Below, piece by piece: positions 1 through 64,000 of a stretch of 64,000 bases of DNA (within the stretch, counting starts at the first letter, position 1; the number at the start of each line of letters is the position of its first letter). Made by a program: the position numbers and the translations under genes. Below the pieces are notes generated by a model. It was not told the DNA's origin. It did not search any database and saw only the letters and a list, made by a program, of their open reading frames with translations. Source of the DNA: Phycisphaerales bacterium (GTDB lineage: Bacteria; Planctomycetota; Phycisphaerae; Phycisphaerales; SM1A02); contig JAKVBT010000005.1 in NCBI GenBank assembly GCA_022446905.1, positions 370,506 to 434,505 on the forward strand, written 5' to 3'.

Positions 1-501
1 GCCCCCAGTGTGGAAAGCGGAAAGTTCTTCGACGGACATCTCGGCGTATCCGGAAAGCATGGCGCCGGCAAGCAGATTGACTGAGTACCACAGGCTGCCC
101 TGCGTAATGAGTCCCCAGGCAACGGCGAAGGCTGCCATGCACGCCCCGCCAATCAGACCGCCAGTGGCGCCCGCGGAGTAGGGGTGAATCTCAACGGGCC
201 ATCTGGCGCGATGGGCGGTGTCTTGTGCGAGATGGGCGACTTTGCCCATACGAGCCTCAATGGCTTCCGGGGCGTCATCCAGGACTGGGGAATCGATCTC
301 ATGAGAGTCTGGATGTACTTCGCAGAACCACCGGACCGCTCCAGCAAGGAGGAGGATGACGCCTACGACTGCCACGGTCCAATTGGTGACGATGCCAGTG
401 GCCATCAGCGTCATGCCAAAGGCCGTGATCAGCGGTGATGCTGTTGGGGCTGGCAACTCGATGTGGTCGAGCTCTTTGGGTTGGTCATGGTGATTGGTCA
501 T
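1..501 (-). CDS. COX-operon-associated membrane protein (partial, runs off left edge)
   Basis: Open frame on - strand from ATG at 501 to window edge (MTNHHDQPKELDHIELPAPTASPLITAFGMTLMATGIVTNWTVAVVGVILLLAGAVRWFCEVHP...VEIHPYSAGATGGLIGG); two or more TM segments; directly follows subunit III gene. Confidence 0.7.
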   Translation of the reverse strand, partial: MTNHHDQPKELDHIELPAPTASPLITAFGMTLMATGIVTNWTVAVVGVILLLAGAVRWFCEVHPDSHEIDSPVLDDAPEAIEARMGKVAHLAQDTAHRARWPVEIHPYSAGATGGLIGGACMAAFAVAWGLITQGSLWYSVNLLAGAMLSGYAEMSVEELSAFHTGG

Positions 502-513
502 GAGCGTAGTCAG

Positions 514-1143
514 TCAGTTTCCAATGATGTAGACAACGGTGAACACGACGATCCAGATGCCGTCAACAAAGTGCCAGTACCAGCTGATGAGGTCAACTTT
601 TTCAATTTGTCTCGGGGGCACCTTGCCAAGCACAGCCAAGACCCAAATCAGAGTCAGGATGATTAGGCCCATCGTCACGTGGAACGCATGGAAGCCAACC
701 AGTGTGTAGAAGCACGAACCAAAGACATTGGTGCCCATCCAGACGCCGTCTTCCACGATCATGCCGTACCACTCAAAGCCGGTGCCAACCAAGAACTCCA
801 GGCCAAACAAGATCGTCAAGCCCCACCAGAATAAGAATGCTGCCTTTTTGCCAGCAGCGAGCGCTTTGACCGCCAGCACAATCCAGATACTGCTGGCAAG
901 CAAGAAGATGCTGTTGAATACAACCTTGAGTGGAGCAACGGAGACTTCAAGTACATCCTGAGGATAGGGGGGGTTGATGTCCCGCCCGATATAGAAGATG
1001 TAGGTCGCAATGAGCGTGCCGAAGAAGGCGATCTCCGAAGCGATCAGGAGCACCACGGCAATCTTGCCGTTAGACCACTTGAGCTTCTGCGACAGCGCTG
1101 GTGGAGGCATCAGGGGAGTCGAGCTGCCGGATTGTGTGGACAT
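514..1143 (-). CDS. ctaE: cytochrome c oxidase subunit III
   Basis: Multi-TM heme-copper oxidase subunit III motifs (GFHAFHVTMGLIIL, WYWHFVDGIWIVVFTVVYI); start set at internal ATG 1143 (MSTQSGSST) because the longer ORF overlaps ctaD. Confidence 0.92.
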   Translation of the reverse strand: MSTQSGSSTPLMPPPALSQKLKWSNGKIAVVLLIASEIAFFGTLIATYIFYIGRDINPPYPQDVLEVSVAPLKVVFNSIFLLASSIWIVLAVKALAAGKKAAFLFWWGLTILFGLEFLVGTGFEWYGMIVEDGVWMGTNVFGSCFYTLVGFHAFHVTMGLIILTLIWVLAVLGKVPPRQIEKVDLISWYWHFVDGIWIVVFTVVYIIGN

Positions 1144-1162
1144 GGTTGTCACTGCAATATCC

Positions 1163-2830
1163 TCACTCGTACTTCCAGTCCGGGTCATCCGGATGCTTGA
1201 GATCCCAGAGCGGTCGACGGCTGTGGACAACGGGGATGTCCTTGAAGTTGTATGGCGGTGGCGGGGAGGTCGTGGACCACTCCAGCGTCCATGCATCCCA
1301 CGGGTCGTCCCCAGCTTTGGCGCCCTTCATCAGTGAACGAATAATGTTGATGGCGAACAGAGAGACAGCGGCGATCTGGAAGAGCACGCCGATTGATGAC
1401 AAGAGATTCCAGAGATCCCAGCCGCGCTCGGTGTGATAGGTGTAGATCCGGCGGGGCATGCCGAGCATGCCGGAGACGTGCATGGGCCCGAAGGTGAGAT
1501 TGAACCCGATCATGAGCAGCCAGAATTGCCACTTGCCGAGGGTCTCACTCAGCATGCGACCTGAAACTTTGGGGAACCAGTAGTAAATAGCGGCGAAGAT
1601 GGAGAACACCAGGCCGCCAAAGAGCACATAGTGGAAGTGCCCAACGACGAAGTAGGAATCGCTGACGGCCCAGTCAAAGGGGACGGTTGCCAGGAAGATG
1701 CCGGTCAGTCCGCCAAGGAGGAACTGGCAGAGGAAGCCAAGGCAGAACAGCATGGGGGTGTGGAATCGAATTTTCCCCCCGATCATGGTGGCAGCCCAGT
1801 TAAACATCTTGATGCCCGTGGGCACGCCAACGAGCATGGTGGAGCCCATGAAGATGGCGTTGACCAATGGACTCAGTCCAACGGCGAACATGTGATGAAC
1901 CCAGACGCCGAGACTGATAATGCCGATGGCGACAGTGGCAGCCACCATAAGTGGGTAGCCGAAAATGACTTTGCGTGAGAACACCGGAATAATCTCAGAT
2001 GAAAACGCGAATGCCGGAAGAATCAAGATGTACACCTCGGGATGGCCGAAGAACCAAAACAGGTTCTGCCACAGCAAGGCGGAGCCACCAGCTTGTGTGT
2101 CGAAGAAGTGCGCTCCGAGCGAGCGGTCAAACAGCAACATGCATTGCGCTGCAGCGAGCGGCGGTAGTGCCACGACGACTAGGATGAAATCGACCAGAAG
2201 AATCCATACCAGCAGTGGCATCTTCATCAGCGACATGCCAGGGCAGCGCATCGCCAGAATCGTGACTACCAGATTAATCGCAGTCATCGCACTGCCAATA
2301 CCAGTGAGCAGAATGCCCAGAATCCAGTAGTCGGTGCTGTGTCCCCTTGAGAAGGTTCGTTCAGTGAGCGGTGCATACGCAAACCATCCGACATCGGGGG
2401 CGGATCCCATGCCCTGGAGTCCTTGGCCGGCGAAGTAGGAGAAATACAGCAGTAATCCGCCAAGCAAGAAGAGCCAGAATCCAAAGGCATTCAATCTGGG
2501 AAAGGCAAGGTCGCGTGTTCCGATCATCAGCGGAATCAGGAAATTTGCTGATCCGAACAGGATCGGCATGCCAACGAAGAACACCATGGTGGTGCCATGC
2601 ATGGTGAAGAGCCGGTTGAAGTCATCGGGCATGATGATCGACTGATTTGGCAATGCCAGTTGCCATCGCATCAGTGAGGCCTCGAGGCCTGCGATCATGA
2701 AGAACAGCAGCCCTGCGGTGACATACATGACGCCCAGTTTCTTGTGGTCGGTTGTGGCGACCCACTCATGCAAGCGTGACAGTGCTGGGACGCGGCCTGC
2801 GGGACTCAGTGGTTGTTGCACGACGGTCAC
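1163..2830 (-). CDS. ctaD: cytochrome c oxidase subunit I
   Basis: WFFGHPEVYILILPAF, VWVHHMF, HFHYVLFGG motifs. GTG start at 2830 overlaps the ctaC stop (GTGA); the listed ORF starts at 2854. Confidence 0.95.
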   Translation of the reverse strand: MTVVQQPLSPAGRVPALSRLHEWVATTDHKKLGVMYVTAGLLFFMIAGLEASLMRWQLALPNQSIIMPDDFNRLFTMHGTTMVFFVGMPILFGSANFLIPLMIGTRDLAFPRLNAFGFWLFLLGGLLLYFSYFAGQGLQGMGSAPDVGWFAYAPLTERTFSRGHSTDYWILGILLTGIGSAMTAINLVVTILAMRCPGMSLMKMPLLVWILLVDFILVVVALPPLAAAQCMLLFDRSLGAHFFDTQAGGSALLWQNLFWFFGHPEVYILILPAFAFSSEIIPVFSRKVIFGYPLMVAATVAIGIISLGVWVHHMFAVGLSPLVNAIFMGSTMLVGVPTGIKMFNWAATMIGGKIRFHTPMLFCLGFLCQFLLGGLTGIFLATVPFDWAVSDSYFVVGHFHYVLFGGLVFSIFAAIYYWFPKVSGRMLSETLGKWQFWLLMIGFNLTFGPMHVSGMLGMPRRIYTYHTERGWDLWNLLSSIGVLFQIAAVSLFAINIIRSLMKGAKAGDDPWDAWTLEWSTTSPPPPYNFKDIPVVHSRRPLWDLKHPDDPDWKYE

Positions 2831-3861
2831 CGGAGCGTCTCCAAATAGGCACACACGAGGTCAACCTCTTCGCGCGTCAGTTTCATGGATGGCATTTCGC
2901 AGCCTGGTTTGATGTTTTGTGGATCCCACACCCAGGCCCGGAGATTGTTAGGTGTATTGCGCGCTATGCCTGAGCCAATGGTGTCGCGGCTCATCAAGTG
3001 GGTCAGGTCTGGAGCAAAGGTGCCATTGGCAACAGTTCCTCGTACCGTGTGGCAGTTAATGCAGGCTGTTCTCAGAAAGATGTGCTTGCCAGCAGCGACG
3101 GCGCGATCGTCAACGGCCTCGCGGCGTTGGTTTGCCGCCCACGCCTCATACTCTGCACGTGGTTGAGCAACGACTGTGATCAGCATGTTGGCATGCTGGT
3201 TGCCACAGTATTCGGCGCACTGGCCTACATAGGTGCCTGCTTTTGCAACTTGAAGCCAGAGATGATTAATGCGGTTGGGGATGACGTCGGTCTTGCCGCC
3301 AAGTTGTGGCATCCAGAAGGAGTGGATGACATCGGCCGATTCAAGTGTGAGGTAGATGTCCGTCGGCTTGTCTTCATCAATCGGAACATGCAGTTCAGCC
3401 GCGGTTGCAAAATCGCCGTAGTCAAACTCCCACCACCAACGATGCCCAATCACTCGGACCTCAATTGCCCCATCAGGAGGAGAGGTTTTCTCAATATCAA
3501 AAATGCCGCGTGCACTCACCATGAAGAGCACAAACACGATCAGCAATGGAATGACTGTCCAAGCCAGTTCGATTGGATTTGAGCCGTACACCTGTGCCGG
3601 CTCGGTGTCATCCCCTTTGGGTTGGCGGCACCGGATGACAGCGAAGAAGATCATGGCGAGTACAACCAGGCCGATGAGCCCGCAGATGCCAACCAGTAGC
3701 CAAGTGATATCGAGGATGGTGTCTGCTGGAGCGCCGACCGGATTGAACATGGTCGGGGTGGGTGCCGATGGAATCCCTGGGTCAGGAATGGACGCGATCA
3801 GCGATGCAAGCATCGAGTTCGCGAAGTTCACCATTCCAATGAGCATCGAGCCTTCTCCCAT
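2827..3861 (-). CDS. ctaC: cytochrome c oxidase subunit II with C-terminal cytochrome c domain (caa3 type)
   Basis: CuA motif GQCAEYCGNQHANM and C-terminal heme c motif CINCH. Confidence 0.94.
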   Translation of the reverse strand: MGEGSMLIGMVNFANSMLASLIASIPDPGIPSAPTPTMFNPVGAPADTILDITWLLVGICGLIGLVVLAMIFFAVIRCRQPKGDDTEPAQVYGSNPIELAWTVIPLLIVFVLFMVSARGIFDIEKTSPPDGAIEVRVIGHRWWWEFDYGDFATAAELHVPIDEDKPTDIYLTLESADVIHSFWMPQLGGKTDVIPNRINHLWLQVAKAGTYVGQCAEYCGNQHANMLITVVAQPRAEYEAWAANQRREAVDDRAVAAGKHIFLRTACINCHTVRGTVANGTFAPDLTHLMSRDTIGSGIARNTPNNLRAWVWDPQNIKPGCEMPSMKLTREEVDLVCAYLETLR

Positions 3862-3946
3862 CTATCCACTGGCTCGGTCCGCTGGCGAGCGGATGTGAGG
3901 CTAGCACGAATCGAAGGCCTGCCGCAAGGTCGATACCTTGGATGGC

Positions 3947-6900
3947 ATGTCGGGTCTGGATGGGATTGAAAGCCGGGTGTCACTCTTGTCTGATTCAATC
4001 GAGGCGTGCCTTATTCGTGACCGGCGGCGATTCCGTCGCCGGCTGCGGAGACTGAAGGGTCGTCGTGGGGACGTGTTGATTCGTGGTCTCAACAAGTTGG
4101 AAGCCCAGGTTCAGGCATCTTCTGCCTCCGTAGTGAGAAGACGCCAGTGCCTATTGCAGATTTCTTGTACAGGTGATTTGCCGATTCACGGTTCTGCGAA
4201 TCGAATCGTTGAGGCGATTCAGAATTCTCAGTGTCTGATCCTTGGGGGAGAAACAGGTTCGGGGAAGACCACTCAGTTGCCTAAGATGGCGATGGTCGCT
4301 GGCTGTGGTGTTTACGGGGACATTGCTTGCACCCAACCACGTCGGGTCGCAGCTCGGGCAGTAGCAGCGCGACTGTCGCGTGAAACCGGCACTAAGCCCG
4401 GCGATCTGATCGGCCATCGAGTTCGATTTGACCGGTCTGGATCTTCAGACACGATCGTACATGTTCTGACAGATGGCATGTTGCTTGCAGAACTGTCCAA
4501 TGATCGACAGCTTGAACGGTACGACACGATCATTATTGATGAGGCGCATGAGCGCAGCATCAATATTGATTTACTCATGGGTGTGATGCAGCGTCTGATG
4601 AAAAGGAGGCCAGAACTCAAGGTGATTATCACCTCAGCGACCATCGATACGGAACACTTTGCCAATCAATTTGCACAAGCTGAAGTCATTGAGGTCCCAG
4701 GCCGTGCCTATCCCGTTGACGTGCATTATCTCGAAAATCCACCTGAGCAGGGTGATGAGGTGGGGCTCTCCAAAGCTGTCGTAGAAGCGACAGCTCACAT
4801 AGATCAGGCCACAGGCGGAGAGGGCGATGTTCTGGTTTTTCTGCCAGGAGAGCGTGACATCCGTGTCTGTGCACAGCGGCTTACAGGCGCATTTCCAGAT
4901 CGTGAAGTATTGCCGCTCCATGCGCGACTTTCTTTGGCAGCGCAGGAGCGGGTCCTTAGGCCATCTTCGCGGCGTCGCATCATCTGCAGCACCAATGTTG
5001 CTGAGACGTCGTTGACCGTGCCATCTGTTCGAGCCGTGGTTGACTCAGGACTAGTTCGAGTTGGTCGCTGGTCGGCGAAGCGACGAGTGCATCGTTTGCC
5101 AATCGAAGGCATTTGCCAGGCATCAGCGATACAGCGTGCGGGCCGAGCTGGTCGAGTGGCACCAGGCCATTGCGTGCGTCTCTACACCGAGGAGGAATTT
5201 GCGCAACGGCCTGCATCACTTGACCCCGAGATTCGCCGATCGGATCTCGCGGGTGTGCTCTTGCGTATGGCGGCACTTGATCTTGGGGCCCCAGAATCAT
5301 TCCCATTTCTGGACCCGCTTCGGCCTACATCGATCAATGCCGCGCGGAAGTACCTTGAGGATCTTGGAGCGATGAAGCAAGATCAACTAACGCCACTTGG
5401 ACGGTCCATGTCGGAATTGCCGCTGGAGCCAGGTGTAGCGCGCATGTTGCTGGCCGCAAAAGACTCAGGGTGTCTTGAGCAGATCTTGGTGATTGCCGCG
5501 GTGCTTGGTTTGCCGGACCCTCGGTTGCGACCACCTGGAGATGAGTCAGCGGCCGATATGGCACATCGCCGTCTCCTGCCACGAGGCTGTGAGAGTGACT
5601 TTATGGCGCTCTTGGCCTTGTGGGATCGGTGCATTGGGCGATGGAAGCAGCACGGCGCCGCCGCAACGAGACGCTGGTGTCAGGAGCACCACATCTCCTG
5701 GGTTCGACTGTTGGAGTGGCGCGATGTCCACCATCAGTTGCGTAGGGCTTTACGTGAGCCTGGATTGCTGCGACGTGCCTCTAGCAACATCCGTCCAAAT
5801 CCGATTCATCGTGCACTCTTGACAGGGCTGATCACCCAGATTGGACGGCGTACAGAAGATGGTGACTACGAGATGCCAGGAGGGCGCCGGTTCCATTTGC
5901 ATCCATCGAGCGTGCTGCACGGCCGGCAGCCGGCATGGGTTATGGCCGGGAGTTTGGTAGAGACCAGTCGTCTGTGGGCGAGAACCTGTGCGCCAGTTCA
6001 GCCTGGCTGGATTGCGCGAGCGGCATCACATCTTGTGCGTCGTGAATACAGTGGGCCACGGTGGGATGGCGCACGTGGTTGTGTCCGTGCTCGTGAGCGT
6101 GTGAGTCTGCGCGGCCTGACGATCAGCCAAGCCCGCAGAGTCAATCTTGAGCCCATCGACCCGATGGCAGCTCGACGCTGTTTTATCGATCAGGTCCTTG
6201 TGGACTCAGATGAGGATTTTGGGATTCCTGAATTGGCAGCGGCGCGGCGGAGTCGAGCAAAGATCCTCGATGCAGAATCACGTTTGCGCAAACGAGAATT
6301 GCTGCTTGGGGCGGTCGATCGCCAGGCACTTTGGGAGCAGCGTCTGCCGCCGGAGATCATCGGTTTGCGTTCGCTCCAGAATTGGATCCGACGAGCAGGC
6401 TCCAGCGCTCGCGCGTCGCTGTCACTTCGGCCAGAAGATATATCGACATCAAAGGTGGTGTATGCACCTCATGGCTATCCAGATATTTTGGAATGCGGCA
6501 ATGTGACTGTCTCACTGCGTTATCGGTTTGCGCCTGGAGAACCTGATGACGGCGTTACGGCCACTGTGCCATTGGCGTTGCTCGACCAAGTGGATGATGT
6601 CGATGTAGATTGGAAGATTGAAGGGTGGTGGGCTGCGCGCATCGAGGCCATCATTGCTCAACTGCCGAAGGATGTGCGCCGTGTCATGGCTCCCCGAGCC
6701 GAGACGGTGGCTGCGGCAGTCACGCATCTTGGGTCCTTAGACAGTGGATGGAGCGCGGCGTTGGCTACATGGCTCTCCACACGTGGTGGTTGTGTCTTGC
6801 AGCCTGAAGAACTCCGTGCCATGTCACTGCCCGATCATCACCTCATCCGATGGGAGGTGGAATCAGGTGGGCAGATCATCGGGGCGGATCGAAATCTGAG

Positions 6901-7783
6901 ACGTCTTCGGCAAAGCTTGGGCTCACATTGGCGTGGGGCTATGGATCAGGCGATTGCTGGACACCAACTTACTTCCAGTGGACATTTGCATTGGGATTGG
7001 GAGGCGCTGCCTGAAACTGTGTCTTTGAACGTAAGTGGTCAGGAACTTGCGGCCGAGGCCGTGCTGATCGATGTTGGTGAGCATGTGGATGTGGTCGTTC
7101 GCCCTGTGCATCATGCCAATCGTGGGATGCATCTTCGAGGCGTGCAGCGACTGGCATGTTTGGCGATGGCCGGCCCATTGCACAGTGCGATTGAGGCAGC
7201 GATGGATTTGCCTTCGTTACGTTTGTTGGCGTCCACTCGTCTCCAAGGAGGAGGTGTGCTTGCTCAGGCTGAGGCCATGACACTTATGCAAGCCGGATTT
7301 GATGGGCGGGATGTACGGACTCGCGCCGCCTTCGAGAAGGCATGTGATCAGGCGTGGGGGCAACTTGCCTCGGCTGCCCTTGAAGTAGGGCCGATGTTGG
7401 AGCAGCTTTGGAGCACGGTGCTTGATCTTGATGCGCTTGCGGAGCGGCGCGGCATGAATGACGCGATAGAACAGCAGATCTGTCATTTGCTCAAACTGCC
7501 GGCTTCCTTTGTATCGCCTTCATGGATGGGACGTCTGCCTGATTGGTTGTTGCTAGCACGACGGCGCATGCTTGGTGAGATTGCTGAGCCGCCTGCTGCA
7601 GTGGACTGGGATCGTTTTGTTCATGCCTATGTCCGCAAAGCATCCACCGTGCCGTCGTGTGTGGCGCAACTCATCTGCCTGCTCGAAGAGTGGCGGTGTG
7701 CTCAGTGTGGCATGGTCAGTGCGGTCAAAGTGGACGAGCAACTTTTGTCGCAACAGGGCCGCATTGTGCAGCGGGATTTGTGA
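3947..7783 (+). CDS. hrpA: HrpA-like DEAH-box ATP-dependent RNA helicase
   Basis: GGETGSGKTTQLPK, DEAH, SATI, QRAGRAGR motifs; about 1280 aa. Listed ORF starts with TTG at 3938; ATG 3947 preferred. Confidence 0.9.
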   Translation: MSGLDGIESRVSLLSDSIEACLIRDRRRFRRRLRRLKGRRGDVLIRGLNKLEAQVQASSASVVRRRQCLLQISCTGDLPIHGSANRIVEAIQNSQCLILGGETGSGKTTQLPKMAMVAGCGVYGDIACTQPRRVAARAVAARLSRETGTKPGDLIGHRVRFDRSGSSDTIVHVLTDGMLLAELSNDRQLERYDTIIIDEAHERSINIDLLMGVMQRLMKRRPELKVIITSATIDTEHFANQFAQAEVIEVPGRAYPVDVHYLENPPEQGDEVGLSKAVVEATAHIDQATGGEGDVLVFLPGERDIRVCAQRLTGAFPDREVLPLHARLSLAAQERVLRPSSRRRIICSTNVAETSLTVPSVRAVVDSGLVRVGRWSAKRRVHRLPIEGICQASAIQRAGRAGRVAPGHCVRLYTEEEFAQRPASLDPEIRRSDLAGVLLRMAALDLGAPESFPFLDPLRPTSINAARKYLEDLGAMKQDQLTPLGRSMSELPLEPGVARMLLAAKDSGCLEQILVIAAVLGLPDPRLRPPGDESAADMAHRRLLPRGCESDFMALLALWDRCIGRWKQHGAAATRRWCQEHHISWVRLLEWRDVHHQLRRALREPGLLRRASSNIRPNPIHRALLTGLITQIGRRTEDGDYEMPGGRRFHLHPSSVLHGRQPAWVMAGSLVETSRLWARTCAPVQPGWIARAASHLVRREYSGPRWDGARGCVRARERVSLRGLTISQARRVNLEPIDPMAARRCFIDQVLVDSDEDFGIPELAAARRSRAKILDAESRLRKRELLLGAVDRQALWEQRLPPEIIGLRSLQNWIRRAGSSARASLSLRPEDISTSKVVYAPHGYPDILECGNVTVSLRYRFAPGEPDDGVTATVPLALLDQVDDVDVDWKIEGWWAARIEAIIAQLPKDVRRVMAPRAETVAAAVTHLGSLDSGWSAALATWLSTRGGCVLQPEELRAMSLPDHHLIRWEVESGGQIIGADRNLRRLRQSLGSHWRGAMDQAIAGHQLTSSGHLHWDWEALPETVSLNVSGQELAAEAVLIDVGEHVDVVVRPVHHANRGMHLRGVQRLACLAMAGPLHSAIEAAMDLPSLRLLASTRLQGGGVLAQAEAMTLMQAGFDGRDVRTRAAFEKACDQAWGQLASAALEVGPMLEQLWSTVLDLDALAERRGMNDAIEQQICHLLKLPASFVSPSWMGRLPDWLLLARRRMLGEIAEPPAAVDWDRFVHAYVRKASTVPSCVAQLICLLEEWRCAQCGMVSAVKVDEQLLSQQGRIVQRDL

Positions 7784-7792
7784 TGGGAGTGG

Positions 7793-9136
7793 TCAGCTGG
7801 CAGAGCACGTCTGGTGCAACGGACGTCGCCCGATGCTGTAGTAGGCAAAGCCCTGTTCGTGCAAATTGTCATCATGCCAAACGTTGCGTCCATCAAAGAT
7901 GACCGGTGCGGCGAGGCGATCCTTCATGAGTTCGAAGTCCGGAGTGCGGAATTCATCCCACTCGGTGCAGACCACGAGTCCATCACACCCGGTCAGACAT
8001 TCATACATGTCGTCGACATACTCAATATCAAGGCCATACTTGGCGAAGGTGTGTCGTGCGATTGGATCAAAGGCGCGAATGGTAGTGCCGCGTTTGAGCA
8101 ACTCTTCGATGATCGTCTGAGCAGGGGCTTCACGCACATCATCGGTTCGTGGTTTGAAGGCAAGGCCCCACAGGGCGAGCGTTTTGCCCGCCAATGCATC
8201 GCCATAGTGGCGGATCACGCCATTGACGAACCAATGTCGTTGTTGTTGATTGACTTCATGCACGGCTTCGTTGAGCAAGCATGGGATACCAGAATCTTGG
8301 CCCATTTCGATGACTGCCAGTGTGTCCTTGGGGAAGCAACTCCCCCCATAGCCAAGGCCTGGGTTGAGAAACTTGTCGCCGATGCGTTTGTCGGCACACA
8401 TGCCTTCGCGTACTCGGGCAATGTCCGCACCGTAGTAGTCTGCAAGGCGTGCAATCTCGTTGATGAATGAAATTTTGGCTGCGAGCATTGCGTTGCTCGC
8501 GTACTTGACCATTTCGGATGATTCAACATCCATGAACATGAGTGGATTGGCTTGATTGACGTAGGGCTCGTACAACTTGGTGAGCAACTCACGGCTGCGA
8601 TCATCCTCGATGCCGCAGACCACCCGATCAGGTTGCTGGAAGTCGCGGATGGCATCGCCTTCGCGGAGAAACTCGGGGTTGTCTGCAACCGAGAAGGGTT
8701 TATTGGTAATTCCGCCAATCACCTCTCTGACCTTGCTCGTGGTACCCACTGGCACGGTGGATTTGACCACAACGACGGGATGCTCGACCGTGCAGTCGCC
8801 TGACTCGATGGCGTGGCCAATGTCGCGTGCCACGGCCATCACTGCAGATAGGTCGCTTCTGCCATCGGCCCCCGTGGGGGTGCCAACGCAGATGAAGATC
8901 AATTCGCCATCGGCATAACCAGCAGTCTTGTCATCTGTGAAGTGCAAACGACCAGCTTTGATATTGAGGGTCATCAATTCGCTGAGGCCGGGTTCAAAGA
9001 TTGGGCAATCTCCACGCAGCATGGTGGCCACCCGTTCTGGGTCGATATCCAGGCAAGTGACCTGATTTCCTGTATTGGAAAAGCAGGTGCCCGTTACGAG
9101 CCCAACGTATCCGCTGCCGACGATGGTCAGATGCAT
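7793..9136 (-). CDS. ugd: UDP-glucose 6-dehydrogenase
   Basis: MHLTIVGSGYVGLVTGTCFSNTGNQVTCLDID; GYGGSCFPKD active-site motif. Confidence 0.93.
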   Translation of the reverse strand: MHLTIVGSGYVGLVTGTCFSNTGNQVTCLDIDPERVATMLRGDCPIFEPGLSELMTLNIKAGRLHFTDDKTAGYADGELIFICVGTPTGADGRSDLSAVMAVARDIGHAIESGDCTVEHPVVVVKSTVPVGTTSKVREVIGGITNKPFSVADNPEFLREGDAIRDFQQPDRVVCGIEDDRSRELLTKLYEPYVNQANPLMFMDVESSEMVKYASNAMLAAKISFINEIARLADYYGADIARVREGMCADKRIGDKFLNPGLGYGGSCFPKDTLAVIEMGQDSGIPCLLNEAVHEVNQQQRHWFVNGVIRHYGDALAGKTLALWGLAFKPRTDDVREAPAQTIIEELLKRGTTIRAFDPIARHTFAKYGLDIEYVDDMYECLTGCDGLVVCTEWDEFRTPDFELMKDRLAAPVIFDGRNVWHDDNLHEQGFAYYSIGRRPLHQTCSAS

Positions 9137-9250
9137 GAGTCAGGTCATCCTCTGCTGAACTAGGGGTATGGCGCCTAAGCACGCGAGCCACGCATTGTAT
9201 CGGGCCGCTGGTATTGGGTCACGACCTAATGCGATGGTGTTTGATCCGTT

Positions 9251-9769
9251 CTACAACGTGTGCGTGGAAGCTTGTTCCAGGGTCAAGAGGCGGGATTTAA
9301 GCTGGAGCCAAGGGCTGTGGCTGCTGGTGGCACCAGAGAATCCTCCCAGTCCGCTCCGGGATACCACACGATGGCAGGGCGTCAGAAGCGATTGGGGGTT
9401 GGTGCGCATTGCTGTTCCAGCAGCGCGAGCGGCACCTGGTCGTCCAGCCATGGCGGCCAGCTCAGCGTAGGTCTTGGTGTGTCCGAGTTTGATCTGTCGG
9501 CAGGCTTTCCAGCAAGCGCGATGAAAAGGGGGGCCGTCTGGAACGCGAGTTGGCGCGGGCCCGGCGTGCTGCTCTGTGCAGGTAGCCAACCACTGGGCGA
9601 CCTTCGGGAGCAGGCTGGGGTCGTGGATGCCATCTGGCTTTCGGGTTTCGCTGAGATCAAATGTAGTCTCGATGCGACCATGCTGATGGTGTGTCAGCAG
9701 GATGCTCCCTACAGGCGTGTTGACACATCGCCACCTTGTCAGGCACTCAGTGGGGCATGGGATGGGCAT
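9251..9769 (-). CDS. ogt: methylated-DNA-[protein]-cysteine S-methyltransferase
   Basis: TPCHRVVSRSGLGGFSG active site; ATG at 9769 overlaps the glyA 3' end. Confidence 0.88.
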   Translation of the reverse strand: MPIPCPTECLTRWRCVNTPVGSILLTHHQHGRIETTFDLSETRKPDGIHDPSLLPKVAQWLATCTEQHAGPAPTRVPDGPPFHRACWKACRQIKLGHTKTYAELAAMAGRPGAARAAGTAMRTNPQSLLTPCHRVVSRSGLGGFSGATSSHSPWLQLKSRLLTLEQASTHTL

Positions 9770-11039
9770 GGCAGAGTTCTCTGACCTGCTGACGCACTTC
9801 CTCGGTTGTTGATGCATCGCCCTGCGCGCCCATGACTCGGTCAAGCATGGATGCGATGGTTCGCATGTCATCTTCAAGCAGCCCACGGGTTGTGATGGCC
9901 GCCGTGCCCAGACGCAGGCCGCTAGTGACCATGGGTGGTCGTGGGTCATTGGGAATGCCGTTCTTATTGGTGATGATGCCAGCAGCTTCAAGCCACTGTT
10001 CGGCATCAGCGCCAGTCAAATCTGCATCGCGTGGTTGCAGGTCGACCAAAAGTAGGTGGTTGTCTGTGCCGCCAGTGCACAGTCGGTATCCCAGCGCCTG
10101 CAGGGCCTCGGCCAGTGCAGACGCATTGGCGACAACCTGTGTGGCATAGTTCTTGAAGGAGTCTTGAAGCGCTTCGCCAAAAGCCACTGCTTTGGCTGCG
10201 ATGACATGCATCAGTGGCCCCCCCTGGCTTCCAGGGAAGACCTTCCGATCCACCAGTTTGGCAATCTCAGGGTCATCACAGAGAATCAGACCGCCGCGTG
10301 GGCCGCGTAGTGTCTTGTGCGTTGTCGTGGTCACAATGTGCGCGTGGGGGAATGGAGATGCGTGGGCACCACCTGCCACAAGTCCAGCAATGTGCGCGAT
10401 GTCAGCCATCAGCACCGCGCCGACATCGTCGGCGATGGCTCTGAAACGCTCAAAGTCAATGGCTCTTGGATAGGCCGAGTAGCCGCAGATGATCATGTGC
10501 GGTTTGACTTCGCCAGCCCGCTGGGCAATGTGCTCGTAGTCAAGCAATTCTGAGTCAGGGTCAAGCTCATAGTCGTGAATCTCATAGAAGGTCCCTGAGA
10601 AGTTTGGCTTAAGGCCGTGGCTCAGATGGCCGCCGGACTTGATGGGTAGACTCAGTATTCGATCGCCCGGTTTGCACATCGCCATGAATGCAGCGACATT
10701 CGCGTTGGCGCCACTGTGCGGCTGCACATTTGCAAAGCGGCAGCCAAATAACTCTTTGGCTCGATCGCGTGCGAGATCCTCAATGACATCATGGTGTTCA
10801 CAGCCACCGTAATACCGTTTGGAGGGATAGCCCTCAGCGTACTTGTTGGTGAGCCATGAACCCATGGTGTGCATGACTGCCGGAGTGACATGGTTCTCTG
10901 AGGCAATCAGCTCCAGGGTGTCGGTTTGACGGGTGGCTTCAAGAGCCATGGCTGCAGCGACGCATGGGTCTTGCTTTTCAAGCAAGGTCAGCAGGTCGCG
11001 GGACATGGCATCGAGGGCGTCAGCTTGGGTGGTGTGCAT
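9747..11039 (-). CDS. glyA: serine hydroxymethyltransferase
   Basis: ELIASENHVTPAV, TTTTHKTLRGPRGG PLP-lysine motif. Confidence 0.96.
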   Translation of the reverse strand: MHTTQADALDAMSRDLLTLLEKQDPCVAAAMALEATRQTDTLELIASENHVTPAVMHTMGSWLTNKYAEGYPSKRYYGGCEHHDVIEDLARDRAKELFGCRFANVQPHSGANANVAAFMAMCKPGDRILSLPIKSGGHLSHGLKPNFSGTFYEIHDYELDPDSELLDYEHIAQRAGEVKPHMIICGYSAYPRAIDFERFRAIADDVGAVLMADIAHIAGLVAGGAHASPFPHAHIVTTTTHKTLRGPRGGLILCDDPEIAKLVDRKVFPGSQGGPLMHVIAAKAVAFGEALQDSFKNYATQVVANASALAEALQALGYRLCTGGTDNHLLLVDLQPRDADLTGADAEQWLEAAGIITNKNGIPNDPRPPMVTSGLRLGTAAITTRGLLEDDMRTIASMLDRVMGAQGDASTTEEVRQQVRELCHAHPMPH

Positions 11040-11084
11040 CTTCAGATAGTACGTCCATCAGCACATGGGCGATATGGTGGCCAT

Positions 11085-11573
11085 ATGCCAGAACCACCTT
11101 TCCATATTGTGCTGGTGCAGCCGGAGATCCCCAACAATACGGGGACGATTGGTCGGACCGCAGCAGCCACGGGTTGTCGATTGCATGTGGTTCATCCAAT
11201 TGGATTCTCGATGGATCAGAAGGCCCGTCGACGCGCTGGTCTGGACTACTGGGATCAAGTGGACTGTCGCCAACACGAGAGTTGGGATGCCTTTCTTGAG
11301 CGTGAATCGCCAGCGCGTGGCTGGGCCCTGACGGCGCGATCTGATCATCCTGTCTGGTCTGCCCAGATGCGACGCGGTGACTACCTGCTCTTTGGCGGGG
11401 AGTCATCGGGCCTGCCGCCGGAAATCGTCCAGTGGGCTGTGTCCACCTGGGGCCCGTCGAGCGTGGTGGGCTTACCCATGGCCTCAGGCCTGCGAAGCCT
11501 CAATCTTGCATGTGCTGCCACAGCAGTGGCCTATGAGGGACTTCGTCAACTTGCGTTTTCTGAGCATGTTTGA
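11085..11573 (+). CDS. trmL: tRNA (cytidine(34)-2'-O)-methyltransferase
   Basis: SPOUT family: MPEPPFHIVLVQPEIPNNTGTIGRTAAATGCRLHVVHPIGF ... LPMASGLRSLNLACAATAVAYE. Confidence 0.9.
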   Translation: MPEPPFHIVLVQPEIPNNTGTIGRTAAATGCRLHVVHPIGFSMDQKARRRAGLDYWDQVDCRQHESWDAFLERESPARGWALTARSDHPVWSAQMRRGDYLLFGGESSGLPPEIVQWAVSTWGPSSVVGLPMASGLRSLNLACAATAVAYEGLRQLAFSEHV

Positions 11574-11648
11574 GGGTATCGCTATAGTGGAGGGCTTCCC
11601 GGCGTGCGGCAGTAGGACCGTCGATGCTCGGGGCAGATCGAAGGGAAG

Positions 11649-13709
11649 TTGAACGAGATGGCTTACAAGACTGACGACATTCGCAACCTTGCTTTGCTTG
11701 GAACTTCGGCAGCTGGCAAGACCACACTCGCAGAGGCCATGTTGGTGGCCGCGGGTGTCATTGGTCGTGCCGGCAAGGTGGAGGACGGCAATACCGTCAG
11801 TGATTGGGATGAACTCGAGAAGCAGTTCGGCCACAGTATCGACAGTTCACTGCTGCACCTTGATCACGCCGGTTGTCATCTGAATGTCATCGATACGCCG
11901 GGGCGTGGTGACTTCATCGGCAAGGCTATTGGTGCGATGCCTGCAGTAGAAACCATGGTTGTGGTGCTTGATGCGGCCTCTGGAATCGGCCCGGTTGCGC
12001 GGCGGGTGATGAAACTTGGGGCTGAGCGGAATCTCCCGCGGGCCATCGTCATCAACAAGATTGATGCTGGTGGTGATATTGGTGGCTTCTTGGATGCCAT
12101 ACGTGAGACCTTCGGTAGCGAGTGCTGTCCTATCAACCTGCCGGCAGATGGCGGGGCTGGGGTTATTCGTTGTTTCCAGGAAACAGAGGGCGACTCAGAT
12201 CTTGGAAGTGTGGCTGACTTCCATACGCAGTTGGTTGATCAGATTGTTGAAGTCGATGAGGCCTTGATGGAGAAGTACCTCGAAGAAGGCGAGGTTGCCC
12301 CGGACGAACTTCTTGCTCCCTTCCGTCGTGCCATGCGGGAAGGCCACCTCATTCCGGTGTGCTTCACTTCGGCCCGCGAGAACGTCGGTGTAACTGAATT
12401 GATGGATCAGATTGCCCGCTTGTTCCCGAATCCAGCCGAGGGTAATGCCCGTCCATTTGAGCGGATCTCTGGGGATGACCGGTCAGATGCAGAGGTCGTT
12501 GCTGATGACTCCGTGACCCCCGTGGCCCACGTATTCAAGGTCGCTTCGGATCCATTCGTCGGCAAGTTGTGCTGTTTCCGAGTCCATCAGGGAACATTTG
12601 ATTCGGGGACGAATCCGAAGGTGGGTGATAGCAAGAAGGGTGTCCGCCTCAGCCACCTGTTCCGAGTACGAGGCAAGGAAACTGAGGAGCTCAGTAAGGC
12701 CATTCCTGGAGATATCGTAGCTGTGTCGAAGGTTGAGGAGATCCAGTACGACGACACCTTGCATCTTGAGGGCAATGGTCATCTCGCACTGCGGTCCATT
12801 ACCTTGCCTCGTCCCATGTTTGGGCTGGCCATTGAGACCACGACCAAGGGTGCTGAGGCCAAACTCGGCGATGCCATCACGAAGATGACGATGGAAGACC
12901 CGACGCTTGAACTAGAGCGCAACACGGTGACTCATGAGCAGGTGCTCCGGGGTATCGGTGAGTTGCACCTCCGCGCCAAATTGCAAATGCTGAAGGACCG
13001 ATACGGGATCGAGGTTGATACCCGTCCTCCGAAAGTGGCCTACAAAGAGACAATTACCGGTCAGGCTGAGGGACATCATCGGCACAAGAAGCAGTCGGGT
13101 GGCAGCGGTCAGTTTGGCGAAGTCTTCCTACGGATCGAGCCCGTAGAAGAGAGCAATGAAGAGCTGGTCAATGGGCTGATGTTTGTTGATGACACCTTTG
13201 GCGGCAGTGTTCCCAAGCAGTTCCTGCCAGCGATTGAAAAAGGTGTTCGTCAGGTGATGCAAGAAGGTGCTATTGCTGGGTATCCGATTCAAAACATCAA
13301 GGTTGCTGTGTATGACGGAAAGCATCACCCTGTGGATTCCAAGGAAGTCGCATTTGTGACCGCTGGTAAGCGTGCCTTCATTGATGCGATCAAGAAGGCC
13401 CATCCGGTCCTGCTTGAGCCATTTGTGAAGTTGGAGATCACCATTCCATCTGATGCGATTGGTGATATTTCCTCCGATATCTCGGGTCGACGCGGTCGTA
13501 TTCAGGGCACTGACATGATGCCCGGCAATCAGGCGGTTGTCTTTGCTGAAGCCCCGTTGTCTGAAATGATGACCTACGCCAACCAACTCAAGTCCATTAC
13601 AGGCGGTGCTGGCAGTTTTGCCATGGAGTACTCCCATGACGAGACAACGCCGCCCAATGTTCAGGCGGATGTGGTGGCGGCCTTCAAGCCGCATGTCTCT
13701 GACGACTGA
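11649..13709 (+). CDS. elongation factor G-like GTPase
   Basis: GTSAAGKTTLAEAML, VIDTPGRGDF, NKID, HRHKKQSGGSGQFGEV. TTG at 11649 or ATG 11658. Confidence 0.9.
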   Translation: MNEMAYKTDDIRNLALLGTSAAGKTTLAEAMLVAAGVIGRAGKVEDGNTVSDWDELEKQFGHSIDSSLLHLDHAGCHLNVIDTPGRGDFIGKAIGAMPAVETMVVVLDAASGIGPVARRVMKLGAERNLPRAIVINKIDAGGDIGGFLDAIRETFGSECCPINLPADGGAGVIRCFQETEGDSDLGSVADFHTQLVDQIVEVDEALMEKYLEEGEVAPDELLAPFRRAMREGHLIPVCFTSARENVGVTELMDQIARLFPNPAEGNARPFERISGDDRSDAEVVADDSVTPVAHVFKVASDPFVGKLCCFRVHQGTFDSGTNPKVGDSKKGVRLSHLFRVRGKETEELSKAIPGDIVAVSKVEEIQYDDTLHLEGNGHLALRSITLPRPMFGLAIETTTKGAEAKLGDAITKMTMEDPTLELERNTVTHEQVLRGIGELHLRAKLQMLKDRYGIEVDTRPPKVAYKETITGQAEGHHRHKKQSGGSGQFGEVFLRIEPVEESNEELVNGLMFVDDTFGGSVPKQFLPAIEKGVRQVMQEGAIAGYPIQNIKVAVYDGKHHPVDSKEVAFVTAGKRAFIDAIKKAHPVLLEPFVKLEITIPSDAIGDISSDISGRRGRIQGTDMMPGNQAVVFAEAPLSEMMTYANQLKSITGGAGSFAMEYSHDETTPPNVQADVVAAFKPHVSDD

Positions 13710-13746
13710 GAACGCTGGTCAAATCGAATCGGCTATCCTGCCGGGC

Positions 13747-14115
13747 ATGCTGATACGAGCATGTGATCCACAGGCCACCAGTCCCGTGACGATGGCGGGA
13801 GCAGACGGTGTCTCGATGCAGGTCATGGTCGGTCAGCAGGATCGGGCTCCAAACTTTGCCATGCGGCACTTTGTGGTTGGGCCTGGTGGTCACACGCCGC
13901 GTCACGAACATCCTTACGAACATGAGGTCTACATTGTGGAAGGCAATTTCGAAGTCTTCTGCGATGGGCAAACGCAGTCTGTCAAGGCTGGAGATGTGCT
14001 GATGGTGCCAAGTAATGTCACCCATCAGTTCGTGAACACGGGGTCTGGGGCGGGACGATTCCTGTGCATGGTGCCGATGGCATCGGACTGTGGCCAAGAG
14101 GTCCCAGGAACTTGA
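13747..14115 (+). CDS. cupin-domain protein
   Basis: GGHTPRHEHPYEHEVYIVEGNFEVFCDGQ cupin signature; ATG 13747 preferred. Confidence 0.82.
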   Translation: MLIRACDPQATSPVTMAGADGVSMQVMVGQQDRAPNFAMRHFVVGPGGHTPRHEHPYEHEVYIVEGNFEVFCDGQTQSVKAGDVLMVPSNVTHQFVNTGSGAGRFLCMVPMASDCGQEVPGT

Positions 14116-14132
14116 AGCCTCAGGGATCAATC

Positions 14133-14993
14133 TTGAACCGATATGCGGGCATCTGTGTGATGGTCACCATGTTGTCATCTAGTTGTGTCATGGATGATCT
14201 CAATGACATCGGGCGGGTGTTTGAGACTCCTACGCCCGGGGAGGCCGCCCGTTGGGCACTTGACACGCATGATGTGAACAAGCGACGTGAGGGCATCGTC
14301 TTGTTGTCAACGGCTTCGTTTGGCGGCGCCGAGCCCTATCTCAAGTTGTATCGCATGTCTGTCGAGGATGATGACAACCCACTTGTCAAATCTGCGGCGA
14401 TTGCTGCCTTGGCTCGGCATGGATCGCCCGAGGATGCGCTTTTGATTGCGCCTTGGTGCGAACAGAAAGTGACTGAGAGTGTCACCATTCGCTGGGCAGC
14501 GGTGCAGGGCTTGCAGCGTCTCCATAATCGGGATGTGGTTCCTGTACTCATTCGCGTGGCCCGAGACTGGTCCGAGCAAGCTGAAGTGCGTAGCGCCGCT
14601 TGTGTCGCCATGGGTCAGTACCCCGAAGATCGCGTGGTGCAGGCGCTCATTGACGTGCTTGATGCCCGGGAACTGGCAATCAATTCAGATGCAGCCGAGG
14701 CGCTGTCAGAACTGACCGGGCAGGATTTCGGGTTTGATCTTGTGGCGTGGCAGGCCTGGTACGAAGAGACTTTGAAACAGTCCAAGAGCCCGTTTGCAGC
14801 TCAGCGGTCATACACCTATCCGACCTACTCGCGTGACAAGGTCTGGTGGGAGCACATCGCTTTCTGGCTAGATGAACAGTACGAGCCGAGTTTGCAGCCG
14901 ATCGGCCTGCGTTCAGATGATCAGCGACGCACGTGGGATGACTTTGACGGTGGGGCCACGACCGATTCGCCGGGCGCCGCCGGCGATGGCTAA
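14133..14993 (+). CDS. HEAT-repeat-like putative lipoprotein
   Basis: TTG 14133 start gives a short hydrophobic leader with candidate lipobox (MLSSSC); HEAT-like helical repeats (SAAIAALARHGSPEDA, RSAACVAMGQYPEDRVVQALIDVL). Confidence 0.65.
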   Translation: MNRYAGICVMVTMLSSSCVMDDLNDIGRVFETPTPGEAARWALDTHDVNKRREGIVLLSTASFGGAEPYLKLYRMSVEDDDNPLVKSAAIAALARHGSPEDALLIAPWCEQKVTESVTIRWAAVQGLQRLHNRDVVPVLIRVARDWSEQAEVRSAACVAMGQYPEDRVVQALIDVLDARELAINSDAAEALSELTGQDFGFDLVAWQAWYEETLKQSKSPFAAQRSYTYPTYSRDKVWWEHIAFWLDEQYEPSLQPIGLRSDDQRRTWDDFDGGATTDSPGAAGDG

Positions 14994-16566
14994 TACAAAA
15001 ACGCCTGATCCAGACTCTCAGTCCTCTGCTGTACATGCTGAGGATGGTCAGATAGCGGCCGGGCCGCTTGCAGGGCGGTCATTGATTGCGGCCATCTTGA
15101 TCGTTGGATTGCCAGTGCTCTTTCAGAATCTCATGGGCGCTTGCGTAGGCTTATTTGACAAGATGCTGGTGGGGGGCCTTTCAGAGGAGACGATTGTCCC
15201 GGCGATGGACGGTCTGGGCATTGGCTCCTATGTGACGTGGCTGATGGCGATCGCCATGAGTGGACTTGGCATTGGAGGGCAGGCCATCATCGCGCGGGCG
15301 ATTGGTCGTGGTGATGTTCGCGAAGGTGGGCTGGCCTTGGCTCAAGCGATGCTCTTATCCCTGCTTTGGGGGGTGTTGGTTGGCGGCCTGATCTGGGTGC
15401 TGGCCCCAATGTTGGCGACGCTCTGCGGCTTAACAGGTGCTTCAAGTGCGTACTGCACGGACTACGTGCGCATGGTCATTCTGTCACTGCCGTTTACTGG
15501 AATCGTGATGGTTGGGGCGATGTGTATGGCAGGCGCAGGAGAAACGCTCCGTCCTGCGGTGATTTCAATATTTGTGAACATCGTGAATGTGGTTGGCTCC
15601 TGGTGGTTGTCTGGAGCGATGTTCCGGATTGGTTCCTGGGAGGTGCAGAGTGAATGGCAATTCGACTTTGATATTGTCGGAATTGCTGCGGGGACTGCAT
15701 TGGGATGGTTGGTTGGGGGTGTGCTCACTCTCATGGTGCTCTTCAGGGGGATCAAAGATCTTCGGCTCGAACTACAGCTGATCGAACCTGTACGTCAGAT
15801 GATCAAACGGATCATTCGCGTGGGACTGCCGAACTTTTTTGAAGGCATGTCCATGTGGGGGGCCAATCTCGTTGTACTTGTGATGATCGGCTGGGTGGCC
15901 TATCGGCAGCGTGGCGGCACTTCGGAGATGGCGGGCGTTGAGCAGGGCACTGCACTGCCGTCAGCACTTGGCAGTGAATCCATGATGGCGGTCGATGTCA
16001 GCGGTGTTGAGTCAGCCAATGTGGTGGAGGGTCTCGCAGGGGCGCACATCATTGCTGTGCAGTGGGAGTCGTTCAGTTTTCTGCCCGGCTTTGCGATTGG
16101 CACGGCAGCAGCTGCAATTGCTGGTCAGTATGTGGGGGCTGGCAATATTCGCATGGCCAAACATGCGGTGTGGGTCTGCACGGGCATTGGCGTGTTGCTG
16201 ATGGGGCTCATCGGCCTGGTGTACATCTTTGCAGGCAGGCCAATGACAGCGATGATCAGCGATGAGCCACTGTTCATGGAGATCGTTCCAGAATTGCTAC
16301 TAATCTGTGGGGTTACTCAGGTGTTTTTTGCAGTAGCGATGGTCGTTCGACAGGCCCTTCGTGGTGTGGGCGACACGACGTGGACATTCATCATTACTAC
16401 TGGAAGCAGTTATGGCATCCGGCTGCCCATTGCGTGGTATCTCGGGGTTCATCTTGAAATGGGCTTGCCCGGCATCTGGATCGGTTTGTGTGGCGAACTG
16501 GGTATCCGCGCGTTGTTGTTTGTCGCGCGTTTCCTGCACGGTGGTTGGGCGACACGCCAGGTGTGA
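14986..16566 (+). CDS. MATE family efflux transporter
   Basis: Twelve-TM-like protein with MATE motifs (VGLFDKMLVGGLSEE, GIGGQAIIARAIGRGD). Confidence 0.88.
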   Translation: MANTKTPDPDSQSSAVHAEDGQIAAGPLAGRSLIAAILIVGLPVLFQNLMGACVGLFDKMLVGGLSEETIVPAMDGLGIGSYVTWLMAIAMSGLGIGGQAIIARAIGRGDVREGGLALAQAMLLSLLWGVLVGGLIWVLAPMLATLCGLTGASSAYCTDYVRMVILSLPFTGIVMVGAMCMAGAGETLRPAVISIFVNIVNVVGSWWLSGAMFRIGSWEVQSEWQFDFDIVGIAAGTALGWLVGGVLTLMVLFRGIKDLRLELQLIEPVRQMIKRIIRVGLPNFFEGMSMWGANLVVLVMIGWVAYRQRGGTSEMAGVEQGTALPSALGSESMMAVDVSGVESANVVEGLAGAHIIAVQWESFSFLPGFAIGTAAAAIAGQYVGAGNIRMAKHAVWVCTGIGVLLMGLIGLVYIFAGRPMTAMISDEPLFMEIVPELLLICGVTQVFFAVAMVVRQALRGVGDTTWTFIITTGSSYGIRLPIAWYLGVHLEMGLPGIWIGLCGELGIRALLFVARFLHGGWATRQV

Positions 16567-16593
16567 TGAACTTGCAGTAGATCCTGAAGTGGA

Positions 16594-17256
16594 TCAGTCA
16601 ACTGGTGAGGTGTCTGGCATTTCTTCGGGAGCTTCTGTCTTCGCTTGCGCTTCCGCTGCTGCTTTGGCTTGGGCTTGGGCTGCCTTGATGCGGTCAACCT
16701 TGCTCTTATCCGGGGACAGAATCAGGGTCATTCGGCGGCCTGCCATGCGTGGTGGCATATCAACCTTGGATATGTCCGCGAGGTTTTCGATGACTGATGC
16801 CATGCGTTCGTTGCCGCGTTCCTTGTGAAGCATTTCTCGGCCACGGAAGTTTTGGACGATTTGCACCTTGTGTCCATCCATCAGGAACTTGCGGGCCTGA
16901 GCCATGCGGATGCCGATGTCGTGTGGGTCAATCTTCATGGATCGCCCAAGACGCACTTCCTTCATCTCGGCAGTTTTCGATTTTGCGCGGTTTGACTTTT
17001 CCTTTTTCGACTGTTCGTACCGATATTTGCCGAAGTCCAGTATCCGACAGACTGGGGGATCTGCCTCTGGCGACACTTCGACCAGATCGAGACCGGCTTG
17101 TTGGGCTAATTGCAGCGCTTCGGGGACATCGACAACCCCAACCATTTCCTCGTTCTGGTCAATCAGACGAATGGGGGAGCGGCGGATTTGGTCATTGATG
17201 CGCGGCAGGCGTCTCTGGTTTTCCTGCGGTCGTAGGTAGCGGCGTCGGCGGGCGAT
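16594..17256 (-). CDS. infC: translation initiation factor IF-3, proposed non-canonical ATC (AUC) start
   Basis: IF-3 homology extends upstream of the listed ATG (17145) through RPQENQRRLPRINDQIRRSPIRLIDQNEEMVGVVDVPEALQLAQ; in-frame TGA at 17262-17260; ATC at 17256 lies 8 nt after AGGAG. Confidence 0.88.
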   Translation of the reverse strand: MARRRRYLRPQENQRRLPRINDQIRRSPIRLIDQNEEMVGVVDVPEALQLAQQAGLDLVEVSPEADPPVCRILDFGKYRYEQSKKEKSNRAKSKTAEMKEVRLGRSMKIDPHDIGIRMAQARKFLMDGHKVQIVQNFRGREMLHKERGNERMASVIENLADISKVDMPPRMAGRRMTLILSPDKSKVDRIKAAQAQAKAAAEAQAKTEAPEEMPDTSPVD

Positions 17257-17479
17257 AAGTCAATCTCCTGAGAATGGTCAAGCCACGACGGCATCGGCCT
17301 CGTGGGTCGGGCAGTAGTCTTTTTGTGAGTGGAGCAGAAAGTTGCGGTGATTCATGCGTCAGAATCATCGAAAGATCGTGTCATGTTGACATCGGTCATG
17401 CAGTAGTGCTCCGGCCGGTGGTCCTTCCACCGTGATGCCCCACTGTACATCCGGACTCGGCTGTGATCAAGGAAGGTCT

Positions 17480-19567
17480 TCACGCTGGTGTGGCTGCCTC
17501 TGGAAACAGGATCTCTGTTAGGCCCGAGACGCGACGCTGATGGACTTCATCGGCCAGCGCCTCGATAAAGGCATCCATTGGCACCGCGCCCAAATCACGC
17601 TCGATGCCCCGTGCACGCACACTGACGGTCCCAGCCTCCGCGTCGCGGGGGCCAACGATCAGGAGATAGGGGATTTTCATTTCAGCCGCCACTCGAATTC
17701 TTGCCTGCAGGCGTTCATTGGAGGCATCGATGGTGGCTCTGCGTCCAGAGGTGACCAGCGATTCATGGACCCGCTTGGCATACTCGGCGGACTTTTCGCT
17801 GACCGGGAGTACACGAACTTGTTCGGGAGCAATCCAGGCGGGGAAGGCGCCAGCAAAGTGCTCAATCAGGAAACCGACGAATCGCTCCATGGATCCAAAG
17901 GGCGCTCTGTGAATCATCACAGGTCGATGGGATGCATTGTCTGTTCCGATGTAGGACAGATCGAAGCGTTCGGGGAGGTTGTAGTCAACCTGCACCGTGC
18001 CAAGTTGCCATCGTCGTCCGATGGTGTCAGCAACTACAAAGTCAATCTTCGGTCCGTAGAAGGCAGCTTCTCCCGGCTCGCTCGTGAAACTTGCGCCAAG
18101 TTGTTCAGCGGCAGTCTGGCAGGCTGCTTCGGCACGGTCCCAGTTGGCCGGATCGCCGACATACTTGCTGGAATCAGGATCGCGCAGGCCGACACGAACA
18201 TCAAAGGTCTCAATTCCGAGCGTGGAAAAGATGATCTTGACCAATTCAAGGCATCCTGCAATCTCATCGAGCAGTTGGTCTTCGGTGCAGAAGAGATGTG
18301 CATCATCCTGGGTGAATCCTCGGACTCGCAGCATGCCACCAAGTTCTCCTGACTGCTCGTAGCGATACACCGTGCCGAATTCAGCCAGTCTTACGGGCAA
18401 GTCGCGGTAACTACGCGGTTGTCCCTTATAGATCCGGATATGCATCGGGCAGTTCATCGGCTTGAGCAGGTATCCGTCCACATCCCCCTCACGCAGCCTG
18501 TTGGAGAGGTCTGCACAGGTGCACCCTTCATTGACTAGCGCCGCCATTTGGTCTGGATCGACCAGAGGCGGGAACTGTGAGTCCTGGTAATAGGGGAAGT
18601 GGCCTGATGTGCGAAACAGGTCGAGTTTTCCAACGTGTGGAGTGAAGACCTGTTCATACCCTTGGCGGACCAATTCGCGGCCAATGAAGTCCTGCAACTC
18701 CTGCCGAACCACAGCCCCGGCTGGGGTCCACAGGATGAGTCCTTGGCCAACCATCTCATCAATCTGGAACAGGCCGAGTTTGCGACCAAGGACTCGATGG
18801 TCTCGTTTGCGGGCCTCTTCAAGTTGTTCAAGGTGTTCTTTGAGATGTGTGCGGTGGGCAAATGCGGTTCCATATACACGTGTCAGTCGATCCGAATTGG
18901 CATCCCCATGCCAGTAACTCGAAGCCACAGACATAATCTTGGCTGCGCCAATGCGCCCGGTGCTTGGGACATGTGGCCCCCGGCAGAGATCGTCCCACGC
19001 GTCATCGGCTTCGCCGGTGGCGTACCAGGTCAGTGTTTCGGCGCCTGTATCAATGGCGCGTTGAGCGTTGTCGATCTTGTACTTGCTGGCATCTGCCTGC
19101 AGTCGTGCCATGCCTTCCGCAACAGAGCAGGCGTGTCGGACAAATGGGCGATCTTCCGCGATGATTTCAGCCATGATCGCTTCGATCCGCTCAAAGTCAT
19201 CGCTGCTGATTGCCTTCCCCTCCGGCATTGCGATGTCGTAATAAAACCCGCCGTCAACCGGAGGCCCGTAGACGAGTTGGGCCTCTGGGTAGACCCGTTG
19301 GATGGCCTCGGCCATGACATGTGCGGCGCTGTGGCGGATGAGCCACAGCGCGTCATCGTCAGCATGGGCTTTCCCCCGGGGAAGGGTGATCAGGGACAGG
19401 TGGACATTCGATTCAATGACCTCATCAAGTCCGACCAGCGTGCCATCAATCTTGGCACCGACAGCTGCTTTGGCAAGTCCTGGGCCAATGTCAGCTGCCA
19501 CCTCGGCTGGCGAAACCGGTCTGTCGAATGACCGAGTGGATCCATCTGGCAAGGTGATCGTGGGCAT
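17480..19567 (-). CDS. thrS: threonyl-tRNA synthetase
   Basis: N-terminal TGS domain (MPTITLPDGSTRSF), LKPMNCPMHIRIYK, class II motifs. Confidence 0.96.
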   Translation of the reverse strand: MPTITLPDGSTRSFDRPVSPAEVAADIGPGLAKAAVGAKIDGTLVGLDEVIESNVHLSLITLPRGKAHADDDALWLIRHSAAHVMAEAIQRVYPEAQLVYGPPVDGGFYYDIAMPEGKAISSDDFERIEAIMAEIIAEDRPFVRHACSVAEGMARLQADASKYKIDNAQRAIDTGAETLTWYATGEADDAWDDLCRGPHVPSTGRIGAAKIMSVASSYWHGDANSDRLTRVYGTAFAHRTHLKEHLEQLEEARKRDHRVLGRKLGLFQIDEMVGQGLILWTPAGAVVRQELQDFIGRELVRQGYEQVFTPHVGKLDLFRTSGHFPYYQDSQFPPLVDPDQMAALVNEGCTCADLSNRLREGDVDGYLLKPMNCPMHIRIYKGQPRSYRDLPVRLAEFGTVYRYEQSGELGGMLRVRGFTQDDAHLFCTEDQLLDEIAGCLELVKIIFSTLGIETFDVRVGLRDPDSSKYVGDPANWDRAEAACQTAAEQLGASFTSEPGEAAFYGPKIDFVVADTIGRRWQLGTVQVDYNLPERFDLSYIGTDNASHRPVMIHRAPFGSMERFVGFLIEHFAGAFPAWIAPEQVRVLPVSEKSAEYAKRVHESLVTSGRRATIDASNERLQARIRVAAEMKIPYLLIVGPRDAEAGTVSVRARGIERDLGAVPMDAFIEALADEVHQRRVSGLTEILFPEAATPA

Positions 19568-19588
19568 GGTGCGGTTGGCCTGTGCGTT

Positions 19589-20092
19589 CTACTGGGTAAA
19601 GAGCGTGTCTTGGCCCGGATCATCCTTCGGGCGTGATTGCATGTCGGACACTTCGGTGGCAAGTTCCTGCAGTGATCCAAAATCGTAATACTCACTGGCG
19701 TAGCGGATATAGGCGATGTCGTCGAGGGTGCGAAGCTGATTCGCCACAAGTCTGCCAATAGCAACGCTGGGTACTTCGCGCTCGTATTCGCGACGAATCT
19801 CCCGTTCTACTGCATTGCAGACATCTTCCTTCTTTGACTCAGGGACGGGGCGTTTGCCGCAGGCTGAGCGAATTCCGCGAAGTACATTTTCGCGGTCAAA
19901 GGGCACTCGGGAGCCATCCTTCTTGACGACCACGAGGCGACCAGAATCTTCAATGCGTTCATAGGTGGTGAAACGCATATTGCATTCCTGGCATTCGCGG
20001 CGACGCCGGACGACATGACCGCCATCGCTGGCTCGGCTGTCAATCACTTTGTCTTCATCGGAATTGCACCGCGGGCAGATCATGGTGGGCAC
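19589..20092 (-). CDS. nrdR: transcriptional repressor NrdR
   Basis: CPRCNSDEDKVIDSRASDGGHVVRRRRECQECNMRFTTYERIE zinc ribbon plus ATP cone. GTG at 20092 or ATG 20083. Confidence 0.96.
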   Translation of the reverse strand: MPTMICPRCNSDEDKVIDSRASDGGHVVRRRRECQECNMRFTTYERIEDSGRLVVVKKDGSRVPFDRENVLRGIRSACGKRPVPESKKEDVCNAVEREIRREYEREVPSVAIGRLVANQLRTLDDIAYIRYASEYYDFGSLQELATEVSDMQSRPKDDPGQDTLFTQ

Positions 20093-20112
20093 ATGCTACC
20101 CGAGCGCCGTGC

Positions 20113-20883
20113 CTACTTGACGAGCGCTTCGCGGCAGCCCTCGCCCGCATACAGAATGCGGAGGCAGCCCTGGCACTGCATGATTTCGTCAGGCCTTCCC
20201 ATGACACGGCTGACCACATCGAAGGGGAGGTGCACATTGCACACCTCGCAGGAGTACTCGCGACGACGTTTGTCGATGACTTCGATGCTGGCCATGGCTT
20301 CGCCATCGAAGTCATCTGCCAGTTCATCAAAGAGCTGATTAGTGCCATCAGGAATGAGCGCTGCTTTTGTGGCCCGTTCTTGTTCCAGTGTGGCGAGTGA
20401 ATCTGCAATCTCAGCTTCGCGGTTGCTCAGTTCGGTCTGGGCGGACTCGAGCACGGTGCTGCGCTCGGCAATCTGCTCATCAATGGCAGCCACGTCAGCC
20501 TCTGTGGTTTCGATCGCATTCATTTCCACAAGCATCTGTTCTTCGACTGCGGCCCGCTTGTCCTTGAGATTGTTGACTTCACTCAGGACGGCGTTGTACT
20601 GCCTCGAAGTGGAGGCGGCATTGAGTTCTTCACGCAACTTTTCGATTCGCTCGTCGATGCCTGTGACTTCGGTTTCGAGGTTGTGATTGTGCGCTTGATG
20701 TTGCCTCTTGCGCGTCTCGAGTTCATCACGACGAGATTGCAGCGACTCCATTTCACGTTGTTGCAGGCGAACATAGGTCTCTGCAGTGTCGACCCGGCTG
20801 CGTAGACTGCGGACCTGGCGTTCAACGCTGTAGAGACTCAGCAGATCTTCAATGAGCGGCATTCGTAACTCCGTCGTCGTCAT
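20113..20883 (-). CDS. coiled-coil/C4 zinc-ribbon protein (COG1579 type)
   Basis: Long coiled coil plus C-terminal CEVCNVHLP...CQGCLRILY. Confidence 0.8.
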   Translation of the reverse strand: MTTTELRMPLIEDLLSLYSVERQVRSLRSRVDTAETYVRLQQREMESLQSRRDELETRKRQHQAHNHNLETEVTGIDERIEKLREELNAASTSRQYNAVLSEVNNLKDKRAAVEEQMLVEMNAIETTEADVAAIDEQIAERSTVLESAQTELSNREAEIADSLATLEQERATKAALIPDGTNQLFDELADDFDGEAMASIEVIDKRRREYSCEVCNVHLPFDVVSRVMGRPDEIMQCQGCLRILYAGEGCREALVK

Positions 20884-20948
20884 CAACCGAACAGTGTATC
20901 AGCGCGGGAGGATTCTGCGAAGTGTTGAATGACCAAGTAAAGCATGAA

Positions 20949-21827
20949 TCAGATCATCAGGAGGTAGGCGATTGGTGCTGCCAAGAGCAGTGAATCAAGA
21001 ACATCCATAATGCCGCCCATGCCGGGAAGCAGATTGGAGCTGTCTTTGAGTCCGGCATCGCGTTTCAGAAGGCTCATCGTCAGATCGCCGCATTGGCCGG
21101 CCGCCCCGAGGAGCATGCCCATCAGGAGTGCCCAGCCCATGCCCATGGGTGCTGGGGTTGGCGAGCCAAGGAGTGCCAGAGCCACCCATGCCGCTGCGGC
21201 GGAGCAGGCAAGTCCGCCAATCATTCCTTCGACAGTCTTGCCAGGGCTGAGCCATGAGATCAATTTATGTTTTCCAATGCTCAGGCCTGTGAAGTATGCC
21301 CCAATATCACCCGCTTTGACGATGAGCACCAGTGCTGCAATCCACCATGCTGAAACGCTGTCGCGGAGAATCAGGAGGAATGACAGCATGCCTCCGAGGT
21401 AGATCGCTATCGCGACTGTAGCAGTCGCGGCGCTGGTTGCGCCGTCGACTGTGCACTGCCGCACTGCCCAGGCCAGAGAGATGAACCACGTCGCGCCGAG
21501 AACCAGCAGCAGTGCCACCAAGTCATAGGAGTGATTGGATTGAGCCCCCCAGGCTACGAGGAGCACTGCCCAGCAGGCGGCAGTGAGGATCGGCAGTGAG
21601 ACATTGATCGATCGTTGTTTGAGGATCGCAACACATTCTCTCGCTGCCAAGGCAGACACCAAGACGCAGAGTCCAGTGATGACGATGCCTGTGGGGAGTA
21701 TCACGCTATCCATGCCAAGGCTGACTTGGCCAATTGTTTCGTCCCACCACAGCAACAGCAACAGGATGGCGATCAGGACCGGTCCAGTGATCAGCCGATG
21801 AGTCAGCACATCAGTGCTCCTGTACAT
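20949..21827 (-). CDS. cdsA: phosphatidate cytidylyltransferase
   Basis: KAGDIGAYFTGLSIGKHKLISWLSPGKTVEGMIGG signature. Confidence 0.92.
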   Translation of the reverse strand: MYRSTDVLTHRLITGPVLIAILLLLLWWDETIGQVSLGMDSVILPTGIVITGLCVLVSALAARECVAILKQRSINVSLPILTAACWAVLLVAWGAQSNHSYDLVALLLVLGATWFISLAWAVRQCTVDGATSAATATVAIAIYLGGMLSFLLILRDSVSAWWIAALVLIVKAGDIGAYFTGLSIGKHKLISWLSPGKTVEGMIGGLACSAAAAWVALALLGSPTPAPMGMGWALLMGMLLGAAGQCGDLTMSLLKRDAGLKDSSNLLPGMGGIMDVLDSLLLAAPIAYLLMI

Positions 21828-22179
21828 CCGTCGTGGTGGGCCCAGTCCATCCCTCGATACCACTGGCTAGGGACCATACGTGGTTGAAGCCGCAGTGGGA
21901 AAGATATCTGGCAACGATGCGTGACCGACGTCCAGTGCGGCAGTAGACCACGATGCGTTCTGCGCGATGGGGCTCCAGGTCAGGCATTCGCAGGCTCAGC
22001 TGCTGCAGGGCCAGACATGTCGCTCCATGCAGGTGGCCTCCATTGAACTCATCGGTGGTCCTGCAATCCAGCAGCAGTGGTGGCGCATCGCTTTCTTGCA
22101 TGCTCAGGAGTTCTTCTCCGGACAACTCCCATGGGTCCGTGCGCTTCGATGAGGAGGATGAATATTCGTGATTAGGCAT
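21811..22179 (-). CDS. rhodanese-like domain protein
   Basis: LLDCRTTDEFNGGHLHGA, VVYCRTGRRSR active-site loop. Confidence 0.88.
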   Translation of the reverse strand: MPNHEYSSSSSKRTDPWELSGEELLSMQESDAPPLLLDCRTTDEFNGGHLHGATCLALQQLSLRMPDLEPHRAERIVVYCRTGRRSRIVARYLSHCGFNHVWSLASGIEGWTGPTTTDVQEH

Positions 22180-22846
22180 CGGCGTCGATAGTACCGTCCG
22201 AATCGGCGGTGGCTCCGGTCAGTTGAGAAACAGTCTTCTCAACAATCTCCAAGGTGAACCCGCGGCGGGCGAGGCGGCCAGCCAATCGCCGTGCAGCCAC
22301 ATCAGTGGGGTGCTGCCTCAATGATCGCATCATCTTTACTCCGATCTCCATTGCATCTTCTAATTCATCTCGGTTCTCCGTGGCTTCGTCGACGGCGCGG
22401 CGAGCGATGGATTCGTCAATTCCCCGACGAAGCAGCCGATCGATCATTGCTGCTTGGCTGAGCCCGCCGCGGCGAAGCGACTCAGCAACCAGTTGGCGTG
22501 CTGCCTGCAGATCATCTAGAAGCCCTTCTTGAGTGAGTTGATTCAACACATGCTCGATGTCATCTTGTGATCCGCCCCCACGATGCAGGCGCTGTGCAAG
22601 TTGATGGCGTGTCGCTGCAGTGCGTGATAAAGAACGAATGGCCTTCAATCGCAACTGCGATTGCCGATGCCGCACTTGCAGTTGATCGGAGAGGTCCGCA
22701 TCGATGGTGATGCCGATATCCAGATGCAGTTCTTCGACATCATGGTGGTGAATCACCGCAAGGGTTCGGCGACCAGACTGAATCCGACGCAGCGATGGCT
22801 CCTTGGGAGATGCCACGATATTGGTGATGATCGTTGGCTCAGTCAT
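22172..22846 (-). CDS. recX: RecX family regulatory protein
   Basis: Helical repeats (LSRTAATRHQLAQRLHRGGGSQDDIEHVLNQLTQEGLLDD); start MTEPTII at 22846. Confidence 0.8.
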   Translation of the reverse strand: MTEPTIITNIVASPKEPSLRRIQSGRRTLAVIHHHDVEELHLDIGITIDADLSDQLQVRHRQSQLRLKAIRSLSRTAATRHQLAQRLHRGGGSQDDIEHVLNQLTQEGLLDDLQAARQLVAESLRRGGLSQAAMIDRLLRRGIDESIARRAVDEATENRDELEDAMEIGVKMMRSLRQHPTDVAARRLAGRLARRGFTLEIVEKTVSQLTGATADSDGTIDADA

Positions 22847-23159
22847 CGTGTTGGGCTGTCTGGCGTAATTCTGCCAATTCGCCTGCAGCCTGCATATCGC
22901 CCAGGCGCTCTGAGAGAGCCAGTCCCTCGTCAATGACTTGGCGACTCTCATCGATTCGACCAAGTTGCATGAGACATTTGGCGCGGTGATAGTGCGCGTA
23001 GGGCTGATCTGGGTCGGCCTCGATGCTTTGGCCAAGGTGCGCTTGTGCGGCTTCGAACTGGCCTTCCCGAGCATATTCCTGCCCAAGTGCATAAAGGCAG
23101 AATGCGTCATTTGGTTCCGTGTCCAGCATTCGTCGCAACTGTTCGATTCGGTCAGCCAT
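22839..23159 (-). CDS. TPR-repeat protein
   Basis: MADRIEQLRRMLDTEPNDAFCLYALGQEYAREGQFEAAQAHLGQSIEADPDQPYAHYHRAKCL. Confidence 0.8.
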   Translation of the reverse strand: MADRIEQLRRMLDTEPNDAFCLYALGQEYAREGQFEAAQAHLGQSIEADPDQPYAHYHRAKCLMQLGRIDESRQVIDEGLALSERLGDMQAAGELAELRQTAQHDD

Positions 23160-23200
23160 GGAGCGTCCTTTGCCTCGGTAGGCGCGTATCCTACCCGTCG

Positions 23201-24640
23201 ATGATGCTTCGACCTGCACTCTTGACGTTCTTATTGCTCGCCTCCACACTCACGGCCTGTACGAGTGTGTGGAAGCGTCCGAAAACGGCCAAGCCGCACA
23301 CACAACAGTTGGTCATCGATCACGCCACGGAGGGAAGTCAAGGTCCTTGTGTTGTGCATGATGATCTGTGGTATCAACTCTCTGGCCTGCAACTGCTCGT
23401 TTTAGATGATCAAGGGCGGGTGATTTCGACAACGGATCTTGCCCCGGCGGGCACATTTGGTGATGCCGTGGATATGGAGAGACTTGGCGACACGATGTTC
23501 GTCCTGTTGGATGATCATCAGGTGGTGCAGGTATCGATTGATGTACCAATGCGACCAGTGGTTGTTGGTCGCATCCCAGCCTCGATGATTGGGCTTGCGC
23601 CCTATGGCCTGTCTTTGCTTGATGGGCGAGTTGTTGCGCATGGTCAAGGTGGCGTACGCACCTTAGATGGTGGGCGAGTCATTCAAACCGATGACGAACT
23701 GGTCTCCGATGTTCAAGAGCATGGGGGCCGAGCCTTGTATGTAGTTGGACGTCGAATTCATCGTCGTGCCGATGATCAATATCTGGGTTCAGCATCAATC
23801 ATTGTCCCTGGGATGCTGGAAGGTGGTCCGGCAGATGCCGCGCTCCTCTTTGCCCGTGTTGAGCAGTCTGGATCATTGATTGGGGTGATGGGAGCTGATT
23901 GTCGTGAAGTAGATGCGCGACATTGGACCCGGTCCGTGGATGGGCAGGTGCGCGAGCTTATTCCACGTGGAGACAAACTGCTGGTCGTTTCAGGTGGTGC
24001 GGTGCACGTCTTCGAGGCCACTGCCCGTGGCCTTGTGCCGATCTGGATGTGGGAGGGGTATGGCATCCAGTCGGCAGATTGGATCGATGATGACACGGTG
24101 GTTGTGGCTGGAGGATTTGGGCGTGCCATCATGGATGTGGTGATGCCTGGCCAGCCCAGAGTCATCACCATGATGCATGAAGTTCCTGGTGGACTTGCGG
24201 TCGCGGGTTCTTCTGGCAAGGCACTGATCGGGCATTCCGGTACTACCGCGTGGCAATATGAGTTGGGGCAGGATCCAGTCCAGGTGGATTTTGAATCATC
24301 GCTGCCCACCCCACGCCGTTCCGCAGCAGTGCTCGGTTGGTCGATCGAGATTGACGATCTTGGTATAGCGCATCTCTGGACACCAGGGGGAATTGAATCA
24401 CTTGTGGCTCCGCAAGGAGGCCAATATCGATGCGCGGCGGCCACGGAAGATGCCTTCTGGCTCGGGCACGATGAAGGCATCGTGGCGATCATGCTGCCCC
24501 GAGCAGGTGAGACCGAGCCAAAACGACTCGGTGTCCGTCTTGCAGGGCCTGTGCTTTGTCTTGAGCCTCTGATGCTTGGTGGTGGGGTGGCGTATGCCTC
24601 AGGTCATGGTGGCTTTGGTGTGGTGCGTGAGGTTCGCTGA
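23201..24640 (+). CDS. putative lipoprotein, beta-propeller-like
   Basis: Signal/lipobox MMLRPALLTFLLLASTLTACTS; repetitive beta-rich body. Confidence 0.6.
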   Translation: MMLRPALLTFLLLASTLTACTSVWKRPKTAKPHTQQLVIDHATEGSQGPCVVHDDLWYQLSGLQLLVLDDQGRVISTTDLAPAGTFGDAVDMERLGDTMFVLLDDHQVVQVSIDVPMRPVVVGRIPASMIGLAPYGLSLLDGRVVAHGQGGVRTLDGGRVIQTDDELVSDVQEHGGRALYVVGRRIHRRADDQYLGSASIIVPGMLEGGPADAALLFARVEQSGSLIGVMGADCREVDARHWTRSVDGQVRELIPRGDKLLVVSGGAVHVFEATARGLVPIWMWEGYGIQSADWIDDDTVVVAGGFGRAIMDVVMPGQPRVITMMHEVPGGLAVAGSSGKALIGHSGTTAWQYELGQDPVQVDFESSLPTPRRSAAVLGWSIEIDDLGIAHLWTPGGIESLVAPQGGQYRCAAATEDAFWLGHDEGIVAIMLPRAGETEPKRLGVRLAGPVLCLEPLMLGGGVAYASGHGGFGVVREVR

Positions 24641-24644
24641 GCGC

Positions 24645-25328
24645 TCAGCCTTGGCAGCGATCACATGAGCCATAGTGACGACAGATGGCATTGGCTGGAC
24701 ACTCGGCGCCACGTGCTTTGCATGCATAGCGCCCCTGATAAATGAGTAGATGGGACAGCATGGTCCAGTTCGATCGTGGGAACCGTGCCATCAGGTCCCC
24801 TTCAATGCGATCAGGTTTCCCCTGATGGTCTGTGAGTTGGTATCGCCACGCCAGCCGCATGACGTGGGTATCGACGACCACGCCTTCATTGATGCCGAAT
24901 GCATTTCCAAGAACTACGTTTGCAGTCTTGCGTGCGACGCCGCGCAGTGTCAGTAAATCAGGCATGGTCTGTGGTACTTGTCCTTCATAGACCTCGACGA
25001 TGCGCCTGGATGCCTCCACGATGCTCTTGGCCTTTGACCGAAAGAGGCCGATGGAAGAGATGAGTGGTTCCACGTCGGCGGTATCTGCTTGGGCAAAGGC
25101 CTGGATTGAGGGAAAGGTATTGAATAGGGCAGGAGTGGCGGCATTAACGCTGATGTCGGTTGCCTGCGCTGAGAGAATGGTGGCGATGAGTAATTCGTGG
25201 GGGTGTTGCCATTGCAGTGCACAGGTGGCATCTGGCCAGGACTTTTCCAGTGCCGCGTACACCCTGCGTGCACGTGCTTTTTGAGCGCTCGTTGCTTTGG
25301 GGACCGGAATCGTCGGCTTGCTGCTCAT
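24645..25328 (-). CDS. nth: endonuclease III
   Basis: HhH motif LTLRGVARKTANVVLGNAFG..VVDTHVMRLAWR and C-terminal Cys cluster; ATG 25328 overlaps moaE stop (ATGA). Confidence 0.92.
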   Translation of the reverse strand: MSSKPTIPVPKATSAQKARARRVYAALEKSWPDATCALQWQHPHELLIATILSAQATDISVNAATPALFNTFPSIQAFAQADTADVEPLISSIGLFRSKAKSIVEASRRIVEVYEGQVPQTMPDLLTLRGVARKTANVVLGNAFGINEGVVVDTHVMRLAWRYQLTDHQGKPDRIEGDLMARFPRSNWTMLSHLLIYQGRYACKARGAECPANAICRHYGSCDRCQG

Positions 25329-25756
25329 GTTTGTGTGGCTGGAGTTCCGGAGGCCCAGGTTGTGCCGGAGGTCCACACCTCATGTTTCCAAATTGGCACC
25401 CGTTGTTTGAGGGTGTCGATGATCCAGCGACATGCTGCAAATGCCGCGTCGCGGTGGTCTGCGGCGGTTTCAATGTCAACGCTTGCTTGTCCAGGGGCTA
25501 CCGGGCCGGTGGCATGACGGATCCGCACAGCCAGCAGTGACCACTTGGTTGCAGCCTCTTCACCGAGCCGGCAGAGCTCGGCGCTGGCGAGCGGTCCATG
25601 CATTTCGTAGTCCAGATGGAGCAGTGGCCCATGCTCGGGGTGTGTTTCCTGCCGAGTTCTTCCGACAAATTGAGCCACGCCACCGCCAATTAAGGGGGGG
25701 GCTGGCTGCAGTGGTCCGGAGAGGATCTGTGTTTCAATCTGAGGAGCCACAGGCAT
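25325..25756 (-). CDS. moaE: molybdopterin synthase catalytic subunit MoaE-like
   Basis: GGVAQFVGRTR, LDYEMH, LKQRVPIWKHEVW signature. Confidence 0.82.
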   Translation of the reverse strand: MPVAPQIETQILSGPLQPAPPLIGGGVAQFVGRTRQETHPEHGPLLHLDYEMHGPLASAELCRLGEEAATKWSLLAVRIRHATGPVAPGQASVDIETAADHRDAAFAACRWIIDTLKQRVPIWKHEVWTSGTTWASGTPATQT

Positions 25757-25824
25757 GACTGCACCCTACCGCGCCTGTTGGCAGTGGGGTTCCATCCGTT
25801 GCGGAAGACAGTAGCCTTGTGCTC

Positions 25825-26541
25825 ATGTTGTCCACCTTCCCCGCTTTGGCACCAACCGTGACGGAATTGGGACTGCCACTTCGTGATGGGCTGGCGCAAT
25901 TACGACGATGGTCCATGCGTGCAGTACAGCTCGGAGCAACAGGCCCGTGGGGTATTCGTCCGCGAACGTTGTCGCACTCAGAGGTGCGGGATATCAAGGC
26001 CACACTACGCAGCATGGAACTACAGGTCTGTGGCATTGATCTCTGGATTCCCCCAGCACACTTCCAAGATCCAGCACATGTGGATCGTGCATTAGATGCG
26101 GTGGATGCCTGCTGTGGACTTGCCGGAACGCTCGGGTGTTCCAGTGTGACGCTTGATTTAGCACCGCCATGGCCGAGCGATGAGATCCTTGATGCGTTGC
26201 GATCATCGGCCGCTCGCGCTGGTGTGTCGGTGGCCGTGGCTGGGACGCCAGATGGTGAGGTCCCGCATGGCTTGGTTCGGAGCCTTGATCCAGCCGCCTG
26301 GCTTTCTGAAGGTGGTGATCCAATTTTGGCAGCCGCTGACGCATCGGCCTCAGTGCGATTCTCGGATCTGTCCGCAGGAGTTCGTGTGCCGCCGGGGATG
26401 CCAGGTGGCCGTCTTGATGTGCCAGCTTTTCGTGCCGCGTGTTCGGTAGGCGGAGCTGATCGGCCGGTCATCGCCGATCTCCGCTGGCTCACTGAGCCCG
26501 TGAGGGCTTTGGCCACCATGGGGCAAGTCTGGAATGCATGA
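25825..26541 (+). CDS. xylose isomerase/AP endonuclease-like TIM-barrel protein
   Basis: About 240 aa with sugar-isomerase-like layout (VQLGATGPWGIRPRTLSHSEVRDIKATLRSMELQVCGIDL). Confidence 0.55.
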   Translation: MLSTFPALAPTVTELGLPLRDGLAQLRRWSMRAVQLGATGPWGIRPRTLSHSEVRDIKATLRSMELQVCGIDLWIPPAHFQDPAHVDRALDAVDACCGLAGTLGCSSVTLDLAPPWPSDEILDALRSSAARAGVSVAVAGTPDGEVPHGLVRSLDPAAWLSEGGDPILAAADASASVRFSDLSAGVRVPPGMPGGRLDVPAFRAACSVGGADRPVIADLRWLTEPVRALATMGQVWNA

Positions 26542-26559
26542 GGACGTACACTGAGTCTC

Positions 26560-26958
26560 ATGGTGCGTTTGGTACATGGCGTCGATTTGGTGCAGGTGAG
26601 TCGGATCAAGGACATGCTTGATCGGCACGGAGCGTCCTTTCTTGATCGCGTATTTACCTCATTGGAGCAGCAATACGCCGAGGCATCACCGCCTGGTCGT
26701 GCAGAGCGTTATGCAGCGCGATTTGCCGCGAAGGAAGCGGTGCTCAAGGCACTTGGCACTGGTTGGGCTGGGGGGATTGCCTGGACAGATGTTGGTGTGC
26801 AGCATGGTCCACATGGTCAGCCTGAGGTGCATCTCTCTGGCGCTGCAGCAAAGGAAGCCACTGCGAAGGGTGTCTCAGTGTGGGCGCTTTCGTTATCGCA
26901 TGCCGGTGGTATGGCCATGGCCAGTGTGATTGGCATTCCGGATTCAAAGGAGATGTGA
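26560..26958 (+). CDS. acpS: holo-[acyl-carrier-protein] synthase
   Basis: HGVDLVQVSRI, RYAARFAAKEAVLKALG, SLSHAGGMAMA. Confidence 0.92.
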   Translation: MVRLVHGVDLVQVSRIKDMLDRHGASFLDRVFTSLEQQYAEASPPGRAERYAARFAAKEAVLKALGTGWAGGIAWTDVGVQHGPHGQPEVHLSGAAAKEATAKGVSVWALSLSHAGGMAMASVIGIPDSKEM

Positions 26959-26960
26959 CC

Positions 26961-27668
26961 ATGCCACGACGTGGATCACGACCATCGTTATATGAATTAG
27001 GCTCAAACCGACTTGGTCGCGTTCAGCAAATGCCAGAGTCGCATGCTGATCCGGAGAATCCGCAGTCTCCTCCCACAGGGCGGCGACGTATTTCTCTCCC
27101 AACAGGCTATGTGGTTGTTGGTGTGGTCTTCGTGCTTGGTGTTGTGCTTGCGGCATGGTGGATGGGGCGCACATCTGGGCATGAAGCACAACAGGCAGAT
27201 CGGGCCAGTCAGTTGGCCATGCGTGTGACTGCCGATCCGCTGGCCCAGCCAGCGATGTCCAGACCGGCGGTTCAGCCCCCTCTGGAAAAGCCTCAGCAGA
27301 CACAACGCCGGGAGGGTGTTTCATCGCCCCCTGAAGGGGCTTCTGGGGGCGCTGAGCCAGCATCTGAGGCCAGCAACGACGACCAGCCATTGCAAAAAGG
27401 GCTCTACTACATCGTATTGGCGGAAACGCGACCTTCTGGGGCCGAGGCTTTGAAGTCCTTCTGTGAAGCCAATGGGCTTGCAGTGGCGTTCGATCCCGGT
27501 CACAATGCACGGAATGTGCGGGTGATCGCCTTGCCCGGACTGGCCTCTAGTGATCCGAACCTGCCTGCCAATCAGGAGTTGGCACAGCGGATCAAACTGG
27601 TCGCCGATCGTTGGCTGAAGTCCAAGCGTGAAGTGATCTTTCACGACACGTATTACCAAAGAATGTAA
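26961..27668 (+). CDS. uncharacterised single-pass membrane protein
   Basis: One TM helix (YVVVGVVFVLGVVLAAWWMG), Pro/Gln/Ala-rich linker, folded C-terminal domain (GLYYIVLAETRPSGAEALKSFCEANGLAVAF). Confidence 0.7.
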   Translation: MPRRGSRPSLYELGSNRLGRVQQMPESHADPENPQSPPTGRRRISLPTGYVVVGVVFVLGVVLAAWWMGRTSGHEAQQADRASQLAMRVTADPLAQPAMSRPAVQPPLEKPQQTQRREGVSSPPEGASGGAEPASEASNDDQPLQKGLYYIVLAETRPSGAEALKSFCEANGLAVAFDPGHNARNVRVIALPGLASSDPNLPANQELAQRIKLVADRWLKSKREVIFHDTYYQRM

Positions 27669-27680
27669 GGTCCTTGAATC

Positions 27681-27923
27681 ATGAGCCTCCATCGCAGTCT
27701 CAAGACAAAACCAGTTGGCCTCAATCAGCACCGCAATGTGTTGACACGTGGTGAGCGTGTCGCCAAATTGCTGGAAGAGGACAAATTCGATCTCGAGAAG
27801 GACTCTCCGATTGGTATGGCGAAGGTTGGCAATCGCTCGACGATCGTGAAGAAGAAGAAGAAGGCTGAGGAAACAGAGGGCGACGGCGACGGCGACGGTG
27901 CCGTTGCTGCCAGCGACGACTGA
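27681..27923 (+). CDS. PVC-superphylum small basic signature protein (TIGR04137-like)
   Basis: MSLHRSLKTKPVGLNQHRNVLTRGERVAKLLEEDKFDLEKDSPIGMAKVGNRSTIVKKKKK matches my memory of the PVC family, with an acidic C-terminal extension. Confidence 0.85.
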   Translation: MSLHRSLKTKPVGLNQHRNVLTRGERVAKLLEEDKFDLEKDSPIGMAKVGNRSTIVKKKKKAEETEGDGDGDGAVAASDD

Positions 27924-27946
27924 CCACCCTTCGGGCGGACCGCCCT

Positions 27947-29107
27947 ATGTTGGACGAATCAAAGTTGATCAGCCAAAGGGCTCGCGGTCTGGATGTTTCG
28001 GGCATCCGTCGGGCATTTCAATTGGGTGCTACGCTCAAAGACCCGATCAATTTGTCGATCGGGCAACCGGATTTTGAGGTGCCCCAGCCGCTCCGAGAGG
28101 CGGCCAAGGATGCAATTGAAGCAGGCCGAAACGGCTACACATTGACAGCGGGCGCTGGTGACCTGCTTGAAGCGGTGCGGGCGCATGTCAGCAGTGATGT
28201 GGGCTGGTCGCCTGGCGAAGATGGCACGGACATCATGATCACCAGTGGCACCAGCGGTGGTTTGCTACTGGCCTGCATGGCTCTGTGTGATGTGGGGCAT
28301 GAAATCATCATTCCCGATCCTTGGTTTGTGGTGTATCCAGCCTTGGGCTCGATGACTGGTGCTCAGATTGTGCCCTGTGACACCTATGACGATTTCAAGA
28401 TGACCGCGGCGCGGATTGAGCCACTGCTGACTGATCGCACACGCATCGTGTTGCTCAATTCCCCGGGCAATCCAACCGGCGTGGTTGCGAGCGATCATGA
28501 AGTGAAAGAGATTGCGGACTTGTGCAGTGATCGTGGTGTCATGTTGGTCTCTGATGAGATCTACGATCTGTTCACCTTTAGCAACGGTTGCGATGCGCAG
28601 GGGCGGTGCCCCAGTCCTGGCCGTCATGGTCGTGATATGTTGCTGGTTCGGGGTTTCGGCAAGACCTATGGATGCACGGGCTGGCGGATGGGGTATGTGG
28701 CTGGACCATCATGGTTGATTGCTGAGATGGCAAAGTTCCAGCAGTACTCTTTTGTTTGCGCTCCATCAATGGCGCAAGCGGCGATGGTGTCGGCATTTGA
28801 TCTGGACATGTCTCATATTGTGGAGCAGTACGAGCAGCGATCAAAGATGGTCTGCGAAGTGCTCTCGCCAGTAACTCGGGTCAGTGAGACTGGCGGCGCG
28901 TTCTATTCCTTTGTGGAAGTGCCCCCGAAACTTGGCATGACTGCAACAGAGTTCTGTGATCAGCTGATTGATCGTCAGGTCGTCACAATCCCCGGTGGTG
29001 TGTTCAGCACGCGTGACTCGCATTTTCGAATCAGCTTTGCGTGTGATGATCGTAAACTTGAACAAGGCTTGCAGATTATTCGCGATGTCATGCAGGGGGC
29101 ATCCTGA
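27947..29107 (+). CDS. class I/II PLP-dependent aminotransferase
   Basis: NSPGNPTGVV, VSDEIYDLF, RGFGKTYGCTGWRMGY. Confidence 0.93.
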   Translation: MLDESKLISQRARGLDVSGIRRAFQLGATLKDPINLSIGQPDFEVPQPLREAAKDAIEAGRNGYTLTAGAGDLLEAVRAHVSSDVGWSPGEDGTDIMITSGTSGGLLLACMALCDVGHEIIIPDPWFVVYPALGSMTGAQIVPCDTYDDFKMTAARIEPLLTDRTRIVLLNSPGNPTGVVASDHEVKEIADLCSDRGVMLVSDEIYDLFTFSNGCDAQGRCPSPGRHGRDMLLVRGFGKTYGCTGWRMGYVAGPSWLIAEMAKFQQYSFVCAPSMAQAAMVSAFDLDMSHIVEQYEQRSKMVCEVLSPVTRVSETGGAFYSFVEVPPKLGMTATEFCDQLIDRQVVTIPGGVFSTRDSHFRISFACDDRKLEQGLQIIRDVMQGAS

Positions 29108-29128
29108 TCTGCATTCTGCCCTGCGCAA

Positions 29129-29166
29129 GAAAACCCCCGTTGCCACTCAAAGAGCCGCAACGGGGG
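29129..29166 (-). terminator. Rho-independent terminator for the 30875->29284 minus-strand unit
   Basis: Perfect 10-bp stem cccccgttgc (29134-29143)/gcaacggggg (29157-29166); minus-strand read continues into TTTTCTT. Confidence 0.75.
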
Positions 29167-29283
29167 GGAGGGGAGAAAGACAAGAGAATGTGGGAACGCA
29201 CCCCTTTGATCGGCCGGTGGCACTGTCGATCGTGAAGAAAGAAGGCGAGTTTCTAGCATCAGCATCTAGCAATCAGTGGTTGG

Positions 29284-30348
29284 TCAAGTACTGCCAATGG
29301 GATACGAACTTGGTGCTGTGGCGCTGACCACTGCGGTGACCCAGGCCGCCAAGGTGCTTTCGGGTTGGCATGCTGCAGATACCGCTGCAATTGCATGGCG
29401 CGACCAATCATGTCGTTTCTGCGGATCTTCAAGGACCATCTGCATGGCTTCGGTCCATTGAGTTGCAGTGCCTTGATCCACGACGACTGCTGTGTCGCGA
29501 TCCCGAATCAGTTCGTCGTTCTCTGCTGATGCAGCCAGCAGCACCGCGCCTCCGGCCATGGCCGTGGAGATGATGGTGCGGCAGGGCATGCTTGGATCGG
29601 GCGCCACAACCATGGTGGCCGCGGCGACCAGTGATTCCAATGGGCCTGCAGTTGACTCTACGCTAATGCGACTGAGCAGTTCGCGTTGTCGCAGTTGTCT
29701 CCACAAGCGGTGTTCGCGGCGGTTGCGAAGTTCCATGATGCATTCAAGGTCAGGCCTAGCCTCTAGCACTGTGGTCAGCGCATCAAGAAGTGCATCCCAG
29801 AGGCGAGGTCGATCGCCTGGATCAAGCACTACCAGTGACGGACGTTTGTCTGGAAGGCGCGTGGCCGGTGTTTGCACAATTGGAGCGCGAGCGGTCACCA
29901 CAGTGCCATGTTCGACACGTTTTCGCAGCGCCTCTGCGAGTGCTTCGCTGCGCGCGATCCACAAATCGGCGCGAATCGCTTCGACCTTATCAAGTTGAGA
30001 TGCACGCCAGACATCCACTAACAGTGGGATGTCAAGTCGATCGCGAACTGGAACGAGGGCTGATACAGCGCCGTCGCCGCTGGCAAGTAAGGCATCAACC
30101 GAGTAGGGCTCAATCTGTCGAGCCAGTCCGTCGCCGAGTGTCCGTGTGCGCCACCATGGCAGGGGCATCGGGCAGGTCAATACGGCCGTGTCCTCCAGGA
30201 GGGCTGCTGGTGCCGGTCCCTCGTGCCGGGCTGCGCGGAGGTGAACTTGTTGGATTCCTGAGTCGTGTAAGCCCATGGCAATGCGTCGCCAAGTTCCAGA
30301 TTCGTCCTGAGCACGAGCTTGATCAAATGCCAACAAGATTCTGGTCAT
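29284..30348 (-). CDS. glycosyltransferase-like protein
   Basis: GT-B-like layout (LLASGDGAVSALVPVRDRL, C-terminal AMAGGAVLLAASAENDELIRDRDTAVVVDQG); ATG 30348 overlaps upstream stop. Confidence 0.6.
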   Translation of the reverse strand: MTRILLAFDQARAQDESGTWRRIAMGLHDSGIQQVHLRAARHEGPAPAALLEDTAVLTCPMPLPWWRTRTLGDGLARQIEPYSVDALLASGDGAVSALVPVRDRLDIPLLVDVWRASQLDKVEAIRADLWIARSEALAEALRKRVEHGTVVTARAPIVQTPATRLPDKRPSLVVLDPGDRPRLWDALLDALTTVLEARPDLECIMELRNRREHRLWRQLRQRELLSRISVESTAGPLESLVAAATMVVAPDPSMPCRTIISTAMAGGAVLLAASAENDELIRDRDTAVVVDQGTATQWTEAMQMVLEDPQKRHDWSRHAIAAVSAACQPESTLAAWVTAVVSATAPSSYPIGST

Positions 30349-30875
30349 GCGCGCACCCTCCATGGACTGACTTCGCTTCCAATGGGAGTCATCGCAGCCG
30401 CCATGTCTAATGGGGGGGAGATTGGCTTGCGCGTGCCAAGATCCACATGCACCCAGAGCGTGGATGCAGTGCAGACCGTATTGGTTGCATTGCCGGTGTC
30501 ACGCCAAATGATGGTGTCGCGCCACGACTTGACGCGTCGAATCGAGCGTACCCATGTCGCAGCGTAGAGCGTTTCGCCTGCGTGGACTTCTGATCGGTAA
30601 TCAACTTCATGTCTGGCGACAAACCATATCTGTCCAGCATCGATTAACTCCTCAGTGGTCCAGCCCAGTGATCCAAGGTGTTGTTGTCCAAGTTGGTCAA
30701 TCCAGTGGACAAACTCAACGTTTGACACGTGATTGACTGCGGCATGAGATGCATTGAGCCCAGGGATGATCGTTGCAAACCACGGCGTGGCACCTTCAGG
30801 CAAAGCAGGGGTGCGTCCGGGTGGTTCAGAGCACGGCTGCAGTTGGGTGGTCGATGTGTCCGTCGGGCCGGTCAT
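30345..30875 (-). CDS. acyl-CoA thioesterase-like (hotdog fold) protein
   Basis: HVSNVEFVHWIDQLGQQHL, VARHEVDYRSEVHAGETL typical of 4HBT family. Confidence 0.75.
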   Translation of the reverse strand: MTGPTDTSTTQLQPCSEPPGRTPALPEGATPWFATIIPGLNASHAAVNHVSNVEFVHWIDQLGQQHLGSLGWTTEELIDAGQIWFVARHEVDYRSEVHAGETLYAATWVRSIRRVKSWRDTIIWRDTGNATNTVCTASTLWVHVDLGTRKPISPPLDMAAAMTPIGSEVSPWRVRA

Positions 30876-31201
30876 GATGTCTCCGTGCTTTCGGCGGGAT
30901 CAATGGAGCGTAGCCATGACCATGAGTAGAGCCCGGTGTGATGCCCGTCTGAGAAGCGGATGCGGACAGCATAAGTGCCAACGCGTTCAATTCCGAGGGC
31001 TTCGAGTGGTTGATCTGTGGCAGGTGATGCAGGCATGACAGCCAGCGGATTCTCTTCGAGCGACTGTCTTAAGGCGCGGGCTTCAGCGCTGGGTGACCAT
31101 CGGCGAAGATGGGCAACTGGGTACTGCGAGGTTCGCCCATCATCCCAGGTGATAGTCAGCCCCTCTTTTCGATCCAGATGAAGGTGGCGTGGGGAGCACA
31201 T
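30872..31201 (-). CDS. DUF971 (gamma-butyrobetaine hydroxylase-like N-terminal) domain protein
   Basis: LTITWDDGRTSQYPVAHLRRWSPSAEARA...YAVRIRFSDGHHTGLYSWSWLRSID. Confidence 0.85.
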   Translation of the reverse strand: MCSPRHLHLDRKEGLTITWDDGRTSQYPVAHLRRWSPSAEARALRQSLEENPLAVMPASPATDQPLEALGIERVGTYAVRIRFSDGHHTGLYSWSWLRSIDPAESTETS

Positions 31202-31238
31202 GGTCGCAGGCTATCCGGGACTATCATGGGCCGACCTG

Positions 31239-32099
31239 ATGTCGACATCGACCACCCGCGCCCGAAGTCCGATTGACACGCTGCACGCCGCAATGCAACG
31301 CAGTGGTTCAGTGGCCTGCGTTGGTCTGGATCCGGTCCTGGAGCGACTTCCCAGTTCAATCGATCAGGCAGACCCGACGGAAGCCATCCGAGCGTTCTGT
31401 TTGGGTGTGGTTGAATCCGTTGCGGAAACCGTTGCCGCAGTCAAGGTGCAATCAGCCTGTTTTGAACGATATGGAGTCGCCGGCGTTGATGTCATGCATG
31501 AGGTGATTCAGGCGGCCTCAGCGCGGGGTGCCACGGTTGTGCTTGATGCAAAGCGTGGGGATATCGGCATCAGTGCGGCGCATTATGCAGCGTCTGCAGC
31601 AGCAACTGGAGCAGATTGGGTCACCGTCAACGGATATCTCGGGATGGATGGCGTAGAGCCATTTCTCGAGCAATGCGGCGCCTTCGTGTTGGTGCGAACG
31701 AGCAATCCGGGAAGTGCTGCATTTCAAGATGAACAACTCGAAGACGGACGAACGGTGGCCGAGTTGATGGCCGATCAGGTTGCTGCAATGGCCGCGGATC
31801 GTCTTGGGCCAAGTGGGTGGAGTGATGTGGGGGCTGTCGTGGGTGCAACACATCCTGAACAAGCCCACCAACTTCGAGCGAGGCTCACTGGAGTCACGCT
31901 TCTTGTTCCGGGTATTGGTGCCCAAGGTGGCACATTGGAGGATTGTCGCCCGCTCTTTGGTGCAGATGGCCGTGGCGCTCTGCTCACTGCAAGTCGGTCT
32001 GTGATCTATGCCCAGGGCGAGGGTGACTGGAAAGAGGCAGTTGCAGACGCAGCCCAGCGTCTGGCTGATGAGACCGGCACTATGGCAGGGCTTCGATGA
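31239..32099 (+). CDS. pyrF: orotidine-5'-phosphate decarboxylase (long-form subfamily)
   Basis: VCVGLDPVLERLP, VLDAKRGDIGISAAHYA, VTVNGYLGMDGVEPF, LVPGIGAQGG. Confidence 0.93.
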   Translation: MSTSTTRARSPIDTLHAAMQRSGSVACVGLDPVLERLPSSIDQADPTEAIRAFCLGVVESVAETVAAVKVQSACFERYGVAGVDVMHEVIQAASARGATVVLDAKRGDIGISAAHYAASAAATGADWVTVNGYLGMDGVEPFLEQCGAFVLVRTSNPGSAAFQDEQLEDGRTVAELMADQVAAMAADRLGPSGWSDVGAVVGATHPEQAHQLRARLTGVTLLVPGIGAQGGTLEDCRPLFGADGRGALLTASRSVIYAQGEGDWKEAVADAAQRLADETGTMAGLR

Positions 32100-33838
32100 T
32101 GGCCTGGCGAAGTTGGTTTGGGATTCGAGAGACGGTAGTGCTCGTGCTCTTCTTGGCTGTTTTGCTGTTGCCCTTGCTATTTGAAGTCGATCATCCAGAG
32201 GGCGATTCCAGCAAGCGCACTTTGGTCATCATGACCCCGCACAACGAGCAGATTCGGTACGAATTTAAGCGTGCCTTTGAAATCTGGCATCTCGAACAAC
32301 ATGGCGAAGCGGTCAATGTCGCATGGAGTGTCCCCGGGGGGACCAGTGAGATTAGGCGCATGCTCATGGCGCAGTGGACTGCAGCGCTCGAGCAAGGGGT
32401 GCAACCTGGCGGTGATGCTGATCTCGTCTTCGGCGGCGGGTCCTATGAGCATGGTCGATTACGGCAAGGTGTCTCCAAGGCCCTGCGTGATCGCTCCCCG
32501 GCGCAGGTTCAGCAGTGGCTTGATGGTGTTGGTGTGTCTGATGCAGGTGCGATCATGGATGCAGCCAAGGCTGATCAGCGCGCGTCCTTTGAGGCCGACG
32601 ACGTTCGCGGCACGCTGTATGCACCAGTAGATGGCCAAGCATGGCGTATCGAGGCATCGGCCACGATCAGTACACCAGCGCACCTCGTTGATGATCCTGC
32701 GGCCTTGTATGGACGGGCGGAGGTTGCCGATACGCCGCTTTGGAACAAGGACGGCTATTGGTGGGGAACCGCGCTTTCAAGCTTTGGCATCATCGCGAAT
32801 CGTGACGAACTGAAGCGTCGTGGTCTGGAGGTTCCAGACTCGTGGCGCGATCTTGCGGATCCGAAACTGATCAAAGCGGTCTCAATGGTCAATCCTGCCC
32901 AAAGTGGATCAGTGACCACTGCTTTTGAGACCATTCTGCGACGCTATGGATGGACTCCCGGGTGGCAGGTGCTGCGCCGCATGGCGGCGAACGCCCGCAC
33001 GATTTCAGCCTCATCCCTGCGCGGTCCGACGGATGTCGCCTCGGGTGATGCGGCCATGGGCGTGTGCATCGACTTCTTTGGTCGCTATCAGGAACAGGCA
33101 TTGGCAGATCACGGGTCAGCCGGACGAGTGGTCTATGTGGATCCTCCTGGTGAAACGATGCTTGATCCCGATCCCATCTCCATGCTGGCCAATCCCCCTG
33201 ACCGAGTATTGGCCGAGCGGTTTATGGTCTTTACGCTCAGTGATCAAGGACAGTCGTTGCTGCAATTTGACCCCTATGCGCAATCCCCTGATGGACTTGG
33301 CCCGCACCAGTATGCACTGCGTCGCTTGCCGATCGTGGCCCACATGTATTCCCAATTCGACAAACGTTTCATGGATCAATTTGATCCATTTGCCAGCGCT
33401 CAGGGCTTTGAGTATCCGGACCATGCCATGCGTGCTTTCATCGCGCCACTGATGCAGGCGATGGCGTTTGATCGCAGAGATGAGTTAGAAGATGCATGGC
33501 GGGCGATCACAAGCCATCCGAATTTTCCAATGGATACTGAGGGCGTGGTTGTGACAGCAGACATGGTGTCAGATCCAGCACTCAAGGCCATGCTTGAACA
33601 TTTTGATGCGATGCCAGAAGTCACCAGCCCAAATGGTGAAGTGCTCTCCTTGAATAGTGCAGATGGACGCAGTGCGGTCAAATCAGGCTGGCTTCGTGGC
33701 GGATGGGGAGATCGTGGCCCATGGCATGTGGAGTCGGCACCTTCGAGCGCCTTTCGTCGATTCGCTGGTCGCTTCTTTGAAGCGCAGTATGAACAAGTGG
33801 TATCCGGCGCTCAGACAGTCACGGCCTCATCGCCGTGA
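32096..33838 (+). CDS. extracellular solute-binding protein (membrane anchored)
   Basis: N-terminal TM then Fe/thiamine-type SBP features (TLVIMTPHNEQIRYEFKRAFE, PDSWRDLADPKLIKAVSMVNPAQSGS). Confidence 0.75.
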   Translation: MMAWRSWFGIRETVVLVLFLAVLLLPLLFEVDHPEGDSSKRTLVIMTPHNEQIRYEFKRAFEIWHLEQHGEAVNVAWSVPGGTSEIRRMLMAQWTAALEQGVQPGGDADLVFGGGSYEHGRLRQGVSKALRDRSPAQVQQWLDGVGVSDAGAIMDAAKADQRASFEADDVRGTLYAPVDGQAWRIEASATISTPAHLVDDPAALYGRAEVADTPLWNKDGYWWGTALSSFGIIANRDELKRRGLEVPDSWRDLADPKLIKAVSMVNPAQSGSVTTAFETILRRYGWTPGWQVLRRMAANARTISASSLRGPTDVASGDAAMGVCIDFFGRYQEQALADHGSAGRVVYVDPPGETMLDPDPISMLANPPDRVLAERFMVFTLSDQGQSLLQFDPYAQSPDGLGPHQYALRRLPIVAHMYSQFDKRFMDQFDPFASAQGFEYPDHAMRAFIAPLMQAMAFDRRDELEDAWRAITSHPNFPMDTEGVVVTADMVSDPALKAMLEHFDAMPEVTSPNGEVLSLNSADGRSAVKSGWLRGGWGDRGPWHVESAPSSAFRRFAGRFFEAQYEQVVSGAQTVTASSP

Positions 33839-35097
33839 GAATCGGCATCCTCTCCATAGGAGATGAAGTGGTCAGTGGTCGCATTGTCGACACGAATGCA
33901 GCATGGCTGTCCAAGGTACTGACGGCAGCAGGCGCTACTGTGGTGAGTCGGCGCACGGTCGGAGACGACCGCGCGTTCATCGCCACCACCATCGAGGCGA
34001 TGGCTGACTGCTGTGATGTGCTGGTTGGAACTGGTGGACTGGGGCCGACCAGTGATGATCTGACCCGCGAAGCGGTTGCGGATGTCATTGATGAAGGCGC
34101 GACCATAGTCGATGAGGAGGCGATGGCGACCGTGGAAGCGTGGTGTCGTGATCGAGGACTTCCGATGAGTGAAGCGCGGCAGCGTGTGGCGCTGCGCCCC
34201 GTGTCGGCCACGCTGGTTGCCAACAACCATGGAACAGCGCCTGGACTGTGCTTTGCTGTTGGTGACACGCAGGGTTGGATGTTGCCTGGCCCACCGATCG
34301 AGTTGAAGCCAATGGTGACTGATGTGCTCATCCCATCGTTGACTGCTCAGGGGGTGAAATCACAGTCTTCTGCCGAGGTCCTCGTAGCTGGAATGAGTGA
34401 AGTCCAGGTGGCGGATTGTCTCGGAGACTTGTTGAAACGTGATCGTCGGCCCCAGGTTGGTATTCGTGTTGGAAGTGGGCTGGTGCGATTAATGGTGACC
34501 GATGTTGACGGTCTTGCTGGTGCTGTAGGAGTCCAGGCCACAGAGGTGGCATTGCGCCAGCATCTTGGACCCTGGGCGCTTCCTGTGGGCTGCGTTTCAT
34601 TGGCGCAAGCAGTTGCGGAAGTCCTGCATGACAAATGTCAGACATTGGTCACTGCAGAGTCGTGTACTGGTGGAGGCATCGGGGCTGCATTGACCGAAGT
34701 TGCTGGAAGCAGCGCCTGGTTTGTGGGTGGTTGGGTCACCTATACCAACGCCCTCAAAACAGCACTCTTGGATGTCCCGGAGGGGCTCTTGGGGCCCGAT
34801 GGGCCAGGGGCTGTCAGTCAGGATGTCGTTGAGGCGATGGCCGTTGGTGCGCGAACACGCAGTGGCGCTGACCTGGCAATAGCTGTCTCCGGTATTGCTG
34901 GGCCAGATGGCGGCACTCCTGAGAAGCCAGTTGGCACTGTCTGGATCGCTGTTGCTGATGAAGCAGGCGTTGATGCCAGGCACATGCAGTATTCCGGTGA
35001 TCGCGGCGTCGTGCGTTCAGCCACGGTGCGTTCGGCTCTACAACTGGTTCGATGGCGGGTCTGTGGGGTGGAGGAGCGATTGTGGCAGCAGGTGTAA
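33835..35097 (+). CDS. cinA: CinA family competence/damage-inducible protein
   Basis: GILSIGDEVVSGRIVDTNAAWLSKVL, GTGGLGPTSDDLT, C-terminal TAESCTGGGIGAALTEV and SGIAGPDGGTPEKPVGTVW. Confidence 0.95.
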   Translation: MRIGILSIGDEVVSGRIVDTNAAWLSKVLTAAGATVVSRRTVGDDRAFIATTIEAMADCCDVLVGTGGLGPTSDDLTREAVADVIDEGATIVDEEAMATVEAWCRDRGLPMSEARQRVALRPVSATLVANNHGTAPGLCFAVGDTQGWMLPGPPIELKPMVTDVLIPSLTAQGVKSQSSAEVLVAGMSEVQVADCLGDLLKRDRRPQVGIRVGSGLVRLMVTDVDGLAGAVGVQATEVALRQHLGPWALPVGCVSLAQAVAEVLHDKCQTLVTAESCTGGGIGAALTEVAGSSAWFVGGWVTYTNALKTALLDVPEGLLGPDGPGAVSQDVVEAMAVGARTRSGADLAIAVSGIAGPDGGTPEKPVGTVWIAVADEAGVDARHMQYSGDRGVVRSATVRSALQLVRWRVCGVEERLWQQV

Positions 35098-35105
35098 GTC
35101 GTGTC

Positions 35106-35606
35106 ATGGTCGGTCTGGGATCCAATCTTGGAGACCGGGTTGCCAACCTCATGTCGGCAGTTGAGCGACTGGATGCGCTTATGCATACAGATGTGGCCGT
35201 AGTGAGTACGTTTCTTTCAACCGATCCTGTTGATGTGGTGGATCAGCCTGAATTTGTCAATGCGGTTGTTGATCTTCGGACAATGCTTGAGCCCGGCGAC
35301 CTTTTGCTCCATCTGCTGGACATTGAAAAATCCATGGGGCGGCAACGTGATGGGGTGGTGCCAAGGGGACCAAGAGAGATCGATCTCGATCTGCTTCTAT
35401 GGGAAGATCGCTGCATCAACTCACCGGGTCTGACATTGCCACATCCACGGATGCATGAACGCACTTTTGTACTCGTGAGTTTGGTTGAGATTGATCCATC
35501 GCTTGTGCATCCAGTATTGGGCTGCACCATGGGCGCATTGCTTGAAGAGGATATTGTCAAGAATGGTCCGATTGATCAGCGATGTCGTCTACTTGCGGAC
35601 GCTTGA
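35106..35606 (+). CDS. folK: 2-amino-4-hydroxy-6-hydroxymethyldihydropteridine diphosphokinase
   Basis: GLGSNLGDR, RGPREIDLDLLLWED, LPHPRMHERTFVL. Confidence 0.95.
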   Translation: MVGLGSNLGDRVANLMSAVERLDALMHTDVAVVSTFLSTDPVDVVDQPEFVNAVVDLRTMLEPGDLLLHLLDIEKSMGRQRDGVVPRGPREIDLDLLLWEDRCINSPGLTLPHPRMHERTFVLVSLVEIDPSLVHPVLGCTMGALLEEDIVKNGPIDQRCRLLADA

Positions 35607-37025
35607 GGCGATGGTTGCGACGATGGCATCCTGCATGGCTTTGGCAGGGCGAGTGCGGTCGGTGTTGTTCACGATGATGCTAAAAGCAAATCGCCGAGCG
35701 TCAGAACGGGTCACGAGCCCAGACAGCGCAGAGACCCGGTTGATGTAACCGGATTTGGCTTGAATCAATGCCCCAGTGGCATCCGCAGCACTCAATCGTC
35801 CTTTGAGCGTTCCTTCACCAGGGGTCGCCAAAGAGTCCAGAAAGACCACCTCGGCCGCCGTATCTCCATCAAAGGCGCACAGCCAGGCTGCCAGTAGCCC
35901 AGCTGTGACCCGATTGCCGCGGCTGAGTCCGGAGCCATCCTCGACATGTAGGCCTTGGGCATCTCCGGTGAGTTGTTGCGCCGTACGGATGACAATTCGG
36001 CCACCATCAATACGTGTGCCGGGTCGACCGGTGGTGTGATGCGCAAGGCGTTTGAGTAGTGACTCTGCATACACATTGGTGCTATAGGCGTTACAGATGT
36101 CCAAGGTGGTCGCGATTGGGGTCACGATTGGTGGGCCAATTGGTGTGCCGGCAGCAGGAGGCTCGTCGGCATTGGCAAGGCGCACACTGCCGACTGAAAT
36201 CCCTCGCCGTCGCAGCAAGGACGCGAGCAACTCTCCAGTGCGCAGTGCTGGTTCATCAATGCTAATTTCAACGCCAGCAGATTGCCCAGGGGACACCTTG
36301 CCCTTGAGCACAATGCGGTTCGCATCTAATTGGCGCACCGGATCAAGCGCCGCAGACTTTTTGCCGCGTGTGTCCAAGGTGATGGAATCAACTACGCGGA
36401 TGTCTGGGTATTCAGGGCTCATGGGTCGCACTTGCACGCGACTAGGCGTACCTCGGGCTGAGAGCATGACGGTGTTGCGGTGAAAGTTGAGCCCGGAGAT
36501 CGGCGCGCTGTGTCGCCGGTCGAACTGGTTCTCTGGCCACTCCGGCGGTGTCGCCTCACGGTCAAAGACCCGGTCATCGACGATCAGTGTTGTGACCGAA
36601 CGCAGCCCAGACTGCTCGACGGCGGATGCCCAGACATCAAGGAGTTTTTCTGGGGTTATGTCGCCCATGCTCGATAAGAGGCGGGGATCGCCAAGGGCCG
36701 GATCACCATCGCCCTCCAGAATCAGTGTGTCTCCGCGCCGTAACAGGCGCGTTTCAAAGCGAAAGTCAGCGCCAAGCACCAAGGCCGCAGTTCCGGCAGT
36801 AAGCACTTTCATGTTGCTTGCAGGGATACGGATTTGATCCGCATTGATGTCTACGATCAATTGGCCTGTGTCACAATCACGTACCGCAACGGAGATCTGA
36901 TCATCTGTATACGACCGTGATGCGATGATGGACTCGACCTGCTGTTGCAGCGCCGCAGTCGCTGTGGAGGTGATACACACTCCGAAGATGACCGCGGTGG
37001 CTGCTCGAACGGCTTGAGTGAACAT
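35589..37025 (-). CDS. dacB: D-alanyl-D-alanine carboxypeptidase/endopeptidase (PBP4 family)
   Basis: PASNMKVLTAG (SxxK), YSTNVYAESLLKRL (SxN), QAKSGYINRVSALSG (KSG); signal peptide MFTQAVRAATAVIFGVCITSTATA. ATG 37034 is an alternative start. Confidence 0.92.
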   Translation of the reverse strand: MFTQAVRAATAVIFGVCITSTATAALQQQVESIIASRSYTDDQISVAVRDCDTGQLIVDINADQIRIPASNMKVLTAGTAALVLGADFRFETRLLRRGDTLILEGDGDPALGDPRLLSSMGDITPEKLLDVWASAVEQSGLRSVTTLIVDDRVFDREATPPEWPENQFDRRHSAPISGLNFHRNTVMLSARGTPSRVQVRPMSPEYPDIRVVDSITLDTRGKKSAALDPVRQLDANRIVLKGKVSPGQSAGVEISIDEPALRTGELLASLLRRRGISVGSVRLANADEPPAAGTPIGPPIVTPIATTLDICNAYSTNVYAESLLKRLAHHTTGRPGTRIDGGRIVIRTAQQLTGDAQGLHVEDGSGLSRGNRVTAGLLAAWLCAFDGDTAAEVVFLDSLATPGEGTLKGRLSAADATGALIQAKSGYINRVSALSGLVTRSDARRFAFSIIVNNTDRTRPAKAMQDAIVATIASSVRK

Positions 37026-37052
37026 GGGGGGCATCGTACCGCCCGCTGTTAG

Positions 37053-39083
<2,031 letters not shown>

Positions 39084-39180
39084 TCGATCGTTGAATAGGG
39101 TTTATGGCCCTCTGCTCTGGAATCCGCATCAGGGCATTATCAAAGCGTGAGGCAGGCCAGTTCGATAGGATTGCATTTGC

Positions 39181-39615
39181 ATGGGACAAGTTGCACTTGG
39201 ACTTCGAAGCCTGGCTTTTCGGATTGTGGTCTTCGTGATCATGGCCGCGATGTTGGCGTGGATTCTCGGCGGCACGTTGTGGCCGCGACCAGTCTCTGTC
39301 ATGCAGCCTGATTCGGTCACTTTGGCTGGGAATACCTACCGTTGGAAGGTGACGGTGGATCAGGTGGCTGGAGCCGTGCGGTATACCCTGTGCAGGCAAG
39401 ATGGCGACACCTGGATCGCTGTGCCTAATGGGGGGCCGTTTCTGACGGCAGCTCCATTGACCGTTGTCACCACATCCGCAGGCACATCGAGGATTGAGTC
39501 CTCTGTCTGGTCAGATGCCAACAAGGTGAATCGTCTGACCGTGGATGATGCAGGGCAGGTGCAGGTCGCGGGGGTGGCGGTCAGTATCGACCAGGTTGCA
39601 GAGTCGACGCCCTGA
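39181..39615 (+). CDS. uncharacterised single-pass membrane protein, 144 aa
   Basis: TM helix FRIVVFVIMAAMLAWILGGTLW plus beta-rich C-terminus; 3' end overlaps uppP antisense. Confidence 0.55.
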   Translation: MGQVALGLRSLAFRIVVFVIMAAMLAWILGGTLWPRPVSVMQPDSVTLAGNTYRWKVTVDQVAGAVRYTLCRQDGDTWIAVPNGGPFLTAAPLTVVTTSAGTSRIESSVWSDANKVNRLTVDDAGQVQVAGVAVSIDQVAESTP

Positions 39616-40508
39616 ACTCGTACCGTGGCATCCTCGGCGGGACTCTCGGGTGTGAATTGCACCCAGCCTTGAGCCATCATGAAGCCCAGCACGATGGTCA
39701 AGCCAATTCGATACCAGCCAAAGACCGTCAGGCCGTGGGTATTGAGCCAGGCCACGAGCCACTTGATAGCAATCGCTGCTGAAACAAAGGCAGCCAGGAT
39801 GCCAATCACCACGGGCGTCCATCCGAGCACCTCAAACATATTGGCATCATCGCCGCTGACGTTCTTGATGAGTTTGTAGACCGTAGCGCCGCCAAGCGTC
39901 GGAAGTCCGAGGATGAAGGAGAACTCAGCTGCGCGAGCAGGGCGCAAGCCAACCCACATGCCACCAAGGATGGTGACCATGGATCGGCTCGTGCCTGGCC
40001 ACATCGCAATGCACTGCAGCAATCCGATTTGCAAGGCTGCGGACATGCTCAGGTCGGCTGCGGATAGGTCTTTTGCTTCTTTTGATTGTTCTGCCTTTGG
40101 TTTGCCTCGAGAGGCCAGCAGCATGATGACCCCGCCAGCAGCTAAGGCAAACAAAACAGGCACCGGGTGCATCAATCGTGCTTCAATCCAGTCATCAAGC
40201 AGCGGTCCAAGCAGGGCTGCAGGCAGAAAGGCGATGAAGCAGTTGCGGGCAAGTTGAAAGCCGCGGGGATCGCGTCCTGCCAGACCACGGATCATGGACC
40301 AGATGGAGGTGCGATAAAGGCCGAGGACCGCCAAGATGGCGCCACCCTGAATGACGATCAGTAGGGCATCTGTGCTGCGGCGAATGTCCTCAGAACCATC
40401 GAGTCCCAACAACGAGGCTGCCAGGACAAGATGGCCCGTACTGCTGATCGGCAGAAATTCAGTGATGCCCTCGACGAGGCCGAGGATGATGGCATCGAAA
40501 ATCGTCAA
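39360..40508 (-). CDS. uppP: undecaprenyl-diphosphatase
   Basis: IILGLVEGITEFLPISSTGHLVLA and WPGTSRSMVTILGG motifs; C-terminal ~90 aa after WYRIGLTIVLG not typical of the family. Confidence 0.93.
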   Translation of the reverse strand: MTIFDAIILGLVEGITEFLPISSTGHLVLAASLLGLDGSEDIRRSTDALLIVIQGGAILAVLGLYRTSIWSMIRGLAGRDPRGFQLARNCFIAFLPAALLGPLLDDWIEARLMHPVPVLFALAAGGVIMLLASRGKPKAEQSKEAKDLSAADLSMSAALQIGLLQCIAMWPGTSRSMVTILGGMWVGLRPARAAEFSFILGLPTLGGATVYKLIKNVSGDDANMFEVLGWTPVVIGILAAFVSAAIAIKWLVAWLNTHGLTVFGWYRIGLTIVLGFMMAQGWVQFTPESPAEDATVRVQGVDSATWSILTATPATCTCPASSTVRRFTLLASDQTEDSILDVPADVVTTVNGAAVRNGPPLGTAIQVSPSCLHRVYRTAPAT

Positions 40509-40628
40509 CTGCGGACTCCTCTCAAGAGGGCGTGATCCAGACGTATGATGTCATCGGTCCATGGATGCTGCCACGCACATTCTTGTTCAATGCTTCTGCT
40601 GTAAATACCAGCAGCAAAGGGCTGTTCT

Positions 40629-41177
40629 ATGAACGCCATCGTTCTGATTGGAGCTCGTGGAAGTGGCAAGTCCTCGGTAGCAGCCCAGTTGGGCCCAGAA
40701 ATGGGGCGTCTGGTAGTTGACCTCGATGCAGAAGCGCTGACCCTGGCTGGACAGGACAGCATTACGCAGGTCTTTGCTGAGGATGGGGAGGCACACTGGC
40801 GAACTTTGGAAGCGGCGGCCTTGGTCCAGGCGTTGCAGCATCCCTTGGTGCTCATTGACGCTGGTGGCGGCGTTGGGGCCATTGATCCGGCACGCAGCAC
40901 GCTCATGCGTGCTCGACGTGATCAGCATGCAGTAGCGGTTTGGATTCGCTGTTCTCCAGAAGTCATGGTGGCGCGGCTGGGCGAGGCCCCGGGTGACCGG
41001 CCGGCACTGAGTGGGCAGTCGACCGTTGCAGAGGAGGCCCAGGCCATTGCCAATGCGCGGGCGGAGGCCTACGCAGCCGCAGCTGATGGCATCGTCAATG
41101 GCGACGCATCTGTGGATGCAGTCGTCGATGAAATCAAGAGGTGGTGGACGGCGCGGTTCGGCGAAGCGCCGCAGTGA
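40629..41177 (+). CDS. aroK: shikimate kinase-like protein
   Basis: IGARGSGKSSVAAQLGPEMGRLVVDLDAEA; DAGGGV; small P-loop kinase. Confidence 0.78.
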   Translation: MNAIVLIGARGSGKSSVAAQLGPEMGRLVVDLDAEALTLAGQDSITQVFAEDGEAHWRTLEAAALVQALQHPLVLIDAGGGVGAIDPARSTLMRARRDQHAVAVWIRCSPEVMVARLGEAPGDRPALSGQSTVAEEAQAIANARAEAYAAAADGIVNGDASVDAVVDEIKRWWTARFGEAPQ

Positions 41178-41179
41178 GA

Positions 41180-41323
41180 TCACATCTCGGGGGTGACTCG
41201 GCGGCCCATGGCACGCTTGCGATTGATCATCTTGCGACCAGCCTTGGTCTTCATCCGGGCACGGAAACCGAACATCCGGGCACGCTTGACCTTGCTGACA
41301 CGGCGGGGGTAGTGCATCGCCAT
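41180..41323 (-). CDS. rpmH: ribosomal protein bL34
   Basis: HYPRRVSKVKRARMFGFRARMKTKAGRKMINRKRAMGRR; AGGAG 7 nt before ATG 41323. Confidence 0.95.
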   Translation of the reverse strand: MAMHYPRRVSKVKRARMFGFRARMKTKAGRKMINRKRAMGRRVTPEM

Positions 41324-41463
41324 GGTGAGACTCCTGAGGGCTGAAAGGACATCAAGCGGGCCTAGGGACCATCCCGCGGCCGGGGGGGAATCGGTCATAG
41401 TAGCAGATCAAAAAGGAAGTTCCAACTCCCCGGATTTGATGCTATGTTTGAGGTGCCGCGAAC

Positions 41464-41557
41464 GGGCGGGACGGCCTCAGCCATCCCGGTCGGACACCGT
41501 TGGACTCGCCGAAAGCCCACCAAGGCACTTTTGCGAGGCTCTCGGGCCGTCCCGTCC
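41464..41557 (+). promoter_or_regulatory. structured 5' leader upstream of rnc
   Basis: 13-bp stem gggcgggacggcc (41464-41476)/ggccgtcccgtcc (41545-41557, one G-U) enclosing a 68-nt GC-rich insert. Confidence 0.55.
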
Positions 41558-41612
41558 TTGCGTGGTAGCGGACCCCTGGCGGGGCCGATGTCATGGAAGG
41601 AGCGTCCACCTC

Positions 41613-42338
41613 ATGGACGATATGACGCTCGATCGAGCGCAGGAACTGTTGGGATATGTGTTTGCCGATCGCTCGACTTTGCATCGAGCATTGACGCATG
41701 CGTCCATTGCCACTGCCCGTCATGACAGTAATGAGCGACTGGAGTTTCTTGGAGATGCAGTGCTTGGACTGGTGGTCTGCGAGTATCTCCATCGCGAGTT
41801 TCCAGAACTGCTCGAAGGTGAAATGACCAAGGTCAAATCGTCGGTCGTCAGCCGGCGTGTTTGTGCCGAGGAGGCCACACGGCTGGGACTGGACACATTG
41901 CTGGTGTTGGGTAAGGGCATGCAGTCTTCTCAGGAACTACCTTCATCCGTAGCCGCAGCTGTTTGGGAGTCCGTCATCGGGGCGCTCTTCCTCGACGGTG
42001 GCTATGAAGTAGCAACTACATTCATTCTTGATGCGCTCAAGGATCGAATTGCCAAGGCAGTTGAGAGTGGGCATCACCACAATTTCAAAAGCGTGCTACA
42101 GCAGATTGCTCAGCAGATGAAAGCACCGCCACCGACCTACACCGTGCTGGATGAGAAGGGCCCGGACCACGCCAAGTGCTTCGAGGTTGGAGTGACGGTC
42201 GATGGCCGTGTGTTTGACGCGCGTTGGGGCCCGAATAAGAAGCGAGCCGAGCAAGACGCAGCACTTGCGGCGCTGGAAGAACTTGGCATTGCTGCAGTCA
42301 ACGAACTGGGTGAAGTGACGGTGAACTTCGAGCAGTAG
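41613..42338 (+). CDS. rnc: ribonuclease III
   Basis: NERLEFLGDAVLGLVV signature, C-terminal dsRBD; SD ggaaggag before ATG 41613. Confidence 0.96.
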   Translation: MDDMTLDRAQELLGYVFADRSTLHRALTHASIATARHDSNERLEFLGDAVLGLVVCEYLHREFPELLEGEMTKVKSSVVSRRVCAEEATRLGLDTLLVLGKGMQSSQELPSSVAAAVWESVIGALFLDGGYEVATTFILDALKDRIAKAVESGHHHNFKSVLQQIAQQMKAPPPTYTVLDEKGPDHAKCFEVGVTVDGRVFDARWGPNKKRAEQDAALAALEELGIAAVNELGEVTVNFEQ

Positions 42339-42349
42339 TGGGAACTGCC

Positions 42350-43930
42350 TCAGGGGGCTGGGGCTGGAGCTACATAGACGCTGCCGGTGCCCTGGCCAGT
42401 ACTGCCTGCGGCGACCACGGTCTGGCCCTGGCCGTTCTGGAACGCCGCAGCGCCTCCGGGACCATCGGTAGTGATGCCCGCGAGCACAACTGGGGTGCCA
42501 TCCGCATTCATGAGGTTTAAGGCGCCGCCTCGAGTTGCAGCGGCCAATGCAGCCAGTGTTCGGCCACCAGAGACAATGGCGATTTCGGGCGAGCCATCTG
42601 TTGCGGCCCCGGCAACGACCCAGCCTTGCGCTGTGCGTGTCAGCATTTGGCCGTTGCCATCATGCATACCACGAAGACTGGCAGCGACTTGGCCAGTTGT
42701 ATCAGTGATGGCAAATAACCCTTGTCCATGGGCGCTGGTGGACATTGAGGCGGCCCGGTGCCCGCCAGGTGCAAGGACATCAATGGAAGGTCGCTGTCCG
42801 TCTGTGCCTCCAAGCAGTCGCACTTGGCCCGACTCGCCGCTGCCCAGTACCACCTGTCCAGCGCCACTGGAGGCGAGCAGTCTGATGCCTCCATGTTCGG
42901 TCATCATGACTGGAGCAGAAGCCCCACTGGCAAGGGTGACAGATTCGGTGCCAACCCCATGGAGTGCAATCTCAGCATCTTGACCTTCAGCATGCAGTCC
43001 ACTGACGGTCCCGGCACTGAGCTTCGTGCTCGCATCGCCGGCAATGACTTCGCAGCGCGCATGGCCATCGGTCAAATCACTGGTGAGCCAGGGTTGATCA
43101 TGGACAGAGGCAGCCAGGCGACCTTGGCCAAGGTGCAGTGCAGTATCTGCGCTCTGAAGCACCACGCCCTGCTCGTCGCTGGCCAGGCTGATGTGCTCTG
43201 TTAATCGGAGTTGTCCGGCGTGTCCATCAAGTTGGGCATTGGCAACGATGGCCTGCGTGGCAGACAGGTTGGCCCAGTGGGTGCCGTCTACCACACTGAG
43301 GCCAACGCTCTCAGGTGTCTCGGTGCTGGTTTGCACAGCGAGATTGCCATGTGACCAGGTCGTGCTGCCAGCGGCCATCGTGGTTGTGCGGGGATGTTCC
43401 GAATCGGCCAAGGTGATGATTTGCTCGTTGGCAGCAATGCGACAAGCCACGGCATTCTGGCTGGTGCCAATGGCAAGGTGCCCGCCATCGGCATCTGCGC
43501 CGAGCGTAGCGCCACGCTGCCCTTCGGCGGTCCATGCGGCTACGGTGCCACCGGATTCTGTAGCCCAGGCGCCGGCAACATTCACGCCGTTTGTATTCCA
43601 AAGCGCAAGGTCACCGCCTTGCTGATTGGCGGCCAGTCGAAGCAGGTTCGCCCCTTGGGCTGACCAGAAATCAAGTCGGCCACCATGGGTTCCTGCTGCT
43701 GCAGCCATCACGATGCGGCCATCACCATCGATGATCTCCAGCCGCTGGGCTCGAACCACATCCAAGCGAGTGATGTCTGCGGCAGCAAGCAGCAGCAGCC
43801 CGGGGGTCAGCGCTGCCAGCGCCAAGGTGCCAACTTTCCATCGGCGATGCTGGCGGTTCGCACAGGCCAATTCCCCCTCTAGGCGGCTCAGGCGTGTGTG
43901 TAGGTCGGTGTGTGTCAGCTTGGTGGTCAT
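42350..43930 (-). CDS. 526-aa membrane-anchored repeat protein of unknown function
   Basis: N-terminal coiled coil + TM (VGTLALAALTPGLLLLAAADI) followed by Gly/Ala-rich degenerate repeats; SD aaggagg. Confidence 0.75.
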   Translation of the reverse strand: MTTKLTHTDLHTRLSRLEGELACANRQHRRWKVGTLALAALTPGLLLLAAADITRLDVVRAQRLEIIDGDGRIVMAAAAGTHGGRLDFWSAQGANLLRLAANQQGGDLALWNTNGVNVAGAWATESGGTVAAWTAEGQRGATLGADADGGHLAIGTSQNAVACRIAANEQIITLADSEHPRTTTMAAGSTTWSHGNLAVQTSTETPESVGLSVVDGTHWANLSATQAIVANAQLDGHAGQLRLTEHISLASDEQGVVLQSADTALHLGQGRLAASVHDQPWLTSDLTDGHARCEVIAGDASTKLSAGTVSGLHAEGQDAEIALHGVGTESVTLASGASAPVMMTEHGGIRLLASSGAGQVVLGSGESGQVRLLGGTDGQRPSIDVLAPGGHRAASMSTSAHGQGLFAITDTTGQVAASLRGMHDGNGQMLTRTAQGWVVAGAATDGSPEIAIVSGGRTLAALAAATRGGALNLMNADGTPVVLAGITTDGPGGAAAFQNGQGQTVVAAGSTGQGTGSVYVAPAPAP

Positions 43931-43969
43931 CGGGGAGCCTCCTTGAGGCAGCGGAATATTCAGTGTGCG

Positions 43970-44818
43970 TCAGGCCGGGGTGATCGGGGCATTGGCCACT
44001 CGTGGTGGGACTGTTGCCCAGGCCCTTGCATAGAGATCGGTCGGAAAGGCCAGATAGCCCGGATAATCCTTGTGGGCTTTCGTCACAGCATCGGCATCGA
44101 CTGTGACTAGGCCAATGGTGTCTTCGGTTTCGAGCACCACGCTGCCATCAGGGGCAACTGCAATGCTTGGCCCGCCAATGGGCACATCGCCTTCTGGGCC
44201 GGGACGGTTGACCGAGAGGATCCAGGATCCGCTCGTTAGAGCGTTGGCCTGCCAAATGGGACGCCACTTCACATAGGTCGCGGATTCGGTCGCCCGTGGG
44301 TTGAGGATGACTTGGCAGCCCTGGGCGCCCAAGATGTGACACCCGAAGGGGCGGTTGTTATCGCTGCAGATCTGAATGCCCATTGACAGTCCAAAGGCAT
44401 CAACAGGGCGGGGGATGGTGTCATCTGGGCCGTAATGATCGGCTTCCCAGAAGCCGGGCTCGTCGGGGATGTGAATCTTGCGATAGGCGTGCAGGTGCTG
44501 ACCATCGGGCCCAAAGAGCAGGGCGGTGTTGAATCGCCGTCCAGCTTGATCGTGCACAATCGCCCCGCCAAGAAGGCCAATGCCACACTCCGCGGCGATA
44601 TCAGACTGCAATTGATGCAGTGGACCTTCAGGTGCTTCGGCATCGGCATCAGATGCCTGGCGTGTCGCTGGGACCCATGGCAGCATGCCCAGTTCCGGCA
44701 GCACAGCCAATGCAGCGCCGCGGTCACGAGCCTCACGCAGATGGGCACGAAGGCGGTCAAGATCTTCCGCGTTTGGGAAGACATCACGGATTAAGGCGAT
44801 TGTCAGGGAGTTGCTCAT
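43970..44818 (-). CDS. carbon-nitrogen hydrolase (nitrilase superfamily)
   Basis: LAVLPELGML (Glu), YRKIHIPDEPGFWE (Lys), MGIQICSDNNRP (Cys) catalytic triad. Confidence 0.9.
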   Translation of the reverse strand: MSNSLTIALIRDVFPNAEDLDRLRAHLREARDRGAALAVLPELGMLPWVPATRQASDADAEAPEGPLHQLQSDIAAECGIGLLGGAIVHDQAGRRFNTALLFGPDGQHLHAYRKIHIPDEPGFWEADHYGPDDTIPRPVDAFGLSMGIQICSDNNRPFGCHILGAQGCQVILNPRATESATYVKWRPIWQANALTSGSWILSVNRPGPEGDVPIGGPSIAVAPDGSVVLETEDTIGLVTVDADAVTKAHKDYPGYLAFPTDLYARAWATVPPRVANAPITPA

Positions 44819-44985
44819 AGCAGCAGTGTACGAGGAAGACCCCGATGGTCGAGCACTGCTGATCGTTCCTGGCTGAATCTGCAATGCACCTGCGACTCAA
44901 GCATGACGTTCCCCGAGGGCTTCATGTAGAGGACTGGGTGGGGGTTGGTGATGCAGCAGCACTCGCAGTGACCTACATTGTGTTC

Positions 44986-45456
44986 ATGGCAGGCAGTTGT
45001 TTAGTGGTATCACGACGGATTGCCGCACCGCCACAGCGTGTGTGGGATGTTGTGTCCAATATTGCTGGGGCCGCCGACACGATCGAATCAGTAGCCTCAG
45101 TTGAGCTCTTAACTGGTCAGACCATCGGTGTTGGCACTCGGTGGAACGAGACGCGGGTGGTCTTTGGCCGGCAGCACACCGAGACGCTTGAGGTCACAGC
45201 CTTCGATCCGCCAACCTGCTACGTAGTGGAAGGGGATTCCTGCGGGGCGCATTTCACCTCGACCATTCGCTGCGCGCCAGAGGACGACGGGGCCACGATG
45301 CTCACGATGACCATGGCGAGCGAACCACGAACAATGATGGCGAAACTTCTGAATCCCTTAGCGAGACTGGCGACTCGATCCATGCGCAAGATGCTTGATC
45401 AGGACCTTGATGACATCGCTCGAGCCAGCAGTGGCGGAACTGATTCCACGGATTGA
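44986..45456 (+). CDS. SRPBCC (START-like) family protein
   Basis: LVVSRRIAAPPQRVWDVVSNIAGAADTIESVASVELLTG...VGTRWNETRVVFGR. Confidence 0.8.
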   Translation: MAGSCLVVSRRIAAPPQRVWDVVSNIAGAADTIESVASVELLTGQTIGVGTRWNETRVVFGRQHTETLEVTAFDPPTCYVVEGDSCGAHFTSTIRCAPEDDGATMLTMTMASEPRTMMAKLLNPLARLATRSMRKMLDQDLDDIARASSGGTDSTD

Positions 45457-46133
45457 CCATGCCTGCGGTGATCTTCGATCTTGATGGGACCTTGCTTGAT
45501 AGTTATGACGCGCACTTTGAAGCGTGGTCAGCTTTGGCTGCCGAACTCGGTGTTGCCCTTACGGAGTCGCAGTTTCAATCACAGTTCGGCCGCAAGAATG
45601 AGCCTATTCTCGAAGAACTGCACGAATGGGCTGGCAAGGATGTTCCAGGTGATGCTCAGCTGGCCGAGTTGGCTGACCGCAAGGAGGCGCACTATCGAGC
45701 GCTGATTGGCCAGGTGCTACCACTCATGCCTGGGGCGGCGCAACTCATTGAGCAATTGCAGGCACGTGGATGGGTAGTCGCGATTGGGTCATCAACTCCG
45801 CGCGTGAATCTTGAGTTTGCTCAGGCGGCTATGGCGCAACATGGCGTCAAATTTGATGCGGCCGCATGCGGCTGTGATGTCAAGCGGAGCAAGCCAAACC
45901 CAGACGTCTTCCTACTGGCCGCCGAGCGACTGCAGGTGCCGCCTCAGGAATGTGTTGTTGTGGAAGATGCGCCAGCGGGTATTGAGGCGGCGCATCGGGC
46001 GGGGATGGCCTCGGTCGGACTTGCTTCGAAGGGCCGCACGCGCAGCGAGTTGGCATCTGCCATGTGTGTCGTTGATGCGATGGCCGAATTGAATGTAGAT
46101 CTGCTCGATGGCTTGGCGAGGGCCCGAGCATGA
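45453..46133 (+). CDS. HAD-superfamily hydrolase (beta-phosphoglucomutase-like)
   Basis: VIFDLDGTLLDSYDAHFEAW, GSSTPRVN, VVVEDAPAGIEAAHRAGM. Confidence 0.92.
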   Translation: MTMPAVIFDLDGTLLDSYDAHFEAWSALAAELGVALTESQFQSQFGRKNEPILEELHEWAGKDVPGDAQLAELADRKEAHYRALIGQVLPLMPGAAQLIEQLQARGWVVAIGSSTPRVNLEFAQAAMAQHGVKFDAAACGCDVKRSKPNPDVFLLAAERLQVPPQECVVVEDAPAGIEAAHRAGMASVGLASKGRTRSELASAMCVVDAMAELNVDLLDGLARARA

Positions 46134-46546
46134 ATGATCTTGACCTTGCCACCACTTGGTTCCTTTCGGCTCGAGCGATGGCTTGTGGTGGCGATGAGCC
46201 ATCGGCTTCGGAGGAGGCTGCAGCGGGTTTGTTTGCGCGGGCGATTCTCGGGCTGGATGAGGATGCCTGTATTGAGGCCAAGTCCTCAGAGCACATGCAT
46301 GCGATGACTTTGATCGACTGCATGTCGCTGGCAGGGTCATTGCCGCGTGGGACAGCAGATCAGGTGATGACCGGGGTGATGATGATTGCCTATGCGGCTG
46401 CGAGCATGCAGCCCTTGCAGGTTCGCTGGGCTTCAATGCTGGCCTCGGCAATGGACATGACTGAAGAGCGATTTCAGCGGTGCTGTGTCAATGCCCGTGT
46501 AGTTGCCTCGATGCTTCCTCATGAAGAGGAGCTCGACGGTGCCTGA
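46130..46546 (+). CDS. uncharacterised helical protein, 138 aa
   Basis: Start overlaps upstream stop, end overlaps downstream GTG start; coherent operonic ORF. Confidence 0.65.
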   Translation: MNDLDLATTWFLSARAMACGGDEPSASEEAAAGLFARAILGLDEDACIEAKSSEHMHAMTLIDCMSLAGSLPRGTADQVMTGVMMIAYAAASMQPLQVRWASMLASAMDMTEERFQRCCVNARVVASMLPHEEELDGA

Positions 46547-47360
46547 GTCCAACTTTGACTTTTTGGAGAAGTACGACAATCGCGTTGCGCATTTGGCAGC
46601 ACAGGCCGAAGCCTATGTGCATTCCGATCCGGACTCTTCGTTGTTCAAGTTGCGCTTGATGGTTGAGGTCATGGCTCGGACCTTGGTTGAACTCAATGCC
46701 TCCCACTTGGTCGACGCAGATCTGAGCACGATGCTTCGTTCATTGCAATCAAGTGGGCTGCTTACACGGCGTGAGGCGGATGACATGCACAGCATTCGCC
46801 GCGATGGCAATGCGGCGGTGCATGGCCATGAGAGTTCGACCCCGACAGCGCTGCGGCGTTTGCGTGATGCCTGGCGTTTATCACGCTGGTATGCGCGCAC
46901 GGTCAAGCGGGGCGCCAAAGTCGATCCGCCTCCATTTTCGCCACCACCACCACCGCGGGAATCACGTGCCCAGCAGGAGGCGCGGCGCAAGGCGGAAGCA
47001 CTTGAAGAGGCAGCGGAGCAGCGGCGTTCCCGCACGCGCGCGGCCTTGCTCCTCTTTGGAGATCATGATGATGTCGGGGCCATGCGCTGGCGCTTACGGG
47101 GCGAACTGCGGGCCTTAGAAGGGGTGGCGGTCGCTGCCGGTGAACCAGTCGTGGATGCAGACTTTGTCGCGCTGGTAATGGCCATGGATCTGGAGCAGAT
47201 TCTGGAACACCCCTCCTGGGGTCATAGCAGTGGCGAGGCCAAGACCAAGGTTGAATCGCAGTTCCAAGCGTTCAAGGTGGCTCATGAGGCTGCTGAGCAG
47301 GAGTATCTTCAGACCCGATCTGAGATTGTCCGTGAAGCCCGTACGCAGGGTGATGGCTGA
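46539..47360 (+). CDS. DUF4145-domain protein (HsdR N-terminal-like), stand-alone
   Basis: GTG 46539: NFDFLEKYDNRVAHLAAQAEAYVHSDPDSSLFKLRLMVEVMARTLVEL...GLLTRREADDMHSIRRDGNAAVHG. Confidence 0.75.
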   Translation: MPESNFDFLEKYDNRVAHLAAQAEAYVHSDPDSSLFKLRLMVEVMARTLVELNASHLVDADLSTMLRSLQSSGLLTRREADDMHSIRRDGNAAVHGHESSTPTALRRLRDAWRLSRWYARTVKRGAKVDPPPFSPPPPPRESRAQQEARRKAEALEEAAEQRRSRTRAALLLFGDHDDVGAMRWRLRGELRALEGVAVAAGEPVVDADFVALVMAMDLEQILEHPSWGHSSGEAKTKVESQFQAFKVAHEAAEQEYLQTRSEIVREARTQGDG

Positions 47361-47577
47361 GTTCTTGGGGGTGTGCGAGACTCAGAACAAGTGCTTCAGG
47401 GGCCAATAAGGCCAATTTCTGCCACATGATCGATGTAACCCGACGCTGCGTATCGTTGGATGCTGGATGTGCACTTGCAAGAGGTCAGGATTGGAATCAC
47501 ACTGATGGCGATCAACTGCCTTGAGGCGTTGATATATCCGTCCAGAAGTCAATGATGAGATGTGAGGGCTCAAATAC

Positions 47578-49035
47578 ATGAGTGTGTCAGCGGCTTTATT
47601 GCTTGGCGTGTTGCTTGGGGGTGTCGAAGCAGGGTCGACGCAGTGGGTGGAGCTCGAGCGGGTGGAGCCAGCCTCTGACAGTCAGGGGGGTAACTTTGGA
47701 GCTTCACTGGATGCTGACGGGACGGCCTTAGCCATTGGTTCTCCGACCAATGGCAATGGAACTGCAACAGTCATTTTGTTGAGCCAGTCCGAGCAGGCTA
47801 TTGAGCAGACCTACGAACTATCGCCTTCAGACGGAGATCCAGGGGACCTCTTTGGTGCTGCTGTAGCGATTGGCGGCTTGCCAGAAGGTGGGGGGCTTGT
47901 GTTTGTTGGGGGATTTGCGTGGGATGTCCATGTGGAGGAAGGCTTGGACCTCCTAAATGTGGGGGCTGTCTATATGTATTCTGAGCCCGAGGGCGATGGC
48001 CCGTTGATCGAGACCATCATCACACTTGATGATCCAGAGGCTGGGCAGTGGTTTGGGTATTCGCTCAGTTTCGATGATCTGACGCTGGCAGTTGGGGCTC
48101 CTCGGACCGGAACAGCGGAGACAGTCAATGACAAAGGCGTGGCGTACGTCTACGAAATAGGCGTGACTGGCGAAGTTGGGACCCCAGTGATGATCGAGTC
48201 GCCAACTCCAGCGGAGTTCGGCGTGTTTGGTGAATCGATTGCCATTGATGGAGACCGTTTGGCGGTCGCTGAGTTGTACAGTTCAGCCGGTGCCACCTAC
48301 GGTGGGGCGGTCCATCTCTATGAGCGCACCGCGCCTGGGACTTGGGTGCATGTGCAGACGGTGGTATCAGATGACCCCGCGACTCAAAACTTCTTTGGAA
48401 ACAAGGTCGATCTCAGCGGCGACACGTTGGTGGTGGGCGAGTTTGGATATGACAGTAATCCTGATGATCCTGACAACCCTGTGGCCAACGATGGATTGGT
48501 CCATGTCTTTGATCTCATCGAGGGATCGTGGACCCATACGCAACGGATCGAATGTCCGTTTGCAGCCTCGGATTCATTGTGGGGCTCAGCCTTGGATCTC
48601 GAAGAGTCCTATCTGATTGTTGGAAGTCGGAACTGGACTGGGAATGCTTTCAAGACTGGTTTTGTGGCAGCGCTGAGTCGAGTTGATGGCCTTTTTCAAT
48701 TTGAGCGGCTGTTCACACGTCACGATGCAACAGATTTCAGTCAAACAGGGTGGGCTGTTGTCGCGATGCCAGAGATTGAGGTCATTGCGGTGGGGTGCAT
48801 AGAGCAAGATCAAGATGATGGCGGCAAGGTGCTGTTCTTCGGGCCAAGCTGTAATGGTGATGCTGTCGGGGATCGGAAGGTCGGCCTGGCCGACCTTCTG
48901 GAGTTGTTGTCCCGCTGGGCAGATGAAGGCATTTATGCAGCGGATATGAACCAAGACTATGTCATTGGTGTGATCGACCTGCTGTTGTTGTTTGAGGACT
49001 GGAACTGCGAGTGGGAAGACGAGTCCGGCCCCTGA
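47578..49035 (+). CDS. secreted FG-GAP-like repeat protein with dockerin-type-I-like C-terminus
   Basis: Signal peptide; repeated 'GD.FG..(V/L)..DG..L.VG' blades; C-terminal DAVGDRKVGLADLLELLSRW...ADMNQDYVIGVIDLLLLFEDW. Confidence 0.8.
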   Translation: MSVSAALLLGVLLGGVEAGSTQWVELERVEPASDSQGGNFGASLDADGTALAIGSPTNGNGTATVILLSQSEQAIEQTYELSPSDGDPGDLFGAAVAIGGLPEGGGLVFVGGFAWDVHVEEGLDLLNVGAVYMYSEPEGDGPLIETIITLDDPEAGQWFGYSLSFDDLTLAVGAPRTGTAETVNDKGVAYVYEIGVTGEVGTPVMIESPTPAEFGVFGESIAIDGDRLAVAELYSSAGATYGGAVHLYERTAPGTWVHVQTVVSDDPATQNFFGNKVDLSGDTLVVGEFGYDSNPDDPDNPVANDGLVHVFDLIEGSWTHTQRIECPFAASDSLWGSALDLEESYLIVGSRNWTGNAFKTGFVAALSRVDGLFQFERLFTRHDATDFSQTGWAVVAMPEIEVIAVGCIEQDQDDGGKVLFFGPSCNGDAVGDRKVGLADLLELLSRWADEGIYAADMNQDYVIGVIDLLLLFEDWNCEWEDESGP

Positions 49036-49043
49036 TCAATCAA

Positions 49044-49117
49044 CACACGCGGCAGGACTCGAACCTGCAACCCTCGGCTTCGAAGGCCGATGCTCTATCC
49101 AATTGAGCTACGCGTGC
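49044..49117 (-). tRNA. tRNA-Arg (anticodon TCG)
   Basis: Minus strand: GCACGCG TA GCTC..GAGC A TCGGC CTTCGAA GCCGA GGGTT GCAGG TTCGAGT CCTGC CGCGTGT; cloverleaf complete; CCA not encoded. Confidence 0.93.
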
Positions 49118-49220
49118 GAGGAATCAGCAGTGTATCGCACCTGTGCTGATGCCCGCTCGTCTCTGTGGCCAGTGCGGTACCCTTCCTCGCATTCCAGCAT
49201 CAGTGATGAGGAGATGTGCT

Positions 49221-50000
49221 ATGGGATGCCTTGAGGGCAAAACGGGACTCGTGACGGGAGTGGCGAACGATCGGTCGTATGCGTGGTTCATTGCCCAGTC
49301 CATCATTCGCGAGGGTGGGACGTGCTTGTTCACGCATTTGCCCGGGGAGAAAATGGAACGCCGAGTGCGCAAGGCGGTCGATGCGCTTGGGGTCGAGGAG
49401 CCGTGGCTTCGGCCAATGGATGCATCTTGTGACGATTCCCTCGACGCCGCCTTTGATGAGATTGCCTCCGGCCCTGGAAAGATCGACTTTCTCGTGCACT
49501 CCATTGCCTTTGCAGACCGTGACTGGCTGCGGGAAGGCAAGTTCACGGCAACACCGCGGGAAGTCTTCACCCAAGCCATGGATATTTCGGCTTGGACCTA
49601 TGCCGCGATGGCCAATCGCGCCGCGCCACTGATGACTGATGGTGGCGGCATGGTGTCGATGTCCTACTACGGTGCTGAGAAGGCAGTGCCGGGGTACAAC
49701 GTCATGGGGGTCGCTAAGGCGGCGCTGGAAGCCACGACCCGCTATCTCGCGATGGAACTTGGGCAGCAGAACATCCGCGTCAACAGCATTTCAGGTGGTC
49801 CGATTCGAACCATGTCATCGATGGCGGTTGGTGGTTTTTCGCAGATTCTTGATTGGGTCGAACAGAAGGCGCCGCTTCGTCGCAATGTGACCGGGGAGGA
49901 TGTTGGCGACTCCGCAGCGTGGCTGCTTTCCCCGCATGCCTCGGGCGTAACTGGGCAGACGATCTACGTCGATTGTGGCTACTCGTCGATGGGCCTCTAG
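49221..50000 (+). CDS. fabI: enoyl-[acyl-carrier-protein] reductase (NADH)
   Basis: GVANDRSYAWFIAQSIIREGG, YYGAEKAVPGYNVMGVAKAALEATTRYLA (YxxMxxxK-type), NSISGGPIRTMSSMAVG. Confidence 0.95.
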   Translation: MGCLEGKTGLVTGVANDRSYAWFIAQSIIREGGTCLFTHLPGEKMERRVRKAVDALGVEEPWLRPMDASCDDSLDAAFDEIASGPGKIDFLVHSIAFADRDWLREGKFTATPREVFTQAMDISAWTYAAMANRAAPLMTDGGGMVSMSYYGAEKAVPGYNVMGVAKAALEATTRYLAMELGQQNIRVNSISGGPIRTMSSMAVGGFSQILDWVEQKAPLRRNVTGEDVGDSAAWLLSPHASGVTGQTIYVDCGYSSMGL

Positions 50001-50932
50001 CCTGCGTTTACTTTCCAAGGTCGAGTTGATGTGCGATCCGCTTCGGGAACCAGGGCATCGCGAATCAGTTGCACCACCTCTTCAAGTCCGTCTCCGATAG
50101 CGGCGGCGCACTGGCCGTCAGCATCGGATCGCTGTCCAAGATCAGAGCGCATTGCCAGTCGCAAGTCTGCCGTGCGTGGCAGTTCTGGCCATTGGGTTGT
50201 GGCATCGGCGGCCGCGATCAGGAAGTCGGCGCGGGCCAGTGGGTCTTGAGCCACTTGGATGGCCGCTTCTTCAATCAAGTCATCGCTTTCCCGAAGGCCT
50301 GGTGTGTCGACCCAATGCACGATGAGTCCTTCAAGATCAATCGCCGCGCCAACATGGTCACGTGTGGTGCCAGGAGCATCATCGACCAGTGCGCGGGTGC
50401 GCCCAGCAAGGGCATTGAGCAGCGTGCTCTTTCCGATATTGGGAGGTCCGGCCAGCACCACCAGCGGCGGATGCAGTAGGCGGTCGAGTCTGGCACAGCG
50501 GGCGTCATCCGCAGGTGTCCATGTGCCGTCCCAGTCTTGCCACCGCGATGGTTGTGCAAGCAGCAACTCAAGCGCGAGAGACGTGCGGGCAAGTGGAAGG
50601 GCCGCCAGCATGTTGTGTTCATGCTCTTGCGCCGATGGCCACGTGGCGTGGCTGCTGGCAGAGTCAAGTGATACGCCATGGTCAGCCAGCCAGTGCAGGA
50701 CCCGACGTACGACGTGTCGGCCACCGTGAGGCATGATGTGCAGCGTGTGCTCATCGATGCGGGCGAGCAGGACATCATCCAGATCTGGAATGGTGTGCAG
50801 TTGCAGGCCGCCCACATCAGGCAGGGGGCACTGCGCCTGTTGCATCGCGGTGTGCACTGCGCCGCACACTTCGATGATGGCCACCGCCCCAGGGGCATTG
50901 GCCGTCAAGCACATCGCCGTTGATGTGGTCAC
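49997..50932 (-). CDS. MnmE/TrmE-like GTPase, short form
   Basis: GPPNIGKSTLLNALAGRTRALVDDAPGTTRDHVGAAIDLEGLIVHWVDTPGLRESDD; lacks the C-terminal CxGK. Confidence 0.8.
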   Translation of the reverse strand: MTTSTAMCLTANAPGAVAIIEVCGAVHTAMQQAQCPLPDVGGLQLHTIPDLDDVLLARIDEHTLHIMPHGGRHVVRRVLHWLADHGVSLDSASSHATWPSAQEHEHNMLAALPLARTSLALELLLAQPSRWQDWDGTWTPADDARCARLDRLLHPPLVVLAGPPNIGKSTLLNALAGRTRALVDDAPGTTRDHVGAAIDLEGLIVHWVDTPGLRESDDLIEEAAIQVAQDPLARADFLIAAADATTQWPELPRTADLRLAMRSDLGQRSDADGQCAAAIGDGLEEVVQLIRDALVPEADRTSTRPWKVNAG

Positions 50933-51723
50933 GTTGTCTCGTCTTCACCCGACGCGGTCGTGAGTGCTTCCTGGGCAGCAACTGCGATGCCCAGCAGTGT
51001 CAGGTCAGGCACGATGCGATCGACCAGTTCATCGGCACCAAAGATGGCCTCGGCGTCGCCGCCGGTTGCGATGATGGTTGGGTAGGCCTCGTAATACGAG
51101 GCGTACTTCTCAGCCAGTCGGCGGACGAGGCCTTGTACGCCGTGATAGACACCTTGCAACATGGCTTGCGCCGTGTCGCGGCCAAAGGGGTCGTCATCAG
51201 GTCGATCAAAGGTGAGCTCTGGCAGTGCTTCAGTGTGCTCGTGCAGCGATTGAAGTTGCATGCTGGCACCAGGTGCGATCGCGCCGCCATGAAACACACC
51301 AGTGCCATCGATGAAGTCGACTGTGACAGCTGTGCCAGCATCGACCACGATGCATGCCTGTTGTAGTACAGCCCATGCAGCCGTGGCATTGAGGAGTCGA
51401 TCTTGTCCGGTCAGGGCTTCGGGTGACAGATCGCAACTGACTGGAATCGGCAGGTCGCGGCCGACCCGGTAGGGACGGCTCCCAAGTTGGTCAGTCAGGG
51501 CGGACTCCAGTTGGTCGGCAAAAACATCATTGACTGATGCGATGACAATCGGTGCGGTCTGATCGCCGGAGATGGATGCTTGGGCTGTCAGCACCAACTG
51601 GGTGACATGGGCCAGATCGCCATTGGTGGCGGTCTTGGCCTCGTGAATGGCCCGCTGCCGGGCCACACCCACGCAGGTTCGAGTATTGCCAATATCGATC
51701 ACGACCAATTGCATTTCGTCCAT
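50929..51723 (-). CDS. coaX: type III pantothenate kinase
   Basis: LVVIDIGNTRTCVGV, VVDAGTAVTVDFIDGTGVFHGGAIAPG, ATGGDAE. Confidence 0.93.
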   Translation of the reverse strand: MDEMQLVVIDIGNTRTCVGVARQRAIHEAKTATNGDLAHVTQLVLTAQASISGDQTAPIVIASVNDVFADQLESALTDQLGSRPYRVGRDLPIPVSCDLSPEALTGQDRLLNATAAWAVLQQACIVVDAGTAVTVDFIDGTGVFHGGAIAPGASMQLQSLHEHTEALPELTFDRPDDDPFGRDTAQAMLQGVYHGVQGLVRRLAEKYASYYEAYPTIIATGGDAEAIFGADELVDRIVPDLTLLGIAVAAQEALTTASGEDETT

Positions 51724-51760
51724 GCGGTCATTGTACGCCCGACCGGCGGTATCCTCCTGA

Positions 51761-52636
51761 ATGATGGCCACCACCCCAATTGCACAGATCATCGATGGTC
51801 GGACGCTCGCAGGACAGGTGCGGGGCGATCTGGAACGTGAGGTCGCAGACCTGCGGGACGCTGGCTTTGCGGTGCGGCTCGATGCGGTGATTGTTGGGGA
51901 CAATCAGGCTGGCAGGGTCTACGCTGGCAATCAGGCAGCCATGTGTGCAGCGATTGGGATCGATTACCACCTGCATGAGCTGCCTGGAGAATCAAGTGAA
52001 GCCGACATCACTGGTCTGCTGGATGATCTCAATGCAGATGAGGCGGTCACTGCCATCATGCTTCATCTTCCATTGCCCGAGGGCATGGACACGGCACGCA
52101 TTCAGGCTCGGATCGATGCGGGCAAGGACATCGAGGGTGTGAATCCGGCCAATATTGGCGGGGTGATCTATGGCCGCCGCACACTGGTGCCGTGTACGGC
52201 GCTGGCGGTGATGCGACTGATCGAATCCACGGGCATCAAACTGGCGGGCGCTGAGGTGGTCTGCGTTGGGGCCAGCACCATCGTGGGTCGGCCAGTAGCT
52301 GTATTGCTGATGGAAGCAGAGGCCACAGTCATGAGCACCAATATTCATACGGCGGATTTGGCAGCCCACACCAAGCGTGCCGATGTGGTGATCGCTGCTG
52401 CGGGTGTTCCTGGGTTGGTGACCGGTGATATGGTCAAGCCCGGAGCGGTCGTGATTGATGTTGGCATCAATCGAATTGCAGATGAACAGACCGGGCAGTC
52501 CAAAACGGTCGGTGATGTCGATTTCGACAGTGTGTCCACCGTCGCAGCGCACCTCAGCCCAGTGCCTGGTGGGGTTGGTCCAATGACAGTGGCGATGCTT
52601 CTGCGCAACACGGTAGCTGCCGCAGACGGTCGCTGA
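51761..52636 (+). CDS. folD: methylenetetrahydrofolate dehydrogenase/cyclohydrolase
   Basis: VVCVGASTIVGRPVAVLLMEAEATV, PVPGGVGPMTVAMLLRNT. Confidence 0.96.
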   Translation: MMATTPIAQIIDGRTLAGQVRGDLEREVADLRDAGFAVRLDAVIVGDNQAGRVYAGNQAAMCAAIGIDYHLHELPGESSEADITGLLDDLNADEAVTAIMLHLPLPEGMDTARIQARIDAGKDIEGVNPANIGGVIYGRRTLVPCTALAVMRLIESTGIKLAGAEVVCVGASTIVGRPVAVLLMEAEATVMSTNIHTADLAAHTKRADVVIAAAGVPGLVTGDMVKPGAVVIDVGINRIADEQTGQSKTVGDVDFDSVSTVAAHLSPVPGGVGPMTVAMLLRNTVAAADGR

Positions 52637-52647
52637 GCCCTAGCCAA

Positions 52648-53592
52648 TCAGTCGAATAGTCGATCCATGGCCTCGCGGTATCGGGCCAAGGAGTTCATGA
52701 TGACATCATCTGGGAGGGCCGGGCCAGGGGCGGTCTTGTCCCAACCACCAGAAGACACAATGCCCTCGAGGTAGTTGCGGACATACTGCTTGTCGAAGGA
52801 ATCTTGATCGCGGCCGACCTCATAGTCATCGGCTGGCCAGAACCGACTGGAATCGGGGGTAAGGACTTCGTCAATCAACATCAGTTCATCGGTTCGGTTG
52901 CCTTGTTCGTCAAGGGCGTATCCAAACTCGAACTTGGTGTCAGCAAGAATGATGCCTCGTTCAAGGGCATAGGCCGCAGCTCTGCGATAGATCTCTACGG
53001 ACACGTCGCGCAGGCGGTTCATGACATCCCGGCCGGCAATGTTGCAGGCGGTTTCAAAGTCAATGTTCTCGTCGTGTTCGCCAATTTCAGCCTTTGTCGC
53101 TGGGGTGAAGATAGGTTCGGGGAGTTGCTGGCAGTGCTTCAGCCCTTCGTCGAGGGTGATGCCGCAGACGGTTCCATGCTGTTGGTATTCCTTCCAGCCC
53201 GATCCAGTGATATAGCCACGCACCACAAACTCCACCGGGACAACCTCAGCTGCCCGGCCAAGCATCATGCGGCCTTCCACCTGAGCACGCTGCTCATCAT
53301 TGAGGTCCGGAAGGTCAGCAGCGTCGGTTGAAACCAGATGGTCGCCAATTAAGTCCCAAGAACGAATCATGTCGAACCACTTGGTGCTGATGGTCGTCAG
53401 GGCCCGTCCCTTGCCGGGGATGGGGGTTGGCAAGACCACGTCAAAGGCGCTGATGCGGTCGGTTGCCACAATGAGCACGCGGGAGCCGCAGTCATTGGAG
53501 GCCGGCAGTCGGTAGATATCACGGACCTTCCCTTGGCGGCGGTCGGTATACGGGAGATCAGTGCTGACGACAGGGGCTGTAGTGGTATTCAT
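52648..53592 (-). CDS. purC: phosphoribosylaminoimidazole-succinocarboxamide synthase
   Basis: RRQGKVRDIY, ILADTKFEFG, LIDEVLTPDSSRFW. Confidence 0.96.
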   Translation of the reverse strand: MNTTTAPVVSTDLPYTDRRQGKVRDIYRLPASNDCGSRVLIVATDRISAFDVVLPTPIPGKGRALTTISTKWFDMIRSWDLIGDHLVSTDAADLPDLNDEQRAQVEGRMMLGRAAEVVPVEFVVRGYITGSGWKEYQQHGTVCGITLDEGLKHCQQLPEPIFTPATKAEIGEHDENIDFETACNIAGRDVMNRLRDVSVEIYRRAAAYALERGIILADTKFEFGYALDEQGNRTDELMLIDEVLTPDSSRFWPADDYEVGRDQDSFDKQYVRNYLEGIVSSGGWDKTAPGPALPDDVIMNSLARYREAMDRLFD

Positions 53593-53663
53593 GGGCTCAA
53601 TACTAGCAGTTCTGCACAGCGACTCGATATCCACAGCCAAGGCCGTACACTGTCGCGCTGTCC

Positions 53664-55139
53664 ATGCTCTGTTTAGCGCTGCCCGAGTCGGAATCGCGCA
53701 TGACCCTTCAAGATGTCGTGCTGCTGGACAAGGACGAACGCGTCGTCCCGGGAAAGGTGCGCCTCAAGAACGGCGTGATTCAGTGTCGCTGGGCCGATGA
53801 CGGGGCCAAGGCGGTTTCGCTGCGTTGGGACGCTGGGCGGGCGGGTGCATGCTCGCTGCGGACCTGTTTGCTAGCACAGCGGTCCGAGCCCTATCTCCTA
53901 TGTGTGGAACTGGCCAGGCACCGAATTGGCACTTTTGTATTCAAGGCCGAAGAATGGCAGATGTCCAGCCGGCTTGATGCGACGCATCCAGCGATGCAGT
54001 GCTGGGAGCGGGCGAGGTCGCTGTTCACACGCGCCATGGTGATTAGTAATCCGGCAAAGGCCCAGCAGTTTGCGCAGCGTTCATTGTCGCTGGCTATTGA
54101 AGCGACGGAGCGTCTGGCAATGGCGTATGCCGAGGCGCAATTGAAGATTCGATTCGCTACCAAGCCACTACCGTCCACTGCGTTGGGTGCGCGCGTGCCC
54201 TTGATGGAAGTCGATGATGCTGCGCGGAGCGTCGTGCTCAAAGACATGCCTTTGATCACCGTGCCACTTTCTTGGTCCGCTTTGTGTGATGAGCAGGGCC
54301 AGTACGACTGGTCGGGACCAGATGCGTGGATTGGCTGGGCGATCGACCACGGGTGTCGTGTCTTGACCGGGCCATTGCTGGATCTTTCGCCTGGCGGTGT
54401 GCCACCTTGGGTGCGTCATCGTCTTGATGCAGGAGCATCACTCGATGATGTCGCGTGGGATCATGTCCATGCAGTTGTGAATCGATATGGGCCGCATGTG
54501 GGTATGTGGTGCGTTGGGACTGGCCTCAATAGCAATGCTGAAGTCGATCTGAGCACCGACGAGATGGTCAATCTTGTGCGATCTACGGCCCTGTGCATTC
54601 GAGAAGGTGGGCGTGGTCGACGCGTGACCGTTGAGATTGATCAGCCGTGGTCCGAGCATCTGTGTGATGGCCCAAGCGGCATCGATCCGCTTCAGTTTGT
54701 CGATCAGGTGCAGCAGCGGGGCGTGCGTTTAGATGCGGTGGGCTTGAGAATCCGCATGGGAGATGGGCATTCAGGGCGGAGTGTGCGCGATCTCATGGAG
54801 ATCAGTCGCATGGTTGATCGCTACTTTCTGCTTGACGTTCCAATTCTCATTACGCGTTTGGGTGTTCCTGATCATGCGGAACTTGATGGAGGCCGCTGGC
54901 GTGAACGCGATTGGAATCCAGAGACGCAGGCCAAGTGGGCTGCTCGTGCTGTGCTTCTCTTGATCGCGAAGCGGCATGTGCAATCCGTGATTTGGACGGA
55001 CTTGATTGATACTCCACAGACGTGCCCGGCTGGGGGCGGGTTGATGCAGGCTGATGGGACCGCCAAAGTGGTTCTGAATCGATTGCAGTCATTGGTTCGT
55101 CAGTTACGCACCAACAAGGCGGGCGGGGACGACACGTGA
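53664..55139 (+). CDS. GH10-like TIM-barrel protein, catalytic Glu positions apparently lost
   Basis: GH10-like architecture (GCRVLTGPLLDLSPGGVPPWV, VVNRYGPHVGMWCVGTGLNSN, VPILITRLGVPDH, QSVIWTDLIDTPQT). Confidence 0.6.
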   Translation: MLCLALPESESRMTLQDVVLLDKDERVVPGKVRLKNGVIQCRWADDGAKAVSLRWDAGRAGACSLRTCLLAQRSEPYLLCVELARHRIGTFVFKAEEWQMSSRLDATHPAMQCWERARSLFTRAMVISNPAKAQQFAQRSLSLAIEATERLAMAYAEAQLKIRFATKPLPSTALGARVPLMEVDDAARSVVLKDMPLITVPLSWSALCDEQGQYDWSGPDAWIGWAIDHGCRVLTGPLLDLSPGGVPPWVRHRLDAGASLDDVAWDHVHAVVNRYGPHVGMWCVGTGLNSNAEVDLSTDEMVNLVRSTALCIREGGRGRRVTVEIDQPWSEHLCDGPSGIDPLQFVDQVQQRGVRLDAVGLRIRMGDGHSGRSVRDLMEISRMVDRYFLLDVPILITRLGVPDHAELDGGRWRERDWNPETQAKWAARAVLLLIAKRHVQSVIWTDLIDTPQTCPAGGGLMQADGTAKVVLNRLQSLVRQLRTNKAGGDDT

Positions 55140-55447
55140 TTCGGCGTGGTCTGCACAAGCAATTGGCACTGGCCCTGATGGTGCTGCCGCTTTGGACAGT
55201 TCTGCTGTGGTACGTCAATCGCAAGCCCGTGGAGTGGTTGTCGCTACAGGTCTCGCCGACTTCAAGTGATCCGGGAACTTGGAGACTGCTGCCGGGGATC
55301 GGCCCGGTGTTGGCAGGGCGTTTGGCAGCAGCGGCGCCCTTTCAGGATTCGGAGGCCTTATTGGCGGTGGAGGGCATTGGGGAGGTGACTGCAGCCAAGT
55401 TGACACCCCAACTCTCTTGGCCCATGCCTGTGAAGCCAAAGCCATGA
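55136..55447 (+). CDS. helix-hairpin-helix (ComEA-like) membrane-anchored protein
   Basis: TM helix then LLPGIGPVLAGRLAAAAPFQDSEALLAVEGIGEVTAAKL. Confidence 0.8.
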   Translation: MIRRGLHKQLALALMVLPLWTVLLWYVNRKPVEWLSLQVSPTSSDPGTWRLLPGIGPVLAGRLAAAAPFQDSEALLAVEGIGEVTAAKLTPQLSWPMPVKPKP

Positions 55448-58400
55448 GCGCAGCGTGGTGGTCGCGGCTGCATGCAAGTGATGCAGCGGATCAGTTGTCG
55501 GCCCTCGTGGCTGGCGGCGGTGGTGTTATCACTGGGCGGTGGGGATCATCTACGACCATCTTGCTTGGGGCGCTGTGGTCCCGTGGCCCGAGCCGTCGGG
55601 TGCTGGTGACCGCCCATCTTGATCAGGCAGATGAAGCGGCCGATGAATTACTCGACATGGGGGTGGATGTGCAGCGTTTTCCTGCAATGGAAGTGCTCCC
55701 GGGCGAGACTTCAATTCGTAGTGATTTGCTGGCGCAGAGAATCAGCACGCTGTCTCAACTGAAACATGGCGATCGTCGATTATTGGTTGCGCCCATCGCG
55801 GCGCTCATGCAGCCCATACCTCCACTGGAAGGTCTTGGTGAGTTGCTTCGGACGGTACATGCGGAGCAGGCACATGATCGCAATGGCTTGCTGGCATGGC
55901 TTGCTGCAGCGGGCTGGGCGCGCGTAGCGACTGTTGAGCGGCCTGGGGAGTTTGCTGTCCGTGGAGATGTGCTGGATATTTTTCCAGAGATTGGAGAACC
56001 CGTCCGTGTGGACTTCTTCGGTGATGATGTTGAGTCTCTTCGAGTCATTGATTTAGACACCATGGGCTCAGCCCATGCGATCGAGCGTGTTGATTTGATT
56101 GCCTCAGCCGGAGGGCTCTCGGCAGATCCATTGGAGTCCCAAACCGAGCCAATTACATTGGCGTCCGTGCTCGACGATCAATGGGACATCGTCATTGATG
56201 ACCCAGTTGAGGTGCGTGAGCAGGCGCGGGCCTATCTCGATCGGGTTGCTGGCGGTGGTTGGATTGCCCCCATGGAGGACGTCCAGGGGATGCTTGCAGC
56301 GCGGTGTCGCAGCGTCACACTGATCGGACAGGGGCTTGAGCATGCCGATCTGGTACTGCCAGTAACAGCTTTGGCCGCCATGGCCGAACAGGCTGCTGAT
56401 GCGGTGCAACAGCTTCGGGAACTAGCAGGTGAAAGTTCTGTTGTCATTGTGTGTCAACATGATGGTGACTTGGCGCGAATGGATGACATGTTGGGAGCCA
56501 ATACCAACAATATTGAAATTTGCAGTGGTTACCTGCACCGCGGTTTCTGCTGGGGGCAAGGTAAAGAGCAGGTAAGGCTCGTGCCCTATCACGAAATTGT
56601 GCATCGGTATCAAGTCCGACGCCGAGGTCATGCCACGCAGGCACGCCGTTCACTCGACGCATTTGTGGAAATTAAGCCAGGAGACTACGTGGTGCATGCA
56701 GCGCATGGCATTGCGCAGTACATCGGCATGGTCATCCAATCACGTGATGATCGTGAAACCCGCGATGATGTCCTTGAGGAATTTCTTGCTTTGGAGTTTG
56801 CTGGGGGGTCGCGTTTGCTCGTCCCCGCCGAGCGTATTGAGGACGTGCATAGGTACATTGGAGCTTTCCGTGGGGCTCCCGAGCGTTCGACACTCGGGGG
56901 TTCGGCTTGGAAGAAGCGAACCAGTCGGGCATCTGAATCTGTACGCGATCTCGCGGCCGAGTTGCTGCGGGTGCAGGCAGTTCGCAAGAGTCGCACGGGT
57001 TTGGCCTGTCCGCCGGATGGTCCTTGGCAACGTGATCTTGAGACTTCATTCCAGTGGGATGAGACAGATGATCAGATTGCCGCGATGGATGCGGTTGCCA
57101 AAGACATGCAGTCCACGGGGCCCATGGACCGCTTGCTGTGTGGGGACGTCGGCTTTGGCAAAACAGAAGTGGCTATTCGCGCTGCATTTCGTGCCGCAGC
57201 TGCTGGTCGGCAAGTTGCGGTGCTGGTTCCCACTACGGTGCTCGCCGAGCAGCACGAACGGACTTTTCGTAGTCGTTTTGCAGGCTTTCCATTTCGTGTG
57301 GAGTCGCTGAGTCGGTTTAAAAATCCAGCTCAGCAGCGAGCAGTGCTTGAAGATCTAGCTGCTGGCCGCGTCGATGTGATCATCGGCACCCATCGGCTAC
57401 TCAGTCAGGATGTGCATTTCAAGGAACTTGGACTGATTGTCGTTGATGAAGAGCAGCGATTTGGTGTCGAGCACAAACAGCGTTTGATCGAGATGCGCGC
57501 CATGGTGGATATTCTCACTATGACTGCCACGCCTATTCCGAGAACACTGCACATGGCCATGATGGGACTACGTGACATCAGTTCGCTGCAGTCCCCGCCA
57601 GTTGATCGTCGTGCGGTCGTCACAGAAGTCATGGAGTGGGATGGGCGGCGTCTTGGCGCTGCAGTACAACGCGAACTCGCCCGGGAGGGTCAGGTCTTTG
57701 TCGTGCACAATCGAGTCAAGGATCTCGAGGAGGTCGCTGACTCGATTCGTCAACTTGTTCCAGAAGCCAGAATTGTGACTGGGCATGGGCAGATGGCATC
57801 GCGTGCGCTGGAGCAAACCATGCTCACTTTTATGCGGCATGAGGCAGATGTTTTGGTGTCGACCACAATCGTCGAGTCAGGGATCGACATTCCCAATGCC
57901 AATACGATGATCATCAACGAGGCGGATCGCTTCGGTCTTGCAGATCTTCACCAACTTCGTGGACGCGTCGGGCGAAGTCGGCATCGTGGGTATTGCTATT
58001 TGGTGTTGCCGATGACACGTACCGTCAATCCAGATGCGCGACGTCGACTTCAGGCGATCGAATCGTTTTCCATGCTTGGTGCTGGCTTTCGCATTGCCTT
58101 GCGCGATCTTGAGATTCGAGGTGCTGGCAACCTTCTTGGTCCCGAACAGTCCGGGCACATCGCCGCCGTTGGTTACGAGTTGTACTGCCGATTACTTGAA
58201 CAGGCGGTGCACGAACTCCAGCAGGGTGGACAGGTGTCGCGTGATCCTGCAGTGGTCGATCTGGGCTGGCGGGGGTACTTCCCCCCGGCATGGATCCCAT
58301 CAGAGCCGCGGCGATTAGACGCCTACCGTCGCCTGGCGCGGGCACGTACTGCCGCTGATATCGACATGATCATGGAAGATCTGCGTGACGCCTATGGCCC

Positions 58401-58707
58401 AGTTCCGCCGCCGGCGCAGCGAGCGGCCCTGCTTGCCTGCGTTGGTGCCATGGCATCTGCTTGGGAAGTAGACACCGTGCTGAGGCGAGAGCACGACATT
58501 GTGTTTTTGGTGGCCCAGTCGCCACGGTTGCTTGCGGTCTTGGAGCAGATTCAGGGCAAAGTCCGTCAGGTGGGGCAGCCCGACGCAGCTGGGCGCTGTG
58601 AAGTCTGGTGGCGACCGCCTCTGGGATCCATGACCTTGGAGTCAGTCCAGGAGGCCTTGCGTGGTGTGCTGGATGATGCCCCACAGCAGATGATTGGGAC
58701 TTCGTAG
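55444..58707 (+). CDS. mfd: transcription-repair coupling factor
   Basis: CarD-like RID domain (KPGDYVVHAAHGIAQYIGM), DRLLCGDVGFGKTEVAIRAAF, DEEQRFGVEHKQRL, TRG/RecG-like motifs. Confidence 0.96.
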   Translation: MSAAWWSRLHASDAADQLSALVAGGGGVITGRWGSSTTILLGALWSRGPSRRVLVTAHLDQADEAADELLDMGVDVQRFPAMEVLPGETSIRSDLLAQRISTLSQLKHGDRRLLVAPIAALMQPIPPLEGLGELLRTVHAEQAHDRNGLLAWLAAAGWARVATVERPGEFAVRGDVLDIFPEIGEPVRVDFFGDDVESLRVIDLDTMGSAHAIERVDLIASAGGLSADPLESQTEPITLASVLDDQWDIVIDDPVEVREQARAYLDRVAGGGWIAPMEDVQGMLAARCRSVTLIGQGLEHADLVLPVTALAAMAEQAADAVQQLRELAGESSVVIVCQHDGDLARMDDMLGANTNNIEICSGYLHRGFCWGQGKEQVRLVPYHEIVHRYQVRRRGHATQARRSLDAFVEIKPGDYVVHAAHGIAQYIGMVIQSRDDRETRDDVLEEFLALEFAGGSRLLVPAERIEDVHRYIGAFRGAPERSTLGGSAWKKRTSRASESVRDLAAELLRVQAVRKSRTGLACPPDGPWQRDLETSFQWDETDDQIAAMDAVAKDMQSTGPMDRLLCGDVGFGKTEVAIRAAFRAAAAGRQVAVLVPTTVLAEQHERTFRSRFAGFPFRVESLSRFKNPAQQRAVLEDLAAGRVDVIIGTHRLLSQDVHFKELGLIVVDEEQRFGVEHKQRLIEMRAMVDILTMTATPIPRTLHMAMMGLRDISSLQSPPVDRRAVVTEVMEWDGRRLGAAVQRELAREGQVFVVHNRVKDLEEVADSIRQLVPEARIVTGHGQMASRALEQTMLTFMRHEADVLVSTTIVESGIDIPNANTMIINEADRFGLADLHQLRGRVGRSRHRGYCYLVLPMTRTVNPDARRRLQAIESFSMLGAGFRIALRDLEIRGAGNLLGPEQSGHIAAVGYELYCRLLEQAVHELQQGGQVSRDPAVVDLGWRGYFPPAWIPSEPRRLDAYRRLARARTAADIDMIMEDLRDAYGPVPPPAQRAALLACVGAMASAWEVDTVLRREHDIVFLVAQSPRLLAVLEQIQGKVRQVGQPDAAGRCEVWWRPPLGSMTLESVQEALRGVLDDAPQQMIGTS

Positions 58708-58718
58708 GATTCTCAACT

Positions 58719-59594
58719 GTGATCATGGTCCTTTCCATCCTGATGGTTCTGATGTTCGTCGCCCTTGTGGTCTGTATTGATCGTGCGTGTGTGGCAACGC
58801 CGCCGGGTGGGCGGCCGGGGCGTGTGTTAGAGACCGTATGGGCGCCGCTGCTTGTCATCATTCCGAATGCAGCGGGGACCCTGCGTCAGATGCCCGGGAT
58901 TGATGGCGACGTCCTAGCCAGTGTGTCAAGCCCGGTCATTGCTGCTGGACTTGTGGTTCCAATGTTGGTGATGGGTATTGGGCGCGATCGTGGTTGCCCA
59001 TGGGGGGCCGACGATCGAATGCCGATGGCATGGCCCTTCATCGGAGTGCTCCTACTCGTGCTGGCTATTGCCGATGCGGTTCCCGTTGAGCTTGGTCTGG
59101 TCATTTTTGCGATTGTGACCGTGTTGGCTTGGTGTCAGTCGATTCCGCGTGCTGGGGAATCCTATGGTGGCCCTGGGGCAGTCTGGTTGTTGGCTGCTGG
59201 GGTCTGTTCCGTGGCAGCGCTGATCGTGTCCTTTCCACTTGGACGCGTGGCGGTGGGTATCACAATCTGCGGTCAGATTGCACTGAGCTGGGTTGTTCTT
59301 CGTCGACGAGGCCAAAGAGCGGCTTTGCAGACCGCTGGGTGGGCCGCCGTCTTGGGGGTTGGATTGACCACTGGGTTACTAGGCCACTCTGAGGTTGTGG
59401 CGACTGTGATCCCCGTAGCTTGGACCCCATTGATTGAGCCGACCTGGCCATTGGCAGTGCCTGGCATTCTGCTAATGCTGATCTGTGGGTGCATCGCCAC
59501 TCAATATCAGTGGCCTCGGCGTTGGCAGTGGTCCTGGGGGGTAGGCACAATGGCTGCCTCGATCGCCGTTTTGGCATGGCTTCGAGTGGCCTAA
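58719..59594 (+). CDS. uncharacterised multi-pass membrane protein
   Basis: About 290 aa with repeated hydrophobic segments; no family recognised. Confidence 0.7.
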   Translation: MIMVLSILMVLMFVALVVCIDRACVATPPGGRPGRVLETVWAPLLVIIPNAAGTLRQMPGIDGDVLASVSSPVIAAGLVVPMLVMGIGRDRGCPWGADDRMPMAWPFIGVLLLVLAIADAVPVELGLVIFAIVTVLAWCQSIPRAGESYGGPGAVWLLAAGVCSVAALIVSFPLGRVAVGITICGQIALSWVVLRRRGQRAALQTAGWAAVLGVGLTTGLLGHSEVVATVIPVAWTPLIEPTWPLAVPGILLMLICGCIATQYQWPRRWQWSWGVGTMAASIAVLAWLRVA

Positions 59595-59706
59595 GCGGCG
59601 AGATTCAAGTTCTCCAGCCATGGCAACCGATTCCATTTTGGCTGCATGGATGCGGCGACAATCCGGCCAGCAATGCTGGCCCTGAGAGAGGTCATGGAAG
59701 GACCGC

Positions 59707-60099
59707 ATGCTTACTGAACGCCACCGTGAAATTCTCCCTACCACGCGGGAGTCCACCACCCACAAGTTTGCCGTCGCAGGATTCGAGGGATATCTCACCG
59801 TGGGGCAGTTTGAAGACGGCCGTCCAGGTGAGATCTTCATCAAGATGAGCAAGGAAGGTTCCACCCTCTCGGGCCTCATTCAGGGTTTCTGTCGCTGCTT
59901 CTCGATCTCATTGCAATATGGCCTCTCAATCGATGACGCTGTTCGCCGCTTCAAAGGCATGCGATTCGAACCTTCCGGAGCCACGAGCAATCCGGATATT
60001 CCCATGGCAACGAGTATTCTCGACTACATCGCGCGTTATCTCGAGTTTGAGTACGGCAGCGGTGGTGGGACCAGCGAAGCTGACCGTCACGTGGCCTGA
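59707..60099 (+). CDS. stand-alone protein resembling the C-terminal domain of B12-dependent (class II) ribonucleotide reductase
   Basis: TTHKFAVAGFEGYLTVGQFEDGRPGEIFIKMSKEGSTLSGLIQGFCRCFSISLQYGLSIDDAVRRFKGMRFEPSGATSNPDIPMATSILDYIARYL; SD ggaagg. Confidence 0.82.
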   Translation: MLTERHREILPTTRESTTHKFAVAGFEGYLTVGQFEDGRPGEIFIKMSKEGSTLSGLIQGFCRCFSISLQYGLSIDDAVRRFKGMRFEPSGATSNPDIPMATSILDYIARYLEFEYGSGGGTSEADRHVA

Positions 60100-60156
60100 G
60101 TTCGCCGGGGCTCTGCTTACGATTGGCTGGGGTGCATGGTCTTGTTGTCAACGACA

Positions 60157-60185
60157 GCGAGCGTGTTGATGCTCAACACGCTCGC
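60157..60185. terminator. candidate bidirectional terminator hairpin
   Basis: Perfect 13-bp stem gcgagcgtgttga/tcaacacgctcgc with 3-nt loop between convergent genes; no clear T-tract. Confidence 0.5.
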
Positions 60186-60217
60186 CGGAACACTTGTTCA
60201 TCACCCCTCAGGGCCGC

Positions 60218-60802
60218 TTACTCGGCGGCTGTGGTCTCATCCGCTTGCTCCTTGGCTGGCTCAGGAGCGGGCTTTGGGGCCGGCTTCTCGATGAGTTCGC
60301 CTTCATCATCGAACTCCATCTCTTCACGCTCTTCAAGCGGCTGATCGGGTTCGACGACCACTGTGATATCGGTGCGTAGGTCGGCATCAAACTGAATTGG
60401 CACGTCATAGCTGCCGATACGGCGGATCGAGGCTGGGAGGCGCACGGACCGGATGTCGATGCCGTGGTATCCGACCTCCTCGAGGGCAGCGGCAATATCC
60501 CGTTGGGTTACGGATCCATAGAGTCCGCCTTGTTCATTGCACGAACGGATGAGGGTCAATTCGACCTCGTCCATCTGCTCAAGCAGAGTTTCGCGTTCAT
60601 TGCGTTTGGCAACTTGCGCAGCAAGGGCTACTTCACGGTCTGCTTGCAATTCGTCAATGCGTTCTTGGCTGGGCGGTTCTGCCATGCCCATCGGCAGGAG
60701 ATAGTTTCGAGCAAATCCGGTGCGGACCTTGACGACATCGCCAATGATGCCCACTCCATCGATGTTCTCAAGAAGCAGTAGTTCTACAGTTCGTCGGCTC
60801 AT
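60218..60802 (-). CDS. rplI: ribosomal protein bL9
   Basis: VELLLLENIDGVGIIGDVVKVRTGFARNYLLPMGMA. Confidence 0.95.
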   Translation of the reverse strand: MSRRTVELLLLENIDGVGIIGDVVKVRTGFARNYLLPMGMAEPPSQERIDELQADREVALAAQVAKRNERETLLEQMDEVELTLIRSCNEQGGLYGSVTQRDIAAALEEVGYHGIDIRSVRLPASIRRIGSYDVPIQFDADLRTDITVVVEPDQPLEEREEMEFDDEGELIEKPAPKPAPEPAKEQADETTAAE

Positions 60803-60885
60803 GATCGTTGTCCTCCAGTGGAGTTAAGGAGTGCCGTGCCGCAGCACCCCAGCGTTGTGTTCGGGCCGACATTGGCCCGTGTGAA

Positions 60886-61326
60886 TCAGAAAGGAATATC
60901 GTCGTCAGACGGCGCGTTGGATGGTGCGTTTGATGGTGCCGCTTGTGAATAGTTCGATGATTGCTGGCTGCCGCCACCTCCACCGCCGCCACTTCGGGAG
61001 TCGACAAATGTAAAGGTGTCAACGACGACCAGAAGTTTAGAGCGTCGGTTGCCGTCCCGATCCTCCCACTCGTTGAGTCGAAGCCGGCCTTCAATGAAGA
61101 CCGGTCGCCCCTTGGCGAGGTACTTGCCCATTGTCTCGGCAGTGCGGCCCCAGGCTTCGCAGTCGACAAAGGTCGTCTCTTCCTGCATTTCGCCGCCAGC
61201 ATTGCGATAGCGGCGATTGACAGCCAATCCGAGATTGGCAACCGCGGTGTTGTTGGCGGTGTGTTTGACTTGGACATCTCGAGTGAGATTGCCCATGAGA
61301 AAGACTTTATTGACGCTGCCTGCCAT
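60886..61326 (-). CDS. ssb: single-stranded DNA-binding protein
   Basis: SVNKVFLMGNLTRDVQVK, acidic tail DDDIPF. Confidence 0.96.
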   Translation of the reverse strand: MAGSVNKVFLMGNLTRDVQVKHTANNTAVANLGLAVNRRYRNAGGEMQEETTFVDCEAWGRTAETMGKYLAKGRPVFIEGRLRLNEWEDRDGNRRSKLLVVVDTFTFVDSRSGGGGGGGSQQSSNYSQAAPSNAPSNAPSDDDIPF

Positions 61327-61419
61327 GACGTTGTTCCTTTGCGTAAGAAGTGATGTGCAGCGGGGAATCGTACCTCAGACGAGGCCTCGTGATGCGATTC
61401 GCCGCCAAATGGGATGAGG

Positions 61420-61938
61420 TCAGGATGCTGCAGGTTCCTCGGTGATTTCCTCGGCATCGCTGGCTGGTTCGCTTTCAGAGGCTTCAGTCTCAGTTTCATC
61501 GGTGTCTTCGGATTCGCGGTCAGAGCGGGTCGTTGCTCGCACGCCGCTTCCTGTGTCTTCGGATTGCTTTGCGTCACGCAGTTTGATTTCGTCTGCGAGT
61601 TCTGCTCGACCTTCAGCGGCTTCGATTTGTTCCATGGTGAGATGGTCACAGCGTGTGATCATGAACCGTAGGACCTCTTCAGACAGCAGGAGGTTGCGTT
61701 CCAGCGTGGTGATTGTTGGGCCTTCCAGTTTGAAGTAGGCGAGAAAGTAGACGCCACGTTTGTTGCCCTTGATGGGGTAGGCAAGACGTCGGTCATCCCA
61801 CTTCTTGAAGGAGACCAGTTCAGCGCCGACCTTGACGAGCATCTCCTGAACGTGACTACTCGCCGCGTCTAGATTTGAAATGGCGGCTTGGGGAAAGAGG
61901 AAGAGTCCCTCATACATATTGCTTTTGACTTCAGACAT
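61420..61938 (-). CDS. rpsF: ribosomal protein bS6
   Basis: MYEGLFLFP, KKWDDRRLAYPIKGNKRGVYFLAYFKLEG; acidic C-terminal tail. Confidence 0.93.
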   Translation of the reverse strand: MSEVKSNMYEGLFLFPQAAISNLDAASSHVQEMLVKVGAELVSFKKWDDRRLAYPIKGNKRGVYFLAYFKLEGPTITTLERNLLLSEEVLRFMITRCDHLTMEQIEAAEGRAELADEIKLRDAKQSEDTGSGVRATTRSDRESEDTDETETEASESEPASDAEEITEEPAAS

Positions 61939-61956
61939 AAGTGTGTTCTCCTCGGG

Positions 61957-62538
61957 TTAGCTGTTGGCTGCCCGATCAGCATTGAAAGTGTTCATGGCGG
62001 CTTCGGTACCGCGTGTGATCCAGCAGCGGGCAGCATCGACTGCCCGCTCGATCCCCTCGTCAACGGCATCAACCTGATCCGGTCGAAACTGTCCGAGTAC
62101 ATACGAGGCCAGTGGGATCTCGCCCGGCCCGTCGATACCGATCCTGATTCTGGACCATCGGTCTGATCCAAGATGTGTAGCTATGTCAGAGAGCCCATTG
62201 TGTCCGCCGCTGCCACCTTCTGGACGAACGCGAATGCGTCCACAGTCCAGTGCGGTGTCATCCACAAGAACCAGCAAGTCTGATTCTGCCGTGAGTTTGA
62301 AGAACCTCACGGCCTCAGAGACTGCTTGGCCGCTGCGATTGACATAAGTCAATGGCTTGAGCAGCAGGATCTTCTCATCATCGATGAATGCCTCGATCGT
62401 CGATCCTTGGAATCGACTGCGGGCAATCTCACCAGGGGCCAGGCGGCGCGCCAAGCGATCGAGCGCCTCGAACCCGACATTATGTCGGGTGCGATCGTAC
62501 TCGCTGCCAGGATTGCCAATGCCCACGATCAGACGCAT
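61957..62538 (-). CDS. pth: peptidyl-tRNA hydrolase
   Basis: LIVGIGNPGSEYDRTRHNVGFEALD, KPLTYVNRSGQAV, GGSGGHNGLSDI. Confidence 0.96.
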   Translation of the reverse strand: MRLIVGIGNPGSEYDRTRHNVGFEALDRLARRLAPGEIARSRFQGSTIEAFIDDEKILLLKPLTYVNRSGQAVSEAVRFFKLTAESDLLVLVDDTALDCGRIRVRPEGGSGGHNGLSDIATHLGSDRWSRIRIGIDGPGEIPLASYVLGQFRPDQVDAVDEGIERAVDAARCWITRGTEAAMNTFNADRAANS

Positions 62539-62558
62539 GGTCAAATTCGACCAGGGAC

Positions 62559-63212
62559 TCAGCCCTCGTCGCCCTCCGCTTCTGGTTTGGCTTCTGTAAT
62601 GACTTCTGGTTCTGCACCTTCGCCATCGGCCTCGGTGGCTTCGCCTTCAGCTTCTTCTTCAGCGGCCTGGAATGCGATGTGGCAGATGTGCTTCTCGCTA
62701 TCAAGCAACGCTTCAACGCCATCAGGGATATTCAACTCGCCGATGGTCAGGGCTTCTTCCAGTTCGGAGATGTCGGCCTTGATCTCACTGGGAATGTCAC
62801 GAACTTTGCATCGGATCTCAATCTCACTGCGAATGACCGCCAGCATGGCGCCATCAGCCTGAGCGGCCTTGGGGGAGCCAGTGAGGGTGACGGGCACGTT
62901 GACCGTCACCACCTGGTCAAGGTTGACGCGGGCGAGGTCGACGTGAACAAGATTGTCGCCAAGGTGACCGAATTGCAGTTCCTTGACCAAGCAGGTTTCC
63001 GTCTTTCCGCCGTCAATGCGGACATCGAGTACGTGACCGCCACTCTTCAGGGTGTTGACGATCTCAATAGCATCGGCGCTGACGTGGGTTGGGTCTCCGC
63101 CTTGTCCATAGACAACAGCGGGCATTCGTCCCGATTCTCGAAGTCGCCGGGCGTAGCGGGTTCCCGTTCGTTCACGGGTTGCTACGTCCAGTGTGTTGTT
63201 TTTCTGAGCCAT
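62559..63212 (-). CDS. rplY: ribosomal protein bL25 (Ctc form)
   Basis: RTGTRYARRLRESGRMPAVVYG; C-terminal acidic tail. Confidence 0.94.
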   Translation of the reverse strand: MAQKNNTLDVATRERTGTRYARRLRESGRMPAVVYGQGGDPTHVSADAIEIVNTLKSGGHVLDVRIDGGKTETCLVKELQFGHLGDNLVHVDLARVNLDQVVTVNVPVTLTGSPKAAQADGAMLAVIRSEIEIRCKVRDIPSEIKADISELEEALTIGELNIPDGVEALLDSEKHICHIAFQAAEEEAEGEATEADGEGAEPEVITEAKPEAEGDEG

Positions 63213-63263
63213 GGGTGTGTCTCCAACAATCCTTCATATCGCTGCGGATGACAGCAGCGTTGA

Positions 63264-64000
63264 TTAACGTTTGACGCCCGTTCCACGTTGAAACAGGGCG
63301 GAAATCGACATGTCGTGGTGAATGCGGTAAATCGCTTCACCCAGAAGCGGTGCCAGTGGCAGTTCAACGATCATGTCGCGAATGGGGTCGAGTCGACCCC
63401 GATCCGGAATGGAATCAGTAATGACAAGTCGCTCAATCGGTGATTCACGAAGCCGGTCCATCGCCAGCCCGCACAGCACCGGGTGGGTTGCAGCGGCAAC
63501 GACCCGTTCAGCACCACGTTCCATGACCAGTTCGGCCGCTTGGCAGATGGTGCCGGCGGTGGAGATCATGTCGTCCACCATGAGGACGGTGCGGCCCTGA
63601 ACGTCACCAATGAGGTTCTTTGTTTCGACTGAATCGCCGGATTCTCGACGCTTGTCGATGATGGCCAGATCTGCATTGAGTGCTGAGGCATAGCCGTTGG
63701 CTACTTTGACATTGCCAACGTCCGGAGAAACGATGACCAGATCACCCAGTTCGCTACGGAGTCCGTGGAAGTACTGTCCAATGACCGTCGAGGCACTGAG
63801 GTGGTCCACTGGGATGTCAAAGAAGCCCTGGATTTGAGCTGCGTGCAGATCCATGCAGAGCACGCGATCCGCGCCAGCGGCGGTGACGAGATTCGCTACC
63901 AGTTTGGCTGTGATCGGAGTCCGGCCAGCGTCTTTTCGGTCTTGCCGGGCATATCCAAAGTAGGGAATGACGGCAGTAATCCGTTTGGCTGATGCTCGAC
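63264..64000 (-). CDS. prs: ribose-phosphate pyrophosphokinase (partial, runs off right edge)
   Basis: Frame stays open upstream of the listed start to window end (PYFGYARQDRKDAGRTPITAKLVANLVTAAGADRVLCMDLHAAQIQGFFDIPVDHL); PRPP loop TVLMVDDMISTAGTI. Confidence 0.96.
   Translation of the reverse strand, partial: RASAKRITAVIPYFGYARQDRKDAGRTPITAKLVANLVTAAGADRVLCMDLHAAQIQGFFDIPVDHLSASTVIGQYFHGLRSELGDLVIVSPDVGNVKVANGYASALNADLAIIDKRRESGDSVETKNLIGDVQGRTVLMVDDMISTAGTICQAAELVMERGAERVVAAATHPVLCGLAMDRLRESPIERLVITDSIPDRGRLDPIRDMIVELPLAPLLGEAIYRIHHDMSISALFQRGTGVKR

Follow-up and report, generated by a model that had tools for sequence, protein, structure and literature searches.

The infC gene in this stretch of planctomycete DNA very probably initiates at an AUC codon (first base at 17256), a poor initiator that would let IF3 repress its own translation; we put the probability of this reading at roughly 0.86. 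The AUC start codon is strongly supported by the sequence and its relatives, and autoregulation through that codon is likely, given what is known of the infC family and the absence of AUG on the IF3 tree. With the AUC start, the N-terminus of this essential protein is corrected throughout a large order whose members are mostly uncultured, and gene finders confined to ATG, GTG, and TTG would clip or misplace the infC N-terminus in the Phycisphaerales.

The infC reading frame begins at ATC

The window (the whole 64,000-nucleotide stretch analyzed) comes from the 2.58-Mb draft genome, in 79 contigs, of a marine planctomycete with a single infC copy. The product of the minus-strand infC frame matched the NCBIfam infC equivalog at 183.5 bits (cut-off 60) and PDB IF-3 chains at E 1e-42, and Pfam matched both IF3_N and IF3_C, so that both domains are intact. 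The features of the start region are as follows.

16594..17256, minus strand: infC coding sequence from ATC, 220 codons plus stop; IF-3, with NCBIfam, Pfam, and PDB matches
17265..17269, minus strand: Shine-Dalgarno AGGAG, 8-nt gap to the ATC
17260..17262, minus strand: in-frame TGA, two codons ahead of the ATC
17257..17259, minus strand: CTT, the sole codon separating the TGA from the ATC
17254..17256, minus strand: putative ATC initiation codon; ATC, ATT, ATA, or CTG in the same column in 174/174 non-redundant relatives
17143..17145, minus strand: first in-frame ATG, an internal Met of the IF3_N domain rather than the start

Read directly on the minus strand, the infC start is CTC AGGAG ATTGACTT ATC GCC CGC CGA CGC CGC TAC. 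The TGA at 17262-17260 lies in frame and thereby excludes any in-frame start upstream of it, and direct reading found no ATG, GTG, or TTG in the IF3 frame between this stop and the IF3 domain. A sequence-only reading had proposed initiation at this ATC, with AGGAG (17269-17265) 8 nt ahead of it and only CTT and ATC left after the TGA. Its coordinates all proved right when the sequence was read again, as did the spacing and the two remaining codons, and the start itself is supported by position, Shine-Dalgarno motif, in-frame stop, and conservation throughout the order. One small correction is needed, in that CTG 17208-17206 and internal ATC and ATT codons also precede the ATG at 17145. The same reading had IF-3 homology extending upstream of that ATG, and the domain match bears this out: in the ATC-initiated protein, Pfam IF3_N covers residues 20 to 88 from profile position 1 (105.4 bits), and the positions matched show that translation must begin upstream of the ATG for the domain to be complete.

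The start column holds ATH or CTG codons throughout the order

We collected infC from the window's family, order, class, and phylum and from named GTDB genomes, the nearest of which are marine Phycisphaerales assemblies. An automatic start caller based on Shine-Dalgarno energy alone was dropped because in long open frames it chose false starts at scattered positions, and was replaced by alignment of the N-termini and reading of the start column. The alignment held 175 order sequences, close named relatives included and duplicates removed; the column could be read in 174 (167 aligned rows and 7 with long extensions, read by eye), the remaining row ending at a contig edge. Among these 174 non-redundant sequences, the codon was ATC in 142, ATT in 23, ATA in 7, and CTG in 2, so the layout seen in the window is no chance occurrence. 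ATG, GTG, or TTG was found in 0/174 sequences of the order and close named relatives, most of them from metagenome assemblies and not mutually independent. The sequence-only reading had set relatives with ATG in this column as its refutation beforehand; there were none, and its claim stands.

A Shine-Dalgarno-like motif precedes all 167 aligned starts (just AGG in three), mostly with a gap of 7 to 10 nt. Some loci have a stop no more than 30 codons ahead of the domain; among these, an ATH codon was present and ATG, GTG, and TTG were absent in 18 of 23 loci of the family and 23 of 31 of the order, as well as in the window. ATT, ATC, and ATA also dominate in the class and phylum, where a rougher start caller made some TTG, GTG, and ATG picks.

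The two CTG codons in the start column belong to the window's own family (L149 and L164, repeated as L341 and L340). In seven loci (L004, L005, L006, L012, L017, L162, and L173), a long Gly/Pro/Arg-rich extension precedes the IF3 domain, and the start is still ATC or ATT.

The genes flanking infC in the window are the following.

17480..19567, minus strand: thrS (threonyl-tRNA synthetase), upstream of infC, 223 nt before the ATC; the ATG-start control
14872-16566, plus strand: membrane-transporter-like open reading frame, convergent, next after infC

When the thrS start was read at the same loci by the same method, ATG was found in 25/25 Phycisphaerales loci, indicating that the method detects ATG where it is used. 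thrS lies upstream of infC, mostly 200 to 400 nt away, in at least 36 of the 80 order loci with enough flank, a lower bound since the query was its first 400 residues only. The rpmI-rplT pair was not found directly downstream of infC; rplT is on contig C67 and infC on contig C45.

Alternative start sites and an assembly error

Translation from the ATG at 17145, with the upstream similarity belonging to an untranslated leader, is highly improbable, even though the frame has no standard start codon ahead of it. Such a start would lose 37 codons, (17256-17145)/3, and with them the first 19 positions of IF3_N, including the conserved RIN..IR..P[IV]RL block; the match then begins only at profile position 20 and falls to 80.4 bits. 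Moreover, the protein sequence between the ATC and this ATG is conserved across the order, and of the 175 relatives, 101 have Met at the residue encoded by the ATG and 60 have Gln. Just as little credence can be given to another near-cognate codon within the N-terminal extension, for example CTG 17208-17206. Bacillus IF3 has a short N-terminus, and a start at this CTG would give one equally short. However, the Shine-Dalgarno motif and its spacing suit the ATC, whereas the CTG is badly spaced from any such motif, and close relatives encode this Leu by CTT, CTC, or TTA instead. The ATC column, unlike the CTG, has nearly invariant first two bases and a conserved Shine-Dalgarno geometry. Loss of a normal ATG start through an error in sequencing or assembly can be practically dismissed: the genome is a fragmented draft, but the same arrangement recurs in the 174 non-redundant sequences, which come from many separate assemblies, and the relatives thus already refute an error.

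A poor initiator would link IF3 level to IF3 synthesis

In the mechanism we propose for the AUC start, the good Shine-Dalgarno motif would position the ribosome at the AUC, where pairing of fMet-tRNA would be imperfect and the initiation complexes would be destabilized by IF3 itself. The IF3 level would then feed back on its own synthesis: high IF3 would lower its production, and low IF3 would relieve the repression. An AUC start could instead set a low, constant IF3 level without feedback, as weak starts limit other genes too, such as pcnB in E. coli (Binns and Masters 2002, as cited in PMC1780047). We regard this as unlikely, since IF3 is the very factor that rejects such codons and both of its domains are intact here; some feedback is to be expected if this IF3 keeps its known activity.

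A search of the infC leader against Rfam found no RNA family, folding around the start gave no unusual structure (z -0.2), and a promoter scan of 16500-17600 found none; none of the three pointed to another form of control. An overlapping short frame (17368-17192) considered as a leader peptide was dropped because the leader diverges freely among close relatives; only AGGAG and ATCGC are kept in that comparison, which leaves out rows L014 and L030.

Non-AUG starts of infC have long been known and are textbook material, and the AUC-initiated infC of the Phycisphaerales adds one more case. The negative feedback by IF3 in E. coli acts through the AUU start of infC, and control is lost when AUG replaces that codon (Butler, Springer and Grunberg-Manago 1987, as cited in PMC5472188). 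The window's gene resembles that of E. coli in lying downstream of thrS and in having a good Shine-Dalgarno motif and a non-AUG start of the AUH type; it differs in using AUC instead of AUU and in lacking rpmI-rplT next to it, and the feedback proven in E. coli is one that we infer here. Streptomyces infC has the identical ATC start (PMC5472188) in another phylum, whereas in the present case we follow the non-AUG start across an entire order. Non-AUG starts are also found in Xanthomonas (ATT, with peptide support; PMC5559785) and S. aureus (AUA, mapped by ribosome profiling; PMC13009471); the codons and phyla are different, and the experimental support is theirs. According to the sequence-only reading, automatic annotation probably shortens the window's protein by 37 residues; misannotation of infC starts is reported to be common (PMC5472188, PMC3091656, PMC5559785). 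No paper on infC starts in Planctomycetota was found in the literature searched.

Start-codon changes avoid ATG

A quick IF3 tree (173 rows), which yields only minimum counts, showed at least 20 start-codon changes, of which about six were to ATA and none to ATG. All of these start codons would be decoded as fMet, and switching to ATG would thus leave the protein unaltered; avoidance of ATG is the pattern expected where a poor initiator is maintained. The absence of AUG throughout the order, together with exchange among poor codons, supports the poor start itself as the selected trait. For the Planctomycetota, we lean toward a wider reading, somewhat less firmly than for the AUC start: selection would hold a start codon that IF3 rejects and leave its identity free, with AUC, AUU, AUA, and rarely CUG in the Phycisphaerales and ACG throughout another order.

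A second planctomycete order appears to use ACG

In this different order (14 species in three families), the infC start region shows a Shine-Dalgarno motif, about 7 nt, and then ACG in 13/14 species, where infC appears to initiate at that codon. The ACG loci (L240, L247, L333-L339, and L342-L345) have a strong Shine-Dalgarno motif upstream. At L240, none of the 16 codons that separate an in-frame TAA from the domain is ATG, GTG, TTG, CTG, or ATH, leaving only the ACG. The case is less clear-cut at three of the four f89 loci (L343-L345), where other candidate starts are close by, and the one exception, L332, has ATT or TTG. No description of a natural, conserved ACG start of infC was found in the literature searched, of which coverage was partial, and this result may be newer than the AUC finding. 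This order can serve as a natural comparison when asking how weak a start codon the infC feedback can tolerate.

Bases and stops around the start codon

Several minor features accompany the infC starts of the Phycisphaerales. The base before the start (17257 in the window) is a pyrimidine in 164/167 infC genes versus 21/31 thrS genes, a contrast that is indicative only, as the thrS set spans other phyla and the rows are related. Base -3 is almost never T. An in-frame stop lies exactly two codons ahead of the start in 23/167 relatives (17260-17262 in the window), more commonly than at neighboring positions; in a model mRNA with an AUU variant, a UAA is also placed two codons ahead of the start (PMC8266586).
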